Assembly: GCF_030127105.1 (NCBI RefSeq)
Contig: NZ_CP126161.1
Location: 1,860,001 to 1,924,000, forward strand
Reading direction: 5' to 3'
Length of the DNA stretch: 64,000 nt
Source: Haloarcula pelagica
GTDB lineage: Archaea; Halobacteriota; Halobacteria; Halobacteriales; Haloarculaceae
The notes beneath the pieces were generated by a model that saw only the letters and a list, made by a program, of their open reading frames with translations, was not told the DNA's origin and made no database searches. A program made the translations under genes and the position numbers. Below, piece after piece: positions 1 through 64,000 of the stretch (position 1 is the first letter of the stretch; each line of letters begins with the position of its first letter).

Positions 1-27
1 ACCGACGGGTACCGTCCGACGCGGGAC

Positions 28-3000
28 TCACATGAAGTCGGCGATGCCGGACTGTTTGTTGTGGTCGTTCTCGAACACCGACTCGATCGAGCGTTCGAGG
101 ATCCGTAGCCGCTGTTTCGTGTAGTCGCGGGCGCCGAACTCCTCGGCGACCCGGATGGCGGTGTCGATGTACTTGTTGACCGACCCCTCGTGGACGGTGA
201 GGTTCACGCGCCCGCCACACTCCCGGCAGTCGCCGGTCAGCGGGACCCGGCGGTACGACTCCCCGCAGTCCAGACAGCGGGTCTCCTGGCGCGAGAAGGC
301 CCGGAGGTTCCCGATGAGGTCGGGCAGGAAGTGGTACTCGATGATCCGCTCGGCCACGTCGCTCTCGACGACCGCGCGGAGCTTCCGGGAGATCGCCAGC
401 TGTGCGTCCATCTTGTCCTCCATCGAGCCCAGCGTCTTGTACGCCGAGAGGTCCGGCCCGGCGGCGATGTTCGTGGTGTCGTGGGTGTGTCGGAACCCGG
501 TGTACTCGCTGTCGGTCCCCAACGTCTCCTCGGCGATAGTCATGATCTCCTCGACCTCTTCGGGGGGTGTCAGTTCCCGCGTGGCCTCGTAGAACTCGCG
601 GGGATACGAGTCCATGATGTCCATGTTGTGGGCCTCGTCGTCGATCTCGCTGGGGTCGATCCGGGAGGACATCACCAGCGGGGCGTCCATCCGCCCGCCG
701 CGCTTGTTCGGCAAATATTTTCGCGAGAAGTTCAACAGGCCGTCCATCAGAAGCATCACACAATCTTCATCGCCATCGCAGTTTCGCCGTTTCGCGGCGT
801 GGAAATACGGGTGCGCGTAGCCAACTGCTGCTGTCGTAAAACCAACAACTCTCCCGACTGTCGCCGCGCTGGTGTGGGGCGCCATCCCGAAGACGAGTTC
901 GCCCACGAGGTCCTCGCGGTCGTCGAACTCGTAGTACCGTTCGAGCCCGTAGTACTGTTCGAGGAGGTCGTCGACGAAGCGGGCGGTCTTGAGCATGTGC
1001 TCGGCCGCGCCGTCCGAGAGGACGATGTCCTGGACCTTCAGCTCGACCAGCTGGTCGTCGTGGGTCAGCGGGTCGCCATGGATGTCGGTCCCGTAGCCAA
1101 GCGCCCGCAGCCGGTCAGCCCCGACATCCAGTTCGGCCGGTCGGACCGCCGTCACCGGGAGGTCGGTCATGTCGTAGCGGACGGTGCCGTCCTTGAACGC
1201 CGAGACGCCGTGTTTCGCCCGGAGGATTCCCTTCTCCATCGGCTCGGGCAGTTTCTCCTCGGAGGTGAGCCCCTTGACGGCTTTCAGCGTCTCGAAGGCT
1301 GTCTCGCGCTCGCCGACCGATTCGAGGGCATCGCGGTACGTCTCTTGGAGATCCAGTACCGTGTACTGTGTCGGCGACGCGAGCGTCTCACACCGGCGAC
1401 ACTCGGCGCGGCCGGACTCGTCGGGCTCGACCTCGGCCTCGCAGTCGGGACAGACGTACACCGTCTCGGCGAGGGTCCCGCAGTCGGGACAGCGGGCTTC
1501 GTGGGTCTCGGTCACGCAGTCGGGACAGCGCCGCCGGGCGACCTCGACCTCGACGCGGCCGGGCGTGTCGCTCATCGAGTCGGCGTGTTTCGTCGCCTTG
1601 GCCACGTCACGCTGGGCGCCGCCGGCCTCGCCGATGGGTGAGAGGGTGTGGACCGCTGGCGAGAGGTCCCGGCGTTCTGACTTCTCCGGGCGACCCATCC
1701 GGTTGCCCACCCGGGTCGGCGCCCGCTCGCGGACGGTGAAGGGCGCGACCTCGTTGACGGCCTCGATGGCGTTCTGTCCGCCCTCGCGGTCCTTGGACTC
1801 GTCGTAGCCGATGGCGTCGACGGACTCCGGTTCGCCGTACTCTCTGGCGTGTTCGGAGATATCGTCCAGCGTCCAGTCCCGTTCGAGCGCCCGTGAAAAC
1901 CCGAGCGTCCGGACCAGCGGGAGCCAGTCGTCCACGATGAGCGACTCGTCGGTCTGGGTGTGCTCGACGAGGAGGTGTTCCAGCGCCCGCTGGACGGTCT
2001 CGGTCCGCGGGAGGACGAGGTCGCCGCCGGTGGCTCCGGCGCCACGCTCCGCGACGGCCCCGTCGGTCTGGACCACCTCGGCGTCGTCGATAGCGTCGGC
2101 CAGCGCGCCGACGTGTTTGACGCTCACGTCGTGCCAGAGGTAGGTGTAGGCCGGGTGGAGGGGGGCGTCGTACTTCCGGGCCCACCGCAGCGCCTCGTCG
2201 GCGCTGGGGGCCGCGAGGTCGACCGTCGGATCGTCCCGCAGCGCCTGGATGTCCGCCCCCGCCGCTTCGAGGTCCTGCTCCCACCACTCGACGGTGTAGG
2301 ACGCCGGCGCGAGCGGGTGGTTGTTCTCGACGAACTCGCCGTAGTTGACCAGGTACTCCCCGAGATCGAGGATCTTCTCGACGCCGTTGCGCACCGCCAG
2401 GGCCTCCTCGGCGTCGTCGATGCGGCGCACGTCGCCGTTTGCGAGTCGGACCGTCGGCCCCTCGATGGTGTCGACGGGGACGACCCCGGCGGCTTTCCCC
2501 GGCCGCTCGGTCTTCATCTGTGTGCCCGTCGCCAGGAAGTCGTCGACCAGGTGCATCGTCGCCGGGTGGACGCCGGCGGTGGCGAACCCGTGGTTGCGCG
2601 CACGGCCGTAGCGCAGGCGAAAGCCGCCGGATTTCGAGGGGTGAGAGAAGACCGGCCGGCCGGCGATGAGGTCCCGGAGGTACTTCGTCGCCGGGTCGAC
2701 GCGGGGCGGACCGGCCAAGTCGTCGTCCGCTTCGTCCTCACCGTCCGCGTCGCCGTCGTCGCCCGCACTCTCCTCGTCGGTCGCCTCGGCCGCATCGTCG
2801 CTCTCGTCGCCGTCGCTCTTGCCGATGGTGCCGTCGATGAGGTCCTGGAGCCACGGCCAGTCGACCTCGTCCAGATTCCGGGTGTAGCGCTGGATCTTCG
2901 GGGCCTTCAGCGCGATCCCCTCCGCCAGCACCAGACACATCCCGCCCCGCGGGGAGTTCGAGTCGACCCGTTCCAGGTCCCGGTAGCCCGACACCTCCTC

Positions 3001-3660
3001 GTCGCCGGTGGCCTCCCCGTCGAGCATGATCGGCATGTGCTCGGCGATGAACTTCGTCTCCTTCTCCTTGGGCGAGTACTGGAGGCCGGTGTCCTTGTCG
3101 TAGAGGTCGACCTCCTCGGCGTAGCGGCCGATCTCCTCCTCGCGGGCCTTGTACTGGTCGATGTCGAGCAGCGCCCGGGCGTAGTCGGCCACCAGGACAG
3201 AGAGGGCCTGTGCGGTCCCGCCCGCAGAGCGGATCGGGCCGGCGTAGTAGACGTTGATGAACTCCGTCCCGTCGTCGTTCTCCAGCAGTTCCACGCGATC
3301 GATCCCCTCGATCGGGGCGGCGACGACCCCTTCGGTCAGCAGCGCGACCGCCGTCCGGACCGCACCCTCGACTTTCCCCTCGCGGGTGTCGTAGTCGCCG
3401 ACGGTCCCCTCGACGAAGTCGTCGACGAGTTCGAGCGCCGCTTCCTCCCTGCTCATCTCGCCTTCGAGTTCGCGCACCCGCTCGGCGACGCCCTCGATGC
3501 CGAGGATGTTCTCGACGCGGTCGGCCATGTCCCGGGCGGTCGGGATCTCCACCTCGGGTTTGGGGTCGCCGCCGCGCTCGCGGGCGCGCTCGGCGACGGC
3601 CATCGCGTGGTCCAGTTCCGTCTCCAGGGTCTCGAAGTACTGTTCGTCGGCCTCTCGCAT
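28..3660 (-). CDS. polC: DNA polymerase D large subunit DP2
   Basis: This is the catalytic subunit of the archaeal replicative polymerase PolD, which pairs with the small exonuclease subunit DP1. About 1210 residues. The catalytic motif NCDGDED is at residues 960-966. Cysteine-rich zinc ribbons are near residues 705-765 and again near 1127-1150, and an acidic Asp/Glu-rich insertion follows the IDGTIG motif near residue 280, as is common in halophiles. The open frame extends upstream, but the ATG at 3660 (MREADEQYF) fits the family N-terminus and lies one base after the stop of the upstream PPC gene, so the two are probably co-transcribed. No intein interrupts the catalytic motif, although this is a known intein site in other archaea. 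Codon use is odd around that motif (see findings). Bases 1-27 downstream hold nothing recognisable. Confidence 0.96.
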   Translation of the reverse strand: MREADEQYFETLETELDHAMAVAERARERGGDPKPEVEIPTARDMADRVENILGIEGVAERVRELEGEMSREEAALELVDDFVEGTVGDYDTREGKVEGAVRTAVALLTEGVVAAPIEGIDRVELLENDDGTEFINVYYAGPIRSAGGTAQALSVLVADYARALLDIDQYKAREEEIGRYAEEVDLYDKDTGLQYSPKEKETKFIAEHMPIMLDGEATGDEEVSGYRDLERVDSNSPRGGMCLVLAEGIALKAPKIQRYTRNLDEVDWPWLQDLIDGTIGKSDGDESDDAAEATDEESAGDDGDADGEDEADDDLAGPPRVDPATKYLRDLIAGRPVFSHPSKSGGFRLRYGRARNHGFATAGVHPATMHLVDDFLATGTQMKTERPGKAAGVVPVDTIEGPTVRLANGDVRRIDDAEEALAVRNGVEKILDLGEYLVNYGEFVENNHPLAPASYTVEWWEQDLEAAGADIQALRDDPTVDLAAPSADEALRWARKYDAPLHPAYTYLWHDVSVKHVGALADAIDDAEVVQTDGAVAERGAGATGGDLVLPRTETVQRALEHLLVEHTQTDESLIVDDWLPLVRTLGFSRALERDWTLDDISEHAREYGEPESVDAIGYDESKDREGGQNAIEAVNEVAPFTVRERAPTRVGNRMGRPEKSERRDLSPAVHTLSPIGEAGGAQRDVAKATKHADSMSDTPGRVEVEVARRRCPDCVTETHEARCPDCGTLAETVYVCPDCEAEVEPDESGRAECRRCETLASPTQYTVLDLQETYRDALESVGERETAFETLKAVKGLTSEEKLPEPMEKGILRAKHGVSAFKDGTVRYDMTDLPVTAVRPAELDVGADRLRALGYGTDIHGDPLTHDDQLVELKVQDIVLSDGAAEHMLKTARFVDDLLEQYYGLERYYEFDDREDLVGELVFGMAPHTSAATVGRVVGFTTAAVGYAHPYFHAAKRRNCDGDEDCVMLLMDGLLNFSRKYLPNKRGGRMDAPLVMSSRIDPSEIDDEAHNMDIMDSYPREFYEATRELTPPEEVEEIMTIAEETLGTDSEYTGFRHTHDTTNIAAGPDLSAYKTLGSMEDKMDAQLAISRKLRAVVESDVAERIIEYHFLPDLIGNLRAFSRQETRCLDCGESYRRVPLTGDCRECGGRVNLTVHEGSVNKYIDTAIRVAEEFGARDYTKQRLRILERSIESVFENDHNKQSGIADFM

Positions 3661-3661
3661 C

Positions 3662-4084
3662 TCAGAGCTCCCAGAGGTCGAGGTCGGTCGGCTCGTCGTG
3701 GGCGCGTTCGAGGTGGGTGTCGAACGCCCGGACGTACAGTTCCCCGGCGAAGACGGTGGCGCTGTCGAGGTGGCCCGCAAGCGCCGTCCCGTCCGGCCGC
3801 GAGAGGACGGCGTGGGTGTGGGCGAACCGGTCCCCGTCCAGATGCGAGACGTTGCCCACGCAGGCGGCGACTTCCAGCGGTTCGTCGAACGTGACGGGGT
3901 CGTACGCCTGGTCCGCCTGATCGTAGAACCACAGTTCGGCGTCCTGCACCGCGCCCAGGCCGTAGAAGAAGCCGGCGTCGATCCCTTGCTCGTCGGCGAA
4001 CGCCTCGATCTCGCCGCGCCAGTCGGCGCCGTGGTCCAGTCGGCAGACGTACTCGGACGTGCTGTCGACTTCCCGGTAATCCAT
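3662..4084 (-). CDS. PPC (DUF296) domain DNA-binding protein
   Basis: A 140-residue single-domain protein of the PPC/DUF296 family, which includes archaeal and plant AT-hook-associated DNA-binding proteins. The signature GNVSHLDG followed by HTH (His-x-His) is near residues 75-92 and forms the trimeric fold's conserved loop. There is no AT-hook, so any DNA binding is inferred from the family only. Its stop codon is one base before the polC start, which suggests a bicistronic unit with the polymerase subunit. The start ATG at 4084 is the only good one. Confidence 0.85.
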   Translation of the reverse strand: MDYREVDSTSEYVCRLDHGADWRGEIEAFADEQGIDAGFFYGLGAVQDAELWFYDQADQAYDPVTFDEPLEVAACVGNVSHLDGDRFAHTHAVLSRPDGTALAGHLDSATVFAGELYVRAFDTHLERAHDEPTDLDLWEL

Positions 4085-4171
4085 ACACGAACGGGACGGC
4101 AGGCGCCGGCAAAAACGTTGTCACCGCTGGTTCGGTCACCGCCGAGTCCCCGTCGCTGTCTCCCGCCCGAG

Positions 4172-4681
4172 TCAGGCCGGTAGCGACAGCGTACTGGCGG
4201 TCTGGCCCCGCTCGGCGTCGTAGAAGCTCAGGCTGTCGACGGTCCACTCGACGGGATCGATCGCCCGCTCGGTCAGCCGCTGGGCCGCCGCGGCGTCCCC
4301 GCCCCGGGCGACCGTGACGTGGGGGACGTACTCAGGCCCTTCGACGCCCTCGACCGGTTCGAACCGCTCGCAGAGCCGTTCGTGCAGCGCGACCAGCCCG
4401 GGGCTCTCGACGGCGAGGTACACCACGGGCGAGGGACCGGTCGCGGCCGTCTCGAACTGCTCGACGCCGCCGATCCGGGCCTCGAAGGTCGGCTGCCCGC
4501 GGAGGATCTCGCGCGCCTTCGACTCCAGGCGTGCGTAGGCGGCGTGGTCGCCCTCGCCCAGGCGCTTCGCCACGAGGGTGTGCTCGCCGCGGGCTCGGGG
4601 CGTCGCCGTCGGCCACTCCCGGGCCAGTCGGCCCGCCAGCGCGGTGACCGCCGAGGGGAGCGGGACGTTGAGACTGTACAC
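4172..4681 (-). CDS. 2H phosphoesterase, 2'-5' RNA ligase (LigT/ThpR) family
   Basis: A 169-residue protein with the paired catalytic motifs of the 2H superfamily: HTLV at residues 34-37 and HVTV at residues 121-124. The spacing and length fit archaeal LigT/ThpR-like RNA 2',3'-cyclic phosphodiesterases. These act on cyclic phosphate ends of RNA, but the substrate here is unknown. It stands 87 bases downstream of the start of the PPC gene on the same strand. Confidence 0.82.
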   Translation of the reverse strand: MYSLNVPLPSAVTALAGRLAREWPTATPRARGEHTLVAKRLGEGDHAAYARLESKAREILRGQPTFEARIGGVEQFETAATGPSPVVYLAVESPGLVALHERLCERFEPVEGVEGPEYVPHVTVARGGDAAAAQRLTERAIDPVEWTVDSLSFYDAERGQTASTLSLPA

Positions 4682-4745
4682 ACCGCTCCGGAGTGCTCCG
4701 AGCCGGTAAAACCGCGCGGTCCCGAACGGAGAGGGCAGCGGCGGC

Positions 4746-4931
4746 TCACCGCTGCTTGTAGAGCCACAGCACCGCCAGGGCGACGACGGCGAGTCCGATC
4801 AACGGCTGGAGCGGCCCGAGGAGCCAGCCCAGCAGGCCCAGGATCTCTTCGACGACCGCCAGCCCGACCCAGACGACCACGAGGACGAGCAGGAGCTGCA
4901 ACAGCGTGTCGATGTCGGGGAGTGTGTCCAT
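4746..4931 (-). CDS. small two-helix membrane protein, haloarchaeal hypothetical
   Basis: A 61-residue protein starting MDTLPDIDTLL. It is almost entirely hydrophobic, with two predicted membrane segments (about residues 9-40 and 44-58) and a short basic end (YKQR). I cannot assign a function. The frame stays open further upstream, but the added residues are basic and unlike the rest, so the ATG at 4931 is preferred. Confidence 0.7.
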   Translation of the reverse strand: MDTLPDIDTLLQLLLVLVVVWVGLAVVEEILGLLGWLLGPLQPLIGLAVVALAVLWLYKQR

Positions 4932-5027
4932 AGCTGGTGGTTCCGGAGCCGGGACAAACCTCTTGTGGCCGTCGCGGCGCCGGCCCGAGGCGTGCCAACG
5001 CGCCACGCACGGCGAGTGGACACGGAA

Positions 5028-5042
5028 GCTATTAGTACCAGA
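5028..5042 (+). promoter_or_regulatory. promoter of the argG leader, with possible operator
   Basis: The AT-rich segment GCTATTAGTACCAG lies 25-35 bases before the ATG at 5063, the standard place for a haloarchaeal TATA box driving a leaderless transcript. Its right part, TAGTACCAG, differs at one base from the arm TAGTATCAG of the palindrome at 8103-8118, so a shared arginine-responsive operator is possible. Confidence 0.55.
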
Positions 5043-5062
5043 CTTACAGTACCGTTACGTAC

Positions 5063-5158
5063 ATGACTCGGACCGCTCCCGCCGGGACGCTCGCAGGCGT
5101 CAGCGAGGGGTCCGACTCCTTCTCGCAGCGACGCCGACGACGACGGGGCCGTCTCTAG
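5063..5158 (+). CDS. putative arginine-rich leader peptide of argG
   Basis: A 31-codon ORF that starts with ATG at the position expected for a leaderless transcript and ends with TAG at 5156-5158, 99 bases before argG. Near its end are six consecutive arginine codons (residues 23-28: CGA CGC CGA CGA CGA CGG), then Gly-Arg-Leu-stop. A run of codons for the pathway product just before a biosynthetic gene is the hallmark of ribosome-mediated attenuation. A 7-bp inverted repeat follows at 5212-5243. I know of no described archaeal case, so the role is inference. It might instead be a chance GC-rich simple repeat. Confidence 0.5.
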   Translation: MTRTAPAGTLAGVSEGSDSFSQRRRRRRGRL

Positions 5159-5211
5159 GCCCACTACTACTCCCACTCTCACGGTTCGTCTCGTCGCTGA
5201 CTCCCGCCGTC

Positions 5212-5243
5212 GACTGTCCGGCCGGTACCCGAAATCGACAGTC
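5212..5243 (+). promoter_or_regulatory. inverted repeat between leader ORF and argG
   Basis: GACTGTC at 5212-5218 and GACAGTC at 5237-5243 are perfect inverted repeats around an 18-base loop. The downstream arm ends 14 bases before the argG ATG, so the hairpin could hide the start or act as an attenuator. No T-tract follows it. Confidence 0.45.
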
Positions 5244-5257
5244 ACACCACCAAACCA

Positions 5258-6541
5258 ATGTCCGAAGGAAACGGAACCGTCGCGCTCGCCTTCTCCGGTG
5301 GGCTCGACACGACAGTCTGTGTATCGCTGCTGAAAGAGGAGTACGGCTACGACGAGGTCATCGGCGTCACCGTCGACGTGGGCCAGCCCGACTACGAGTT
5401 CGAGGAGGCCGAAGAGACCGCCGAGGCACTGGGCGTCGAGCAGTACGTCGTCGACGCGAAAGCGGAGTTCGCCGACCTCTGTTTCCAGGCCGTGAAGGCA
5501 AACGCCGACTACCAGGGGTACCCGCTCGGGACGGCGCTGGCCCGCCCGGTCATCGCGAAGGCCATCCTCTCGGTCGCCGAGGAGGAGGGCTGTGACGGTA
5601 TCGCTCACGGCTGTACCGGCAAGGGCAACGACCAACTGCGCTTCGAGGCCATCTGGCGCGACTCGGACCTGGAGGTCATCGCGCCGGTCCGCGAACTCGG
5701 TCTGACCCGCGAGTGGGAAAACGAGTACGCCCAGGAGAAGGGGCTGCCCGTCGAGGGCGGCGACGGCGGCCGCTACTCCATCGACACGAACCTCTGGAGC
5801 CGTTCGATCGAGGGGTCGGAACTGGAAGACCCGTCGACGATCCCGGCCGACGACATCTACAAGTGGACCGAGAACCCCTCGGGGAAGGAGTCGGAACTCG
5901 TCGAGGTCACCTTCGAAGAGGGGGTCCCGGTCGCCGTCGACGGCGAGGACCTGGGCTCGGTCGAACTGATCGAACAGCTCAACGCACAGGCCGGCGCCCA
6001 CGGCATCGGCCGCACGGACATGATGGAGGACCGCATGCTCGGGCTCAAGGTCCGCGAGAACTACGAACACCCCGCGGCGACGGTGTTGTTGACGGCCCAC
6101 GAGGCTCTGGAAGGGCTCGTCCTCACCCAGGAGGAACGCCAGTTCAAGGCCCAGGTCGACCAGGAGTGGTCCCAGAAGGCCTACGAGGGGCTGGTCGACG
6201 CGCCCCTGACCGGTGCGCTGGAGGCGTTCGTCGAGGACACTAACGCCCGGGTCACCGGCACCGTGACGGTGAAACTCGAAGGCGGGCACTGCCGCCCGGT
6301 CTCCCGCGAATCGGAGTACGCCGTCTACAGCGAGTCCGCCGCGTCCTTCGACGAGGAGGACATCACCGGCGGCATCACCCAGCAGGACGCCACGGGCGTC
6401 GCGAAGTACCACGGGTTCCAGTCGCGTCTCGCCAACCGGATCCTCGACGACGCGAAGAAGGGGGCGACGGTGGCCGACGGGGGGAGCGAGGACCCGACGC
6501 ACGCGGACGGTGACGCAGCCAGCGACACCTCGGAGGAGTAA
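5258..6541 (+). CDS. argG: argininosuccinate synthase
   Basis: It joins citrulline and aspartate with ATP to form argininosuccinate, the seventh step of arginine synthesis. 427 residues, slightly longer than bacterial enzymes because of an acidic C-terminal tail. The ATP-pyrophosphatase loop AFSGGLDTT is at residues 11-19, and the conserved block CTGKGNDQLRFE lies near residue 120. The gene is followed three bases later by argH, so they form one operon. The start codon has no Shine-Dalgarno sequence and is preceded by a leader region with an Arg-rich ORF. Confidence 0.96.
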   Translation: MSEGNGTVALAFSGGLDTTVCVSLLKEEYGYDEVIGVTVDVGQPDYEFEEAEETAEALGVEQYVVDAKAEFADLCFQAVKANADYQGYPLGTALARPVIAKAILSVAEEEGCDGIAHGCTGKGNDQLRFEAIWRDSDLEVIAPVRELGLTREWENEYAQEKGLPVEGGDGGRYSIDTNLWSRSIEGSELEDPSTIPADDIYKWTENPSGKESELVEVTFEEGVPVAVDGEDLGSVELIEQLNAQAGAHGIGRTDMMEDRMLGLKVRENYEHPAATVLLTAHEALEGLVLTQEERQFKAQVDQEWSQKAYEGLVDAPLTGALEAFVEDTNARVTGTVTVKLEGGHCRPVSRESEYAVYSESAASFDEEDITGGITQQDATGVAKYHGFQSRLANRILDDAKKGATVADGGSEDPTHADGDAASDTSEE

Positions 6542-6544
6542 GCC

Positions 6545-8066
6545 ATGGGCGACGGAGAGAACGACGACGGGGAGGTCTCGGAGAGCGCGCACGGCGACGC
6601 CGCAAGCGAGGCCGGCGAGAGCGTCGTCCGCCGTGACCGCTTCGCCGGCGGCCCCGCCCGGTCGTTCCTCTCCTCGCTCGCCGACGACGAGCGCATCTTC
6701 GCGGCGGACCTGGCGGTCGACCGCGCCCACGTCGTGATGCTCGCGGAACAGGGGATCGTCGACCGGGAGACGGCCGGCGACATCCTCGCGGCACTGGCAG
6801 CGATCGAAACGACGGGACACGCCGCCCTCCCGGACGGCGAGGACGTTCACGAGGCCATCGAGAGCGCGGTCATCGACCGGGTCGGCGCCGACGGCGGGAA
6901 GATGCACACCGCCCGCTCGCGCAACGACGAGGTGGCCGCCTGCATCCGCTATCGCCTGCGCGAGGACCTGCTCGAACTGCTCTCGGCAGTGATCGGCGCG
7001 CGCGAACAGCTACTCGCCGTCGCCCGCGACCACGACGAGACGGTGATGCCGGGCTACACGCATCTCCAGCCCGCACAGCCGACGACGGTCGCCCACTGGG
7101 TGCTGTCCTACGAACAGGCGCTCCAGCGGGACACCGGACGGCTGCTCGACGCGTACGCACGCGTGAACGAGAACCCGCTCGGGGCCGCCGCCTTCGCCGG
7201 GACGCCGTTCGACATCGACCGCGACCGGACGGCGGACCTGCTCGGGTTCGAGGGGTGCGTCGAGAACTCGATGGACGCGGCGTCGGCGCGGGACTTCCTC
7301 GTCGAGACGACGAGCGCGGTCGCGGGGCTTGCGACGACGCTCTCACAGCTCGCGGAGGACGTGGTCGTGCTGGCGAGCAAGGGCCACGTCGACCTCGACG
7401 ACGACTACGCCTCGACGAGTTCGATCATGCCCCAGAAGAAGAACCCGGACACGCTGGAACTGGTCCGCGGGCGTACCGGCGACGCCGTCGCCGGACTGAA
7501 CGGCCTGCTGACCAACCTCAAGGGCCAGCCCCGTGCGTACAACCGCGACCTCCAGCGGGCCGGTCGCCACGCCTGGGACGCCATCGACAGCGTCACCGAG
7601 AGCGTCGAGGTTGCCGCCGGTGCGGTCGCCACGGCCGAGTGGCCCGCCGACGCGCTCGAAGCCGCCGCGACCGACGGCTTCTCGACGGCGACCGGCGTCG
7701 CGGACCTGCTGGCGATGGCGGGGGTGCCGTTCCGGACCGCCCACGAGGTCGTCGCCGAGGTCGCGGCCGACCTCGATCCCGACGAGGACGCCCCCGACTA
7801 CGACGCCATCGCGGCCGTCGCGGCGGACGTACTCGACGCGCCGCTCTCGGAGTACGTCGACCGCGCGGCCGTCGAGGCGGCGCTGGACCCGAGAGAGCGT
7901 CGCGATGCGGGACTCCCGTGGCGGCCCGGCCCCGTCGGCGGTCGCCGACCAGCGCTCGACCGCCCAGGAGGCCCTGGCCGTCGACACGGAGGCCCTCGAC
8001 GATCGCCGGCGGGGACTCGAACAGGCCGCCGATCGCCTGGCGACGGAGGTCGACCGCTATGTCTGA
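6545..8066 (+). pseudogene. argH: argininosuccinate lyase, frameshifted near the C-terminus
   Basis: It would cleave argininosuccinate to arginine and fumarate. The first 449 residues are intact, with GYTHLQPAQPTT near residue 170 and the fumarase/lyase signature SSIMPQKKNPD near residue 293. At 7891-7896 the sequence GAGAGA breaks the frame. The conserved end (LDP, then ESVAMRDSRGGPAP and a final VDRYV) continues in the next frame and stops at 8066. One extra GA unit restores a full-length protein of about 507 residues. As read, the frame runs on to 8152 with an unrelated Arg/Gly/Pro-rich tail. Either a sequencing indel or a recent mutation. No second argH is present in the window. Confidence 0.85.
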
Positions 8067-8102
8067 GCGACGATCCCCGTCCGGGGACAGTATACCACAA
8101 TT

Positions 8103-8118
8103 CTGATACTAGTATCAG
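8103..8118. promoter_or_regulatory. perfect 16-bp palindrome, candidate operator
   Basis: CTGATACTAGTATCAG reads the same on both strands. It lies between argH and lysW in the arginine cluster, about 110 bp before lysW. One arm resembles the argG promoter region (TAGTACCAG at 5034-5042). Confidence 0.5.
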
Positions 8119-8126
8119 TCACGCCG

Positions 8127-8163
8127 CGTACTACCGATCGAAACACCGTTAGCGGGTAGTACG
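8127..8163 (+). terminator. inverted repeat, possible terminator of argGH
   Basis: CGTACTACC at 8127-8135 and GGTAGTACG at 8155-8163 form a perfect 9-bp stem with a 19-base loop. The AT-rich stretch ATCACTATTTTCTG follows. The position, after argH and before the lysW promoter, fits a terminator or a processing hairpin. Confidence 0.45.
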
Positions 8164-8189
8164 ATCACTATTTTCTGCTGACAAGTTCG

Positions 8190-8202
8190 AAGTGCTTAAG
8201 TG
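8190..8202 (+). promoter_or_regulatory. lysW operon promoter
   Basis: The element GTGCTTAAGTGGG has the shape of a strong haloarchaeal TATA box. It is centred about 32 bases before the lysW ATG, so transcription would start within a few bases of the start codon. Confidence 0.6.
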
Positions 8203-8227
8203 GGTCGCTGTCCGAGAGTGAGCTACA

Positions 8228-8392
8228 ATGGCAGACTGCATCGAGTGCGGGGCGGAGGTCTCCCTGCACGAGAACCTCGAAGTCGGAGAGATCGTCGACT
8301 GTGCGACCTGCGGTGCCGAGCTCGAAGTGATCGGAACGGACCCGGTCGAACTCGACAGCGCACCCGAACTCGAAGAGGACTGGGGCGAGTGA
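8228..8392 (+). CDS. lysW: amino-group carrier protein LysW/ArgW
   Basis: A 54-residue acidic carrier. Its C-terminal Glu, in the invariant ending EDWGE, is joined through its side chain to the amino group of glutamate (or aminoadipate), which protects the substrate during synthesis. Two CxxC pairs (C4-C7 and C25-C28) form a zinc knuckle. The ORF is small and lies directly upstream of lysX, as in other haloarchaea. Given the argBCDEF neighbours, its role here is arginine, not lysine, synthesis. Confidence 0.93.
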   Translation: MADCIECGAEVSLHENLEVGEIVDCATCGAELEVIGTDPVELDSAPELEEDWGE

Positions 8393-8465
8393 TGACCGCC
8401 GCGGCGTGGCCCAGTGTCCCGTTCGCGACGCCGGCCGACGCCGCCCGCGAACACAGCGAGGACAC

Positions 8466-9389
8466 ATGATGAAGGTCGGACTCCTCTACTCGCGTATCCG
8501 CCGGGACGAGAAGCTCCTGCTGTCGGAACTGCGCGAGCGCGACCACGAGATCGAGAAGATCGACGTTCGCAAGCAGCGGTTCAACATCTCGGAGGCGCCC
8601 GCGGCGTTCGAGGACGTGGACATCGTCGTCGATCGCTGTCTGGCGACCTCACGCAGCGTCTACGCGACGAAGTTCGTCGAGGCCTACGACGTGCCGGTCG
8701 TCAACGGTCCCGGCGTCGCGGAAGTCTGTGCGGACAAGGTGAAAAACAGCCTCGCGCTCGAACGGGCGGGCGTTCCGACGCCGGACACCGACGTGGCCTT
8801 CACCAAAGACGCCGCGCTGGAGTCGATCGAGGACTTCGGCTATCCCTGCGTCCTCAAGCCCGTCGTGGGCTCGTGGGGCCGCCTGATGGCCAAGATCGAC
8901 TCCCGGTCGGCCGCCGAGGCGATCCTCGAACACAAGGAGACGCTTGGCCACTACGAGCACAAGATCTTCTACGTCCAGGAGTTCGTCGACAAACCCGGCC
9001 GCGACATCCGGGTGCTGGCGACCGACGGCGAACCGGTCGCCGCGATGGTCCGCTCGTCGGACCACTGGCTCACCAACGCCGCGAAAGGCGCCGAGACCGA
9101 CACCTTCGAACTGGACGACCGGGCGCTCGAACTCGTCGAGAAGGCCAGCGACGCGGTCGGCGGCGGTCTGCTCGGCGTCGACCTGATGGAAGTCGGGGTG
9201 TCACAAAGCGACACCCAGGACGCGAGCGGCGACGAGCCGCGAGCGCGCGAGCCCGACGACTACACCGTCCACGAGGTCAACCACACCGTCGAGTTCAAGG
9301 CGCTGAACGAGGTCAGCGATGTCGACGTGCCTTCGAAGGTAGTCGACTGGCTGGAAGCGAAAGCCCAGGCCTCGGAGGTGACGGCATGA
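8466..9389 (+). CDS. lysX: glutamate-LysW ligase (ATP-grasp)
   Basis: It attaches glutamate to the C-terminal Glu of LysW with ATP. 307 residues with an ATP-grasp core (VLKPVVGSWGRLMAKI near residues 133-148, KIFYVQEFVDKPGRDIRVL near 166-184, HEVNHTVEFK near 271). The two adjacent ATGs at 8466 and 8469 are preceded by GCGAGGAC. A run of about 21 Asp/Ser/Arg-rich residues sits between GVDLMEVG and YTVHEVNH and is not expected in the family. Its DNA carries a perfect 7-bp hairpin. The stop overlaps the argC start (ATGA). Confidence 0.93.
   Translation: MMKVGLLYSRIRRDEKLLLSELRERDHEIEKIDVRKQRFNISEAPAAFEDVDIVVDRCLATSRSVYATKFVEAYDVPVVNGPGVAEVCADKVKNSLALERAGVPTPDTDVAFTKDAALESIEDFGYPCVLKPVVGSWGRLMAKIDSRSAAEAILEHKETLGHYEHKIFYVQEFVDKPGRDIRVLATDGEPVAAMVRSSDHWLTNAAKGAETDTFELDDRALELVEKASDAVGGGLLGVDLMEVGVSQSDTQDASGDEPRAREPDDYTVHEVNHTVEFKALNEVSDVDVPSKVVDWLEAKAQASEVTA
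9194..9261. repeat. palindromic insertion inside lysX
   Basis: GGGTGTC (9196-9202) and GACACCC (9210-9216) form a hairpin around ACAAAGC, followed by a second, weaker dyad GCGGC/GCCGC near 9226-9240. The stretch interrupts a conserved region of LysX in frame. It looks like a short palindromic intergenic-type repeat that has entered a gene. Confidence 0.45.
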
Positions 9390-10423
9390 GCTACACCGCG
9401 AGCGTCGTCGGCGGGTCGGGCTTTACCGGCGGGGAACTGCTCCGCCTGCTCGACGGCCACCCCGAGTTCGAACTGGCCCAGGCGACCAGTCGCTCGAAGG
9501 AGAACAAGACCATCGGCCACCAGCATCCGAACCTCCGGCATACGGATCTGCGTTTCTCCTCGCCGGAGGACCTAGAGTCGGTCGACGTGCTCTTCGCCGC
9601 GACGCCACACGGCGTCTCGATGGAGCAGATCGACCGGTTCCGGGACGCCGCCGACACGGTCGTCGATCTCTCGGCGGACTTCCGCCTCGACACGGAGGCC
9701 CAGTACGACGAGTGGTACGACGGCCACACGCGGCCGGACCTGCTTGCCGACAGCGAGTACGCGCTGCCGGAACTCAACCGCGAGAACCTCGCGGGCGCGG
9801 ACCTCATCGCCTCCGGGGGCTGTAACGCCACGGCGACGATCCTGGGACTGCTCCCGCTGTTCGAGGCCGACGTACTCGGCGGTGACGAGCAGATCGTCGT
9901 CGACGTGAAGGTCGGTTCCAGCGAGGGCGGGGCCGGCGGCGGCGAGGCGTCGTCCCACCCCGAGCGCAGCGGCGTCGTCCGTCCGTACGCGCCGACAGGC
10001 CACCGCCACGAGGCCGAGATCCAGCAGTTCCTCGGCGTCGATGTCTCCTTTACCGTCCACGCGGTGGAGATGACCCGCGGCGCGAGCGCGACCTGCCACG
10101 TCTTCCCCGACGGCCCGGTCTCGAAGGGCGATCTCTGGAGCGCCTACCGTGGCAGCTACGAGGACGAACCGTTCGTCGAACTCGTCGCCGGCGGTGGCGG
10201 CGTCTACCGCTACCCCGAACCGAAGGCCGTCGCGGGGACGAACAAAGCGGAGGTCGGCTTCGAACTCGACCCCGGCAACAAGCGTCTGGTCGTCTTCTCG
10301 GCCATCGACAACATGATGAAGGGGTCGGCCGGCCAGGCCGTCCACGCGGCCAACGTCGCGCTGGGTATCGAGGAGACGGCGGGCCTGGAGTTCCAGGGGC
10401 TCCACCCCGTCGGCGCACCATAA
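9386..10423 (+). CDS. argC: LysW-gamma-glutamyl-phosphate reductase
   Basis: NADPH-dependent reduction of LysW-bound glutamyl phosphate to the semialdehyde. 345 residues. The dinucleotide-binding N-terminus is VVGGSGFTGGELLRLL and the catalytic Cys is C146 in SGGCNATA. The family block PYAPTGHRHEAEI is near residue 208. Start ATG at 9386 overlaps the lysX stop. The family is shared with N-acetyl-glutamyl-phosphate reductase, but the LysW/LysX neighbours show the carrier-bound version. Confidence 0.94.
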   Translation: MSYTASVVGGSGFTGGELLRLLDGHPEFELAQATSRSKENKTIGHQHPNLRHTDLRFSSPEDLESVDVLFAATPHGVSMEQIDRFRDAADTVVDLSADFRLDTEAQYDEWYDGHTRPDLLADSEYALPELNRENLAGADLIASGGCNATATILGLLPLFEADVLGGDEQIVVDVKVGSSEGGAGGGEASSHPERSGVVRPYAPTGHRHEAEIQQFLGVDVSFTVHAVEMTRGASATCHVFPDGPVSKGDLWSAYRGSYEDEPFVELVAGGGGVYRYPEPKAVAGTNKAEVGFELDPGNKRLVVFSAIDNMMKGSAGQAVHAANVALGIEETAGLEFQGLHPVGAP

Positions 10424-10438
10424 CACGGAGGCTTTTTC

Positions 10439-11281
10439 ATGACAGTAGTTATCAAAGTCGGCGGCGCTCGGGCGGTCGATCCCGCCGGCGCGCTCGCCGA
10501 TGTCGCCACACTTGTTTCGAACGGAGAGCAGGTCGTCGTCGTCCACGGCGGCTCCACGAAAGTCGACGAGACGCTCGACCGACTCGGGATCGACCCCGAG
10601 TACGTCGAGACGCCCGGCGGCGTCGTCGGGCGATTCACCGACGAGGCCACGATGGAGGTCTTCGAGATGGCCTTCGGCCACCTCAACACCCAACTCGTCG
10701 CCGGCCTCCAGAGCGAGGGCGTCGACGCGGTCGGGCTGAACGGCGTCGACGGGAAACTCCTCTATGGCCCCCGCAAGTCCGCGGTCCGGGTCGTCGAGGA
10801 CGGGAAGAAGAAGATCAGACGGGGCGACCACTCCGGGACGATCAAACAAGTCAACGGCGACCTGCTCGAATCGCTGCTTTCGGACGGTTACACGCCGGTC
10901 GCCGCGCCGCCGATGGCAGGCGACGATGATGGCGAAATCATCCCGGTCAACACCGACGCCGACCGCTCGGCGGCCGCGATCGCCGCCGAACTCGAGGCGA
11001 CCCTGGTCCTGCTCACGGATGTCGAGGGCGTCTACGAGGACCCCGACGATCCCGCGACGCTGATCGAGTCCGTCGAGACAGGCGAGGACTGGACGGCTCT
11101 GGAAGAGGCCGCAGAAGGGTTCATGGGCCGGAAGGTCATGGCCGCCGAGGAGGCGCTCGACGGCGGCGCACCCGAAGTCGTGGTCGCGGACGCCAACGCC
11201 GACGACCCGATCACCTCTGCCCTCGAAGGTAGCGGAACGCATCTCCACGCGAGCGCACTCACGACGGAGGAACACACATGA
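10439..11281 (+). CDS. argB: LysW-glutamate kinase (amino-acid kinase family)
   Basis: Phosphorylates carrier-bound glutamate. 280 residues with the kinase N-terminus VIKVGGARAV, the VVVHGGSTKVDE loop near residue 32, and VNTDADRSAAAIA near residue 170. A clear Shine-Dalgarno GGAGG at 10426-10430 precedes the ATG, unlike the leaderless genes nearby, which fits an internal operon position. The 4-base overlap with argD (ATGA) indicates coupled translation. Confidence 0.93.
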   Translation: MTVVIKVGGARAVDPAGALADVATLVSNGEQVVVVHGGSTKVDETLDRLGIDPEYVETPGGVVGRFTDEATMEVFEMAFGHLNTQLVAGLQSEGVDAVGLNGVDGKLLYGPRKSAVRVVEDGKKKIRRGDHSGTIKQVNGDLLESLLSDGYTPVAAPPMAGDDDGEIIPVNTDADRSAAAIAAELEATLVLLTDVEGVYEDPDDPATLIESVETGEDWTALEEAAEGFMGRKVMAAEEALDGGAPEVVVADANADDPITSALEGSGTHLHASALTTEEHT

Positions 11282-12405
11282 GCGGATTCGTCTTCAACGA
11301 GAAACCGATCCAGATCGAACGCGGCGACGGCGCGTACGTCTACGACGACGACGGCACAGAGTATCTCGACATGGGGGCCTCGTACGCCTGTGTCCCGCTG
11401 GGACACGGCCACGAGGCGGTCCAGGACGCCGTCACCGAGCAGTTCGAGAAGCTGACCTACGTCCAGGCGTCGTACCCCAACGCCCAGCGGACGGCGCTGT
11501 ACGAACTGCTCGCCGACACGGCACCCGACCCCATCGACAAGACCTGGCTCTGTAACTCCGGGACCGAGGCCAACGAGGCCGCGCTGAAGTTCGCCCGGTC
11601 GGCCACCGGCGAGTCGAAGGTCGTCGCCACCATGCAGGGCTTTCACGGCCGGACGATGGGATCGCTGGCGACGACCTGGAAGGACAAGTACAAGAAACCG
11701 TACGAGCCCCTGATGGGTGACGTGGAGTTCGTCCCCTACGACGACGCGGAAGCACTCGACGAGGCCGTCGACGAGGAGACGGCGGCCTTCATCGTCGAAC
11801 CCGTCCAGGGCGAGGGCGGCATCAACCCCGCCTCGACCGAGTATCTGGAAGCGGCCCGCGAGATCACCGAGGAGGCGGGCGCGGCGCTGATCTTCGACGA
11901 GGTCCAGACCGGGATGGGGCGGACCGGCGCGCTGTGGAACTCCCAGCGGGCCGCCGTCACGCCCGACATGATCACCTCGGCGAAGGGACTTGGCAACGGC
12001 TTCCCGGTCGGCGCGACGCTGTGTCGGGACTGGATCGCCCAGGACTACGGCTCCCACGCCTCGACGTTCTCGGGCGGCCCGGTCATCTCCGCGGCCGCCG
12101 GGGCGACCGTCTCGACCATCGTCGAGGACTCGGTGCCGGGCAACGCCGCCGTGATGGGCGAGTACCTCCAGACCGAACTGGAAGCGGCCATCGGCGACGA
12201 GGTGCGTGACATCCGCGGCGAGGGGCTGATGATCGGCGTCGAGGTCGGCCGTGGGGCCAACAAGGCCCTGAAGCAACTGGCACTGCACCACCAGGTGCTC
12301 GCGCTGCCGGCCGGTCGAACCGTCGTGCGCCTGCTCCCGCCGCTGACCATCGACGAGGCCCACGCCGACGCCGTCGTCGAGGCGATGGCGGAGGTGGTCG
12401 GATGA
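11278..12405 (+). CDS. argD: LysW-ornithine/acetylornithine aminotransferase (class III, PLP)
   Basis: Transfers an amino group to the LysW-bound semialdehyde. 375 residues. The PLP-binding Lys is K236 in SAKGLGNGFPVGA. The NSGTEANEAALKFAR block near residue 87 and FDEVQTGMGRTG near residue 207 identify the acetylornithine-type subgroup. GGAGG lies just upstream of the start. The gene overlaps argB and argE by four bases each. Confidence 0.94.
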   Translation: MSGFVFNEKPIQIERGDGAYVYDDDGTEYLDMGASYACVPLGHGHEAVQDAVTEQFEKLTYVQASYPNAQRTALYELLADTAPDPIDKTWLCNSGTEANEAALKFARSATGESKVVATMQGFHGRTMGSLATTWKDKYKKPYEPLMGDVEFVPYDDAEALDEAVDEETAAFIVEPVQGEGGINPASTEYLEAAREITEEAGAALIFDEVQTGMGRTGALWNSQRAAVTPDMITSAKGLGNGFPVGATLCRDWIAQDYGSHASTFSGGPVISAAAGATVSTIVEDSVPGNAAVMGEYLQTELEAAIGDEVRDIRGEGLMIGVEVGRGANKALKQLALHHQVLALPAGRTVVRLLPPLTIDEAHADAVVEAMAEVVG

Positions 12406-13457
12406 GCGAAGCCGCCGCCCGCGAGGTCGACACCGAGGCCCGCGAGTTGCTGGAGGCGGTCGTCCGCACCCCCTCCGTCTCACGGAACGAGCGCGAGGCC
12501 GCCCAGCGCCTGGTCGAGTTCTTCGAGGCCCACGACCGCGAGGTCTGGATCGACGAGGTCGGCAACGTCCGCGCGCCGGCCGACGACGGCGTCCTGCTGA
12601 CCTCCCACATCGACACCGTGCCCGGCGACATCCCGGTCCGGGTCGAGGAGTCGAGCGAGGGCGACGTACTGTGGGGCCGAGGCAGCGTCGACGCGAAGGG
12701 GCCGCTCTGTGCGATGGCCGTCACCGCGGTCCGCACTGGGGCCTCCTTCGTCGGCGTCGTCATGGAGGAAGTCGACTCCACCGGCGGCCGCCACCTCGTC
12801 GAGGACCGCGAGTCCGCGCCGGACGCCGTCATCAACGGCGAGCCCTCCGGCTGGGAGGGGATCACGCTGGGCTACCGGGGGCTGCTCGGTGGTGCCTACG
12901 TCGCCACCAGCGAATCGGGCCACTCCTCGCGGCCCGAGAACAACGCCATCCAGGACGCGATGGACTGGTGGGCCGCGGTCGAGGACGAGTTCGCCAAAGA
13001 CGAGTGGCACCCCGTCTTCGAGCGGGTCACCTGCAAACCCGTCGACTTCGACGGGGGGATCTCCGACGACGGCCTCTCGGTCGAGGCGACGATGCAGGTC
13101 CAGTTGCGCGTCCCGCCCGAATACGCGACCGACGAGATCCGCGAGATCGCCGACGGCTATCTCCAGAACGGCACCGTCAACTGGGACGACTGGGTCGAGC
13201 CGGTGATGGAGAGTCCCCGGACCAGCGTCGCTCGCGCGTTCCGGGCCGCGATCCGGAGCCACGGCGGCGAACCCCACCTCCTGCGCAAGACCGGCACCAG
13301 CGACATGAACATCTACGCTCAGGCCTGGGACTGCCCGATGGTCACCTACGGCCCGGGCGACTCGGACCTGGATCACGCACCGAACGAACACCTCCACCTC
13401 ACGGAGTACGACCGCTCGGTCGCCGTCCTCGAAGACGTGACCGAACGCCTGCTGTAA
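12402..13457 (+). CDS. argE: LysW-ornithine hydrolase (M20 metallopeptidase)
   Basis: Releases ornithine from the LysW carrier. 351 residues of the M20 deacetylase family. Metal-ligand blocks are TSHIDTVPG near residue 67, GRGSVDAKGPL near 92 and MEEVDSTGGRHL near 121. GTSDMNIYAQAWDCP near residue 300 is the C-terminal His/Asp region. It overlaps argD (ATGA) and is followed two bases later by argF. It could act on either the ornithine or the lysine adduct, as in LysK. The context favours ornithine. Confidence 0.92.
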   Translation: MSEAAAREVDTEARELLEAVVRTPSVSRNEREAAQRLVEFFEAHDREVWIDEVGNVRAPADDGVLLTSHIDTVPGDIPVRVEESSEGDVLWGRGSVDAKGPLCAMAVTAVRTGASFVGVVMEEVDSTGGRHLVEDRESAPDAVINGEPSGWEGITLGYRGLLGGAYVATSESGHSSRPENNAIQDAMDWWAAVEDEFAKDEWHPVFERVTCKPVDFDGGISDDGLSVEATMQVQLRVPPEYATDEIREIADGYLQNGTVNWDDWVEPVMESPRTSVARAFRAAIRSHGGEPHLLRKTGTSDMNIYAQAWDCPMVTYGPGDSDLDHAPNEHLHLTEYDRSVAVLEDVTERLL

Positions 13458-13459
13458 CC

Positions 13460-14344
13460 ATGCCCACGCACCTGCTCGATGTCGACGACCTGACGACCGA
13501 GGAACTGACTGCGGTGCTCGACCGCGCCGCCGAGATCAAAGGCGACGGGGCCGACGACCCCCTCCACCAGCAGACGCTGGGGATGATCTTCGAGAAGCCG
13601 TCGACCCGGACACGGGTCTCCTTCGAGACCGGGATGACACAACTGGGCGGCCACGCCGTCTTCCTCGGCCCCGACGACATCCACCTGGGCCACGGCGAAC
13701 CGGTCAAGGACACCTCTCGTGCGCTCTCCCGGTACGTCGACTTCGTGATGGCCCGCGTCTTCGACCACGCGGACGTGGTGGAACTGGCCGAGTACGCCGA
13801 CGTGCCGGTGATCAACGCCCTGACCGACGACGCCCACCCCTGCCAGACGCTGGCGGACCTGCTGACGATCCGCGAGCAGTTCGGTGACTTCGACGTGTCG
13901 GTCGCCTGGGTCGGCGACGGCAACAACGTCTGCCAGTCGTTCGTCCTGGGCGCGGCGATGGCGGGGATCGACCTCACCGTCGCCACGCCCGAGGGCTACG
14001 AGGTCGACGACGACGTGCTGGAACGGGCAGCCGGCTTCGACAACGCGCCCGAGACGACCCACGATCCGCAGGCGGCCGTCGCCGACGCCGACCTCGTCTA
14101 CACCGATGTCTTCGTCAGCATGGGCCAGGAGGACCGCCGCGAGGAGAAACTCGCCGACTTCGACGGGTTCCAGGTCACGACGGACCTGCTCGGCGACCGC
14201 CCGCTCATGCACTGCCTGCCCGCCCACCGCGGCGAGGAGGTCACCGACGAGGTCGTCGAGTCGGACAACGCCATCGTGTGGGACCAGGCCGAGAACCGGC
14301 TCCACGCGCAGAACGGGCTGCTGGTGTGGCTGGCCGAACAGTAG
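13460..14344 (+). CDS. argF: ornithine carbamoyltransferase
   Basis: Makes citrulline from ornithine and carbamoyl phosphate. 294 residues. The carbamoyl-phosphate motif STRTRVSFE is near residue 47, HPCQTLADLLTI near residue 129 and the ornithine loop HCLPAHRGEEVTDEV near residue 251. The open frame extends far upstream inside argE, but ATG 13460 is two bases after the argE stop and gives the family N-terminus (HLLDVDDLT). It is the last gene of the arginine operon. Confidence 0.95.
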   Translation: MPTHLLDVDDLTTEELTAVLDRAAEIKGDGADDPLHQQTLGMIFEKPSTRTRVSFETGMTQLGGHAVFLGPDDIHLGHGEPVKDTSRALSRYVDFVMARVFDHADVVELAEYADVPVINALTDDAHPCQTLADLLTIREQFGDFDVSVAWVGDGNNVCQSFVLGAAMAGIDLTVATPEGYEVDDDVLERAAGFDNAPETTHDPQAAVADADLVYTDVFVSMGQEDRREEKLADFDGFQVTTDLLGDRPLMHCLPAHRGEEVTDEVVESDNAIVWDQAENRLHAQNGLLVWLAEQ

Positions 14345-14417
14345 CGAGAGCCCGAGCGAAGCGAAGGTCTCGATAGCGAGCGGCGACTGCCGCGGGCAGC
14401 CATCCCGGGCTGACCGA

Positions 14418-14450
14418 AGGGAAGCGCGGCTTTTCCCCACGTTTTTGCGC
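14418..14450 (+). terminator. terminator region after argF
   Basis: GCGCGG, CTTTTCCCCACGTTTTT and GCGCG follow one another about 80 bases after argF. Two T-tracts lie between GC-rich arms, which fits a T-rich archaeal terminator. Confidence 0.4.
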
Positions 14451-14543
14451 GAGCGAGAGCTGCCGCCACCCGCTCACCGCGTCGTGGCGACGACCCCCGC
14501 GCCGCGATCGCGGGTTTATGCCGCTCGGACGCCTCACGCTACT

Positions 14544-15527
14544 ATGCGATACTTCCTCACCGGGGGAACGGGATTCGTCGGCGGCCACGTCGCGACACAC
14601 CTGCTCGACGCCGGGCACGAGGTGGTCGCGCTCGCGCGCCAGCCCTCGAAGGCAACAGCCCTCGACGCCGCCGGCGCCGAGGTCGTCGAGGGCGACATCC
14701 TCGACCCGGAGACGATGCGGGAGCCGATGGCCGGCGTCGACGGCGTCTTCCACGTCGCCGGCTGGTACGACATCGGGGCCGACGACCCGACCCTTGGCGA
14801 CCGCATCAACGTCGAGGGGACCCGCAACGTCCTGGAACTGATGGCCGACCTGGACGTTCCGAAGGGCGTCTACACGAGCACGCTCGCGGTCAACTCCGAC
14901 ACCGGCGGACAGGTCGTCGACGAGAGCTACCGCTTCGCGGGCCGGCACCTGACCGCCTACGACCGGACGAAGTGGGAGGCCCACTACGAGGTCGCCGAGC
15001 CGATGGTCGAAGACGGTCTCCCCCTGGTGACGGTCATGCCCGGACTCGTCTACGGCCCCGGCGACACCAGCGTCTTCGGCGACGCCCTTCGTGACTATCT
15101 CCGCGGTGCGCTCCCGGTAATCCCCCGCGGGGTAGCGTACTCGCCGGGCCACGTTGAGGACATCGCCCGGGCGCACGTCCTGGCGATGGAGGCGGGGACG
15201 CCCGGCGAGTCGTACAACGTCTGTGGCGAGCCGGCGACGCTGGTCGACCTGTTCGACATCGTGGCCGACGTGAGCGGCCGGGACCCGCCGCGGGCCGTCT
15301 CACCGGCGCTGTTCCGCGCGCTCGCACCGGTCGCCGGCCTGCTGGAACGTGTCGTGACGCTGCCAAAAGAGTACCGTGCCGAGAGCCTGCGCGTCCTCGG
15401 CGGCGTCACGTATCTCGGTGACAACAGCAAGGCGACCGCGGAACTCGGACTGGACCACCGGCCCCTCCGGACCGGGGTCGCGGCGACCGTCGAGCACGAA
15501 CTGGCACGGCTTGCCGACGGGGCGTAG
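14544..15527 (+). CDS. NAD-dependent epimerase/dehydratase (extended SDR)
   Basis: 327 residues. The Rossmann motif TGGTGFVGGHVA is at residues 6-17 and the catalytic YDRTKWEAH (YxxxK) near residue 137. The stretch VMPGLVYGPGD is typical of atypical extended SDRs acting on sugar nucleotides, quinones or flavonoid-like substrates. No neighbour indicates the substrate. A single gene between the arginine operon and a regulator, with start ATG at 14544. Confidence 0.85.
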   Translation: MRYFLTGGTGFVGGHVATHLLDAGHEVVALARQPSKATALDAAGAEVVEGDILDPETMREPMAGVDGVFHVAGWYDIGADDPTLGDRINVEGTRNVLELMADLDVPKGVYTSTLAVNSDTGGQVVDESYRFAGRHLTAYDRTKWEAHYEVAEPMVEDGLPLVTVMPGLVYGPGDTSVFGDALRDYLRGALPVIPRGVAYSPGHVEDIARAHVLAMEAGTPGESYNVCGEPATLVDLFDIVADVSGRDPPRAVSPALFRALAPVAGLLERVVTLPKEYRAESLRVLGGVTYLGDNSKATAELGLDHRPLRTGVAATVEHELARLADGA

Positions 15528-15722
15528 TTCCACCCGAAACACCACCCTTTTCGATACGTTTGTGGGTTGTTCTCACCGGAGAGTGGACGGGGCTCGCACC
15601 GATCTCCACCCGAAGCGAGGGCCTTTTTTCTCCGGATGTCAACAGTTCTCTCCCCTGCTCGTCGGGCCACGGTGATCGTGGACACCCCCCTCTCCAGACG
15701 AAACGGTGGCCTTTTCGTTACG
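15527..15722 (+). repeat. three direct repeats, ORB-like, each ending in a T-tract
   Basis: The 352-bp gap 15528-15879 holds three copies of a motif at 15527, 15603 and 15691. Each reads TCCA, three variable bases, GAARC, about eight bases, then CCTTTT (first copy GTTCCACCCGAAACACC, third copy TCTCCAGACGAAACGG). Spacings are 76 and 88 bp. The TCCA-N3-GAAAC core resembles archaeal origin recognition boxes, but no orc gene is adjacent. A set of T-rich terminators is the alternative. Confidence 0.5.
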
Positions 15723-15801
15723 GTTGCGAACTGTTGGCACAGTAGCTCGGTCGGTGGTCGGCCCACCGTCCACGTCGGCGGACCGGCCGACGCTCGGGCG
15801 T

Positions 15802-15839
15802 CCCGGTAACACCGACTTTACCGGGTGAGCTCCGGGTAA
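15802..15839. promoter_or_regulatory. candidate operator of the HTH gene
   Basis: CCCGGTAA (15802-15809) and TTACCGGG (15818-15825) are perfect inverted half-sites 8 bp apart. A third half-site, CCGGGTAA, is at 15832-15839. They end 7 bp before the likely TATA box (CGTTTATGCG, 15846-15855) of the regulator gene, a good place for autoregulation. Confidence 0.45.
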
Positions 15840-15879
15840 CGACCTCGTTTATGCGCCCCGCGGTGGTACGACTGCCCAC

Positions 15880-16260
15880 ATGGCAGTCTCCAGGAACCAG
15901 CTCCCCGAGTCGATGGTCGACGACGAACCGGCGCTCGACGAGGTGATGGCCTGTGTCTTCGGCGTCCAGGCACACGAGGTCCGGACCTACCAGGCGCTGC
16001 TCTCGGCTCCGGGCAGTACCGTCGAGGAACTCGCGGCGGCGCTCGACCGGGACCGCTCGAACGTCAACCGCTCGCTGTCGACGCTTCTGGACAAGGGGCT
16101 TGCGAGCCGCGAACGGCGGCTGCTCGACGGCGGCGGCCACGTCTACCAGTACACCGCGACGCCGGGTCCGGAGGCCCGGCAACTGATGCACGAGACGCTC
16201 GAACAGTGGACCGCGGCCGTCCACGACCGCATCGACGAGTTCGCGGCCGGCACGGAGTGA
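15880..16260 (+). CDS. TrmB/MarR-like winged-helix transcriptional regulator
   Basis: A 126-residue DNA-binding protein. A winged helix spans about residues 30-105 (VQAHEVRTYQALL, STVEELAAALDRDRSNVNRSLSTLLDKGL, then a basic wing RERRLL). It has the N-terminal domain of TrmB-type regulators but no sugar-binding domain, so any ligand is unknown. Leaderless: the TATA box is at 15846-15855. The target could be its own gene or the neighbouring thrC. Confidence 0.75.
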   Translation: MAVSRNQLPESMVDDEPALDEVMACVFGVQAHEVRTYQALLSAPGSTVEELAAALDRDRSNVNRSLSTLLDKGLASRERRLLDGGGHVYQYTATPGPEARQLMHETLEQWTAAVHDRIDEFAAGTE

Positions 16261-16311
16261 CACAGCGGCCAACCGTCCGACTTTTGCCCGCCCGGGTCCT
16301 GCGCTTGCACA

Positions 16312-17691
16312 ATGGCCGATCTGCAACTGACCGACCGCGTTCCCGCGGAAGCCGACGACGGCGTCTGGCTCGCCTGTATCGAGTGTGGGGAGTCGTTCGC
16401 TCCCTTCGCCGAGATCCGCTACACCTGCGACCACTGTGACGGACTGCTCGAAGCCCGCTACGCCGAGCTCCCGACCTGGGAGGACTTCGAAGACGAGGGG
16501 CGTGGCGTCTGGCGCTACCACGACGCACTGCCCTTTGCGGAGGGCGTGACGCTTCCCGAGGGGGACACGCCGCTGCACGAGGTTCCGCGACTGAAAGACG
16601 ACATCGGCGTCGCGAACCTCCGGATCAAACACGAGGGGATGAACCCCACCGGGTCGTTCAAGGACCGCGGGATGACCGTCGGGGTCCGGGTCGCACAGGA
16701 GGTCGGCGTCGACCGGCTGGCGTGTGCCTCGACGGGCAACACGTCGGCGGCGCTCGCCGCCTACGGCGCCCGCGGCGGGATGGAGACGCTGGTCTTGCTG
16801 CCGGCCGGCAAGGTCGCGGCCGGCAAGATCGCCCAGGCCAGTCTCCACGGTGCCCGTATCCTCGAAGTCGACGGGAACTTCGACCAGTGTCTCGACATCG
16901 TCCAGGACCTCGCGAGCCGCGGCGAGGCGTACCTCCTGAACTCGCTGAACCCCTTCCGTCTGGAGGGCCAGAAGACGATCGGTCTGGAGATCATGGAGGA
17001 GTTCTACGCCGACAACGGCGAGTACCCCGACCGGATCGTCCTGCCGGTGGGCAACGCCGGCAACACCGCGGCGCTGTACAAGTGTTTCCGCGAACTCGTC
17101 AAGGCCGGTGCCATCACCGAGGACCAGGTCCCGAAACTCACCGGCGTCCAGGCCGAGGGCGCGGCGCCGATGGTCGAGGCGATCCGGGAGGGCAACGACG
17201 AGACCCGGCGCTGGGACGATGTCGAGACGATCGCGACGGCGATCCGTATCGGCAACCCGGTCAACGCCCCGAAGGCGCTGCCGGGCATCCGCGAGACCGG
17301 CGGGACCGCCGTCGCCGTCTCCGACGAGGAGATCACCGCGGCACAGCGCGCCCTCGCCGGCGAGGGCGTCGGCGTCGAACCCGCGTCGGCCGCCTCCGTC
17401 GCCGGCCTGCGGAAACTCCGTCGCGAGGGCGACGTCGGGGCCGACGAGTCCGTCGTCTGTCTGACCACCGGCCACCTGCTCAAAGACCCCGACGCCGCCG
17501 CGAAGGCGGGTGTCGACCCCGAGCCGGTGCCAAACGACACCGACGCCGTTCTGGAGCACATCGACGAGGGGTCGTCGGTCGTCGAGACGGTCCGTCGACA
17601 GGCCGCGAAGGCCGCCGACTCGCCGCTGCCGGCACTGATCGCCGGCGGGCTCGGCGCCGCGTATCTCTACCGGAAGCTCCGCTCGAAGTAA
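16312..17691 (+). CDS. thrC: threonine synthase
   Basis: Converts O-phosphohomoserine to threonine with PLP. 459 residues. The N-terminal zinc-knuckle-like pairs are C22/C25 and C39/C42. The PLP Lys is K117 in PTGSFKDRG, and the phosphate-binding loop is PVGNAGNTAALYK. The enzyme usually ends soon after SVVCLTTGHLLKDP. Here about 65 more residues follow, ending in a hydrophobic stretch (LPALIAGGLGAAYLY) and basic residues, which could be a membrane anchor or an amphipathic tail. Confidence 0.92.
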   Translation: MADLQLTDRVPAEADDGVWLACIECGESFAPFAEIRYTCDHCDGLLEARYAELPTWEDFEDEGRGVWRYHDALPFAEGVTLPEGDTPLHEVPRLKDDIGVANLRIKHEGMNPTGSFKDRGMTVGVRVAQEVGVDRLACASTGNTSAALAAYGARGGMETLVLLPAGKVAAGKIAQASLHGARILEVDGNFDQCLDIVQDLASRGEAYLLNSLNPFRLEGQKTIGLEIMEEFYADNGEYPDRIVLPVGNAGNTAALYKCFRELVKAGAITEDQVPKLTGVQAEGAAPMVEAIREGNDETRRWDDVETIATAIRIGNPVNAPKALPGIRETGGTAVAVSDEEITAAQRALAGEGVGVEPASAASVAGLRKLRREGDVGADESVVCLTTGHLLKDPDAAAKAGVDPEPVPNDTDAVLEHIDEGSSVVETVRRQAAKAADSPLPALIAGGLGAAYLYRKLRSK

Positions 17692-17730
17692 CGCTGCTGG
17701 GAAACGGCGGCGAGAAGCGGCCCCGTGGTG

Positions 17731-18129
17731 TTACTGCTCGGCCCGGCCGGGTTCGAGGCGGAACCGGGTCGTCGGCTGGCCCTCGAACTGCGGACCGGAG
17801 CCGGTGTCGGTGAAGCCGCTGGCCTCGACGGCCGTCTGGACGGCCGCTTCGTCGTCGGGCACGAGCAGTTCGACGGTCATGTGTTCCCGTTCGGCGAACT
17901 CGATCGGTTCGGCCAGCAACCGCTCACAGACCGTCCGGTCCCCGGCCAGTTGCGTGACGTGGACGGTGCCCCGCTCGGCGTCGTAGCTGACGAACCCGAC
18001 GATCTCTTCGCCCTCCTCGGCGACCCGGACCGTCCGATCGTGGACGAGGTTTCGCATCACGTCCGGCGGCCCCGTCGCGAGGTCGGCCAGCGCCTCGGCG
18101 TCAGCCTCGACAGCGTCACGTACCTCCAT
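17731..18129 (-). CDS. GNAT-family N-acetyltransferase-like protein
   Basis: 132 residues beginning MEVRDAVEADAEALADLA, the usual GNAT beta1-alpha1 start. A central VGFVSYDAERGTVHVTQLAG strand pair precedes a helix. The acetyl-CoA loop (Q/RxxGxG/A) is poorly conserved, so the fold is clear but the activity is not. The substrate is unknown. The ATG at 18129 is preferred over one seven codons upstream. It converges with thrC, leaving 39 bp. Confidence 0.7.
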   Translation of the reverse strand: MEVRDAVEADAEALADLATGPPDVMRNLVHDRTVRVAEEGEEIVGFVSYDAERGTVHVTQLAGDRTVCERLLAEPIEFAEREHMTVELLVPDDEAAVQTAVEASGFTDTGSGPQFEGQPTTRFRLEPGRAEQ

Positions 18130-18260
18130 AGCCCTGTGTGTGTTCCCCACGCAAATAAACCGTGTGTCGGAGCCCCCTGCCTGCGGAGATGAACACAGTT
18201 ATCCCGGGTGACGGCCAAGCCGACGGCAATGATTCACGCACACACCGCGCAGGTGATCGT

Positions 18261-19436
18261 ATGCGCGTAGTCGCCAAGTTCGGCGGGACGAGTCTCGGTA
18301 ACGGGGACCGAATCAACCGTGCCGCGGACTCGATCGCGGCCGCCGTCGAGCAGGGCCACGAGGTCGCCGTCGTCGCGTCGGCGATGGGGAACACGACCGA
18401 CGAACTGCTGGACGGAATCGAGTACGACGCCGCCGACGAGGACCGCGCCGAGATCGTCTCGATGGGCGAGCGGACCTCCGTCCGGATGCTCAAGGGGGCG
18501 CTGGCCGCCCGCGGGATCGAAGCGGTGTTCCTGGAACCCGGCAGCGAAGACTGGCCGATCATCACCGACGAGTACGGCGAGGTCGATGTCGAGAAGACCC
18601 AGAAGCGCGCTCACGCGCTGGCCGGCCAGCTGAAAGATGTCGTGCCCGTCATGACGGGCTTTCTCGCCGAGGACCACCACGGCAGCGTGACGACGCTGGG
18701 CCGTGGCGGCTCGGACACCTCCGCGGTGATGATGGGCAACTACATGGACGCCGACGAAGTCGTCATCGTCACCGACGTTGAGGGCGTCATGACCGGCGAT
18801 CCCCGCGTCGTCGAGGGCGCACGCAACGTCGGCGAGATCAGCGTCGACGAACTGCGGTCGCTGTCCTTCCGGGGCGCCGAGGTCGTCGCCCCGTCGGCGC
18901 TGTCGTACAAGGACGCCGCGCTCGGGGTCCGGGTCGTCCACTACCAGCACGGCGACCTGCTGACCGGCGGCACCTCCATCGAGGGCGAGTTCCAGAACCT
19001 CATCGACCTGCAGGAAAACCCCGTCGCCTGCGTCACCGTCGCCGGGCGGGCCATCCGGAACAGTCCCGGCATCCTCGCGGAACTGTCCGGTGCTATCGCC
19101 CAGGAGGACATCAACATCGAGGCCAACTCCTCGGGGATGGACTCCCTGACGTTCTACGTCGACGCCGACGACGCCGACGACGCCGAGGCGCTGCTCCACG
19201 ACAAGGTCGTCGACGACGAGACGCTCTCGTCGGTCACCGTCGAGGACGGCATCGCCGTCATCCGCGTCACCGGCGGCGACCCGAGTCAGCCCGACCTGGC
19301 TCGCCGGGTCGTCGATCCGGTCTCGAACGCGCACATCCACCTCTACGACGTGATCACGTCGGCGACATCGGTCTCGGTGTTCGTCCCCTGGGACGACCGC
19401 GAGCAGGCGCTCGAACTCATCCAAGAGGTCTTCTAG
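18261..19436 (+). CDS. lysC: aspartate kinase
   Basis: First step of the aspartate family (threonine, methionine, lysine). 391 residues. Kinase motif KFGGTSLGNGDR at residues 6-17, then two ACT domains (ITVAGRAIRNSPGILAEL region near residue 260 and VIRVTGGDPSQPDLARRV near 335) that usually sense threonine or lysine. ATG 18261 has a Shine-Dalgarno AGGTGAT just upstream. The 3' end overlaps the convergent ferredoxin gene by four bases. Confidence 0.93.
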   Translation: MRVVAKFGGTSLGNGDRINRAADSIAAAVEQGHEVAVVASAMGNTTDELLDGIEYDAADEDRAEIVSMGERTSVRMLKGALAARGIEAVFLEPGSEDWPIITDEYGEVDVEKTQKRAHALAGQLKDVVPVMTGFLAEDHHGSVTTLGRGGSDTSAVMMGNYMDADEVVIVTDVEGVMTGDPRVVEGARNVGEISVDELRSLSFRGAEVVAPSALSYKDAALGVRVVHYQHGDLLTGGTSIEGEFQNLIDLQENPVACVTVAGRAIRNSPGILAELSGAIAQEDINIEANSSGMDSLTFYVDADDADDAEALLHDKVVDDETLSSVTVEDGIAVIRVTGGDPSQPDLARRVVDPVSNAHIHLYDVITSATSVSVFVPWDDREQALELIQEVF

Positions 19437-20101
19437 TCGGTCGAGGCCTGTTCGAACCGGCTGGCCGGCAGGAGCAGGTCGCCGACCTCGGGCATGTGCT
19501 TGACGTTGTAGACGATCTTCGCGTCGGTCGTCGGCGCGGTGAGACAGGACAGGCGAATCCCCTTCTCGAGCAGGTCCGACGGTAAGATGTGACTCTTGGG
19601 TGAGGGCATCTCGCCGTCGACGACCGCGACCGCACAGTTCGTACAGGCGCCGCCCCGACAGGCGAAGGGCCAGGCGTACCCGCGGCCCTCGGCGGCTTCC
19701 AGCAGCGACTCGTTGCTGTCGGCGTCCAGTTCGAACTCCCCGTAGTCGGCCCGCGAGAGGGTCAGCCGGTCGGCCTTCTCGAAGAGGTCGTCGTCGTCGA
19801 GCGACCAGCCGTGGTCCTCGACCACCTCGTAGTTGAGGTACTCGACGGTGGGGCCGGCCGGTTCCGGCGGCTCGGGTTCGGGGGTCGGTTCCGGGACGGG
19901 TTCGCCGGGCTCCCAGCCGTTCTGGATCCGTTCGTAGGCGGTCTTGACCTCCTGAAACGCCTCGATCGACCCGCCCTGGTCGGGGTGGACCTCCTTGACC
20001 CGACGGCGGTAGGCGTCGACGATCTCCCGGTCGTCGGCGTCCTCGTCGAGACCCAGAATGTCGTATGGGGACTCCACGCCACCACTAGTGACGAGAGACA
20101 T
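19433..20101 (-). CDS. fer: J-domain / [2Fe-2S] ferredoxin fusion
   Basis: 222 residues in two parts. Residues 12-60 are a J-domain (YDILGLDEDADDREIVDAYRRRVKEVHPDQGG). The HPD motif that contacts Hsp70 is present. After a Pro/Glu-rich linker comes a halophilic plant-type ferredoxin, with cluster ligands in CRGGACTNC and a later Cys in LSCLTAP. This fusion is known in haloarchaea. The ferredoxin part probably carries electrons. The J-domain may link it to DnaK or serve as a folding aid. Confidence 0.9.
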   Translation of the reverse strand: MSLVTSGGVESPYDILGLDEDADDREIVDAYRRRVKEVHPDQGGSIEAFQEVKTAYERIQNGWEPGEPVPEPTPEPEPPEPAGPTVEYLNYEVVEDHGWSLDDDDLFEKADRLTLSRADYGEFELDADSNESLLEAAEGRGYAWPFACRGGACTNCAVAVVDGEMPSPKSHILPSDLLEKGIRLSCLTAPTTDAKIVYNVKHMPEVGDLLLPASRFEQASTD

Positions 20102-20126
20102 ATATTCGCTCCCATCGCCGCAGAAG

Positions 20127-20813
20127 TCACCGGCCCTGGGTCAGCCGGAAGCCGATCTCGCGGGGGAGCCCCGCGTCCGAGACCGCGTGGATGACGGTGT
20201 CGGTGTCGTAGGCCACCCGGTGTTCGTCGACCGAGAGGGTCTCCAGGTCGAGCACTGCGTAGGCCGCCCGATGGTCGCCGTCGCGGGGCTGGCCGACGCT
20301 GCCGGGGTTCATCACGACGCCCTCCTCGTAGCGCTCGTGGTGCTGGCGGTGGGTGTGACCCATGACGAGGACGGCTTCGTCGTCAAGCAGGTCCGGGCCG
20401 AACTCGTCGGGATATGTGTAGTGATCGGGGTCGTCGGGGTGGCCGTGGACCAGTTTCACACGACCGTCACAGACGCGGCGCTCGTCGGGGAGAGCGGCGA
20501 GCCACGCCAGTTGCTCGTCGTCGAGCTGTTCGGTCGCGTGTTCGACGCCGGCTTTCGCCATCCCGTTGAACGCGAACGGTGTCGTGTCCGCGACCGCGCG
20601 GTCGTGGTTGCCCATCACCGTCGGCACTTCCTCGTCGGGGTAGCCGGCGTGGTCGCCGACCCCCCGCATCGCGTCGACGCAGTCGGCGTGCCAGGGGTTG
20701 TACCCCACCACGTCGCCGGCACAGACGAGCATGTCGACCGACGGCATGTCGGCCAGCACCGCCCGGAGTGCCACCCGATTCCCGTGGATATCGGAGAGAA
20801 CGCCGAGTTTCAT
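20127..20813 (-). CDS. metallophosphoesterase (YfcE/MJ0936-like)
   Basis: 228 residues with all the calcineurin-type metal motifs: SDIHGN at residues 7-12, GDVVGYNPW near residue 33, GNHDRA near 69, HGHPDD near 122 and GHTHRQ near 152. The family hydrolyses phosphodiesters, often bis-pNPP in vitro. The natural substrate is unknown. It is 25 bp downstream of the ferredoxin fusion start on the same strand. Confidence 0.85.
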   Translation of the reverse strand: MKLGVLSDIHGNRVALRAVLADMPSVDMLVCAGDVVGYNPWHADCVDAMRGVGDHAGYPDEEVPTVMGNHDRAVADTTPFAFNGMAKAGVEHATEQLDDEQLAWLAALPDERRVCDGRVKLVHGHPDDPDHYTYPDEFGPDLLDDEAVLVMGHTHRQHHERYEEGVVMNPGSVGQPRDGDHRAAYAVLDLETLSVDEHRVAYDTDTVIHAVSDAGLPREIGFRLTQGR

Positions 20814-20879
20814 CGTGTGTGTATTGTCACCGGGGGGACTTGAGTGTCGTCACTCCCTGTCACACTCCCGCCCGGTGGT

Positions 20880-21488
20880 CTACTCGCCGTTGTACACTGC
20901 CACGTCGAAGGCGCCGGCCGTGCCGGCCACGCCCGCCGCACAGACGGCGTGTTCGAACTCGTGGTCGTACACCTCGCGGGCCGCGCTCCCGGCGTCGGTC
21001 GCCGCCAGATCGAACGACGTGGGGCTGTCTTCCTCGTAGGTGGCCACGAGCGTCGGCTCGGTCACTTTCTCGACGAGCAGCGCGTCCCGGCGGACGGTGC
21101 CGATCACCGCGCCCGGCCCGTCGGCCGCCGTCGTCGGGTCGTCGGCGTCGACGCCGACGATCCCCGCGATCCGGGGCGTGTCGTAGTCGTCCTTCTCGAA
21201 GTCGAGCGAAAGCAGCGGTTCGGCCAGGGCGTCCCGGGCCGGGTAGCCCAGTTCGAGTTTCTCCGCGATGGGATCGACGTGGGAGCCGTTGCCGACGACC
21301 GCGCCCCGGTCGGTGACCCGCACGCCGTTGTAGGAGATGTAGGGGTTGTCCGTCTCCGGGGCGTCCGGTGTCGGTTCGACGGTGACGGTGCCACCGCGCT
21401 CGACTGCCTGCCGGTTCGGGAACGACCGCGAGGAGACGCGGTAGGCGCCACACTCGGGGCCGACGACGACGAAGCGTCCGACGTACAT
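20880..21488 (-). CDS. purO: IMP cyclohydrolase, archaeal type
   Basis: Last step of purine synthesis in archaea: FAICAR to IMP. 202 residues from [10 protein letters not shown], with the PurO blocks [12 protein letters not shown] near residue 16 and YISYNGVRV near residue 50. The frame is open for another 250 codons upstream through tRNA-Gln, but that part is not coding. ATG 21488 is set by the family N-terminus. Confidence 0.92.
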
Positions 21489-21624
21489 ACGCGAGGGTGG
21501 CGCGGGGCCGGGCAAATCGGTGTCGATGTCCGTCGCGCGGCCCGGGAGACGTGCTGTCTCCCCACACAGCCGGCCCCATCGCGCAACGCTTACAAGGGAC
21601 CACCCAGTACAGTCGGTTGCACTC

Positions 21625-21697
21625 AGTCCATTGGGGTAGTGGCCAATCCTGAAGCCTTCTGGGGGCTTCGACCCTGGTTCGAATCCAGGATGGACTA
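21625..21697 (+). tRNA. tRNA-Gln (anticodon CTG)
   Basis: A full cloverleaf. The acceptor arms AGTCCAT and ATGGACT pair perfectly, followed by discriminator A at 21697. The D-arm is TGGGGTAGTGGCCAATCC. The anticodon stem AAGCC/GGCTT encloses the loop TTCTGGG with CTG at the anticodon. The T-arm is CCTGG TTCGAAT CCAGG. CCA is not encoded. No intron. Confidence 0.93.
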
Positions 21698-21817
21698 CTT
21701 CTGCGACGAGCAACACCGCGAGTCGCTGCCGTGCCAACTGGCTTCGAACCCTGGAAGTCGCAACCGCGAACGGAGTGAGCGGTCCGTCTTCCTCCGGTTC
21801 GAATCCAGGATGGACTA
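21676..21817 (+). mobile_element. att-like duplication of the tRNA-Gln 3' end (integration remnant)
   Basis: The last 22 bases of the tRNA (21676-21697, from GGTTCGAATCC to GGATGGACTA) recur exactly at 21796-21817. A duplicated tRNA 3' end is the usual mark of tyrosine-recombinase integration. The 98 bp between the copies contain no gene, so this would be a deletion remnant or a solo footprint of a former element. Confidence 0.6.
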
Positions 21818-21853
21818 TCCTCGCCGCGAACGAACCCGTGAGCGACAGATTCG

Positions 21854-22774
21854 TCACACCCGCTCTAACACTCGCTCGGCGAACCGCGTCAGTTCCGCTT
21901 CCGGCTCGTCGCCGGGCGTCGAGACGATCAGGTGGTCGACGCCGAGCGCGTCCAGGTCCCGGAGGTACTCGACGAACCACTCGCTGCCGGCCCGATACCC
22001 CTGGTGGACCGGTTCCGGGTCGGCCGTCGGGTCCTCGGTGAGCGCCACCTGCATCGCCATCGCGTACGGTTTCTCGCTGGCGGCCTCGCGCCAGTCGGCC
22101 AGATACGACTCCAGCGTGTCCGTCGGCAGGTGATAGAACAGCCAGCCGTCGCCGTGCTCGCCGAGCCACTCGACGGACTGGCGGGCGTTGCCCGTCGGGA
22201 GCAGCGGGACCGTCCCCTCGATCGGTTTCGGCACCACGTCGAGCTCCCCGTCGAGGTGGCCCCACGAACCGGACGCCTCGGGAAAGTCCTCGCGCCAGGC
22301 CGTCCGCAGCGTGTCGACGGACTCCCGGAACAGCTCGCCCCGGTCGTCGTGATCGACGCCGAAGGCGGGGAACTCCGGGTCACGGTCCCCGGTCGCGACG
22401 CCCATGACGAACCGACCCCCGGAGAGCCGGTCCAGCGAGGCGGCCTGCTTGGCGACGTGCAGCGGATGCCGAAGGGGCAGGACGACACTCGCGGTCCCGA
22501 GCGCGATGTCGCTGCTGTGGGCGGCGGCGTGGCTCAGCCACGTCCATGGGTCGAACGTCTGGCCGGCGTCGCCAAACCGGGGCCAGTACAGCGGCACGTC
22601 CCTGGCCCACAATCCGGCGTAGCCCAGCGACTCGGCGTGTTCGATCAGCGCCGTCTCCCGCTCGACAGCGGGGCGTGACTCGGCGTCGCCCGTCAGGGGG
22701 AACCCCGTGCCCACGGTGAGTTCGCTCCCCGCGAACAGGCGCGAAAAGCCCGCGTGTTCGTGGCAGTCGGTCAC
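21854..22774 (-). CDS. LLM-class (luciferase-like) flavin oxidoreductase
   Basis: 306 residues of the bacterial-luciferase fold, near the TIGR03571 subgroup. Recognisable blocks are [10 protein letters not shown] near residue 20, [23 protein letters not shown] near 55 and [21 protein letters not shown] near 118. The family uses FMN or F420. Substrate unknown. The start is GTG at 22774 and no better ATG is near. It is 36 bp from the att-like repeat. Confidence 0.82.
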
Positions 22775-22817
22775 GCCCGCATTCGGTGACGAACCGGTTT
22801 GTGTGCTCCGGTCGCGT

Positions 22818-23474
22818 TCAGTAGCCCAGCGAGTCGCGGACCAGCACGAGGGTCGTCCGGTCTTCCTCGGTCTCGTGGCGGTAGATCAGTTGCTTGGCGA
22901 TGACGCTCCCCTGGCCGTAGGCCTCCTGTGCGCGGGCGTCTTCCAGCGGATAGGCGACCTCCTCCAGGCGATCGAGCGCCGCGTCGAGGTCGTCGACGAC
23001 CTTGTTGACCCCGGCGACGAGCAGGAGGTTCTCGGCCGCGAAGGGGTACGCCCCGATCCGACTGCCGGAGGCGTCGGCGGCGACGAGTTCGCCGGACTGG
23101 GCGATGGCGTTGACGCTGCCGACGAAGTAGTCGCTGGCCTGGGCCTCCCGGCGGGCGCGCAGGCGTTCGGCGTCGTCCTCGATGCCGTACACTTCGGCGT
23201 GGCGGTTCTCCCAGTCGTGGTCGCCCTCCATGAGGTGGTCCATGAACCCGATCTGTTCCAGCGTCGTCGAGTGGCCGTCCATCACCGACGCGCCGGCGGG
23301 GATCTCGGCCTGCAGTTCCGCAAGCGCCGCGTCGGCGTCATCGACGACGACGACATCGAAGCCGCGGGCTTCGAGGTTCGCGACTGCGTCGTCCAGTTCC
23401 TCGTCTGTCGGGTGGTCGTCCAGCGATTCGTCGTAGGATACCTGCTCGGCGTAGCCGTCCTTGTTCTGGGACAC
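22818..23474 (-). CDS. LUD-domain protein (LutC-like)
   Basis: 218 residues of the LUD (DUF162) family. The typical pattern is SVMDGHSTTLEQIGF near residue 89, SVNAIAQSGELV near 143 and NLLLVAGVNKVV near 168. In bacteria LutC/LutB act in lactate oxidation, but this lone copy lacks the iron-sulfur partners, so the role is open. The frame can be opened with TTG at 23501. The GTG at 23474 is better placed after a TATA-like GCTTTTGTCC. Confidence 0.8.
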   Translation of the reverse strand: MSQNKDGYAEQVSYDESLDDHPTDEELDDAVANLEARGFDVVVVDDADAALAELQAEIPAGASVMDGHSTTLEQIGFMDHLMEGDHDWENRHAEVYGIEDDAERLRARREAQASDYFVGSVNAIAQSGELVAADASGSRIGAYPFAAENLLLVAGVNKVVDDLDAALDRLEEVAYPLEDARAQEAYGQGSVIAKQLIYRHETEEDRTTLVLVRDSLGY

Positions 23475-23607
23475 GTCGAACAGATGGAGCGAGACGGACA
23501 AAAGCCCTCGCAGACACCGCTGTCACCGGGTTACGGCCGTGTTACCGGCCGATCGCCGGAGAAATTCCCAACAGTCATACCACTCTGGACCGAAGGGCCG
23601 GACGATT

Positions 23608-24389
23608 GTGACAGCGGATTCGGCAGTCCAGTTCTCGCTGGTCCAACTCGACGACTACGGCCCGTGGACAGTGACGCCGGAACCCCGGCGTGAGACCTCG
23701 CTCCAGGCGCTCCAGTCCCGCCTGTACGCCGACCTGGCCGACTTCGTGGGCGACCGCGACGGCTACGTCTTCCCCGGCCGGTTCGACAACATGGTCGCGG
23801 CGACCAACGGGATCGACCCGGCCGACCACCGGCGGTTCCAGGAACGGGTCCGGAACCACTATCCGGTCACCGCAAGCGTCGGCGTCGGCACCGGCACGAC
23901 CCCGGTCGAGGCGCTGGGCGCTGCCAGCGAACGGCTCCAGGCGACCGGCAGCGCACAGGACGCCGACCGGTGTGAGCGGCTGGCCGCCGACCACGAGCGG
24001 GCTCGAACGGCCCGCTCTCGGTCGCGCACTTCGACGTGATCGACGCGACCGGCACCTACACCGACCGGGTCAACGCCGTCGACGCCGAACTGGTCGTTCG
24101 GCGGGCGACGAACACGCTCGCGGAGTACATGCGCGAGCACCACGACGCCGTGACGAGTTTCGTCGGCGGCGACAACGTCATCGCGCTGTGTCCGGTGCTC
24201 CCGAAGCCGGCCTACGACGACGCCATCGAACACGTCCGGGCGGCGACCGATGTCGACCTCCGCGTCGGCGTCGGGACCGCTCGCTCGCCCTTTGCCGCCG
24301 GCCAGACGGCCAAACACGCCCTCGAAACGGGACGCGAGACGGGAGCGACCGTCACGACGCCCGACTCCGAGGCCGTCGCCGACGACTGA
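23608..24389 (+). pseudogene. arfA: GTP cyclohydrolase III (IIa), frameshifted
   Basis: It opens GTP to a formylamino-pyrimidine, the first step of archaeal riboflavin and F420 synthesis. The family N-terminus is intact in frame (QFSLVQLDDYGPWTVTPEPRRE, the YVFPGRFDNMVAATNG block). At the GGG at 23999-24001 the reading frame is lost. The rest (SVAHFDVIDATGTYTDR, SFVGGDNVIALCP, AKHALETGRETG) follows in another frame to 24389. Adding one G gives a complete protein of about 260 residues. GTG 23608 is the likely start. Probably a sequencing indel, because the step is normally essential. Confidence 0.85.
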
Positions 24390-24439
24390 GGTGGTCGTGC
24401 CCCAACGGATATACCGGCTGCCTGCAAAGCGTGCCGTAC

Positions 24440-25714
24440 ATGCGAGGGGCCGGTGAACCCGATGGACAGACCGTCACTGCCGATACCGTCCGCGTGTTGC
24501 TCGTCGACGACGAGGCCGATCTCGCCGATGTCGTCGCGCTGCATCTCGAACAGCGCCGTGACTCGTTTGCCGTGACGACCGCCACCGGCGGCCAGGCCGC
24601 GCTGTCGGCGTTCGAGGCGACCGAGATCGACTGTGTCGTCAGCGACTACGAGATGCCGGGCATGGACGGCCTCGCGCTGCTGCGGGAGATCCACCAGCGC
24701 GACGAGTCGGTCCCTTTCATCCTCTACACCGGTCGCGGGAGCGAGGAGATCGCGAGCGAGGGGATCTCGGCCGGCGTCACCGACTACCTCCAGAAGCGGG
24801 CGACCAGCGACCAGTACGACGTGCTGGCGAACCGGATCGAGAACGCCGTGGCGCGACATCGCTCCGAGCGGGCGCGACAGGAGACGGAACTGCGCTACCG
24901 CAACCTGGTCGAGGCGTCGCCACACGCGATCTTCGTCCACCGCGGTCCGAACATCCTCTATGCCAACGACTCCGTCGTCGACCTGCTGGACATCGATGAC
25001 CGGACCGAGATCTACGGCACCGATCCGCTCTCGTACGTCCACCCCGAGGACCGCGACCGGATCGAACGGCGGATGCACCAGGCCCTCGACGAGCGCGAGA
25101 GCGCCGGCTGGGCGGCCTGGCAGTTGCGACGTGGGGACCGCGATATCCGCCACGTCGAGAGCCGTGGGACGCCCATCTCCTACGACGGCCAGCCCGCGGT
25201 CCAGGTGGTGTTACGGGACGTGACCGACCAGCGGCGACGGGAGCAGCGCCTCGAAGCGCTCAACGACGCGACCCGGCAGTTGCTGACGGCCGACACGCCC
25301 GAGGTGATCGCCCGGGTCGCGGTCGACACTGTCGAGACAGTGTTCGACGAGTCCCTCGCGGCTGTGTGGACGTACCGCCCGGAGGCCGACCGGCTGACCG
25401 CGCTGGCGGTGACCGAGGCCGCGACCGAGCGTGCGAGCGACGCGACCGACGGGACCGGCACCACGAACCCCACCCAGGGCGACCTGGAGATGCAGGTCTT
25501 CGAGGCCGGCGAACCGCGGCTCGTCGAAGACTACGCCGACCACGACGACGCCATGACGACCGCCTTCGAGACGGTGTTCCTGCTCCCGCTCGACGACCAC
25601 GGACTGCTCAGCGTCGCGGCCCTCGAACCGGACGCGTTCTCCGACGCCGACAGGGACCTGCTGGGCATCCTGGCCCGCTCGGTCGTGGCGGCGTTCGACA
25701 GGCTCTCGCCGTAG
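24440..25714 (+). CDS. response regulator with REC, PAS and GAF domains
   Basis: 424 residues. The REC domain (about 16-130) has acidic pair D23/D24, phospho-acceptor D69, T96 and K119. A PAS domain follows (about 150-270: YRNLVEASPHAIFVHRGPNILYAND), then a GAF-like region (280-424) ending in LSP. No kinase or HTH output is present, so it must signal through a partner. Start ATG 24440 has a TATA-like GATATACC about 31 bases upstream. No histidine kinase is adjacent. One is at 47749. Confidence 0.88.
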   Translation: MRGAGEPDGQTVTADTVRVLLVDDEADLADVVALHLEQRRDSFAVTTATGGQAALSAFEATEIDCVVSDYEMPGMDGLALLREIHQRDESVPFILYTGRGSEEIASEGISAGVTDYLQKRATSDQYDVLANRIENAVARHRSERARQETELRYRNLVEASPHAIFVHRGPNILYANDSVVDLLDIDDRTEIYGTDPLSYVHPEDRDRIERRMHQALDERESAGWAAWQLRRGDRDIRHVESRGTPISYDGQPAVQVVLRDVTDQRRREQRLEALNDATRQLLTADTPEVIARVAVDTVETVFDESLAAVWTYRPEADRLTALAVTEAATERASDATDGTGTTNPTQGDLEMQVFEAGEPRLVEDYADHDDAMTTAFETVFLLPLDDHGLLSVAALEPDAFSDADRDLLGILARSVVAAFDRLSP

Positions 25715-25755
25715 CCGAGGGGAACGCCTTTGCCCGTGACCGGCCAACGGCCGGT

Positions 25756-25998
25756 ATGCGTATCGAGTACGACCGTGACACCTGTATCGGGATGTTCCAG
25801 TGTGTCGCCGAGTGGGACGCCTTCGAGCGGGACGAGGACGCGGGCAAAGCCGTACTGACGGACAGCGAGGAGGCGTCAGAAGGGACGTTCGTCCGCGAGG
25901 TGCCCGAGGACGCCGAACTGGACGCGAAGTTCGCCGCACGGGCCTGTCCGGTCGACGCCATCGCCGTCTACGACGACGACGGCGAGCAACTCGTCTGA
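25756..25998 (+). CDS. small single-cluster ferredoxin
   Basis: 80 residues. Cysteines C9 and C15 are in CIGMFQC, and a third is in the ACPVDAI motif near residue 65. Only three candidate ligands are visible, which fits a [3Fe-4S] or atypical [4Fe-4S] mono-cluster ferredoxin. An acidic stretch lies between them. It probably carries electrons for an oxidoreductase encoded elsewhere. The start MRIEYDRDTC is clear. Confidence 0.85.
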   Translation: MRIEYDRDTCIGMFQCVAEWDAFERDEDAGKAVLTDSEEASEGTFVREVPEDAELDAKFAARACPVDAIAVYDDDGEQLV

Positions 25999-26064
25999 AC
26001 GTCTCCCTTCCGGGCGCCCGCGGGAGCGAAAGCGACAGGGGTGTGCCGTTCTCAGTACCGGTAG

Positions 26065-27543
26065 ATGGTCCGTGACGCGCTCCGTCGGTCCGTCCGGGCG
26101 GTCCCCGCTGCTCTGGCCCGTGTCGGCCTCGTCGACCGGGAGAAGGCGACCGAGGCGACCGACCTCGCTGCCCCGGTGATGGTCACCGGCGGGCTGCGTA
26201 TCCTCCTTCGCCTGGCGGACTTCCTGATGGTCGGGATCGCGCTGGGCGACGCGGCGATCGCCGGGCTGGAACTGGGGTTTCAGTACTACTTCGTCGGCTT
26301 CGGGCTCTCCCTTGCGGTCTCCTCGGGGACGATCAGCGTCGTCTCGCGACTCCAGGGCAGCGACCAGTCCGGGCGGGCGAACCTGGCGGTCAAGCAGTCG
26401 CTGTGGCTGGCGCTCGCGCTGTCGGCGCCGCTGACGGTCGTCTCCTGGCTCTACCCCGACGTGCTCGTGGGGGTACTCATCGACGACGCCGAGACGGTCC
26501 GCTACGGCGCGACGTACCTCTCGATCGTGATGCTGTCGATGGCGCCGCGGTTCTGGAGCATGGTCGCCTCCCGGTCGCTGGCCGGCAGCGCCGACACGAA
26601 GACGCCGATGTACGTCCGCCTGCTGACGCTACCGACCAACGTCGCGCTCAACGCCGTCCTCATCTTCGGACTGGGGCCGTTCCCCCGCATGGACATCGCC
26701 GGGGCCGCCTGGGGGACCGCCGTCGCGAACACGCTGGCGGCGACGATCTTTTTCGGCCTGCTCGTCTCGGGCCGGTACGCCGTCCGGCTCCCGCTTCGTG
26801 GCCCGCAGTTCGACCTCGGGCTGTTGACCGAGATCGTCCGTGTCGCGCTGCCCCTGACCGGGATGCGCCTGCTCCAGACGTTCGCGCGGTTCCCGTTCCT
26901 GTTCGTCCTGGGCGTGCTCTCGACGACGCTCGGCTTGCCGGTCGTCGCGGCCTACGCCATCGGCCGGCGCGTGATGTTGCTGGCGCTGATGCCGGCCTGG
27001 GGGTACGCGACGGCCGCCTCGACGCTGGTGGGCCAGCACCTCGGGTCGGGCGAGGAGGCCGCGGCGACCGCCTACGGCTGGCAGACGCTGCGGGTGGCGC
27101 TCGCGGTCCAGTTGGCCGTCGGCGCGGTACTGGTGGTGGCCGCCCGCCCGATCGTCGGCCTGTTCGGGACCGCCCATCCCGAACTGGCCGCGCAGTTCGT
27201 CCGCGTGTTCGGCCTGCTCGTGGCCGGCTTCTCGGTCTCGCGGACCATGCGGGGGAGCCTGCGGGGCGCCGGCGACACGCGCTGGCCGCTCTACGGGACG
27301 ATCCTCGGTTCCTACGGCTTCCGGCTCCCGGTCGCCGTGCTGGCGCTGCCGACGACCTACGCGCTGACGGTGCCGCTGGTCGGGATCACCGTCTCGCCCG
27401 GCCTGGGCCTGGGGCTGCCGGCCATCTTCGTCGCGCTCGTCGGCGACTTCTACGTGAAGGCGGCGGTCAACACCGGCCGCTTCTGGACCGGGAAGTGGCG
27501 CGACGTGGCCCGGAACGCCGGTGTGGGTGCGGCGGGCGATTGA
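26065..27543 (+). CDS. MATE-family efflux transporter
   Basis: 492 residues with about 12 membrane segments arranged as two similar halves. Conserved features include LRIAD-like RILLRLADFLMVGIALGD early and a second-half block PLTGMRLLQTFARFPFLFVLG. Members export cationic drugs or metabolites with a Na+ or H+ gradient. The substrate cannot be read from sequence. It ends directly against the convergent RidA gene. Confidence 0.88.
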   Translation: MVRDALRRSVRAVPAALARVGLVDREKATEATDLAAPVMVTGGLRILLRLADFLMVGIALGDAAIAGLELGFQYYFVGFGLSLAVSSGTISVVSRLQGSDQSGRANLAVKQSLWLALALSAPLTVVSWLYPDVLVGVLIDDAETVRYGATYLSIVMLSMAPRFWSMVASRSLAGSADTKTPMYVRLLTLPTNVALNAVLIFGLGPFPRMDIAGAAWGTAVANTLAATIFFGLLVSGRYAVRLPLRGPQFDLGLLTEIVRVALPLTGMRLLQTFARFPFLFVLGVLSTTLGLPVVAAYAIGRRVMLLALMPAWGYATAASTLVGQHLGSGEEAAATAYGWQTLRVALAVQLAVGAVLVVAARPIVGLFGTAHPELAAQFVRVFGLLVAGFSVSRTMRGSLRGAGDTRWPLYGTILGSYGFRLPVAVLALPTTYALTVPLVGITVSPGLGLGLPAIFVALVGDFYVKAAVNTGRFWTGKWRDVARNAGVGAAGD

Positions 27544-27930
27544 CTACCCGACGACCGCTTCGGCCTCGACTTCGACGACCGCCTCCTCGGCAGCCAGTCC
27601 CGACACTTCGACCATCGTCGCCGCCGGCCGCACCTCCCCGAACACCTCGCCGTGGGCGCGCCCGACGGCGTCCATGTCGTCGATGTCAGTGACGTACATG
27701 CGAGTCCGGACGACATCGGCGACACTCGCGTCCACCTCCGCGAGCGCGTCGGCCACGATCGAGAGCGCGTGGCGGGTCTGTTCGGAGGGGTTCCCCGGCG
27801 CGACGACCTCGCCCTCGTCGTCGGTGGCGATGGTCCCCGACACCCGGACGGTGTCGCCCGTCCGGACCGCCCGCGAGTAGCCCACGGTCGATTCCCAGTC
27901 GGTGCCCGTCGAGACGCGCTGTCGCTCCAT
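27544..27930 (-). CDS. RidA-family protein
   Basis: 128 residues of the RidA/YjgF family, which deaminates reactive enamines and imines such as 2-aminoacrylate. The conserved C-terminal block VRTRMYVTDIDDM and the Arg-rich active-site region (around residues 80-100) are visible. The C-terminal ATMVEVSGLA carries the usual substrate-site residues. ATG 27930 (MERQRVSTG) is chosen over the longer frame. No gap with the MATE stop, convergent. Confidence 0.85.
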   Translation of the reverse strand: MERQRVSTGTDWESTVGYSRAVRTGDTVRVSGTIATDDEGEVVAPGNPSEQTRHALSIVADALAEVDASVADVVRTRMYVTDIDDMDAVGRAHGEVFGEVRPAATMVEVSGLAAEEAVVEVEAEAVVG

Positions 27931-27970
27931 ACCGGGACCGGTGGCGGCGAACGGATAGCCGTTTCTCAAG

Positions 27971-27978
27971 GTTTAATG
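27971..27978 (+). promoter_or_regulatory. TATA box of a leaderless transcript
   Basis: GTTTAATG is 25-31 bases before the ATG at 28002, the standard distance for leaderless haloarchaeal genes, and nothing competes with it. Confidence 0.55.
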
Positions 27979-28001
27979 CGGGCCCTGTGATACGGTGGCG
28001 T

Positions 28002-28097
28002 ATGAGCACGGAAACGAAGGTCGTCCTGGGGACAATCGGTGCATCGACGCTGCTGTCGCTGCTCATCATCGCGAACCTGATCCTGTTCTCGGCGTAG
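28002..28097 (+). CDS. 31-residue single-helix membrane peptide
   Basis: A short ORF of 31 codons with one hydrophobic segment (about residues 8-30: IGASTLLSLLIIANLILFS) and a charged start (STETK). Its stop TAG abuts the ATG of the next gene without a spare base. The TATA box makes it the first cistron of a leaderless transcript. It is not recognisable as a known family. Confidence 0.55.
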   Translation: MSTETKVVLGTIGASTLLSLLIIANLILFSA

Positions 28098-28877
28098 ATG
28101 TTCACCGAGCGCGAGCTGTCGGCCGAGCTATCGCGGCTGCGGGACGACCTCGCACCGGGGACGCTCGTACTCGACTGCCAGGAGGACTTCGAGTCGCTGG
28201 ACCCCGCGGTCGCCGAGGAGCTCCTGCTCGTGACCGACAGCGTCGATCCGCTCTCGTTCCCGGCCGAGTGGCTCCCGCCGGACGCGCCCGAACTGCTGGT
28301 GCGCTACGCCGGCGACGAACTGACGATCGGGATGCCCGGGGACGGCGGCGTCGCCTGGACCCGCCAGACTGACCCGCCCTGCGTGTTCGTCAAGCCGCGC
28401 CTGGCCGGATCGCCCGACGACTTCGTCGACTTCCTGATCGCCGAGGCGCTCGCCGAGGTGTCTCTCGACGAGCCCGAGCAGTTCCTGGGCTTCTTCGGCG
28501 AGGCGTATCCCGGGTTCGCCGACGCCACAGCGGGGATGGGGCCGGCCGACACCTATCAACTGGCCGCGGCGCTGTACGACGCCTACCTCGGGCTCCAGAC
28601 CCGGACGATATTCGCTGACTGGGCCGAGGACTACCCCGGGCTCCACGCCGCCTGGGCCGACGCGGGCGAACGGCTCGAACCACGCATCGCGGACCTGCCG
28701 ACGGAGGTCGCCCGTGGCCAGACGAGCTTTCCCGCGGCCGCGGAACTGGCCTGTAGCGCCGTCAAACACGGGCTGGAACTGCCGGCGCCGTTCGACGCGC
28801 TGGCGACCGAGGCCTACCGGGACCACGGCCCGGAGTACGCCGTCCAGTGGGCCCGAAAAGTCGTCGGCGGGGAGTGA
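28098..28877 (+). CDS. haloarchaeal conserved protein, DUF7089-like
   Basis: 259 residues, acidic, no membrane segments or signal. I do not recognise a catalytic motif. It resembles a haloarchaea-only conserved family by length, by composition and by its place upstream of an Orc1 gene. It starts immediately after the small membrane peptide, so the two are likely translated from one message. Confidence 0.6.
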   Translation: MFTERELSAELSRLRDDLAPGTLVLDCQEDFESLDPAVAEELLLVTDSVDPLSFPAEWLPPDAPELLVRYAGDELTIGMPGDGGVAWTRQTDPPCVFVKPRLAGSPDDFVDFLIAEALAEVSLDEPEQFLGFFGEAYPGFADATAGMGPADTYQLAAALYDAYLGLQTRTIFADWAEDYPGLHAAWADAGERLEPRIADLPTEVARGQTSFPAAAELACSAVKHGLELPAPFDALATEAYRDHGPEYAVQWARKVVGGE

Positions 28878-28907
28878 CCGGCGAGCGCGAACCGGGACCG
28901 AAAACGG

Positions 28908-30035
28908 TCAGAGCCGTTCCAGTACCGCGTCGGCCTCGTAGTTCAGCGTCAGGTCACGGGAGCGCCCCCGGCCGTCGACGTTCGTGTACTCGGCGTCGAT
29001 CAGTCCCAGTTGATCGAGCTTGTTGATGATCTCGGAGTAGCGGGTGTAACCCAGGCCGGTCTGCTCGTGGAACGCCTCGTACACGTCGCCCGCGGTGCCG
29101 CTTGCCCCCTCGGCGATCACTTCGACCAGCGCGGCCTCCGACTCCGAGAGGCCCTGGAGCCGCCGCGAGAGGTGGACGTACTTCGATTTGTCGTAGGCGT
29201 CCTCGACATCCTGGCGCTCGACGACGCGTGAGGCGCGCATCTCCGCGTTGAGGCCGGCCCGGCGCAACAGGTCGATGCCGACCCGGAGGTCCCCGCCCTG
29301 CTCCTCGGTGAGTGCGGCGACCCGGTCTAACACGCCGGGGCCGACGGCGTCGTCGTGGAAACCACGATCGACCCGTTCGTCGAGGATGTCGACGATCTCG
29401 CTCTGTCCGTACTTGTTGAAGTACACCTCTTCGGGGCGAAACACCGACTGGACGCGGGTGTCCAGCGCGTCGATGACATCCAGTTCCAGGTCCGAGGAGA
29501 TGCAGATGACGCCGATCCGGGCGCCCGAGTGAGCCTCGTGGGCGCGCAACAGCGAGTACAGCGTGTCGCTTGCCTCGCTCTCGTAGAAGAGGTAGTTCAC
29601 GTCGTCCAGCGCGACCACGAGCACCTGGTCGTTCTCCACGAGGCGGTCGGTGATCTGGGAGAACAGCTTCTTGAACGAGATTCCCGACGAGGGGGGTTCG
29701 TACTCGAAGATCTCGGCGAACAGCCGGGAGAAGACGGCGTACCGGGTCGAATCGACCTGGCAGTTGACCCGCACGGCCTGTACGTCGGTCTGTGCGGTGA
29801 GTTCGTCGAAGAGGATCTGGACCGCCGTGGTCTTGCCGGTCCCGGGCGGGCCGCGTGCGATGACGTTCAGGGGCCGGGAGCCACGCACCGCCGGGCGAAG
29901 CGAGTACTTCAGCGTCTCCATCTGGCTCTCGCGGTGTTTGAACGTCTCGGGGAGCCAGTCGATCTCGAAGACGTGCTCGTCGCGGAACACGGATTCGTCC
30001 CAGCCGAGCATCCCCTCGTCGGGGTCGTCGTCCAT
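28908..30035 (-). CDS. orc1: Orc1/Cdc6-type initiator (AAA+ and winged helix)
   Basis: 375 residues. The Walker A motif is GPPGTGKTT near residue 60, Walker B LVVALDDVNYL near 138, and a C-terminal winged-helix region begins near 290. The frame allows an ATG at 30044, but the TATA box GGTTAAGTGG (minus strand, about 30058-30067) is 27 bases before the ATG at 30035, so that start fits a leaderless transcript better. No ORB pair or AT-rich unwinding region lies beside it, so it is probably not an origin-linked copy. Confidence 0.88.
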   Translation of the reverse strand: MDDDPDEGMLGWDESVFRDEHVFEIDWLPETFKHRESQMETLKYSLRPAVRGSRPLNVIARGPPGTGKTTAVQILFDELTAQTDVQAVRVNCQVDSTRYAVFSRLFAEIFEYEPPSSGISFKKLFSQITDRLVENDQVLVVALDDVNYLFYESEASDTLYSLLRAHEAHSGARIGVICISSDLELDVIDALDTRVQSVFRPEEVYFNKYGQSEIVDILDERVDRGFHDDAVGPGVLDRVAALTEEQGGDLRVGIDLLRRAGLNAEMRASRVVERQDVEDAYDKSKYVHLSRRLQGLSESEAALVEVIAEGASGTAGDVYEAFHEQTGLGYTRYSEIINKLDQLGLIDAEYTNVDGRGRSRDLTLNYEADAVLERL

Positions 30036-30057
30036 CACTTTCACCGAGCTTCCCGGA

Positions 30058-30067
30058 CCACTTAACC
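30058..30067 (-). promoter_or_regulatory. TATA box of orc1
   Basis: GGTTAAGTGG on the minus strand, about 27 bases before the ATG at 30035, predicts a leaderless message and therefore helps choose that start over the ATG at 30044. Confidence 0.55.
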
Positions 30068-30115
30068 ATTTGCCACGCGGGAACAGACCCGCCGGAGAAC
30101 GCTGCTACCGCCGAC

Positions 30116-30970
30116 TCAGAGTTCCGCGGCGACGACCGGCGCCGCACTGACCTCGCTTTCGGCCCGTTCGAGCGTGTCGGTGCCGTAGACGGCCTCGACG
30201 CCGGCCGTCGTCAGTTTCGTCAGCGCGTTGCCCGCGAGCATCGGGTGGACACAGGTGACGAACACGCGGCTCGCAGCCCGCTCCTCGAGGACGGCGACGG
30301 ACTCGCTCATCGTCGACCCGGTGGCGATGATGTCGTCGACCAGCACCACGTCCCGGCCCTCGACGGCGGCGTCGCTCGGCGTGATCGTGACCTCGCCGCT
30401 GTCGTAGTCGCGGTCCTTCTCGAAGTAGTCGGTCTCGCCGGCGCCGTAGGCGTCCCGCGCGGTCACCGCCAGGTCGATCGCGCCCTCGTCGGGCGAGAGG
30501 AAGAGGGGATCGGTGAGATCGGCGGGAAGCGGCTCGGCGAGCACGCCGGCGGCGTCGACGCCCGTCGCCGGCACGTCGAAGAAGTCACAGACGCTTGGCT
30601 CGTGGGGGTTGACCGTCAGGACGCGGTCCGTCCCCGACGAGACGGCCCGCGCCATCGCCCGCGAGGAGACCGGTTCGCCGGCCCTGAACGCCTCGTCCTG
30701 GCGGGCGTAGCCCATGTACGGGAGGACGGTCACGACCTCGCTGGCGCCGACCTCGCGGGCGGCGTCCTGGAGCTGGAGGACCTGGACGAGGGCGTCGCTG
30801 TCGACGGTCGAGGCGACGACGACGGCTCGCTCGCCGGCGACGGCTTCGGGGAGGCGAACGACGTGTTCCCCGTCGGCGAACTGTTCGTACTCGACGCGGG
30901 CCAGGTCGTCGCCCGTGGCGTCGGCGAGCGCCGCCGCGAACGACTGTGTGGCTTCCCCCGGGACAATCAT
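30116..30970 (-). CDS. prs: ribose-phosphate pyrophosphokinase
   Basis: Makes PRPP from ribose 5-phosphate and ATP for nucleotide, histidine and tryptophan synthesis. 284 residues. Catalytic motif YMGYARQDEAFRAGEPVSSR near residue 85 and PRPP-binding loop VVLVDDIIATGSTM near residue 205. The ATG at 30970 (MIVPGEATQSF) matches the family. The upstream extension of the frame is non-coding. Confidence 0.94.
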   Translation of the reverse strand: MIVPGEATQSFAAALADATGDDLARVEYEQFADGEHVVRLPEAVAGERAVVVASTVDSDALVQVLQLQDAAREVGASEVVTVLPYMGYARQDEAFRAGEPVSSRAMARAVSSGTDRVLTVNPHEPSVCDFFDVPATGVDAAGVLAEPLPADLTDPLFLSPDEGAIDLAVTARDAYGAGETDYFEKDRDYDSGEVTITPSDAAVEGRDVVLVDDIIATGSTMSESVAVLEERAASRVFVTCVHPMLAGNALTKLTTAGVEAVYGTDTLERAESEVSAAPVVAAEL

Positions 30971-31312
30971 GTGCGAGGGGTGGCCGGCCGGGCTAAACCC
31001 TGTTTCGGTTCGGGGGCTCTTCGTCACCGTCACTCCGGTCGACGGCGCGGCCAGGCCCACGGACCGCCCGAAAGCCCCGACACGCTCGCCTCCCGCGACC
31101 GCGACTGCGCGCCTCGCTCCGCTCGGTGCTTGTCGGGTCGGGGTTCGGCGAGCGTGTCGCCCCTTTCAGTCCCTCCGGTCGGTCGTGTCACCGGGCGCTG
31201 GCCGGCGGCTGCGGTATCGGCGGTATCTCGGCGGCTGTGTCGTCGGTCGCCTCTCGCGGGTGTCTCACCGGCAGACCCTCGCCGGCTGTGTCACCGGCCG
31301 AAACCGCCGCCG
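30971..31312. other. non-coding gap with degenerate short repeats
   Basis: 342 bp without a credible gene. GTGTCACCGG-like units recur near 31184, 31260 and 31288, and a CTCGCTCCGCTCGG stretch near 31112 resembles the imperfect palindromes found between many haloarchaeal genes. No promoter stands out. Confidence 0.4.
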
Positions 31313-32113
31313 TCACGCCACGGCGACGCCGACCACCTCGGGGACGCCCAGCGAGCGCTGGCGCCACCCGCCCTGGCCGTCGGCGGTCGCCGCGTCCTCG
31401 GTGTCGACGAGGAAGGTCCCGTCCTCGGTGATCGCGTACGTGTCGTCGCCGTAAGTCACGTCCACGACCCGCTCCTCGACCGGGAGCCGACAGCGTTCCC
31501 AGCGGCCCGCGACCAGTTCGAACAGGCCGTCCGCGGCCGCCGCGTGGGTGCGGTGGCCGTCGCTGGCGACCGCTCGGTGGCTGCCCGAACGGATCGCGGT
31601 CCACTCCGCGCCCTCGCGGCCGTAGAGACCGTCGGCGGTCGCCGCGTAGCCCGGTGCCACGTCGAACACGTCCGCGAGTCCCAGCCGTTCCAGAGCCGGC
31701 AGGGCGTAGACCCCGTCCGCGGCCGCGAGCAGGCCGCCGTCGATGGCTCGCACGTCGGCCAGTTCGCCCAGTTGCTCCCAGGTGCCGTCGACGTACCGCG
31801 CGACGCGGCCCTCCCCGGCCGCCAGCAGGCCGTCGCTGTCGTAGCCCACCGCGGTCGCCGGGCCGAACCCGGTCGGGGCGAAGCCGTCGTCGGTCGAGAT
31901 CAGCACGGACTCGTCGGTCGCGACCGCGATCTCGCCGTCGGCGCCGGCCACGTCACGGGCGCGACAGCGCTCGACGAGGCTGAACCGGCCGATCTGGCCG
32001 CCGGCGGTCTCGACCCGTGTCACGCCCAGGCCGGACGCGACGTAGGCGTGGGTCTCCGGTCGTTTCTCGCCGTACATCCGCTTCTCGGAGAGGGCGATGT
32101 CGTCGTCGGACAC
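31313..32113 (-). CDS. HVO_0234-type beta-propeller protein
   Basis: 266 residues, repeats of about 40 residues with recurring ADGLxExxxGxW-like units suggest a small beta-propeller. No catalytic motif is apparent. The family is haloarchaeal and usually sits beside hemL, as here. An ATG at 32146 overlaps hemL by 32 bases. GTG 32113 leaves one base between the hemL stop and this gene and gives a better N-terminus (SDDDIALSEKRMYGEK). Confidence 0.72.
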   Translation of the reverse strand: MSDDDIALSEKRMYGEKRPETHAYVASGLGVTRVETAGGQIGRFSLVERCRARDVAGADGEIAVATDESVLISTDDGFAPTGFGPATAVGYDSDGLLAAGEGRVARYVDGTWEQLGELADVRAIDGGLLAAADGVYALPALERLGLADVFDVAPGYAATADGLYGREGAEWTAIRSGSHRAVASDGHRTHAAAADGLFELVAGRWERCRLPVEERVVDVTYGDDTYAITEDGTFLVDTEDAATADGQGGWRQRSLGVPEVVGVAVA

Positions 32114-32114
32114 G

Positions 32115-33452
32115 TCATATCGCCTCTTTGTACGCTTCGAGGGCATCCTCTATGTCTTGGTCTGTGTGCGCGTCACAGATGAACTGTGACTCGAACTGGT
32201 TCGCCGTGAGGAACACCCCCTGATCTCTCATCGCGGGCCAGAACAGCCGCTCCCAGCGTTCGGTCTCGGCCTGTTTGATGTCGTGGCCGTTCTTCGGGCA
32301 CTGCTCGAAGCGGGGACAGTCCTCCCGCTGCTGGCACCCGGCTTCGCAGTGTCCCTCGAAGGAATCTGGAGCTTCACGGGTGAAAACCACCTTGAACATC
32401 GAATCGGTGCCGACGACGGTGTACTCGGGGGCCTGGTCTTCGAGGATGTCCTGCAGACCGGATCGCAGCCGCTCGCCGAGGCCGTCGACGTGGCCGTACA
32501 CGTCGTTCTCGGCGGCGTAGCGCAGCGTCTCCAGGCCCGCCGCCATCGTCACCGGGTGCCCCGAGAAGGTCCCGGACTGGAACACGTCGCCCGCGGGCGT
32601 GAACTGCTCGACGATCTCGCTTTTCCCGCCGATGGCACCGACGGGGAAGCCGCCGCCGACGATCTTCCCGAAGGTGGTGATATCCGGGTCGATGCCGAAC
32701 TTCCCTTGTGCGCACTGGAGGCCGCCGACGCGGAAGCCGGTGATGACCTCGTCGAAGATCAGCAAGGAGCCGTGGTCGTCACACAGTTCCCGGAGCGTCT
32801 CGTGGTAGCCGTCGACGGGCTGGACGATGCCGTAGTTCCCCAGGATCGGTTCCGTGAGGACGGCGGCGATGTCCTCGCCGTGTTCGTCGAAGACCTCGTG
32901 GGCCGCCTCGGGGTCGTTGAACGGCACCGTCAGCGTGTGCTCGGCGAAGCTCTCGGGGATGCCCGGGCTGGAGGGGTGGGTGTGGTCGCCCTCGCCTTCG
33001 ACCAGCGTGGACTCCTGGGCGCCGTGGTACCCGCCCTGCATGACGACGATCTTGTCGCGGCCGGTGTACCCGCGGGCGAGGCGGACCGCGGAGACGGTCG
33101 CCTCGGTCCCGCTGTTGACGAACCGCACCATCTCGACGCTGGGGACGTGGCGGGTGACGAACTCCGCGAGTTCCACCTCGACCTCGGTGGGGGCGCCGTA
33201 CATCGGCCCCTCGGCGGCGGCCTGCTGGACGGCCGCCTGGACCTGCTCGGGCAGGTCGTGGCCCAGCAAGAGTGGCCCGTAGCCCATCACGAAGTCGATG
33301 TAGCGGTTCCCGTCGGCGTCGACGACGTGGCCGCCGTCGCCCTTCTCGATGAAAAAGGGGTACGGGCGCACCGCCCGCACGGAGGAGTTGACGCCGCCCG
33401 GCATGACCGACAGCGCACGGTCGTACAGCGCTCGCGACTGCTCGTGGTTCAT
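32115..33452 (-). CDS. hemL: glutamate-1-semialdehyde 2,1-aminomutase
   Basis: PLP enzyme making 5-aminolevulinate, the precursor of haem, sirohaem and cobamides. 445 residues. The PLP Lys is K263 in [37 protein letters not shown] near residue 113 is typical of the family. A Cys-rich insertion ([18 protein letters not shown] near residue 370) is typical of haloarchaeal HemL and may bind metal. Sirohaem from this pathway is needed by NirA nearby. Confidence 0.94.
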
Positions 33453-33651
33453 ACCCCCGCGTTCGGTCGCTCCTCGAAAGAAGTTGTTGCTCGCGGCGGT
33501 GGACGAACGGTCAGCCGCTCCCGCTGGCGGCGACCTCTCGAACCGGGATGCACGAACGTCTATATCGAACGCTGAATAAACGAACTTCGTAAAGAGATAC
33601 TGTTTTACACTACCTTTTCGTGTATCCAGACACCGATATGCTGTCAGGATA

Positions 33652-33681
33652 CGTTATTAGCGACTGTCCGGGTGGACAGTC
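33652..33681 (+). promoter_or_regulatory. nasA1 promoter with perfect dyad at the start site
   Basis: The TATA-like CGTTATTAG (33652-33660) is followed at once by GACTGTCC-GGGT-GGACAGTC (33662-33681), a perfect 8-bp inverted repeat. Transcription should start near 33681, 27 bases before the GTG start. A bound protein would block initiation, and the RNA could also fold into a hairpin. Confidence 0.55.
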
Positions 33682-33708
33682 GGGCGCCCCGCTGGCGCGT
33701 GATCCGCC

Positions 33709-35769
33709 GTGAGCGACTGGACGCCGACGACCTGTATGCGGTGTGCGGTCGGCTGTGGACACATGCACCGCGGAGCCGACGTGGGCTACGGCATCGACGT
33801 GGCCCGCGGGGACGCGGCACACCCGGTCAATCAGGGGCTGGCCTGTGCACGGGGCATCCGCGAGAGCAAGGACCCCGACGGCGACTGGCTCACCCGCCCG
33901 CTGGTCCGCAGCGACGGGCAACTCCGCCAGACGACCTGGGACGTGGCGCTCGCGCGGGCCATCGAGGGGCTCCGGACGGCCCACGAGGCAGATCCCGACT
34001 CGGTGGCGGTGCTTGGCAGCGGGCAACAGACGAACGAGGCGGCCTACGCGCTGGGGAAACTCGCTCGCGGGGGGTTCGGCACGCGCAACTACGACGCCAA
34101 CACCACCCTGTGCATGGCCAGTGCCGTCACCGCCTACTACCAGGCGTTCGGGAGCGACGCGCCACCCTGCACCTACGCCGATATCGACGAGGCCGACCGA
34201 CACGTCGTCTGGGGAGCCAACCCCGCGGTCGCCCATCCCGTGATGTTCCGGTGGCTCCGCCAGGCGGCCGACGAGGACGGCGTCGAGATCGTCGTCGTCG
34301 ACCCCGTTCGTTCCGAGACCGCAGAGAACGCCGAGCGCCACGTCGCGCCCGACCCCGGGAAAGACCTCGCGCTGGCCCGGGCGGTTCTGGCACGGATCGT
34401 CGAGACAGACCGCGTCGACACCGGTTTCGTCGAGTCGGCGACCGACGGATTCGAGGACCTCCTGACGTCGCTTCCCTCGGCCGCCGAGGCCGCGGCCGAC
34501 GCGGGCGTCGGGATGGACGCGCTCGACCTGCTCGCGGACGCGCTCGACCGGCAGGCCCTGGTCTACTGGGGGATGGGCGTCAACCAACACGTCCAGGGCA
34601 CCGAGACGGCCCGGGCGCTGATCGATCTGACGCTGGCGACCGGGAACCTCCGGCCCGGCGGCGGCCCGTTCTCGCTGACGGGGCAGGCGAACTCGATGGG
34701 GACCCGGATCTGTTCTTCGAAGGGGACTTGGCCCGGACAGCGCCCCTTCGAGGACCCCGACCACCGCCGGACAGTCGCCGAGGCGTGGGACGTGCCCGTC
34801 GACCGGCTGCCCGACGACCCCGGTCCCGGCCCCGTCGGGATGCTCGAAGCCGGTCCCGACGCCGTCTGGACGGTCGCGACCAACCCCGTCGCCGGGATGC
34901 CCGAGGCCGACAGCGCCCGCGAGGCCCTGGAGGACGCCTTCGTCGTCGCCCAGGACGCCTTCCACACGGAGACGACCGCCGTCGCCGACGTGGTGTTGCC
35001 GGCGGCGACCTGGGGCGAGAGCGAGGGGACGACTACCAACATGGAACGGACGATCTCCCGGGTCCGGCCCGCCACGGAGGTCCCGAGCGGTGTCCGGTCG
35101 GATATCGACATCGTCGCTACCATCGGCAACCGGCTGTTCCCGGACCTGTTCGCGTCGACCTCGCCCGATCCCCGAGCGGTGTTCGAGGAGTTCACCGGTC
35201 TCACCGAGGGGACCGTCGCCGACTGCTCGGGGATCACCTACGATCGCCTCGACGCGGAACACGCCGTCCGCTGGCCCGCCCCCGACGCCGACAGTTCCGG
35301 GGGCTATCGGTACTACGACGACGAGTCCTGGGAGTTCCCGACGGCCTCCGGCCGGGCGCAGTTCTCGACCGGTCGGCAGAGAGCCCTCCCCGAACCGGCC
35401 GGCGAGGAGTACCCCCTGACGCTGACGACGGCCCGCGAGGCCGACAGCTACAACACCGGCGTCCGCTCGCGGGGCGGGGCCGCCGGCGACCTCGTCGCCC
35501 GTATCCATCCCGACACCGTCGCGGCCCACAGCGGCCGTGTCGTCGACGACCACATCGAGATCGCCTCCCGCCGCGGGACCGTCACGGCCCGAATCGACCC
35601 CGACGAGGGCGTTCCGGAAGGGATGGTCTGGCTGCCGATCCACCACCCCGCGACCAACCGGCTGACCCTCTCCGAGCGTGACCCCCAATCGAAGGAGCCC
35701 CACTTCAAACAGTGTGCGGTCCGGCTGGCCGCGCCCGAGGCGGATCTGCCGCCGGCGACCGCGGACTGA
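33709..35769 (+). CDS. nasA: assimilatory nitrate reductase, ferredoxin-type (copy 1)
   Basis: Reduces nitrate to nitrite with ferredoxin electrons. 686 residues. The [4Fe-4S] ligands are C9, C12, C16 and C46. The probable Mo ligand is C135 in NTTLCMASAVTAY, and the bis-MGD region GQANSMGTRICSSKGTWPGQ is near residue 330. No twin-arginine signal, so it is cytoplasmic. GTG start at 33709, 27 bases after the predicted transcription start. A close paralogue is at 37967-40072. Confidence 0.92.
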   Translation: MSDWTPTTCMRCAVGCGHMHRGADVGYGIDVARGDAAHPVNQGLACARGIRESKDPDGDWLTRPLVRSDGQLRQTTWDVALARAIEGLRTAHEADPDSVAVLGSGQQTNEAAYALGKLARGGFGTRNYDANTTLCMASAVTAYYQAFGSDAPPCTYADIDEADRHVVWGANPAVAHPVMFRWLRQAADEDGVEIVVVDPVRSETAENAERHVAPDPGKDLALARAVLARIVETDRVDTGFVESATDGFEDLLTSLPSAAEAAADAGVGMDALDLLADALDRQALVYWGMGVNQHVQGTETARALIDLTLATGNLRPGGGPFSLTGQANSMGTRICSSKGTWPGQRPFEDPDHRRTVAEAWDVPVDRLPDDPGPGPVGMLEAGPDAVWTVATNPVAGMPEADSAREALEDAFVVAQDAFHTETTAVADVVLPAATWGESEGTTTNMERTISRVRPATEVPSGVRSDIDIVATIGNRLFPDLFASTSPDPRAVFEEFTGLTEGTVADCSGITYDRLDAEHAVRWPAPDADSSGGYRYYDDESWEFPTASGRAQFSTGRQRALPEPAGEEYPLTLTTAREADSYNTGVRSRGGAAGDLVARIHPDTVAAHSGRVVDDHIEIASRRGTVTARIDPDEGVPEGMVWLPIHHPATNRLTLSERDPQSKEPHFKQCAVRLAAPEADLPPATAD

Positions 35770-36080
35770 TCCGCCGACTCGTTTTCGACCCCGTCCGACA
35801 CTGCACGCCTGTTAGCTCCCCGCTCGTCGTCCAGACGGTGCCCGGTGGACGAACGTTTCCCAGCCGACCGATTGTTGGACGAACCCCAACTCGGGGGTCA
35901 GTCCGGCGCCCCGCAGCCACCGTATCGACCGATTGCTAGTCTGGGCGGTTCTGTATGGAGATATTTTAACGAATAGCCTTATCAAGACATGGAATAATCT
36001 ATCATAACGAGAAATACCCTACATGAACGCGGATACTCGGAAGAAAACCAAACAAAACGAAGGTTCTGAACTCGACAGCT
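35770..36080 (+). promoter_or_regulatory. nasA1-nirA gap with nirA promoter and repeated TGGACGAAC
   Basis: 311 bp. TGGACGAAC occurs twice (around 35846-35854 and 35876-35884), the second within GTTGGACGAACCCCAAC, whose ends GTTGG/CCAAC are inverted. A strong AT-rich TATA candidate, GAGATATTTTAACG, is near 35958-35971, which would give nirA a leader of about 90 bases. No ORF fits. Confidence 0.4.
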
Positions 36081-37847
36081 ATGGCGCATAAGAAAGAGGA
36101 CATCAAAGGCGAGTTGTACGGCGACGCAGTCAGGGAGAAACTCGAGGAGTTCGCGGAACGGGGCTGGGACTCGATCCCCGAAGACGAGCGCGAGGAGTGG
36201 TTCTCGCGGTTCAAGTTCTGGGGGGTGTTCCACCACCGGGGCGGCCAGGAGTCGTACTTCATGATGCGGCTGACCAACTGTGGCGGCATCCTCGAACCCG
36301 GGCAACTGCGTGCGATCGGCGAGGTGGCCCGCGAGTACGCCCAGGGGCCGGCTGACAACCCCGAGTTCGGCAACGGCTGGATCGACTTCACGACCCGCCA
36401 GTCGATCCAACTGCACTGGCTTAAACTCGAAGATATCCCCGAGATCTGGGAGAAACTCGAGGCGGTCGGTGTCTCCTCGCGCTCGGCGGGCGGGGACACG
36501 ATGCGCAACATCTCGGGCTGTCCGGTCGCCGGCAAGGCCGAGGAGTACGTCCAGTCCCGCCCCATTCTGGACGAGATCCAGGAGACGATCCGCGGGGACG
36601 ACGACCTCTCGAACATGCCCCGGAAGTTCAACATCTCGGTGTCGGGGTGCAAACAGGGGTGTGCCCAGGACGCGATCAACGACATCGGGCTGGAACCGGC
36701 CCACAAGTTCATCGGCGGCGAGGAAGTCGAGGGGTTCAACGTCCGCGTCGGCGGCGGCCTGGGCGGGCGCGAACCCCGTGAAGCCCGCCCGCTGGACCTG
36801 TTTGTCCGGCCCGAACACGCTGTCGAGACAGTCCGTGCGTTCGTCGAGTACTACCACGAGGCAGGTAACCGCCAGAACCGCTCGAAGAACCGCGCGCGGT
36901 TCTTCGTCGACGAGCACGGGACCGACGCCATCCGCGAGGAACTGGACGACCGGCTGGACTTCGAGTTCGAGTCGGCCGGCACGGATTTCCGCGGTGGCTA
37001 CACCTACAACGCCGGCAAGCCCGACGAGCGGGGCGCCCACGACCACGTCGGCGTCTACGACCAGGTCGACGGGACCAACTACGTCGGGCTCTCGGTGCCG
37101 GTCGGTCGTCTCCCCGCGGCGGAGGCCATCGAACTGGCCGACCTGGCCGCGGAGTACGGCTCCGGCGAGGTCCGGCTGACCCGCCGGCAGAACCCGCTGA
37201 TCATGGACGTACCGGACGAGAAGGTCGACGAACTGCTGGGCGAGCCGCTGCTCTCGAAACACTCGCCCGAACCGAACCCCTTCGTTCAGGGCGCGATGGC
37301 CTGTACCGGCACGGAGTTTTGCTCGCTCGCGCTCACGGAGACGAAAGCCCGGATGGCCCGCCTGCTCCGGTGGCTCGGGGACAACACCGACGTACCCGAC
37401 GATGTCGACCGGATCAAGCTGCACTTCTCGGGCTGTACGGCCGACTGCGGCCAGGCGATGACCGCCGACATCGGCCTCCAGGGGATGCGCGCCCGCAAGG
37501 ACGGCCAGATGGTCGAAGCGATGGACGTGGGCGTCGGCGGCGGCATGGGCGAGGACCCGACCTTCATCGAGTGGGTCCGCCAGCGCGTCCCCGCCGACGA
37601 GGTCCCGGGGATGATCAGAAACATCGTCGAGGCCTACGCCGCGCTCCGCGAGGAGGGTCAGACCTTCCGCGAGTGGGTCGACGCCACCGGCCACGAGACG
37701 ATCGTCGAACTCGCCGAACCCGAGGAGGTCGAGGGGTACACCGACCCCTGTCTGGCCGACGGGAAACAGTCGTGGTACCCCTTCGACGACGGCGAGAGCC
37801 CCGCGCCGACCGACGCCAGCGGACAGCCCCTCTCGGCGGACGACTGA
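36081..37847 (+). CDS. nirA: ferredoxin-nitrite reductase (sirohaem, 4Fe-4S)
   Basis: Six-electron reduction of nitrite to ammonium. 588 residues, two similar halves. The sirohaem/4Fe-4S ligands in the C-terminal half are C408 and C414 (CTGTEFC) and C452 and C456 (SGCTADC). The N-terminal half keeps a related SGCKQGC (C190, C194) but has lost the CxxxxxC pair. It lies between two nitrate reductases, so ammonium is made from nitrate in two steps. ATG 36081 (MAHKKEDIKGELYG) is the family start. Confidence 0.94.
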   Translation: MAHKKEDIKGELYGDAVREKLEEFAERGWDSIPEDEREEWFSRFKFWGVFHHRGGQESYFMMRLTNCGGILEPGQLRAIGEVAREYAQGPADNPEFGNGWIDFTTRQSIQLHWLKLEDIPEIWEKLEAVGVSSRSAGGDTMRNISGCPVAGKAEEYVQSRPILDEIQETIRGDDDLSNMPRKFNISVSGCKQGCAQDAINDIGLEPAHKFIGGEEVEGFNVRVGGGLGGREPREARPLDLFVRPEHAVETVRAFVEYYHEAGNRQNRSKNRARFFVDEHGTDAIREELDDRLDFEFESAGTDFRGGYTYNAGKPDERGAHDHVGVYDQVDGTNYVGLSVPVGRLPAAEAIELADLAAEYGSGEVRLTRRQNPLIMDVPDEKVDELLGEPLLSKHSPEPNPFVQGAMACTGTEFCSLALTETKARMARLLRWLGDNTDVPDDVDRIKLHFSGCTADCGQAMTADIGLQGMRARKDGQMVEAMDVGVGGGMGEDPTFIEWVRQRVPADEVPGMIRNIVEAYAALREEGQTFREWVDATGHETIVELAEPEEVEGYTDPCLADGKQSWYPFDDGESPAPTDASGQPLSADD

Positions 37848-37849
37848 CG

Positions 37850-37957
37850 ATGCACGAGGACGAGCCGACCGACGGGACCGGCCCGACCACGGTCGAACAG
37901 CCGGTCCCCGGCCAACAGGTCGCCGCCTACGACGCCGCGCCGGAGCTGCTGGAGTGA
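37850..37957 (+). CDS. 35-residue acidic ORF after nirA
   Basis: A short ORF of 35 codons starting two bases after the nirA stop, acidic and Pro/Thr-rich (MHEDEPTDGTGPTTVEQP). No motif is visible. The close spacing suggests co-translation with nirA. It may be a real small protein, but chance remains possible. Confidence 0.35.
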   Translation: MHEDEPTDGTGPTTVEQPVPGQQVAAYDAAPELLE

Positions 37958-37966
37958 GGGCCTGTC

Positions 37967-40072
37967 TTACCGCCTGACGACCGTTCCCGTGCGGACGACT
38001 CCGTCGCGGGCGACCGGCGGGGACCTGTCCGGTGCCGCCAGCCTGACCGCACACTGCTTGTAGTTGGGTTCGTTCGAGTCGGGATCGATCGCCGGGAGCG
38101 TCAGGTCGTTGACCGAGGGGTGGTGTACGTCCAGCCAGATCGCCCCGGGCGGAATGCCGTCGTCCGGGACGAGCGTGACGGTCACACTCGCCCGACGGGA
38201 CTCGACGACGGTCCGACCCCGATCCAGCACCTCGACGTACTGGCCGGCGGTCTGGGGGTTGATCCGGGCGCGTGGCACGTCCTCGCCCGTCTCGCGGTTA
38301 CGGACGCCGGTGTTGTACGCACCGGCACGCCGCCCGGTCGTCAGCAACAGGGGGTACTCGGGGTCGGTCGGCTCGGGCACGCCCTCGTAGGTCGTCGGCG
38401 CGGCGAAGCGAGCCAGCCCGGAGTCGGTCGGAAACGCCCAGCCCTCCCCGTCGTCGTAGCGGTACCCGCCCTCGCTCGTGGCGTCGGGCGCGGGCCAGCG
38501 GACCGCCCGCTCCGATTCCAGGCGGTCGTAGGTGATGCCCGAACAGTCCGCGGGCGTGCCCGCGGTGAGTTCACGGATCTCCCGGAAGACGGGCTCCGGA
38601 TCTACTGGCGGCTCGTCGAACAGGCCCGGTTCGATGCGGTTCCCGACCGCGGCGATGATGTCGAGGTCCTGGCGGACGGTGTCGATCGTCTCGCTGACGG
38701 CGGTGACCCGGGAGACGCGGCGCTCCATGTTCATCACGGTGCCCTCGCTCTCGCCCCAGGTCGCCGCCGGCAACACCACGTCGGCGTGCTCGACGGTCTC
38801 CGAGCGGAAGGCGTCCTGGACGACTAGAAAGACATCGTCGAGCGCGCGCTTGACGTTCGTCGCGTGGGGCATCCCCGCCGCGGGGTTGGTCGCGACCACC
38901 CAGCAGGCGTCGACGTGGCCGCGGTTGATCCGGTCGACGATCCCGACGGGGCCGGGACCGGGGTCGTCGGGCAGCCGGTCGACGGGCACGTCCCAGGTGT
39001 CGGCGACCAGCGCCCGGCTCTCCGGGTCGTCGAACGCCCGGTGGCCCGGCCAGGTCCCCTTCGAGGAACAGACCCGGGTGCCCATCGAGTTCGCCTGCCC
39101 CGTCAGCGAGAACGGGCCGCTGCCCGGCCCCATGTTGCCCGTCGCCAGACAGAGGTTGATGAGCATCCGCGCGGCGGCGGTGCCGTGGGTGCTCTGGTTG
39201 ACGCCCATCCCCCAGTACAGCAGCGTCGGGTCGGCGAAGGCGGCCGCCAGGTCGGCGACTGTCTCGACGGTGACGCCGGCGGTCTCCGCGGCGGTCTCGA
39301 CAGCCGGGAGGGCGGCCACGAGGCGGTCGAACCCGTCGGTCGCCGCCTCGACGAACTCGCGGTCGATCCCGTCCGTCTCGACGAGCTGTGCGAGGACCGC
39401 GCGAGCGAGGACGAGATCGGTCCCCGGCTCGGGGGCGACGTGGTGGTCGGCGTCGGCGGCCGTCTCGCTCGCCACGGGGTCGACGACGACGAGCCGTCCG
39501 TCCGCCTCGTTCGCGCTGTCGAGAATCCACCGGTAGAGGACCGGGTGCGCGACCGCGGGGTTGGCCCCCCAGACGACGTGGGTGTCGGCCGCCGGGATAT
39601 CGTCGTAGGTACAGGGCGGGGCGTCGCTGCCGAAGGCGTCGTAGTAGGCGGTGACGGCACTGGCCATGCACAGGGTGGTGTTGGCGTCGAAGTGCCGAGT
39701 CCCGATCCCGCCCCGGGCGAGTTTCCCCAGCGCGTAGGCCGCCTCGTTCGTCTGTTGCCCGCTGCCAAGCACCGCCACCGAGTTACGGTCCTCGCCGATC
39801 GCCCGGAGGAACTCCGCGGCGACTGTCCCGAGTGCCGTGTCCCAGGTCGTCGGCCGGAGCGTGTCGCCCCGCCGGATCAGCGGCTCGGTGAGCCACTCGC
39901 CGTCGGGGTTTTTCGTCTCCCGGATGCCGCGCTCGCAGGCCAGGCCGTCGGCGGTGGGGTGTCTGTGGTCGCCCTGGACCTCGTCGACGCCGTACCCCTC
40001 GTCGACGCCGCGCTGGAGCTGTCCGCAGCCGACGGCACACCGCATACAGGTCGTGGGCTTCCACTGGGTCAT
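37967..40072 (-). CDS. nasA: assimilatory nitrate reductase, ferredoxin-type (copy 2)
   Basis: 701 residues, paralogous along its length to the copy at 33709. Shared blocks are CMRCAVGCG (C9, C12, C16), the Mo ligand C135 in NTTLCMASAVTAY and the AVLGSGQQTNEAAYALGKLARGG segment. Transcribed away from narK. The open frame extends upstream, but ATG 40072 gives the same N-terminus as copy 1, with GAGGTG about 14 bases before it. A minus-strand TATA candidate GTATAAACC is near 40230-40238, giving a leader of about 136 bases. Confidence 0.9.
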   Translation of the reverse strand: MTQWKPTTCMRCAVGCGQLQRGVDEGYGVDEVQGDHRHPTADGLACERGIRETKNPDGEWLTEPLIRRGDTLRPTTWDTALGTVAAEFLRAIGEDRNSVAVLGSGQQTNEAAYALGKLARGGIGTRHFDANTTLCMASAVTAYYDAFGSDAPPCTYDDIPAADTHVVWGANPAVAHPVLYRWILDSANEADGRLVVVDPVASETAADADHHVAPEPGTDLVLARAVLAQLVETDGIDREFVEAATDGFDRLVAALPAVETAAETAGVTVETVADLAAAFADPTLLYWGMGVNQSTHGTAAARMLINLCLATGNMGPGSGPFSLTGQANSMGTRVCSSKGTWPGHRAFDDPESRALVADTWDVPVDRLPDDPGPGPVGIVDRINRGHVDACWVVATNPAAGMPHATNVKRALDDVFLVVQDAFRSETVEHADVVLPAATWGESEGTVMNMERRVSRVTAVSETIDTVRQDLDIIAAVGNRIEPGLFDEPPVDPEPVFREIRELTAGTPADCSGITYDRLESERAVRWPAPDATSEGGYRYDDGEGWAFPTDSGLARFAAPTTYEGVPEPTDPEYPLLLTTGRRAGAYNTGVRNRETGEDVPRARINPQTAGQYVEVLDRGRTVVESRRASVTVTLVPDDGIPPGAIWLDVHHPSVNDLTLPAIDPDSNEPNYKQCAVRLAAPDRSPPVARDGVVRTGTVVRR

Positions 40073-40648
40073 CGCCGGGCCACCTCGGGTTCCGGACCGG
40101 TCGTCGACACTGCTCGTGCGCGAGGACTGAATGGCGGCGACGGCGATGGGCGTGCTCGAACCCGCGTCCGTGCCCGGTGTTCGATCGTGCAACGCCGAGC
40201 AGAAATGATGTGGTGATTGGGCATTTCTACGGTTTATACTTGGGGTATTGTTACCCAAACGACCGAATAACAGTTTCGATGAACGAAAATATCGCCCTTC
40301 GGATGACAAGTCGGCAGCCGGTCCCGAGCCGGGTCGACGCTGCACCCGCTCACAGCGGCAGCACAGAGGAAGATCGCCCAATTGACGATTCCGGAGATAC
40401 CCCACCGACTATTTGACGTTGGGAAATCCGGCCGGCAGAACCGGGCCAGCGACACCCACATTTGCCGGTCGTCCGACAACGCAGCGCTAATTTCGTGTTT
40501 GTAAACGGATACCGTTATGAGGTACTGAATCATGGGCTAAAGCAGCTATAATGTGTTCGAACATGGTAGAAAAACCGAGTAAAGTTCGTGAAATACAAAA
40601 CGTAGGGTTCGGGTCTGGACAGCTGTCCACGTCCGCGGAGGTGCCAGC
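40073..40648. promoter_or_regulatory. divergent nasA2-narK regulatory gap
   Basis: 576 bp, AT-richer than its surroundings, without a convincing gene. It holds TTGGGGTATTGTTACCCAA (40240-40258), an inverted repeat with one bulged base just upstream of the nasA2 TATA candidate. It also has the palindrome TGTTCGAACA (40554-40563) and the narK promoter, so it can control both genes in opposite directions. Confidence 0.5.
40590..40628 (+). promoter_or_regulatory. narK promoter with perfect 12-bp palindrome at the start site
   Basis: The TATA-like AAATACAAAA (40591-40600) is followed by GGACAGCTGTCC (40617-40628), a perfect palindrome that covers the expected start near 40621. The half-site GGACAG/CTGTCC is the one seen at nasA1, and the leader length (about 28 bases) is the same. 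Confidence 0.55.
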
Positions 40649-41971
40649 ATGGGACTGATCAAGATGACGAAGTACCGGACGCTGTTGCTGGCGACGATCG
40701 GGTTCAACTTCTCGTTCCTGATCTGGTTCTCCTTCGCGCCGTTTACGGGACCGATGGCCGAGGAGTTCGGCCTCTCGACGGCGGAGATCGGCATTCTCGC
40801 GAGTTCGGCCATCTGGATGGCGCCCTTCGGCCGGATGCTGACCGGGTGGCTCTCCGATAAGTTCGGCGCACCGGCCATCTTCGCCATCGTGTTGGCCTAC
40901 GTCGGCCTCTTCTCGATGGCGAGTGCGTTCATGCGGGACTACTCGCTGTTTTTCGTGACCCGGATCATCGTCGCGACGGCCGGGATCACGTTCGTCATCG
41001 GCATCCAGCACGTCGCCGAGTGGTTCGAGGAGGAGAACCTCGGGCTGGCGGAGGGCATCTACGCCGGCGTGGGTAACGCCGGCGCCGCCGGCGGGGCGCT
41101 CGTCCTCCCGCGCGTGTTCGGTAGCGGCTGGAACGGGCCGCTGTTCTCGACGAACTGGCGGGCCGCCTTCTTCTACACCGGCATCGTCTCGATCCTCCTG
41201 GCGGTGGCCTACTACACGCTGGGCGAGGCCGCAAAGAGCGAGGAGAAGCGCCAGGCCACCAAGGACAACGCGAGCTTCAAAGACTGGCTCCACACCGCCA
41301 CCCGCTACGGGACCGTCGTCCTCGCGCTGGCGTACGTGATGACCTTCGGTCTGGAGCTGTCGATGAACGGCTGGCTCGCGACCTACTACCGCGAGGCGTT
41401 CAACCAGGACAACCTCGTCATCGCGAGCACGTTCGCGGCGACGTTCTCGGTCGCCGCCGGCCTGCTCCGGCCGATCGGGGGCTACGTCAGCGACGTGCTC
41501 GCTCGCAGAGAGCAGGACATCCTGCCCGTCTTCACCGGGCGCTACCGCGAGCAGTGGACGTTCGTCACGCTGTGTTTCGTCGTCGTGACCATGTTCGGGA
41601 TGACCCTGGCCGGCCTGTCGGGGGTCTTGCTGGGTGCGGTCGCCGTCGGCTTCCTCGTCGGCACGGCCTGTGCCTTCGCCGAGGGATCGATCTTCGCGAT
41701 GGTCCCCTCGATGTTCCCCAACAGCTCCGGGGCGGTCGCGGGCGTCGTCGGCGGCGTCGGAACCGTCGGCGGGATCGTCTACCCGCTGATCTACTCCGCA
41801 CCGTGGCTGGCGAACCTCCACCTGGGCTACTCCGTCGTCGCGGCCTCGATGATCCCCATCGTGTTGCTGTCGGCGTGGGTGTTCCGCCCCGAGGTCGCGA
41901 AAGTCGCCAACACCGCCGGCTTCGTCGGCAGTTCCGGGGGAACCGACGCGGCCGTCTCCGGGGACGACTGA
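40649..41971 (+). CDS. narK: nitrate/nitrite transporter, MFS (NarK/NNP family)
   Basis: 440 residues, 12 predicted membrane segments. NNP-type glycine-rich signatures are [13 protein letters not shown] near residue 145 and [17 protein letters not shown] near residue 370. Expected to import nitrate. The family also exchanges nitrite. Its position, divergent from nasA2 and followed by mobA, ties it to nitrate assimilation. ATG 40649 is preferred, with a second ATG at 40664 possible. Confidence 0.92.
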
Positions 41972-42554
41972 TGCGGTCCGCGGTCGTCCTGGCCGGCGGG
42001 TACTCCACCCGCTTTGGCCGGCAGGACAAGGCAGTCGCCGAACTCGACGGCGACCCGCTGATCCGCCAAGTCGTCGACAGCGTCGCCGGGGCGGTCGACG
42101 AGGTGGTCGTCAACTGTCGGGACGAGCAACGCGGCGCCATCGCCGAGGCGGTCGGCAGCGCCGACGTGCGCTACGCGATCGATCCGGTCCCGGACGGCGG
42201 CCCGGTCGCGGGTATCCGGACCGGCTGTCGGGTCGCCCGCGGGGAGTGGACGGTCGTCACCGCCTGTGACACGCCGTTCGTCGAGCCGTCGCTGATCGAA
42301 ACGCTGTTCGAGCAGTGTGGCGGCGACGGGGCGGTCCCGCGGATCGCCGGTCGGAACCGACCGCTGACGGCCGTCTACGCCACCGACGCCGCCGTCGCGG
42401 CCGCCGGGACGACCCTCGGGACGGGCTCGCGGTCGGTCACGGACTTCCTCGATCGGCTCTCGCCGGTCGTCGTCCACGATCCGGCCCGCCCGAGACCGTC
42501 GCGGACATCGACACGCGGGCGACCCTGCAGTCGCTGTGTTCGCGCTCGACCTGA
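41971..42554 (+). pseudogene. mobA: molybdenum cofactor guanylyltransferase, frameshifted
   Basis: Attaches GMP to molybdopterin to make the MGD cofactor of NasA. The N-terminal nucleotide motif LAGGYSTRFGRQDKAVAELDG is at residues 7-27, followed by VTACDTPFVEPSLIE. The ATG overlaps the narK stop (TGATG). Near 42488 a CCC run breaks the frame. One extra C would give the expected end (ARPETVADIDTRATLQSL, stop at 42554). In the reported sequence the frame continues unrelated for hundreds of bases. Likely a sequencing indel, as nearby NasA needs this enzyme. Confidence 0.85.
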
Positions 42555-42612
42555 CCACACCGGTCGCTACCCACCCAGCTTCGGACACGCCTCTTCGCCG
42601 GACCTGGCCGTC

Positions 42613-43254
42613 TCAGACGATGTCGCCGGCGTCGGTGTCCTCGACGACGTTCGTATCGAGGTCGATGTTCGTGATGAGGTCGACGAGCGCTTTCAGTTCC
42701 GGGAAGGTGTAGACGGTCATCCCGAGGTCGCCGCCGTCGACGGTGATCCGGGAGTTGATGACGAAGACCAGTTCCGAGTCCGGCCAGCCGCCCATCTCGT
42801 CGACGATGCCGCTTGCCGGGCCGTAGACGAAGTTGGGCGTCCCCATGTCGATGGTCGTTCGGAGGACGTTCGCCCAGCCGTCGATGAAACCGGAGGTCAT
42901 GATGTTGCCGATCTCCTGCATCGCCGACCGCTCCATCTCGCTGAACCCCTCGCCGTCGCTCGGTTCACCCATGCCGCCCATCATCGCGCCGGCCAGGCGC
43001 TTGCTGTCTGCCGGTTCCAGCATGAACAACACGTACCCGTGGGGGGCCTCCTCCAACGTGACGTAGATGCCGACCCGCTCGTCGGAGCCGATGTGTGTCT
43101 TCACGTCCTCGATGTCGAGGAAGTTGATCTGCGAGGTCCGAACGCCGGCGTCGAGCCCGGTTAGCTGCCCGAGGTGATCGGCGACGGTGCTCGATCCCTC
43201 CTTCGCCATCTGATTGAACAGGTCGAGCTTTCGTACGTCGACTTGTAGACTCAT
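42613..43254 (-). CDS. cheC: CheC-family chemotaxis phosphatase
   Basis: 213 residues of the CheC/CheX/FliY family, which removes phosphate from CheY in archaellar control. Signature helices with the conserved E-x3-N pattern are visible: EMERSAMQEIGNIMTSGFI near residue 107 and, weaker, DLFNQMAKEGSSTVADHL near residue 12. The ATG at 43254 (MSLQVDVRKLDLF) is chosen over the long upstream frame. No other che gene is near. Confidence 0.85.
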   Translation of the reverse strand: MSLQVDVRKLDLFNQMAKEGSSTVADHLGQLTGLDAGVRTSQINFLDIEDVKTHIGSDERVGIYVTLEEAPHGYVLFMLEPADSKRLAGAMMGGMGEPSDGEGFSEMERSAMQEIGNIMTSGFIDGWANVLRTTIDMGTPNFVYGPASGIVDEMGGWPDSELVFVINSRITVDGGDLGMTVYTFPELKALVDLITNIDLDTNVVEDTDAGDIV

Positions 43255-43294
43255 AGCTACGTATTCGGTCGGACCTGTATACGTTTTCCCCGCC

Positions 43295-44665
43295 TCACCC
43301 GGTCTCGGTCGTGGGTTCGTACGGACCCATTTCCCGGCAGTCGTCGGCGGGGTCCTCGTCACACCCGTAGCCGACTTCCCGAGTGATCGTCACGGAGTCG
43401 TAGTAGCGGCTCTCTGACTGCTCGGCCGCGGGGAGTCCCTCGACGACCGGGACCGGCCGGATCGCCTGGTGGTCGCAGGCCCGCATCGTCTCCCGGCCGA
43501 TGCCCATGGCGTACTGGTGGCCTTCGAGTTCCCTGATGACCGCCGGCGGCTCGAAGGTCCCGGCGCGCTCGACCGCTGCGGCGTACTGGAGCGTCTGGCC
43601 ATAGGCCAGATGTGCCTGGTCCGAGCCCAGCCGCCAGTCGGGCCGTTCCTCTGGCTCTCCGAACTCCCGCTGGAACGCCTCGCTGAACGTCTGGGACAGC
43701 GGCGTGTCGATGCTCGGGTCCCACGAGATGGTCCCGACGACGCCCTCGATGGCCTCGCCGGTCAGCTCCGCGGTGGTCCGACTCAACAGCGGCGCGACGA
43801 TCTCGATGTCGTCGAAGACCTCCCGGGCCTGTCGGATCGCGTTCGCACCGTCGATCCCCCGGTACGACAGCGCCAGCACGTCCGGGTTGGCGGCTTTCGC
43901 CTCCTCTAGCTGCGGGCGGTATTCGGAGGTCCCGACGGTGGTCTGGGTGTCGCCCTGGTAGTCCCAGTTGTTGTCGAGCAACAGCCGCCGCAACTCGTTT
44001 GCCTGCGTGAACCCGAAGTCCGAGTTCGCGTGGAGGCCGTAGACGCTCGCGCGGTCGCCAAAGCGGTCGAGCAACACCGGGACGAGGGCCTGTGCCGCCA
44101 TCTTCGGGTTGAACATCTCCTGAAACCCGTACCGCGAACAGTCCGCGCCGGTGACGTTCGTCCCCGGCGCGAACCCGATCATGTGGACGACGCCGCGCGG
44201 GTGACAGAGATCGAAGAGCTTCACCGCCGTGTTGCCCGACGACCCGCCGGCGATCATCACCGCCCCCTCGGAGGCGATGAGGTCCCTGGCGACGCTGACG
44301 GCGGTCTCGGGCGAGGACTCCGTGTTCGCGGTCACCATCTCGACGGTCCGCCCCAACACGCCGTCGCCGCTCAGCGACGGGAACTTCCCGCTGTCGACCC
44401 ACCCACCGCCCTCGTTGAGGTGATCGACCGCGAGCCTGAACCCCCGTTCCTGGCGCTCCCCGTCGGAGCCGAACGGGCCGGACAGGGCGATCGGAAAGCC
44501 GAACGTGACGCTGTCCTCGCCGACGGGTTGGTTGGCGTACTGGCTCGGTGTCGCCGTCGACCCGCCGCCGTCACCGCCCATACAGCCGGCCCCCCCGACT
44601 GTTGCAGTCCCGGCCGCGACAGCCCGGAGAACCGCGCGTCTGGACGGTCCTTCACTATCCATCAT
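43295..44665 (-). CDS. periplasmic-binding lipoprotein of branched-chain/amide type
   Basis: 456 residues. A Tat lipoprotein signal: RR in SRRAVLRAVAAGT and a lipobox ending GGAGC, so it is exported folded and anchored by lipid. The binding domain (type I periplasmic fold, LivK/UrtA-like) follows with PIALSGPFGSDG. No permease or ATPase gene is adjacent. The ligand is unknown: amino acid, urea or amide are possible. ATG 44665 follows a TATA-like ACTAAATAATACG. Confidence 0.85.
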   Translation of the reverse strand: MMDSEGPSRRAVLRAVAAGTATVGGAGCMGGDGGGSTATPSQYANQPVGEDSVTFGFPIALSGPFGSDGERQERGFRLAVDHLNEGGGWVDSGKFPSLSGDGVLGRTVEMVTANTESSPETAVSVARDLIASEGAVMIAGGSSGNTAVKLFDLCHPRGVVHMIGFAPGTNVTGADCSRYGFQEMFNPKMAAQALVPVLLDRFGDRASVYGLHANSDFGFTQANELRRLLLDNNWDYQGDTQTTVGTSEYRPQLEEAKAANPDVLALSYRGIDGANAIRQAREVFDDIEIVAPLLSRTTAELTGEAIEGVVGTISWDPSIDTPLSQTFSEAFQREFGEPEERPDWRLGSDQAHLAYGQTLQYAAAVERAGTFEPPAVIRELEGHQYAMGIGRETMRACDHQAIRPVPVVEGLPAAEQSESRYYDSVTITREVGYGCDEDPADDCREMGPYEPTTETG

Positions 44666-44878
44666 GGGGGACAATTCGTTTCGTATTATTTAGTACTACA
44701 CCTGTTGGTAATACTTTCCTGAGGATCCGTCGCGGTGGCCAGTCGGGTGGCATAGAGCGCCCGCGGGGCCGCTTCGACCCGGATTCACGGTGTCCCGACC
44801 CCCCGCCGTCGACAGCCGGGGCTGGTCGGTCGTCGATAGTGCGGAGAGAATACCGGTGTCCCGGCGAGGCCGGCGACG

Positions 44879-45337
44879 CTACCGGTCGTCGTCGTCGACC
44901 GGGAACTGTTCGTGTTCACGGACCGCGTTCAGGACGATCGCCGTCGAGACCGATCGGACGTGTTCGTCTGTCACGAGCCGTTTGATGTAGGCGTTCATCT
45001 CGTCGGTGTCCTGGAACTTCCCGATCGCGACGATGTCGTGGCTACCCGTGACCTCGTAGACGGCCAGCAGGTTGTGCTGTTCGCGCATCGACTCGGTGAT
45101 GTCGACGAGTCCGTCGCCGTCGACCGAGAGCTGGAACACCGCCGTGACATCGTAGCCGAGGGCACCGTAGTCGACGCGGGCGGTGTACTCCTCGATGACA
45201 CCGGTCGACTCCAGTTCGTCCATCCGCCGTGAGACGGTCGTCGCCGCGACGCCGGTCTCCGTCGCGACATCGCGTGCGCTGGCTCGGCCGTCCCGCAACA
45301 GCGCGTTCACGACCGCCCTGTCGATCTCGTCGACCAT
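44879..45337 (-). CDS. Lrp/AsnC-family transcriptional regulator
   Basis: 152 residues: an N-terminal HTH (residues 1-60, DIDRAVVNALLRDGRASARDVATETGVAATTVSRRMDELESTG, written here in part) and a C-terminal RAM domain with VYEVTGSHDIVAIGKF. It starts 9 bp after glnK on the same strand, so it probably belongs to the amtB-glnK transcript and may sense glutamine or another nitrogen signal. Such regulators are candidates for nas control. Confidence 0.88.
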   Translation of the reverse strand: MVDEIDRAVVNALLRDGRASARDVATETGVAATTVSRRMDELESTGVIEEYTARVDYGALGYDVTAVFQLSVDGDGLVDITESMREQHNLLAVYEVTGSHDIVAIGKFQDTDEMNAYIKRLVTDEHVRSVSTAIVLNAVREHEQFPVDDDDR

Positions 45338-45346
45338 CCCCGGCGC

Positions 45347-45709
45347 TTACACCGCGTCCGGTCCGCTCTCGCCTGTCCGGACCTGGTAGGCCTCGTCGAC
45401 CGGCAGGACGAAGATCTTCCCGTCGCCTTTCTCCCCGGTGTGGGCGCCGTCTTTGATCGCTCCGACGACATCCTCGACCGGTGCGTCGGCGACGACACAC
45501 TCGATCTTGACCTTCTGGTGCAGGTCGACGACGTACTCCTCGCCGCGCCACTGGCCTTTCTTCGCGGGCTGTGAGCCCCGCCCGGAGACGTTGGTGACTG
45601 TCAGCGAGGGCGCGCCGACCTCCGCGAGCGCCTTCTTCACGTCACCGAGTTTGTCCGGCCGTACCATTGCCACGATCATCTTGATCTCGCGGTCGTCAGT
45701 TTCACTCAT
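45347..45709 (-). CDS. glnK: PII signal protein GlnK
   Basis: 120 residues. It senses ATP, ADP and 2-oxoglutarate and blocks AmtB when ammonium is sufficient. The T-loop has WRGEEYVVD with Tyr59 where bacterial PII is uridylylated. The loop Gly-rich [11 protein letters not shown] is near residue 43, and the C-terminal [23 protein letters not shown] matches the family. It overlaps amtB by eight bases, the usual amtB-glnK arrangement. Confidence 0.95.
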
Positions 45710-46997
45710 CCTTGGAACCTCCGTCGCTGCGGATCATTTCACTCACGTTGCCACCGTCGGCGACGACACCGTCGCTCCCGAACTCGGGGTAGGTCTCGAC
45801 GCCGTGTTCGCTGACATCCAGCCCTTCCTGCTCGTGTTCGGGGGTGACGCGTGCCTGTCCGACCGACTTGAGAACGAACCAGATTGCGGCCGTCGCAGTG
45901 ATCGTCCAGCCGCCGATGATGACGACACCGACGAGCTGTGCGATGAACGCGGGGACGATCGCGACACTACCTGCGGCGACGAACGGGTACAGCAGCGTCC
46001 CCAGCACGCCCGCACTGCCGTGGACCGGGAAGACTGCACACACGTCGTCGATGTTGAGCGTCCGTTCGACGAAGTTGAAGACGATCGGGAGCTGGGCACC
46101 CGAGAGGACGCCGACGACGAACGCGCCCCACCAGGCCGTGGTGTGGGGGATCGCCGTGATACCGACGAGGCCGGCAAGCAGCCCGTTTGCGACGTACAGC
46201 GTGTCGACCTTCCCCGTCTTGAGCCACGCGACTGCGGCGGCGCCGATGGCACCCATCGCCATCGAGATGGTGGTGGTCATCGCGACGCGGCCGAGCTGTT
46301 CGCCCAGGAACGCGTCACCGATGATCGCCGAGGTGCCGACGTTGAAGCCGTACCAGCCGAAAGCCAGGATCAACGTTCCCAGCACTGCGAAGGTCATCGA
46401 GTGGCCGGGGATGACGTTCGCGGAGCCGTCCTCGTTGAACCGTCCCATCCGGGGGCCGAGGATCGCCGCCGCGGTCAGGCCGGCGATGCCGCCCATGCCG
46501 TGGACGATCATCCCGCCCGCGAAGTCGGTGAAGGCGGTGCCGGTGATGACCTCGACCAGTCCCGGGCCCGTCGAACTCCAGGTCATCGCGATGACGACCG
46601 GGTAGATGACTGCGGCCAGCAGGAACGTGTAGGTCATGTACGCACGGAGTTTCGCGCGACCGGCCACCGCCCCGGAGACGATGGTCGCGGCGGTCATCGC
46701 GAACACCGCGCCGTAGAGCCAGTCGATCCAGCCCGTCCCGCTGGTCATGAAGGCGGCCGAGAAGCCGCCCCCACCTGCCAGCGAGGCGATGCCGGAGCCG
46801 ATCCCGAAGAACACCGTTACCCCGACCGACCAGGTCAGGAGGTTCTTCGTCAGCTGGTTCGCGACGTTCTTCGAGCGCACCTGCCCGGCTTCGAGCATGG
46901 CGAAGCCGGCGTGCATGAAGAAGATCAGGAACGATACCACGAGGATCCACGTGTAGTTGAGTGCGTCAGTCGTCACCTGGAGTGGTGCAAGTACCAT
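45702..46997 (-). CDS. amtB: ammonium transporter
   Basis: 431 residues, 11 membrane segments expected. The twin pore histidines are H166 in IVHGMGG and H326 in FPVHGSAG. C-terminal hydrophilic tail beyond residue 390 is acidic. It heads the amtB-glnK-Lrp operon. A minus-strand TATA candidate CGAACTAAACTG is 21-30 bases before the ATG, which would give a leaderless message. Confidence 0.95.
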
Positions 46998-47447
46998 TTT
47001 TTGTGTTCACCTGTTTCAGTTTAGTTCGAAGTTTAGTTTGAACGTCCAACTCTATCGCCGCTCGCTCCAACTTTCGTCACTTCGTTCACGGAGAAGTCTC
47101 TTGGCAGAGGTATACATAAGGGTTTGCTTTATGAAAGTGGAAATTGGGAGGTGTTCAGTAGACGATTGTCCGAATTACCGTACAATATTATCGATATAAG
47201 GTTGTTCTCCGTCAAGAAATGAAGCGTCTGTCCGCGAAAATTTTGGACGAACGTCGACCGCTAGACCGGCGGCTCAGGCCGATATCGGCCCGATTTGCTT
47301 GCGCGCACCCCCGCTCGGCGGGTGTTGCCAGCGGCGGCAAGGTTATGGGGCTGTATTCGAACGGATCTATTGTAACGAGCAATACTATTGGAGGAAACCT
47401 GTCGAAAGCTTCGTATATCCAAACAAATTTGCCAATCTTCCGGAATA
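46998..47447. other. AT-rich regulatory gap between amtB and the histidine kinase
   Basis: 450 bp with about 45% G+C in the middle, far below the window mean. No ORF is credible. It includes GTTGGACGTT on the minus strand (47041-47050) near the amtB promoter and TTTTGGACGAACG (47241-47253). A TATA-like CGTATATCC near 47412-47420 is 28-36 bases before the ATG at 47448. Confidence 0.45.
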
Positions 47448-47749
47448 TGAACGTACATAACGAACCAGCTATCCCACAGGTGACGACCGAGGACCGCGGT
47501 ATCGCGAACGCGCAGGGCGCCCTCGATGTCGTCCAGGCCACGTCGGTCACCGTCGACGAGGAGATCGCCGCGATCGACGAGCGCGCCGGCGAGCAGGCGA
47601 CCGACGCTGCCGACCAGACGCTCCTGTTGCGGCGCGAGGACGGCCAGAGTACGGTCGAACTCCGCACCTCTCCCGTGGGGACGACCGGCGTCCGGCGGTC
47701 GGTGACAGCGCTGTCGGCACCGCCCTTCCTCCGGATCGTGACCCGCTGA
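47448..47749 (+). CDS. possible N-terminal part of the PAS histidine kinase
   Basis: A 100-codon frame with haloarchaeal codon use (MNVHNEPAIPQ, then GALDVVQATSV and ending FLRIVTR). It has a TATA-like element upstream. It stops at 47747-47749, overlapping the kinase ATG by one base (TGATG). One extra C in the CCC at 47742-47744 would join it to the kinase frame (IVTPLMFGVDRDGR), giving one 548-residue protein. It may instead be a separate, translationally coupled small protein. Confidence 0.5.
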
Positions 47750-49092
47750 TGTTCGGGGTCGACCGTGACGGCCGGCTCTCGTTCGTGACCGAGGAGTTCG
47801 CGACGCTGCTGTCGGCGGACTCGGCGTCACTGACGGGCAGACAGCTCTCGTCGCTGGTCACGGCCGACGACGCCGAGACCGTCGAGCGTGCGATTCAGGC
47901 CGTCCGCAGCGCCGACGACCGGGAGACACGGGGCTGTCAGGTCACCTTCGACGGCGACGAGCGCCAGCTCCCCGCGACGGTCGAGGTGACGGCCGCCGAC
48001 GGTCCGGTCGTCTGTGCGGTCCACCGCTCGACGAGCGTCCACGATCGGTTCGACCACCTCTTCGATCTCATCGAGGACCCAGCCGTGGCCTTCGAGATCG
48101 TCGACGGGACGCCCGTCGTCCGCGCCGTCAACGTCTCCTTTACCGCGACCTTCGGGCACGACACGCCGGACGCCCTCGGCGAGTCGCTCAACGAACTCAT
48201 CGTCCCCGACGGGAAAGACGCCGAGGCGACCGACTACGACCAGCGCACCGCCGACGGGAAGACGAACCACGCCGTCGTCTCCCGGCAGACCGTCGACGGT
48301 CGCCGGGAGTTCGACTACCACAGCGTCCCGTATCGGGCCGAGGACGGCCGACGGTACGGCTTCGCCATCTACACCGATGTCACCGAGGACCGCCGTCGAC
48401 AGCAACGGCTGCGGGTGCTCCACCGGGTGTTGCGACACAACCTCCGGAACGACCTCTCGGTGGTCCTCGGTGCGGCCCAACACCTCGGCAACGCCGTGAC
48501 CGACACGTACGCGGAGACGATGATCGAGCGGATCCTCGACGCCGCGGGACGCATCGACGCGGTCAGCCAGCAGGCGAAGGAGGTCGAATCGGCCCTGGCA
48601 AACACCACCTCCCGAGCGGTCGATCCGGTCTCGCTGGCCCGGAGCGTCGCGAACAGCTATCCCGAGGTGGCGTCGATCGAGACCGATATCCCCGCCCCAG
48701 TCGCAGTCCCGGGCGGGCCGGGGGTGTACGACGCGCTGGACAACCTCGTCGAGAACGCCGTCGAACACACGCCCGACGGGACCGAGGTCCGGGTCCGAAT
48801 CGAGCGAGACGGCGACGAGATCTTTCTGCGGGTCGAAGACGACGGCCCGGGCATCCCCGATATCGAACGCGCGGCCGTCTTCGAGGGCGAGACGATAACC
48901 ACCCTCCAGCACGGCAGCGGGCTGGGGATCTGGCTCGCTCGCTGGGTCGCCGAGTCGGCCGGCGGCACCCTCGGTTACGACCGCGTGGCCGGTCGGACAG
49001 TCGTCACGATCAGGCTCCCCGCGGTCGAGCGTGACGGCGACGTTCTCGCCCTCGACCCCGAGGGGTCGGAACTGGAGACCCTCTCGGAGTAG
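47749..49092 (+). CDS. PAS-domain sensor histidine kinase
   Basis: 447 residues in this frame: two PAS domains (about 1-85 and 95-215), then H-box RVLRHNLRNDLSVVLG near 222, N-box DNLVENAVEHTPDG near 330, G1 VEDDGPGIPD near 366 and G2 GSGLGIWLARW near 390. No membrane segments, so it senses a cytoplasmic signal. Its first PAS domain starts immediately, consistent with an upstream frameshift (see the preceding feature). No response regulator gene is adjacent. Confidence 0.88.
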   Translation: MFGVDRDGRLSFVTEEFATLLSADSASLTGRQLSSLVTADDAETVERAIQAVRSADDRETRGCQVTFDGDERQLPATVEVTAADGPVVCAVHRSTSVHDRFDHLFDLIEDPAVAFEIVDGTPVVRAVNVSFTATFGHDTPDALGESLNELIVPDGKDAEATDYDQRTADGKTNHAVVSRQTVDGRREFDYHSVPYRAEDGRRYGFAIYTDVTEDRRRQQRLRVLHRVLRHNLRNDLSVVLGAAQHLGNAVTDTYAETMIERILDAAGRIDAVSQQAKEVESALANTTSRAVDPVSLARSVANSYPEVASIETDIPAPVAVPGGPGVYDALDNLVENAVEHTPDGTEVRVRIERDGDEIFLRVEDDGPGIPDIERAAVFEGETITTLQHGSGLGIWLARWVAESAGGTLGYDRVAGRTVVTIRLPAVERDGDVLALDPEGSELETLSE

Positions 49093-49095
49093 GAC

Positions 49096-49577
49096 TCAGC
49101 GCCTGAGCGCCGCGGTCAGTGCCACGCCCGCCAGGACGAGCGCGGCCAGCGCCAGCGGCGGCAACTCGAAGGAACTCGCGCGGAACAACACCGCGGCGAC
49201 GACGGCGGCCCCGGCCACCAGCCCCGTCGTCCCGGCGGTGTGGCTCAACTCCAGGCGCCGGCTCCGGGCCTCGCCCAGATCGTCCCGGAGTTCGAGCGCC
49301 GAGTGGGCGAACGTCCAGGCGAGTACCGTCCCGACGCCGCCGGCGAGTACCGTCGTCGTCGAGGCGCCCTGGACGCCGGCGAGCAGGACCGCGCCGAACA
49401 GCGCCGCGCCGACGAGGTTCGCCAACAGCCCGTTGTCGGCGAGCCAGCTCCCGGCAGCGCGACGAGTGCGAGGAGCGCGGCGGCCGTCGAGAGCGGGCCG
49501 ATCCCGGCGACGAAGAGCGTCCCGACGGTCGCCAGCCCGGCCGCGAGCGCACACCCCTGTCCCGTCTGTGGCGCCAT
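49096..49577 (-). pseudogene. DUF7519-like membrane protein, frameshifted
   Basis: The expected protein of about 160 residues begins at ATG 49577 (MAPQTGQGCALAAGLATVGTL), overlapping the DUF58 stop, and is hydrophobic throughout. Its continuation (SWLADNGLLANLVGAALFG to VALTAALRR) is in another frame. The break is at CCC (49450-49452 on the plus strand). A fourth C would restore one protein. It belongs to the DUF58/DUF4129 cluster. Function unknown. Confidence 0.75.
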
Positions 49578-50844
49578 CACCGACCACCTCCGGCCTGGCC
49601 GAGGAGTCCCTGCAGCGACCGACCCTCGGCCCAGTCGTACACCTCGACGCCGGCCGCCCGCAGTTCCCTGAGCCGATCGCCCCGCTCTAAGCGGGCCAGC
49701 CGGTGACCGGCCGTGTTGGTCGCCGTCGCGTCGGGGCTGACCACCGTCACCGGGTGGCCCCTGGCGGCCAGCCGGCGGGCGACGCTCGCGCTCTCGTCGT
49801 CACACAGCGGGCTCAGGAAGATGACGTTCGCCGCCGCCGGGAGCTGTGCGAACAGCCGGTCCACGTCGGGCGCCTCGGTCACCGGCGTCGCCGTGAACGC
49901 CCGGTCCTCCCGGAGCCGCTCGCGTGCCTGCCGCCGGTGGGACTCGCTTTGCCCCGGTGGCAGCCAGCTCTCCTGGGGGAGAGAGCGGCCAGTCCGACCG
50001 CGTGGCCGTCCTCCGGCAGCCCTTCGACGAGCGCCAGCGCGGCCGTCCGCGACCGCTCGACGGCGGTCTGTGCCGTCTCCGCGGGCGCGACGGCGGCGGC
50101 CTGCCGGCTGTCGACGAGGACGATCACCGTCGCCGCCTGCTCGCGCTGGAACTCGACGGTCGTCAACTCGCCCGTGCGGGCGTAGCGGTTCCAGTCCACC
50201 CGGGATAGGGGGTCGTTCGGCCGGCGCTCCCGGACGGCGTAGAAGGACTGCCCGGCCCCCCCGTCGTCGACCGGGACCTGCCCGGGCCGGCGGTAGACGG
50301 CCGGGATCAGCGCCAACATCGCCTTGCCGCTGGGGCGCTCCCAGGTGACCGATTCCGGCTGTACGTCGATCCGGTCGTGACGGGCGACCACGCCGACCAC
50401 GTCCCGGACGACGACCGTCGCCGGGTCGAACACGCACCGGTCGTTCCCGCCGGTCATCTCGTAGGTCACGGTCGTGCTCGCGCCCGGCCGGAGGCTGGTC
50501 CCGACCGACGCGGAGCCGTCGACGACCCGCACCGTCTCCGGGACGCCGTCGGCCACGCGAACGTCGGGGAGGGTCCGGTCGCCCTCGTTGCGCACCGTCA
50601 GCCGGACGGTGACCGATTCGCCGATGCCGGGGTCGGTCGGCTCGATGGACCGCTCGACGGCGACGCTCGCGGCCGGCGGGACCGCCACCCGGTCGTAGGC
50701 ACCAAGCGCCGCGCCGACCCCGCCGAGCAGGACCAGCGCGGGCGCCTGTGCGACCAGGCCCACCGCCGCGGCCAGCAAGGCGGCCCCGGTCAGCCCGAGC
50801 CAGCGCCCGGTCTGGTGGACGCTGCCGCCCGCGCTTTCGCTCAT
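49577..50844 (-). pseudogene. DUF58-domain protein, frameshifted
   Basis: About 422 residues if repaired. Two membrane segments (residues 15-50) come first, then a beta-rich region (VRLTVRNEGDRTLPDV) and the DUF58 domain (DPLSRVDWNRYARTGELTTVEFQRE, a vWA-like fold with VIVLVDSR). The frame breaks at GGGGG (49975-49979): five Gs are seen, six would make the conserved continuation LSPQESWLPPGQ. DUF58 proteins usually work with MoxR ATPases, and no MoxR is in the window. Start ATG 50844. Confidence 0.82.
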
Positions 50845-51377
50845 CGGTCGTCCTCGCGCGCGAGCAACTCGGTCGTCACGGCACCGACCCAGCGGTGGAA
50901 CGGCCGCACACCCGAGAGCCACCCCTCGATCCGGGCGCGCAACGACGGGCGAATCTCCCCGCGGGACAGCACCGCCGCCGCCCGCCCGTCCTCGGTCCAG
51001 GTGCCCTCGGCCAACTGCTGTTCGGCCGCCGAGCGGGTCAGGCCCCGCCGTTCCAGCACCGAGAGCGCGACCGACTGGAGCCGGTCCCGGATCGCCTTGC
51101 CGTCCCGGCCGGCCGACAGCGCCGTGTCGACCTCGTCGCCGGGGATCGTCGCCGTCCGGCTGTCGGTGTCGGGCAGCCTCGGTCGCTCGTCTCCTTCGAG
51201 CGAGTGGACCAGCAACGCCAGGAGCGCGAAACTGCCGGCGACGACCGCGACGGCGATCAACAGCAGGTTCCGGGCGTCGTCGGGGACGACGGCGACGCCG
51301 ACCGCGCCCAGCCCGACGGCAAGCACCGTCGCGCCCAGGCCGACGGCCAGGGGCACCGGCCGCAGCCCGTCGCTCAT
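50841..51377 (-). CDS. DUF7269-like membrane protein
   Basis: 178 residues. Two membrane segments (about 8-32 and 38-60) precede a soluble helical domain (IRDRLQSVALSVLERRGLTRSAAEQQL). It overlaps both neighbours by four bases (ATGA), so the operon is DUF4129, DUF7269, DUF58, DUF7519. No enzyme motif is visible. Known only as a companion in haloarchaeal DUF58 clusters. Confidence 0.7.
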   Translation of the reverse strand: MSDGLRPVPLAVGLGATVLAVGLGAVGVAVVPDDARNLLLIAVAVVAGSFALLALLVHSLEGDERPRLPDTDSRTATIPGDEVDTALSAGRDGKAIRDRLQSVALSVLERRGLTRSAAEQQLAEGTWTEDGRAAAVLSRGEIRPSLRARIEGWLSGVRPFHRWVGAVTTELLAREDDR

Positions 51378-52021
51378 CGGTCGTCCTCCGGACCGACCGT
51401 CGCCCGGTCCAGCGCCTCCGTGGCACGCTGTTCCAGTTCGGCGGTCGGCTGTTCGCCGCCGTATCTGACCCGCTCGAAGGTCTCACGCAACTGCTCGAGC
51501 GCGTCGGGGTCCTCGCTGGCGCCGGCCAGCCGCCGGGCGTACTCCCGGGGAGTGGTCGCGCCGTCGGCCGGCCCGAGCCGCTCGGTCAGGTCGGCCCAGG
51601 CCCGGTACACGTCGTTCGAGAGCGGCACGTCGATGCTGTCGGTCGAGTACGTCGGCGTGTCCGCCGACTCGCCGGGGGTCACGAACGCCTTCTCGGTGTC
51701 GTCGTCGGGGGTCTCACCGCCGCCGGCAAAGCGCCAGACGGCGACGACCACCGCGGCGAACGCGACCACGAGCGCGCCGACGGCCGGCGAGGAGAGCGTG
51801 GGGAGCAGCGAGCGGGCGCCGCCGTCCTCGGCCGGCGGGGAGGCGTCGCTGGGGTCGTCCGGTCCGGGGTAGTCCGCGCCGGGATTGTCGATCTCTCTGT
51901 CGTCCATCTCGGGGTCGATACGATCCCGACCGGTGCTCGCGTCGAGGCTCGCGGCACCGACGCTGAACGACAGCAGGGCGACCGCGGCCACGACGGCCAC
52001 GAGGAGGGTCTGTCGTCGCAT
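51374..52021 (-). CDS. DUF4129-domain membrane protein
   Basis: 215 residues. A signal-anchor helix (residues 5-25), an acidic stretch, a membrane segment (80-100) and the DUF4129 helical domain at the C-terminus (DVYRAWADLTERLG, TPREYARRLAG). DUF4129 is usually found C-terminal in transglutaminase-like proteins or next to DUF58/MoxR. It is first in the four-gene operon and probably cooperates with DUF58 in an envelope or chaperone role, which is inference only. Confidence 0.75.
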   Translation of the reverse strand: MRRQTLLVAVVAAVALLSFSVGAASLDASTGRDRIDPEMDDREIDNPGADYPGPDDPSDASPPAEDGGARSLLPTLSSPAVGALVVAFAAVVVAVWRFAGGGETPDDDTEKAFVTPGESADTPTYSTDSIDVPLSNDVYRAWADLTERLGPADGATTPREYARRLAGASEDPDALEQLRETFERVRYGGEQPTAELEQRATEALDRATVGPEDDR

Positions 52022-52068
52022 GTGCGTGTGCGTGTGGTCCTGGCGGTTGAATAGGTTCGGGGTCTGTC

Positions 52069-53049
52069 TCAGAGCCGGTCGGCGATGTCCTCGGCGAAGT
52101 AGGTGAGTATCAGGTCCGCGCCGGCGCGTTTGATCGACAGCAGCGACTCGTGGGCCACCGCTTCGAGGTCGAGCCAGCCCTTCTCCGCGGCGGCGTGCAG
52201 CATCGCGTACTCCCCCGAGACGTTGTAGGCGGCGACGGGGTGGTCGTGGGCCTCTCGGACCTGCGCGACGATGTCGAGATACGGCAGCGCGGGCTTGACC
52301 ATCAACACGTCGGCGCCCTGCTGGACATCCAGGGAGACCTCGCGGCGGGCCTCGCGGGCGTTTGCGGGGTCCATCTGGTAGTGCCGCCGGTCGCCGAAGG
52401 CGGGCGCGCCGTCGGCGGCGTCCCGGAACGGGCCGTAGAAGGCCGACTCGAACTTCGCGGCGTAGCTCATGATCGGCACCGCCGTGTGGCCGTCCTCGTC
52501 CAGGGCCTCGCGGATAGCCCCGACCATGCCGTCGATCATGCCCGAGGGCGCCACCATGTCGGCGCCGGCCCGGGCGTGGCTGAGGGCGATCTTCCCCAGC
52601 AGGTCGAGCGTCTCGTCGTTGCGGACCGTCAGCGTCGGGTCCTCGGCGGCGCCGTCCTCGAGGACGCCACAGTGGCCGTGAGCGGTGTACTCACACAGGC
52701 AGACATCCGTGACGACGTAGGCGTCGGTCTCGGCGGTGATCCGGCGGGTCGCCTCTTGGACGACGCCGTCCTCGGCCCAGGCCCGGGAGCCGCGTTCGTC
52801 TTTGGACTCGGGCACCCCGAACAGCATCACCGCCTGGACGCCGGTCTCGCGGATCTCCTCGACACGGGCGACGGCCTCGTCCACGGGCACCCGCTCGTGG
52901 CCTGGCATCGTCTCGATGGGGACCCGCTCGTCGGTCGTCGCGTCGACGAACACCGGGGCGATCAGGTCCGAGGCGGCCAGGTCGGTCTCGCGCACGAGCG
53001 GCCGGACGCCGTCGGTCCGGAGCCGGCGCGGGCGACGTGTCGTGTCCAT
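52069..53049 (-). CDS. hemB: delta-aminolevulinic acid dehydratase (porphobilinogen synthase)
   Basis: Second step of tetrapyrrole synthesis. 326 residues. The metal-site Cys cluster is DVCLCEYTAHGHCG near residue 122. The Schiff-base lysines lie in PIMSYAAKFES near 195 and VLMVKPALPYLD near 250. The frame is open upstream, but ATG 53049 (MDTTRRPRRLR) is the family start. It lies 20 kb from hemL, so the haem genes are dispersed. Confidence 0.95.
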   Translation of the reverse strand: MDTTRRPRRLRTDGVRPLVRETDLAASDLIAPVFVDATTDERVPIETMPGHERVPVDEAVARVEEIRETGVQAVMLFGVPESKDERGSRAWAEDGVVQEATRRITAETDAYVVTDVCLCEYTAHGHCGVLEDGAAEDPTLTVRNDETLDLLGKIALSHARAGADMVAPSGMIDGMVGAIREALDEDGHTAVPIMSYAAKFESAFYGPFRDAADGAPAFGDRRHYQMDPANAREARREVSLDVQQGADVLMVKPALPYLDIVAQVREAHDHPVAAYNVSGEYAMLHAAAEKGWLDLEAVAHESLLSIKRAGADLILTYFAEDIADRL

Positions 53050-53151
53050 ACCCGGTGTCGGGCAGTGAGAGCCATGAACCCACCGCTTGCGAGGCTGCCC
53101 GCCACCGCAGGACAGAAACGATTTATCCGCGGCCCCGCCACAGGGCGATAG

Positions 53152-53778
53152 ATGGCGACCGACACGAGCCGCGGCCCGGTCAGAACGTTCGCGGAGGACT
53201 ACGGCCTGCTCGTGGTCGCCGCCGGCTTCGCGCTGCTTGGCGTGGCCGGCGTCGCGCTCTACGTCTTCGGCGATACGGCCTACGCCGAGCGCCTGCTGGA
53301 ACGGTACGGCCTGGTGGCGCTGTTTCTCGTCTTCGTTCTGGAAGGCGCTATGTTGCTGTATTTCGCACCCAGCGAGGCGTTGGTCCCGGCGGCGGTGGCG
53401 ATCCTCGCCCGGACTGGTGGCGGCTACGACCTCCCGAGCGTCGCCGCGATCCTCGCTGTCGCAGTGGCGGGCGCGACGGTCGGCCAGACCGCGCTCTTTC
53501 TGCTGGCGAAGCGGGGCGGCCGCGAGTGGTTGCTCGACCGGCCGTGGTTCCGGGTGAGCGAGGACCGTCTGGATCGCTTCGGCCACATGTTCGACCGGTT
53601 CGGTATCCTGGCGGTGCCGCTGAGCAACACCTTGCTGTTCACCCGTGGGATGTTGACCGTCCCGGCCGGCGTCGCGGGCATGGAGACGCGCCGGTTCGTC
53701 GCGCTGTCGGCGCTGGGGACGCTGTCGTTCGAGGTGCTGCTGGCCGCGACGGCGATGGGCGTCCTGGAACTGGTCTGA
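53152..53778 (+). CDS. DedA/VTT-family membrane protein
   Basis: 208 residues with five or six membrane segments and the VTT/SNARE-associated core (FVLEGAMLLYFAPSEALVPAAVAIL, GATVGQTALFLLAKRGG, PLSNTLLFTRGMLTVPAGVAGM). Relatives move or flip lipids such as undecaprenyl phosphate or phosphatidylethanolamine. The target here is unknown. Leaderless, with TATA-like GATTTATCC about 27 bases before ATG 53152. The stop abuts the convergent CinA-like gene. Confidence 0.82.
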   Translation: MATDTSRGPVRTFAEDYGLLVVAAGFALLGVAGVALYVFGDTAYAERLLERYGLVALFLVFVLEGAMLLYFAPSEALVPAAVAILARTGGGYDLPSVAAILAVAVAGATVGQTALFLLAKRGGREWLLDRPWFRVSEDRLDRFGHMFDRFGILAVPLSNTLLFTRGMLTVPAGVAGMETRRFVALSALGTLSFEVLLAATAMGVLELV

Positions 53779-54510
53779 CTACTCGACCGTCTCGATGCGC
53801 TCGCGAAGCCAGTCGGTCGCCGCCCGAACCCGGTCGGGGTCGTCGCCGGTGACGGTCACCCGCCCCGGCGTCCCGTCTTTCCGGGGGTAGCTCCCGACGG
53901 CGACGCCGAACCGCTCGCGGGCCTCGGTGATCTGTGCGACGACGGCGCCCTCCGGGGCCGGGGTGTGGATCGTCTCTGTCGTCCGGTCGCCGCCGAAGTC
54001 GTCGGCGACGGTGGCGAACATCGCCCGTAGTTCCTCGGGGATGCCCGGCAGGACGTAGACGCCCTCGACGACACAGCCCGCAGCGAAGCTCTCGTCGGTC
54101 AGCAGCGGCTCGGCCCCCTCGGGGATCGCCGCCCAGGCGTCCAGATCGAGGTCCATCTCGTAGCGGTCGACCATCTCCGGGTTGTCGTCGGCGAACCGCT
54201 CGGCCTTCGCTTCGAGGTGGGCCCGTACGTCGTCCGGGACGACGAGGTCCCGACCGAACGCCCGCGCGACGGCGGCTTTGGTCACGTCGTCCGGGGTCCC
54301 GCCGATACCGCCGGTCACGACGACGGCGTCGAACGAGTCGTGAAAGCGGGAAACGGCGTCGGCGATGACGCCTTCCTCGTCCGGAACAGTGAGGATCCGC
54401 GTGACCCGTGCCCCGGCCGCAGCGAGTCGCTGTGCCAGCCACGTCGCGTTCGTGTTCTCGGTTTCGCCGGCGAGCAACTCGTCGCCGACGGTCACCAGTG
54501 CCACGTCCAT
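53779..54510 (-). CDS. MoaB/CinA-like molybdopterin-binding-domain protein
   Basis: 243 residues. The MoCF-binding fold (VTVGDELLAGETENTNATWLAQRL at the N-terminus, VVVTGGIGGTPDDVTKAAVARAFG near 63) is that of CinA N-terminal domains, and the nicotinamide-amidase domain of full CinA is absent. A nucleotide-pyrophosphatase or NMN-related role is possible, as for CinA, and a molybdopterin role is less likely. Single gene. Confidence 0.8.
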   Translation of the reverse strand: MDVALVTVGDELLAGETENTNATWLAQRLAAAGARVTRILTVPDEEGVIADAVSRFHDSFDAVVVTGGIGGTPDDVTKAAVARAFGRDLVVPDDVRAHLEAKAERFADDNPEMVDRYEMDLDLDAWAAIPEGAEPLLTDESFAAGCVVEGVYVLPGIPEELRAMFATVADDFGGDRTTETIHTPAPEGAVVAQITEARERFGVAVGSYPRKDGTPGRVTVTGDDPDRVRAATDWLRERIETVE

Positions 54511-54603
54511 ACCTCCCCGTCGGGGTCGGCGGCGGTAAGGGTGGCGCCGACCGTTCGCTTCCCCGACAGATATTTACCCGTTGGACGGCGTTGTTCCGGT
54601 CCG

Positions 54604-55224
54604 ATGGACGAAAAGACCGAGGAGCTCCGTGATATCTTCATGGATGTCTCCGGCGAGGAACGCGTCACGGAGTCCCAGGAGGACACCCGTGGCTCACTGG
54701 CTGACGCGGACGAGGAGTCGGTGTCGGACCGGCTTCGCGCGGTCGTCGCCCGGATGCGCGACCGGTACGACTTCCGGACCGACTTCGACGACGCGGCCCT
54801 GGAGACGGTCGTGCGCGGGTTCTACGAGGGCGAGAGCGACGCCGAACTGGCCGACCGGCTCGACGCCGACGAGGACGCCGTCGTCCGCGCCCGCCTCGAC
54901 CTCCACCTGATCCGGGAGACAGACGACGACGCGCCTTTCGACGTTGCCACGTTCCGCAAGCGGGTCGTCACCGACGACGCCACGGCCGCCGACCTGGCCG
55001 CCGAGTTCGGCGTCGACGAGGCGACTGCTGCCCACTACCGGGCCGTCGTCGCGGCACAGGCCGCCGCCCGGCAGGTGAGCCACCGCTTCCAGAGCGAGTT
55101 CGAGGACGCCCTGGCCGAGGCCGGCCTCTCGACACAGCACACCGCCGCGGTCCGGGAGACGGGGCTGGACGAGGCGACGGAGGACATCGACTCGCTGGAC
55201 TCGGACGCCGACGTATCGATGTGA
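54604..55224 (+). CDS. conditioned medium-induced protein 4-like protein
   Basis: 206 residues, very acidic, with helical repeats that resemble winged-helix or sigma-like modules (FYEGESDAELADRLDADEDAVVRARLDLHL; AADLAAEFGVDEATAAHY). It resembles the haloarchaeal family named conditioned medium-induced protein 4, whose role is unknown. ATG 54604 is preferred to the longer frame, and a TATA-like AGATATTTAC precedes it by about 30 bases. Confidence 0.7.
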   Translation: MDEKTEELRDIFMDVSGEERVTESQEDTRGSLADADEESVSDRLRAVVARMRDRYDFRTDFDDAALETVVRGFYEGESDAELADRLDADEDAVVRARLDLHLIRETDDDAPFDVATFRKRVVTDDATAADLAAEFGVDEATAAHYRAVVAAQAAARQVSHRFQSEFEDALAEAGLSTQHTAAVRETGLDEATEDIDSLDSDADVSM

Positions 55225-55257
55225 ACCCTTTTGCCCGAAGCCGGGGCCAGACCCCCC

Positions 55258-55920
55258 GTGCCGGACACCCACACCTTTCGCGATCTGGAGACGGCCGCGT
55301 ACTGCCCGCGAAAGCTCTACTACCGCCGACGCGACGGGCCACCGGATATCCCCGACGACGTGGGTCGCGTCCGCGACCTGGCCTTCGACTACGGGCGACT
55401 CCTGACCGACGACGCCGCGTTGCTTGCCGCCCCGTTCGACGTTGACCCGGCCACGGTCCGGGACCGCCTCCGGGCGGCCCGCGACCGACTCGACGCCTGG
55501 GACGCGCTGGTCGACCCGGCCGTCCGCGACGCGTATCTCGACGGGAAAGACGCCCGCGGCGTCGCGCACAAACTCGTCGACGGTGTCGACGGCCCGGTTC
55601 CGTCGCTCGTGTTCGCCGGTGCGCCGCCCGACCAGGGGGTCTGGGAGCCCCAGACCGTCAGGCTCGTGGCGGCGGCGAAGGCGCTCTCCTGGGAGCGCGA
55701 GCGATCGGTCGAACACGCCTACGCCGAGTATCCGGCCCACGGCGTCGTCCGCCGGATCGAAGTGACGGCCCGGCGCGCTGGCGTCTACCGGGCGGCGTTG
55801 CGGACCGCCGAAGCCATCGACGGCCCGCCGGCCAGAGCCGACAGCGACGCGAAGTGCTCGCCCTGTGAGTACCGCGAGCAGTGTGGCGTCAGGACGCGGT
55901 CGCTACGCTCGCTCCTGTGA
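55258..55920 (+). CDS. Cas4-like Fe-S protein, nuclease site degenerate
   Basis: 220 residues. The Cas4/AddB-type frame of cysteines is present: one Cys in AAYCPRKLYYRR near residue 15 and a C-terminal CSPCEYREQC. The usual PD-(D/E)xK catalytic residues are not evident, since the corresponding strand reads SLVFAGAPPDQGVWEPQ. No CRISPR array or other cas gene is in the window. The GTG at 55258 is the likely start. It overlaps the convergent sua5 gene by 18 bases. Confidence 0.7.
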   Translation: MPDTHTFRDLETAAYCPRKLYYRRRDGPPDIPDDVGRVRDLAFDYGRLLTDDAALLAAPFDVDPATVRDRLRAARDRLDAWDALVDPAVRDAYLDGKDARGVAHKLVDGVDGPVPSLVFAGAPPDQGVWEPQTVRLVAAAKALSWERERSVEHAYAEYPAHGVVRRIEVTARRAGVYRAALRTAEAIDGPPARADSDAKCSPCEYREQCGVRTRSLRSLL

Positions 55921-56496
55921 GTCGGCGAGCCAGGCCTCGACGGCGTCGGCCCGCGCGCCCCGCCGGTGGATCGTCCCCGCTTCCACGTCGACGACGGTCG
56001 AGCCGGTCCCGCCCGTCTGGCCGCCGTCGAGGGCGACCGCCGCCCGCTCGCCGATCGCGTCCAACTCCGCGACCGAGGTGGCGCTGGGGTTCCCCGAGAT
56101 ATTGGCGCTGGTGGCCGTCAGCGGCGCGACCGCGTCGAGCAGTTCCAGCGCGACCGGGTGGTCGGGGATCCGGACGCCGACCCGGTCGCCGCCGTCGACG
56201 AGTACGTCCGGGACGACCGACCGGCGCTCGGCGACGACCGTCACCGGTCCCGGGAGGAACTCCCGCATGAACGCGACCTCACGCTCCGTCAGTCGGGTGT
56301 ACTCACGCGCGGATTCGATGTCGGGCACCGCGAGCGAGATCGGTTTGTCCCGTGCTCGGCCCTTCGCCTCGAAGACCCGCTCGACGGCCGCGGGATCGAG
56401 GGCGTCCGCGGCCAGGCCGTACACCGTCTCGGTGGGGTAGACGACCAGCTTCCCGTCGCGGACGGCCGCCGCGGCGGCATCGATGTCGTCGCTCAT
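55903..56496 (-). CDS. L-threonylcarbamoyladenylate synthase (Sua5/YrdC)
   Basis: 197 residues. Makes the intermediate for t6A37 in ANN-decoding tRNAs. The YrdC fold shows VVYPTETVYGLAADAL near residue 17, KGRARDKPISLAV near 44 and PLTATSANISGNPS near 138. The frame extends upstream into the redoxin gene, but ATG 56496 (MSDDIDAAAAAVR) is one base from the redoxin stop. Operon with the two redox genes upstream is likely. Confidence 0.9.
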   Translation of the reverse strand: MSDDIDAAAAAVRDGKLVVYPTETVYGLAADALDPAAVERVFEAKGRARDKPISLAVPDIESAREYTRLTEREVAFMREFLPGPVTVVAERRSVVPDVLVDGGDRVGVRIPDHPVALELLDAVAPLTATSANISGNPSATSVAELDAIGERAAVALDGGQTGGTGSTVVDVEAGTIHRRGARADAVEAWLADSQERA

Positions 56497-56497
56497 C

Positions 56498-57010
56498 TCA
56501 GAGCTGGGCTTCGACCGTGTCGTAGTCGGGGAAGGAGGGCCACTGCTGGCCAACCCAGGCGTACTCGATCGTCCGGTCGTCGTCGAGGACGAACACCGCC
56601 GGGCGGGGCTCCTCGATGCCGGCCATCCCGTCGGTGTCCATCGCGATGCCGTACTCCTGGGCGACGCCGTTGCCCGGGTCCGAGTACAGACGGTAGTCGC
56701 CCCCGATCGACCGCTCGTCGAGCAGGTCCTTGTGGGCGTACGGCGTCGAGATCGAGAGGCCGACGACCGTCGCCGACTCGTGCCAGCCCCGGTCCCGGAT
56801 CTCGTTCCAGACGTACGTCGCCGGGAAGGCCCCGTCCATCGGGTGAAAGACGAGGACGACGGGGTCGTCGCTCTCGGCACACACCGCCGAGAGCGCCACG
56901 TCCTCCCAGTACTCGTCGTTCACGAGCGGCCGGGTGAAGTCGGGCGCCTGCTCGCCTTCGGCGGGCGGATCGGCCGCGCCAAGATCGACGATGTCGAAGC
57001 CGAGGTCCAT
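56498..57010 (-). CDS. peroxiredoxin-fold protein without peroxidatic Cys
   Basis: 170 residues with the AhpC/TSA thioredoxin fold (VVLVFHPMDGAFPATYVWNEIRDR near residue 52). The site where peroxiredoxins carry the peroxidatic Cys (PVCTxE) reads PATYVW, so no Cys is present there. One Cys (SAVCAES) lies earlier. It may be a redox-inactive relative or act differently. The ATG overlaps the glutaredoxin stop (TGATG). Confidence 0.75.
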   Translation of the reverse strand: MDLGFDIVDLGAADPPAEGEQAPDFTRPLVNDEYWEDVALSAVCAESDDPVVLVFHPMDGAFPATYVWNEIRDRGWHESATVVGLSISTPYAHKDLLDERSIGGDYRLYSDPGNGVAQEYGIAMDTDGMAGIEEPRPAVFVLDDDRTIEYAWVGQQWPSFPDYDTVEAQL

Positions 57011-57291
57011 CAGGCCTCACCCCTGTTGGCTGTCTGCGCTTCGTCTCCGTAGGTCCGCTCCAGGTACTCGACGATGTTCGCGGATTCGCTCATCGTGATC
57101 CCGGTGTTCTCGTCGACGATGGCCGGGACGGTCCGCTTGCCGGTCAGTCGCTTGACCACGTCCCGTTCGGAGTGCATCGGTTCGATGAACCGCGAACGGT
57201 ACTCCAGGCCGTGTTCCTGGAGTACCCGGACGACGCGTTCACAGAACGGACACGCCTGCAACCGGTACAGGGTGATCGCTGGCTCGCTCAT
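57010..57291 (-). CDS. glutaredoxin/GST-N-domain thiol protein
   Basis: 93 residues. Thioredoxin fold with CPFC active site in YRLQACPFCERVVRVLQEHG, the cis-Pro stretch TVPAIVDE and an SESANIVEYLERTYG end like the N-domain of glutathione transferases. Haloarchaea use gamma-glutamylcysteine instead of glutathione, so the partner is inferred. ATG 57291 is chosen over a frame extending far upstream. It heads the grx-redoxin-sua5 unit. Confidence 0.83.
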   Translation of the reverse strand: MSEPAITLYRLQACPFCERVVRVLQEHGLEYRSRFIEPMHSERDVVKRLTGKRTVPAIVDENTGITMSESANIVEYLERTYGDEAQTANRGEA

Positions 57292-57382
57292 ACCCCCCGT
57301 AAGACCGAACCGAGGGTAAGGGCTTCGCCACTGCTCTGCCATGACAAGTCTTAATCCCCGTCCATTACAACTCGGACCGTTG

Positions 57383-58771
57383 ATGGCCCTGGACCCACCT
57401 GTGTCGTTCGCGCTGGCTTCCCTGTTGCTCCAGTCAGTCCCGGTGTTCGGCGTGGAGATCCCACAGAACGTCATCGTCGGTACGGGGCTGGTCACGATCG
57501 TCGTTCTCATCGGGCTCTCGGCGTTTTTCTCCTCCTCGGAGATCGCCATGTTCTCGCTGCCGGCCCACCGGACCGAGGCGCTCGTCGAGGACGGGATCAA
57601 GGGCGCGAAGACGCTCCAGCAACTGAAGTCCGACCCGCACCGACTGTTGGTGACGATCCTGGTCGGGAACAACCTCGTCAACATCGCGATGTCCTCGATC
57701 GCGACGGGGCTGCTGGGCTTTTACCTCTCGCGTGGCGAGGCGGTGCTGGCCGCGACCTTCGGCATCACCGCGATCGTCCTGCTGTTCGGCGAGAGCGCCC
57801 CCAAGAGCTACGCCGTCGAGAACACCGAATCCTGGGCGCTGACGATCGCCCGGCCGCTGAAGTTCGCCGAGAAGGCACTCATCCCGCTGATCCTCCTCTT
57901 TGACTACCTCACCCGGATCGTCAACAAGATCACCGGCGGCCGGTCGGCGATCGAGACCTCCTACGTCACCCGCGAGGAGATCCAGGACATCATCGAGACG
58001 GGCGAACGCGAGGGCGTCTTAGACGAGGAAGAGCGGGAGATGCTCCAGCGGACGCTACGGTTCAACAACACCATCGCCAAGGAGGTCATGACCCCGCGGC
58101 TGGACATGACCGCCGTCGCGAAGGACGACTCCGTCCAGGAGGCCTTAGAGACGTGTATCCAGAGCGGCCACGCGCGAGTCCCGGTGTACGAAGGCAGCCT
58201 CGACAACGTCATCGGCATCGCTCACATCCGCGATCTGGTTCGGGACCTGAACTACGGCGAGGCGATCGCGAAAGACATCGCGCTCGAAGACCTCATCGAA
58301 CCGACGCTGCACGTCCCCGAGTCCAAGAACGTCGACGACCTGCTGACCGAGATGCGCAAAGAGCGCATGCACATGGTCATCGTCATCGACGAGTTCGGGA
58401 CCACCGAGGGGCTGGTGACGATGGAGGACCTCACCGAGGAGATCGTCGGCGAGATCCTCGAAGGCGAGGAGGAAGAACCGATCGAGTACGTCGACGACGA
58501 CACCGTCGTCGTCAAAGGCGAGGTCAACATCGAGGAGGTCAACGAGGCGCTGGAACTGGAACTCCCCGAGGGCGAGGAGTTCGAGACCATCGCCGGCTTC
58601 ATCTTCAACCGCGCGGGCCGACTCGTCGAGGAGGGCGAGACGATCACCTACGACGGCGTCGAGATCCGTGTCGAACAGGTCGAGAACACCCGGATCATGA
58701 AAGCCCGCGTCGCCCGCCTCGACCAGGACGGGGGCGACGCGACCGACCCCGAGGAAGCCTCGACCGAGTAA
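57383..58771 (+). CDS. CNNM/HlyC-CorC family membrane protein with CBS pair
   Basis: About 462 residues. DUF21 membrane domain (three or four helices, residues 25-190, with the FFSSSEIAMFSLPAHR motif), two CBS domains (about 205-325, VMTPRLDMTAV and LIEPTLHVPESKNVDDLL) and a C-terminal CorC/HlyC domain. Such proteins transport or regulate Mg2+. The ATG at 57383 has TATA-like TCTTAATCC about 34 bases upstream. An ATG at 57341 is possible but lacks support. Confidence 0.88.
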   Translation: MALDPPVSFALASLLLQSVPVFGVEIPQNVIVGTGLVTIVVLIGLSAFFSSSEIAMFSLPAHRTEALVEDGIKGAKTLQQLKSDPHRLLVTILVGNNLVNIAMSSIATGLLGFYLSRGEAVLAATFGITAIVLLFGESAPKSYAVENTESWALTIARPLKFAEKALIPLILLFDYLTRIVNKITGGRSAIETSYVTREEIQDIIETGEREGVLDEEEREMLQRTLRFNNTIAKEVMTPRLDMTAVAKDDSVQEALETCIQSGHARVPVYEGSLDNVIGIAHIRDLVRDLNYGEAIAKDIALEDLIEPTLHVPESKNVDDLLTEMRKERMHMVIVIDEFGTTEGLVTMEDLTEEIVGEILEGEEEEPIEYVDDDTVVVKGEVNIEEVNEALELELPEGEEFETIAGFIFNRAGRLVEEGETITYDGVEIRVEQVENTRIMKARVARLDQDGGDATDPEEASTE

Positions 58772-58848
58772 ACTCCTCACGGTCGCTACTGCGGTTTCTC
58801 GCCGGTCAGAGGGCTACTACTATGTGGCTCTGTGTCGACTGGGAAGTC

Positions 58849-59712
58849 ATGACACTGGAGACGCCCGATCTCTCGGGTAGTACGGCGTTTATCACCGGCA
58901 CGACCCGCGGGATCGGGAAGGCGATCGCGCTCGCGCTGGCCGAGCGGGGCTGTAACGTCGTCTCGACGGGCAAGACCAGCGAGGAGGGCGACTACGGCGA
59001 GGAGCGCGACCTGGAGGGATCGATCGAACAGACCGCCCGCGAGGTCCGCGAGCGAGGGGCGGAGTCGCTGCCGATCCAGCTCGACGTGCGCGACCCCGAG
59101 GCGGTTCAGGCCGCGGCCGACCAAGCGATCGATCGCTTCGGCACCGTCGACATAGTCATCAACAACGCCAGTGCGATCCAACTGGCGACCGTCGAGGACC
59201 TGCCGCCCAACCGCTTCGACCTGCTGACGGAGGTCAACGTCCGCGGGACCTACCTCGTCTCGCGGGCCTTCATCGACCACCTGAAAGGCGTCGAGGAGGG
59301 GTGGATCCTGACGAACGCGCCGCCGGTCACCGTCGACCGGAGCCCGGGCTCGGGGCCGTACCTCTGGTCGAAACTCGGGATGTCGTTCGTCACGCTCTCG
59401 CTGGCCGGCGAGCTGAGCGGGCACGACATCGGCTGTAACACCTTCTGGCCGGTCACCGCCATCGACACCCGGGCGACCAGACACTTCGGGCTGGGCACCG
59501 AGGACGACTGGCGCACGCCCGACGTGGTCTCCGACGCCGTCCTCCAGATCCTCCGGCACGACCCCGCGGAGTTCACTGGCGAGTCGCTGTACGACGAGGA
59601 CATCCTCCGAGCGGCCGGCGTCGCCGACTTCTCGGAATACAACCTCACGCCCGGCGACCCGGCGCCGACCTCGGCACAGATGATCGATCCCGACTACAGC
59701 CGGCCGGAGTAG
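58849..59712 (+). CDS. SDR oxidoreductase, HSDL2-like
   Basis: 287 residues. The NAD(P) motif TGTTRGIGKAIALAL is near residue 15, INNASAI near 105, and the catalytic Tyr-Lys pair is in PYLWSKLGM (YxxxK). The sequence resembles HSDL2-type SDRs (QLDVRDPEAVQAA, LTEVNVRGTYLVSRAF, WPVTAIDTRAT). The substrate is unknown, perhaps a fatty acyl or sterol-like compound. The start at 58849 fits a TATA-like CTACTACTATG. Stop abuts the convergent phosphate carrier. Confidence 0.84.
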   Translation: MTLETPDLSGSTAFITGTTRGIGKAIALALAERGCNVVSTGKTSEEGDYGEERDLEGSIEQTAREVRERGAESLPIQLDVRDPEAVQAAADQAIDRFGTVDIVINNASAIQLATVEDLPPNRFDLLTEVNVRGTYLVSRAFIDHLKGVEEGWILTNAPPVTVDRSPGSGPYLWSKLGMSFVTLSLAGELSGHDIGCNTFWPVTAIDTRATRHFGLGTEDDWRTPDVVSDAVLQILRHDPAEFTGESLYDEDILRAAGVADFSEYNLTPGDPAPTSAQMIDPDYSRPE

Positions 59713-60909
59713 TCAGAGCCCGTCGACCAGCGCGAACAGGCCGTAGCTCACCGCGAACGCCAGCGCGAGCGATCCGATCCAGGCCAGCACCGTCTTGCCC
59801 ATCTTCGAGCGGCTGACCTCGCCCCCGCCGGCGGCCGCTCCGGAACCGACGATCGCCGAGACGATGATCTCGTTGAACGAGACCGGCACGCCCAGGAACA
59901 CCGCTGTCTGTGCGATGATGAAACTCGGGATCAGCGCCGCGATCGAGCGGCGCGGGCCAAGCGAGGAGTAGTCCTGTGCGATCGCCTTGATCATCCGCGG
60001 TGCGCCCGTCCAGGACCCCACGAGCAGGCCGACGCCGCCAAAGAGGAGGACGCCGGTGATCGGGATCGCCGCAGTCGGTCCCTCGCCGAGCAACGGGAGC
60101 AGCGGACCCAGCGCCAGCCCGACCTGACTCCCGCCCGCGGAGAACGCGACTAGGCCACCCAGCACGAGCAGGAAGTGCCGCTGGCCGGCGTCGAGATCGC
60201 CCCGCACGTCCCGGTACAGCAGGCCGCCCGAGAGCAGCGCGACCACGAGCGTGACACCGACGACGGTCGGGAGCTGGGCCGTCCCGGCGGCGGTCGCGAG
60301 CGCCTGTGCCACCGAGGCCTGCTCGCTCCCCGGTGCCAACAGGACGAACCGGACGTTGGCCATGATCGCACCGACCAGCGCGCCCAGTCCCGGCACCAGT
60401 AGCTCCTCGCTGGTCCCCTCGTGGCGCAACAGCCAGGCCGTCGCGAACGCGATGCCGCCCCCGACGAACGGCACCGCGACCCACAGCGAGACGATCTCGA
60501 TGTACTTCGCCGTGGCCGGCTGGCCGCCCATCGCCAGGCCGACGCCGACGACGGCGCCCGTGACGGTGAACGCCGTCGCGATCGGGTAGCCCGTGAAGAT
60601 ACCGACCGCGACCAGGGCTGCGGCGGTCAGCAGCGCGACGATCGCAGCCGCCGCCGAGAGCCCGCCGCCTTCCGGGAAGACGATCAGCCCACCGCCGACC
60701 GTCTCGGTGACGTTTGCACCCTGCAGGACGGCGCCGGCGAGCCCGAGGATGCCGACGAAAAAGCCCGCCCGCATCACCGAGATCGCGTTCGCCCCGACGG
60801 CCGGCGCGAACGGTGTCGACCCCGAGGAGCCGGCACCGATCGTCCAGGCCATGAACAGACTCGCCGCTGCCGCCACCACCAGCGTCACCAGCACACTCGT
60901 CGCGACCAT
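59713..60909 (-). CDS. inorganic phosphate transporter, PiT family
   Basis: 398 residues, about 10-11 membrane segments in two homologous halves. The signature GANAISVMRAG (residue 39 region) and the second-half equivalent VPVSFNEIIVSAIVGSG (near 345) are the paired PiT repeats. Transports phosphate with H+ or Na+. No phoU gene is beside it, although many PiT genes have one. Confidence 0.87.
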   Translation of the reverse strand: MVATSVLVTLVVAAAASLFMAWTIGAGSSGSTPFAPAVGANAISVMRAGFFVGILGLAGAVLQGANVTETVGGGLIVFPEGGGLSAAAAIVALLTAAALVAVGIFTGYPIATAFTVTGAVVGVGLAMGGQPATAKYIEIVSLWVAVPFVGGGIAFATAWLLRHEGTSEELLVPGLGALVGAIMANVRFVLLAPGSEQASVAQALATAAGTAQLPTVVGVTLVVALLSGGLLYRDVRGDLDAGQRHFLLVLGGLVAFSAGGSQVGLALGPLLPLLGEGPTAAIPITGVLLFGGVGLLVGSWTGAPRMIKAIAQDYSSLGPRRSIAALIPSFIIAQTAVFLGVPVSFNEIIVSAIVGSGAAAGGGEVSRSKMGKTVLAWIGSLALAFAVSYGLFALVDGL

Positions 60910-61006
60910 CTACCCCGGCGTTTGCCCTACCCTGCAATGAGCCTACCGCTCGACACGGCGGATTTCCACCTGAAACGAAGGGGTATGGCAACGACTAGCA
61001 TACGTG

Positions 61007-62527
61007 TCAGTGGTCCTCGACGACCGCGTCGGCCGCGTGCTGACCGCTGATGAGACACATCGGCACGCCGATACCCGGCGTGGTGAACGACCCGGTGTAG
61101 TAGAGCCCGTCGACCGCCGAGGAGCGATGGCCCGGCCGCAGCGGGCCTGTCTGGCGCAGCGTGTGAGCCAGCCCCAGCGCGGTCCCCTGCGGGTCGTCGT
61201 ACCGCCGGGCGAACTCCGAGACGCAGGCCTCGTGCTCGACGACGATCCGGTCCCGGAGGTCGACGCCAGCGTGCCGTGCGAGATCAGAGAGGACCTGCTC
61301 GCGGAACTGCTCGCGGGCGGGCCGGTCGTCGTCCAACCCCGGCGCGATGGGGACCAGGACGACGACGGCGTGGTGGCCCTCGGGCGCGACCCCGTCGTCG
61401 GTAATCGAGGGGACGTTGACGTAGTAGGCCGGATCGGCCGGCCACCGTGGCTCCGCGAAGATGCTCCGGAAGTGTGGCTCCCAGTCCTCGGGCAACACCA
61501 GCGTGTGGTGTTCCAGCGGGGCCACGTCACCTTCGACGCCCAGATACAGCATGTACGCCGAGGGCGCGTAGGTGCGACTCTCCCAGTAGCCCTGGCGGGT
61601 CTCACGGGTCCCGTCGGGCAGCAGGTCCCGGTCGACGTGGGCGAGGTTCGCGTTCGCCACCGCGAGGTCCGTCGTCGCCTGCCGGTCCCCGGTCGTCACG
61701 GCGACCCCGTCGCCCGCGTCGGCCAGCCCGGTCACCTCCTCGCCGGTCCGGATCGCCACGCCCAGCTCCTCGGCCAGTTCGACCATCCCTTCGACGACGC
61801 TGTAGATGCCACCCTCGGGGTAGTAGACGCCCAGTTCGAAGTCGACGTGACTCATGAGGTTGTACAGCGCCGGCGTGTTGTACGGCGACCCGCCCAGGAA
61901 CACGAGCGTGTACTGCAGCAACTGGCGCAGTTTCGGGTGCTCGAAGTAGTCGGCCACGTGGTCCTGCATCGACCCGAGGAAGGTGAGCCCGCGGGCCGAC
62001 CGGACGACTTCGGGGTCTACGAAGTCCCGGAGTCGCTGGCGGTCCTCGTAGACGAACCGCTCCATGCCGACCTCGTAGGTGTGTTCGGCCTCGTCGAGAT
62101 ACGCGTCAAGCGCCTCGTCGGCACCGGCCTCGTAGGAGCGAAACACCTGCCGGTTGTGGGCCATGTCCGGGCGCATGTCGACGCTGTCGGCGATCTCGCC
62201 GTCGGCGCCGCCCTTCCAGGCCACCCGGTAGTGCGGGTCCAGGCGGACGAGGTCGTAGTAGTCGCTTGGCTCCCGGTCGAAGTGGCCGAAGAAGCGCTCG
62301 AACACGTCGGGCATCAGGTACCACGACGGCCCGGTGTCGAAGGTGAACCCGTCGTCCTCGATGCGGTTCGCGTGGCCGCCGGGTCGGTCGTGCTGTTCGA
62401 GCAGCGTTACGTCCGCGCCGGCGTCGGCCAGGTAACAGGCCGCCGCCAGGCCGCCAAAGCCCGCACCGACGACCGTCGCCGACCGGCCAGCGAGCGGGTC
62501 TGCTGCCGCTGTCGCGTTGGGTCCCAT
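61007..62527 (-). CDS. crtI: phytoene desaturase family protein (CrtI-like)
   Basis: 506 residues. FAD-binding VVGAGFGGLAAACYLADAG begins near residue 19, and C-terminal FAD block LYYTGSFTTPGIGVPMCLISGQHAADAV is intact. Family members desaturate phytoene to lycopene for bacterioruberin or retinal. No crtB or other carotenoid gene is adjacent, so phytoene desaturation is family-based. The start is ATG 62527 (a GTG precedes it directly). Confidence 0.86.
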   Translation of the reverse strand: MGPNATAAADPLAGRSATVVGAGFGGLAAACYLADAGADVTLLEQHDRPGGHANRIEDDGFTFDTGPSWYLMPDVFERFFGHFDREPSDYYDLVRLDPHYRVAWKGGADGEIADSVDMRPDMAHNRQVFRSYEAGADEALDAYLDEAEHTYEVGMERFVYEDRQRLRDFVDPEVVRSARGLTFLGSMQDHVADYFEHPKLRQLLQYTLVFLGGSPYNTPALYNLMSHVDFELGVYYPEGGIYSVVEGMVELAEELGVAIRTGEEVTGLADAGDGVAVTTGDRQATTDLAVANANLAHVDRDLLPDGTRETRQGYWESRTYAPSAYMLYLGVEGDVAPLEHHTLVLPEDWEPHFRSIFAEPRWPADPAYYVNVPSITDDGVAPEGHHAVVVLVPIAPGLDDDRPAREQFREQVLSDLARHAGVDLRDRIVVEHEACVSEFARRYDDPQGTALGLAHTLRQTGPLRPGHRSSAVDGLYYTGSFTTPGIGVPMCLISGQHAADAVVEDH

Positions 62528-62681
62528 CACCGTCGGCTAGGGACACGACCGGAGTATGTCACGACCCGTCGTTCTGTGGGTCGGGACATCCCCAGTTCTC
62601 GCTGTTGCTCGCGTACACCCGCCAGTCGACACCGACGACGCGCCTGCCGCGACCGCGCCGCCTAAACCGCTCGGGGGGCGA

Positions 62682-63926
62682 ATGCCGACAGTGACCGCAC
62701 GCACCGAGCGGTTGTTCTCGGGCTACGGCGGGCGGATGCTCGCGACGCTGAGCGTCGCCTGGGCCACCCTGCAGTTGGGGCGGTTCCTCCTGCCGCCGCT
62801 GTTGCCGTCCATCATCGCCGACCTGTGCACGACGACGGTCGTCGCCGGTGTCGCGCTGGGCACGCTCCAGGCCGTCTACGCCGTGACCCAGTTTCCCAGC
62901 GGCCGGCTCTCGGATCGGTTCACCCGACCGTCGCTCGTGGTCCCCGGACTGGTCGTGCTCACCGCCGGCTTCCTGGTCGTGTCGGGGACGACGACGGTGT
63001 GGCTGCTCGGCGCCGCCGCGGTGTTGCTCGGCCTCGGGAAGGGGCTGTTCGCCGTCCCCTCCCGTGCCCAACTGTCGGATCTGTTCGTCCAGCGCCGCGG
63101 CCAGGCGCTGGGGCTGTACGCCGCGGGCACCGATATCGGGGGGATACTGGCCTCGGTCGGCGGCGTCATCGTCACCGGCGGCGGCGCGACCATGGCGCTG
63201 ATCGGCCTCGAACCGGTACTCGGGATCGACTGGCGGACGCCGTTCGTCCCCGTCGCGGGGGTCCTCGCGCTGGTCTCGCTGGCCTACGTCGCCTGGAACC
63301 GCGATCCCTACCGGCTCGGTCGCACCGACGTGGAACTCGTCGCGACGGTCCGGCGGCTGGCGACGACCCGCCGCCAGCGGGAGGCGCTGGTCGCGTTCGC
63401 ACTGTTCTTCTTCGTCGTCGGCGCGTGGGTGAACTTTCTCCCGGCGTATCTCACCGACGGGAAAGGCTTTGCCGAACCCGTCGCCGCCGGCCTGTACGCC
63501 GTGGTGTTCGTCGTCGGCGTGGTGGTCAAGCCCACGGCGGGCACGCTGTCGGATCGGGTCCCTCGCCGGGCGGTCGGTGCCGGTGGTCTCCTCCTGGGTG
63601 TCGCCGCGCTGGCGGCCGTCGTCGCGGCCGAGTCGATAGTCGCCGTCGGCCTCGCAATCGCCGTCTACGCCGTCGGCTACAAGGCCGTGTTCCCGGTGGC
63701 CGACGCGACGCTGCTGGACGCCGCGCCCGACGACAACCTCGGCGCCGACCTGGGGGCCGCGCGGGCGCTGTTCCTGGGTGTCGGCGCGCTCGGCCCGGTG
63801 TACATGGGCTGGCTCGCCGCCGTCGCGAGCTACCGGCTGGCGTTCGTCGGGCTCGGGGGGTGTCTGATCGTGGCTGCGGGGCTCCTGCTTCGGGGGGTCG
63901 TCGGCTCGACCGATCACCTCTTGTAA
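62682..63926 (+). CDS. MFS transporter
   Basis: 414 residues, 12 predicted membrane segments. MFS motif A is seen as GRLSDRFTRPSLV near residue 78, and its repeat as GTLSDRVPRRAVG near residue 285. Substrate unknown. The Arg-rich N-terminal extension of the frame is dropped, and ATG 62682 (MPTVTARTERLFSG) is preferred. It is transcribed away from crtI across 154 bp. Confidence 0.84.
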   Translation: MPTVTARTERLFSGYGGRMLATLSVAWATLQLGRFLLPPLLPSIIADLCTTTVVAGVALGTLQAVYAVTQFPSGRLSDRFTRPSLVVPGLVVLTAGFLVVSGTTTVWLLGAAAVLLGLGKGLFAVPSRAQLSDLFVQRRGQALGLYAAGTDIGGILASVGGVIVTGGGATMALIGLEPVLGIDWRTPFVPVAGVLALVSLAYVAWNRDPYRLGRTDVELVATVRRLATTRRQREALVAFALFFFVVGAWVNFLPAYLTDGKGFAEPVAAGLYAVVFVVGVVVKPTAGTLSDRVPRRAVGAGGLLLGVAALAAVVAAESIVAVGLAIAVYAVGYKAVFPVADATLLDAAPDDNLGADLGAARALFLGVGALGPVYMGWLAAVASYRLAFVGLGGCLIVAAGLLLRGVVGSTDHLL

Positions 63927-63959
63927 CACAGCCGACTCCCCTCGATCAGAGGGACAGTC

Positions 63960-64000
63960 ATGGAGATCCGACCGTTCACCGAGAGTGATGCCGACGCCGT
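63960..64000 (+). CDS. GNAT acetyltransferase, 5' end only
   Basis: Thirteen codons plus two bases at the window edge (MEIRPFTESDADAV), the classic start of a GNAT-family N-acetyltransferase. The rest is beyond the window. Confidence 0.55.
   Translation, partial: MEIRPFTESDADA

Follow-up and report, generated by a model that had tools for sequence, protein, structure and literature searches.

Does the short arginine-rich reading frame in front of the argG gene of Haloarcula pelagica control the arginine genes that follow it, or is it a by-product of GC-rich DNA? The locus was analysed within a window of 64,000 nucleotides (contig NZ_CP126161.1, positions 1,860,001 to 1,924,000, forward strand), in which the whole cluster argGHWXCBDEF stands downstream of the leader ORF (Table 1). 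The genes behind argG were named from recognisable sequence and from the known haloarchaeal arginine gene set (PMC10433800). A sequence-only reading had proposed amino-acid attenuation at this locus, and the conservation of the ORF, of its Arg run and of the promoter spacing, as detailed below, argues for that proposal. We consider it likely, from comparison of sequences, that the arg operon mRNA begins with a ribosome-mediated attenuator that senses charged tRNA-Arg.

Table 1. Coordinates of the argG leader elements and of the arginine cluster in the window
Feature	Positions	Strand	Details or basis
Leader promoter, TATA-like box CTATTAGTA	5029-5037	+	AT-rich hexamer spacing across loci
Leader ORF	5063-5158	+	ATG, 31 codons, stop TAG 5156-5158; predicted leaderless
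P1, 5' hairpin inside the leader ORF	5065-5118	+	Core arms 5068-5074 / 5109-5115
Control codons CGA CGC CGA CGA CGA CGG	5129-5146	+	Codons 23-28; six Arg codons
P2 hairpin, GGGCC-GTCTCTA-GGCCC	5146-5162	+	Arms 5146-5150 / 5158-5162; overlaps the last control codon; TAG within
G-free, pyrimidine-rich tract, 20 nt after P2	5163-5182	+	Candidate pause/termination zone
Candidate pairing partner of the Arg run (5126-5140); the pairing would enclose P2 in a larger structure	5186-5199	+	Minimum-free-energy fold
P3, perfect 7-bp stem before argG	5212-5243	+	GACTGTC 5212-5218 / GACAGTC 5237-5243
argG (argininosuccinate synthase)	5258-6541	+	First gene of the cluster behind the leader
argH, argW, argX, argC, argB, argD, argE, argF	6545-14344	+	Rest of the arginine cluster
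argW	8228-8392	+	
argB	10439-11281	+	
argD	11278-12405	+	
argE	12402-13457	+	

The elements on which the earlier proposal was built were recovered in the window: the 31-codon ORF carries six consecutive Arg codons near its stop, with an additional Arg codon (CGT) at 5150-5152, and an AT-rich promoter core lies 32 nt 5' of the leader ATG, a suitable distance for an ATG at the predicted 5' end of the transcript. The perfect 7-bp stem ahead of argG (P3) is real but is not the key hairpin, which is the much better conserved P2; the sequence-only reading had missed P2, the 5' hairpin P1 within the ORF and the G-free tract. By eye, P3-like stems recur in Haloarculaceae leaders and in none of the other families seen, and P3 appears to be family-restricted. 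Beside the leader promoter, a divergent ORF (window 4746-5006, reverse strand) encodes a small, very hydrophobic protein (MDTLPDIDTLLQLLLVLVVVWVGLAVVEEILGLLGWLLGPLQPLIGLAVVALAVLWLYKQR).

For the comparative analysis, argG loci were gathered from named genomes and, for the same family, from 143 out of 146 genomes; the loci read from these were those of the best 30. A motif composed, in this order, of in-frame Arg codons, the GC hairpin P2 and a mostly G-free tract was found in 95 of 96 distinct 330-nt argG upstream regions, ranging from Haloarcula to Haloferax, Halorubrum, Halorussus, Natrinema, Halobacterium and the deep lineage of Actinarchaeum; the single miss, Halonotius L061, has by eye a degenerate version (RRSGRYPV with CGGG...CCCG). 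The same architecture was present in 20/20 additional genomes taken across the order, one of which (L183) has a GC content of 41% and the leader MNWCSWQNMRSPTKDIVVMSMSHDVVSQTRRRRRAV; GGGCCGTTTAGGCCC then AGATATATTTTTAC. The ORF and the Arg run, expected before argG in relatives of H. pelagica, are conserved through the class Halobacteria. Chance or a GC artefact as the cause of the motif was ruled out by this class-wide conservation together with the 41%-GC genome. The architecture was absent from 17 argG upstream regions of other families of the phylum, outside the class, and from G155, a distant genome listed under the same order. Second argG copies in two Haloarcula relatives (G016:C2:799259-800515 and G008:C12:84790-86049, about 71% identical) were without any leader.

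An AT-rich promoter box begins 29-34 nt 5' of the leader start in about 90 of the 95 loci, and this constant spacing is that expected for a leaderless transcript. From the box-to-ATG distance, transcription is expected to begin at or just before the leader ATG and hence upstream of position 5158, where the sequence-only reading had set the limit for its proposal. The start codon (92 ATG, 1 GTG) opens a frame of 22-57 codons that ends inside P2 or just after it in 93/95 loci; the same holds for L089. The leaders of L104, L106 and L110 contain insertions of about 48 nt, as measured against a relative, that keep the frame open. These inserts are short, palindromic and TCCGACGAGCAGTCGG-like, and are perhaps a small repeated element; L038 and L040 also have long leaders. 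For quantitative comparisons, 38 divergent representatives were drawn from the loci with such a leader ORF.

Both hairpins vary in sequence while keeping their pairing. P1 spans about codon 2 to codon 18, with family-specific, co-varying arms, and P2 occurs with the stem types GGGCC, GGCCC, GGGGC, GGGGTC and CGGGC, each with a matching 3' arm. P2 covariation was judged on a loop-of-4 subset and by arm-swap tests, since the loop length varies. Pair counts for P2 on a 23-sequence subset gave 100% pairing with one covarying pair, and the cognate arms of P1 and of P2 paired better than between-species swaps (0/5000 permutations as good, among representatives that share ancestry). The whole-leader fold alone was not significant (z -1.40). 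Immediately 3' of P2, the G content is 1.6% over the first 10 nt, 9% over the next 10 and about 16-31% beyond, and 32/38 representatives have a G-free run of 16-21 nt after P2. The longest T-run behind P2 in the representatives is 1-4 nt, and a search there for terminator-like sites found none; only the low-GC genome L183 has TTTTT behind P2. Simple intrinsic termination at P2 is not supported, because no U-run follows the hairpin in most genomes.

From the conserved parts, with their order, spacing, codon bias, open frame and RNA pairing, we infer sensing of tRNA-Arg charging, ribosome stalling and premature termination by P2 and the tract, as follows. The transcript would start at or within a few nucleotides of the leader ATG, and a ribosome would load on the 5' end and trail the RNA polymerase. 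P1 may slow the polymerase and let the ribosome catch up; in bacterial trp leaders, the 1:2 pause hairpin slows the polymerase to this effect. The ribosome would then reach the rare CGA codons that immediately precede P2. When charged tRNA-Arg is abundant, it would continue to the stop codon inside P2 and be released, P2 would fold and most transcripts would end or stall in the G-free tract. With tRNA-Arg scarce, chiefly the CGA reader, the leading edge of the stalled ribosome would lie over the 5' arm of P2, and the polymerase, with P2 blocked, would continue into argGHWXCBDEF.

The geometry of the leader is consistent with such a role: the hairpin is placed so that a stalled ribosome would alter its folding. 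A universal Arg codon (codon -2, counted back from P2) starts 4-5 nt 5' of the P2 5' arm in 38/38 representatives. The leading edge of a ribosome lies about 13 nt past the A-site start, and with this value a ribosome at codon -2 would cover the whole P2 5' arm, at -4 about half of it and at -5 almost none. The frequency of Arg falls from 100% at codon -2 (38/38) to 76% at -3, 58% at -4, 53% at -5 and 26% at -6. Because the predicted masking and the Arg conservation fall off alike, the stalled ribosome is proposed to prevent the formation of P2.

While a ribosome sits at the stop codon, it occupies P2. The hairpin could therefore form only once the ribosome has been released, and the polymerase would have to pause or a factor-dependent exit would be needed. 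In Haloferax, transcription ends at T-stretches and at certain hairpins; in vivo, a hairpin and a T-stretch gave 59% and 95% termination, respectively (PMC7237163). According to a published proposal, coupled ribosomes keep the factor aCPSF1/FttA away from RNA (PMC8116511). No clean antiterminator pairing was found in the leader. We tentatively suggest, as a possibility that we hold to be somewhat short of probable, that attenuation throughout Halobacteria is antiterminator-free: a ribosome loaded on the leaderless transcript and stalled at CGA would physically mask the hairpin in which its own stop codon lies; once it is released, the exposed G-free tract would let aCPSF1/FttA end transcription. 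Several Haloferacaceae, Halorubrum and related lineages (including L036, L042, L043, L050, L056, L059, L067, L073 and L077) have an AATTTAA/AATTTAT box 32-36 nt before argG. Placed there, downstream of the attenuator, the box may be a second promoter from which argG is transcribed leaderless; the leader could then not be the sole control, and the attenuator would act on top of a basal supply.

Stalling at the same Arg codons could instead act on argG translation or on mRNA stability, if P2 or pairing of the Arg run with downstream sequence changed ribosome loading or RNase access. The missing U-run terminator and the third stem near argG in Haloarculaceae would suit such an output, as would the ability of the Arg run to pair with the segment at 5186-5199. 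Complementarity between the Arg run and the downstream sequence exceeded that of shuffles (mean z -1.36), and the modelled pairing that encloses P2 is suggestive only. P2 ends 76-194 nt before the argG start, too distant for direct masking, the region downstream of P2 is poorly conserved between families, and the G-free tract right after P2 would be left unexplained; we regard this output as unlikely and retain premature termination as the preferred one.

The choice of Arg codons bears on what the ribosome would sense. CGA accounts for 105/173 Arg codons (61%) in the last 12 leader positions, versus 7.4% in the acidic ORFs of the window (binomial P about 1e-72, with codons treated as independent, which those of related sequences are not), and for 75/106 at positions -10 to -3, which are clear of P2. 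CGC is the main Arg codon of the acidic window ORFs, yet it makes up only 8/173 in the leader tails. To judge from codon usage, the bias towards rare CGA near P2 is typical of control codons that a single tRNA decodes. The N-terminal leader codons changed at all three positions alike (35/32/37 substitutions at codon positions 1/2/3 in 19 independent close pairs), leader codon changes were 55 nonsynonymous versus 24 synonymous, and no peptide conservation was found beyond the Arg tail. The conserved features are the reading frame, the hairpins and the Arg codons close to P2, CGA foremost, with no visible selection on the peptide. A comparison at the level of codons rather than amino acids, as envisaged in the sequence-only reading, thus came out on the side of the codons, and this favours attenuation by tRNA charging. 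Nascent-peptide arrest, in which free arginine would stall the ribosome on the Arg-rich tail as in the fungal arginine attenuator peptide, could draw on the similar C-terminal residues of many leaders; the P2 stem fixes the residues behind the Arg run, the N-terminal two thirds are not conserved as protein, and arrest by a peptide gives no reason for rare CGA over common CGC. We judge this explanation very unlikely.

The ATG frame ends in P2 in 38/38 representatives, versus 9.3 expected from shuffles, and in 0/38 for frames +1 and +2; the leader reading frame is under selection. An untranslated structured RNA (a riboswitch or a protein-binding site) with an incidental ORF would be in keeping with P1 and P2 as conserved RNA hairpins, and is made highly improbable by this frame, by the fixed distance of the start codon from the TATA box, by the in-frame insertions and by Rfam, including RF03001, which gave only a sub-threshold snoRNA match in the window and no match in L183. 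Least probable of all is that an independent small gene or small RNA, with a promoter and a 3' hairpin of its own, happens to lie ahead of argG: a second promoter just before argG, which several lineages may have, would fit it, but the element is single-copy and always at argG (its covariance model gave one strong match in the genome of the window, at argG, with E 8e-5, the next best being 0.27), its peptide is not conserved, and most Haloarculaceae have no visible second promoter, so that argG would then have none.

The leaders of other amino-acid genes of haloarchaea were searched for runs of cognate codons. The hisG, trpC, trpE, pheA and thrC leaders contained no comparable run, those of thrC and pheA having a few low-grade, unconserved ORFs, and leuA carries the known leuA-Halobacteria RNA (RF03001), a different leader; attenuation as a general haloarchaeal device was rejected on these grounds. 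Upstream of leuA (L155, L157-L161; L159:1358-1410), a conserved short ORF (MSEHPTEDRGSRREAAGREIRPAV and variants) lies across RF03001, so that this RNA motif may also code for a leader peptide, one without cognate codons. Before a second leuA-like gene (L163-L165; in the genome of the window, G000:C1:217617-218747), a short ORF, MSNNEGTSGSPADRVLPGHTGFHV, lies about 34 nt after a TATAAG box and overlaps, in another frame, the conserved N-terminal coding sequence of that gene (RRIEFFQGTLDSTSEITDA); the gene has no ATG nearby, and a non-canonical start or a frameshift is possible. A near-invariant, palindrome-containing, operator-like sequence, TGTACACTTCTGTACGTTAGTGTTCAGTA, stands directly before the leaderless trpC start (L145, L146, L148-L152).

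In agreement with the sequence-only reading, which knew of no such leader, no archaeal arginine attenuator or leader peptide was described in the open literature searched, haloarchaeal transcriptome papers included, and Rfam holds no family for the argG leader element. The element bears on whether archaea couple translation to transcription tightly enough for leader-peptide attenuation. With its control codons and hairpin defined and its position uniform, it offers one test case, expected by homology in the genetically tractable Haloferax and Haloarcula. If confirmed, it would be, to judge by our searches, the first attenuator of this kind in archaea, and would provide a handle on the sensing of tRNA charging and on factor-dependent termination in this domain of life.

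Among known systems, the short ORFs in the long 5'-UTRs of Haloferax volcanii are similar in being located in haloarchaeal leaders; they were found by transcript-start mapping, the listed peptides all have a low isoelectric point, no attenuation was proposed for them, and argG (HVO_0049) is absent from the list (PMC4983044, Table 2). RF03001 resembles the argG leader in being a cis-regulatory element of Halobacteria that precedes an amino-acid operon and overlaps a short conserved ORF, but differs in sequence and structure and has no cognate-codon run. The fungal arginine attenuator peptide (the arg-2 / CPA1 uORF) is likewise encoded by an upstream ORF, as that of argG would be, in control of an arginine gene; it is a conserved peptide that stalls at high arginine, whereas in the argG leader the codons are conserved and stalling would be expected at low arginine. 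A further comparison is with the bacterial ribosome-mediated transcription attenuators of the trp, his, leu and ilv leader peptides. The argG element would work like a bacterial leader-peptide attenuator; it is not classed as a plain member, because a U-run terminator was tested for and not found. It shares with them a short leader ORF, a run of codons for the end product, rare synonymous codons, an early hairpin and a second hairpin beside the control codons, all before a biosynthetic operon. Unlike them, it is archaeal and apparently leaderless, it has no clear antiterminator, its stop codon lies inside the second hairpin, and its Arg codons run right up to that hairpin, where P2 would be blocked by the stalled ribosome itself.
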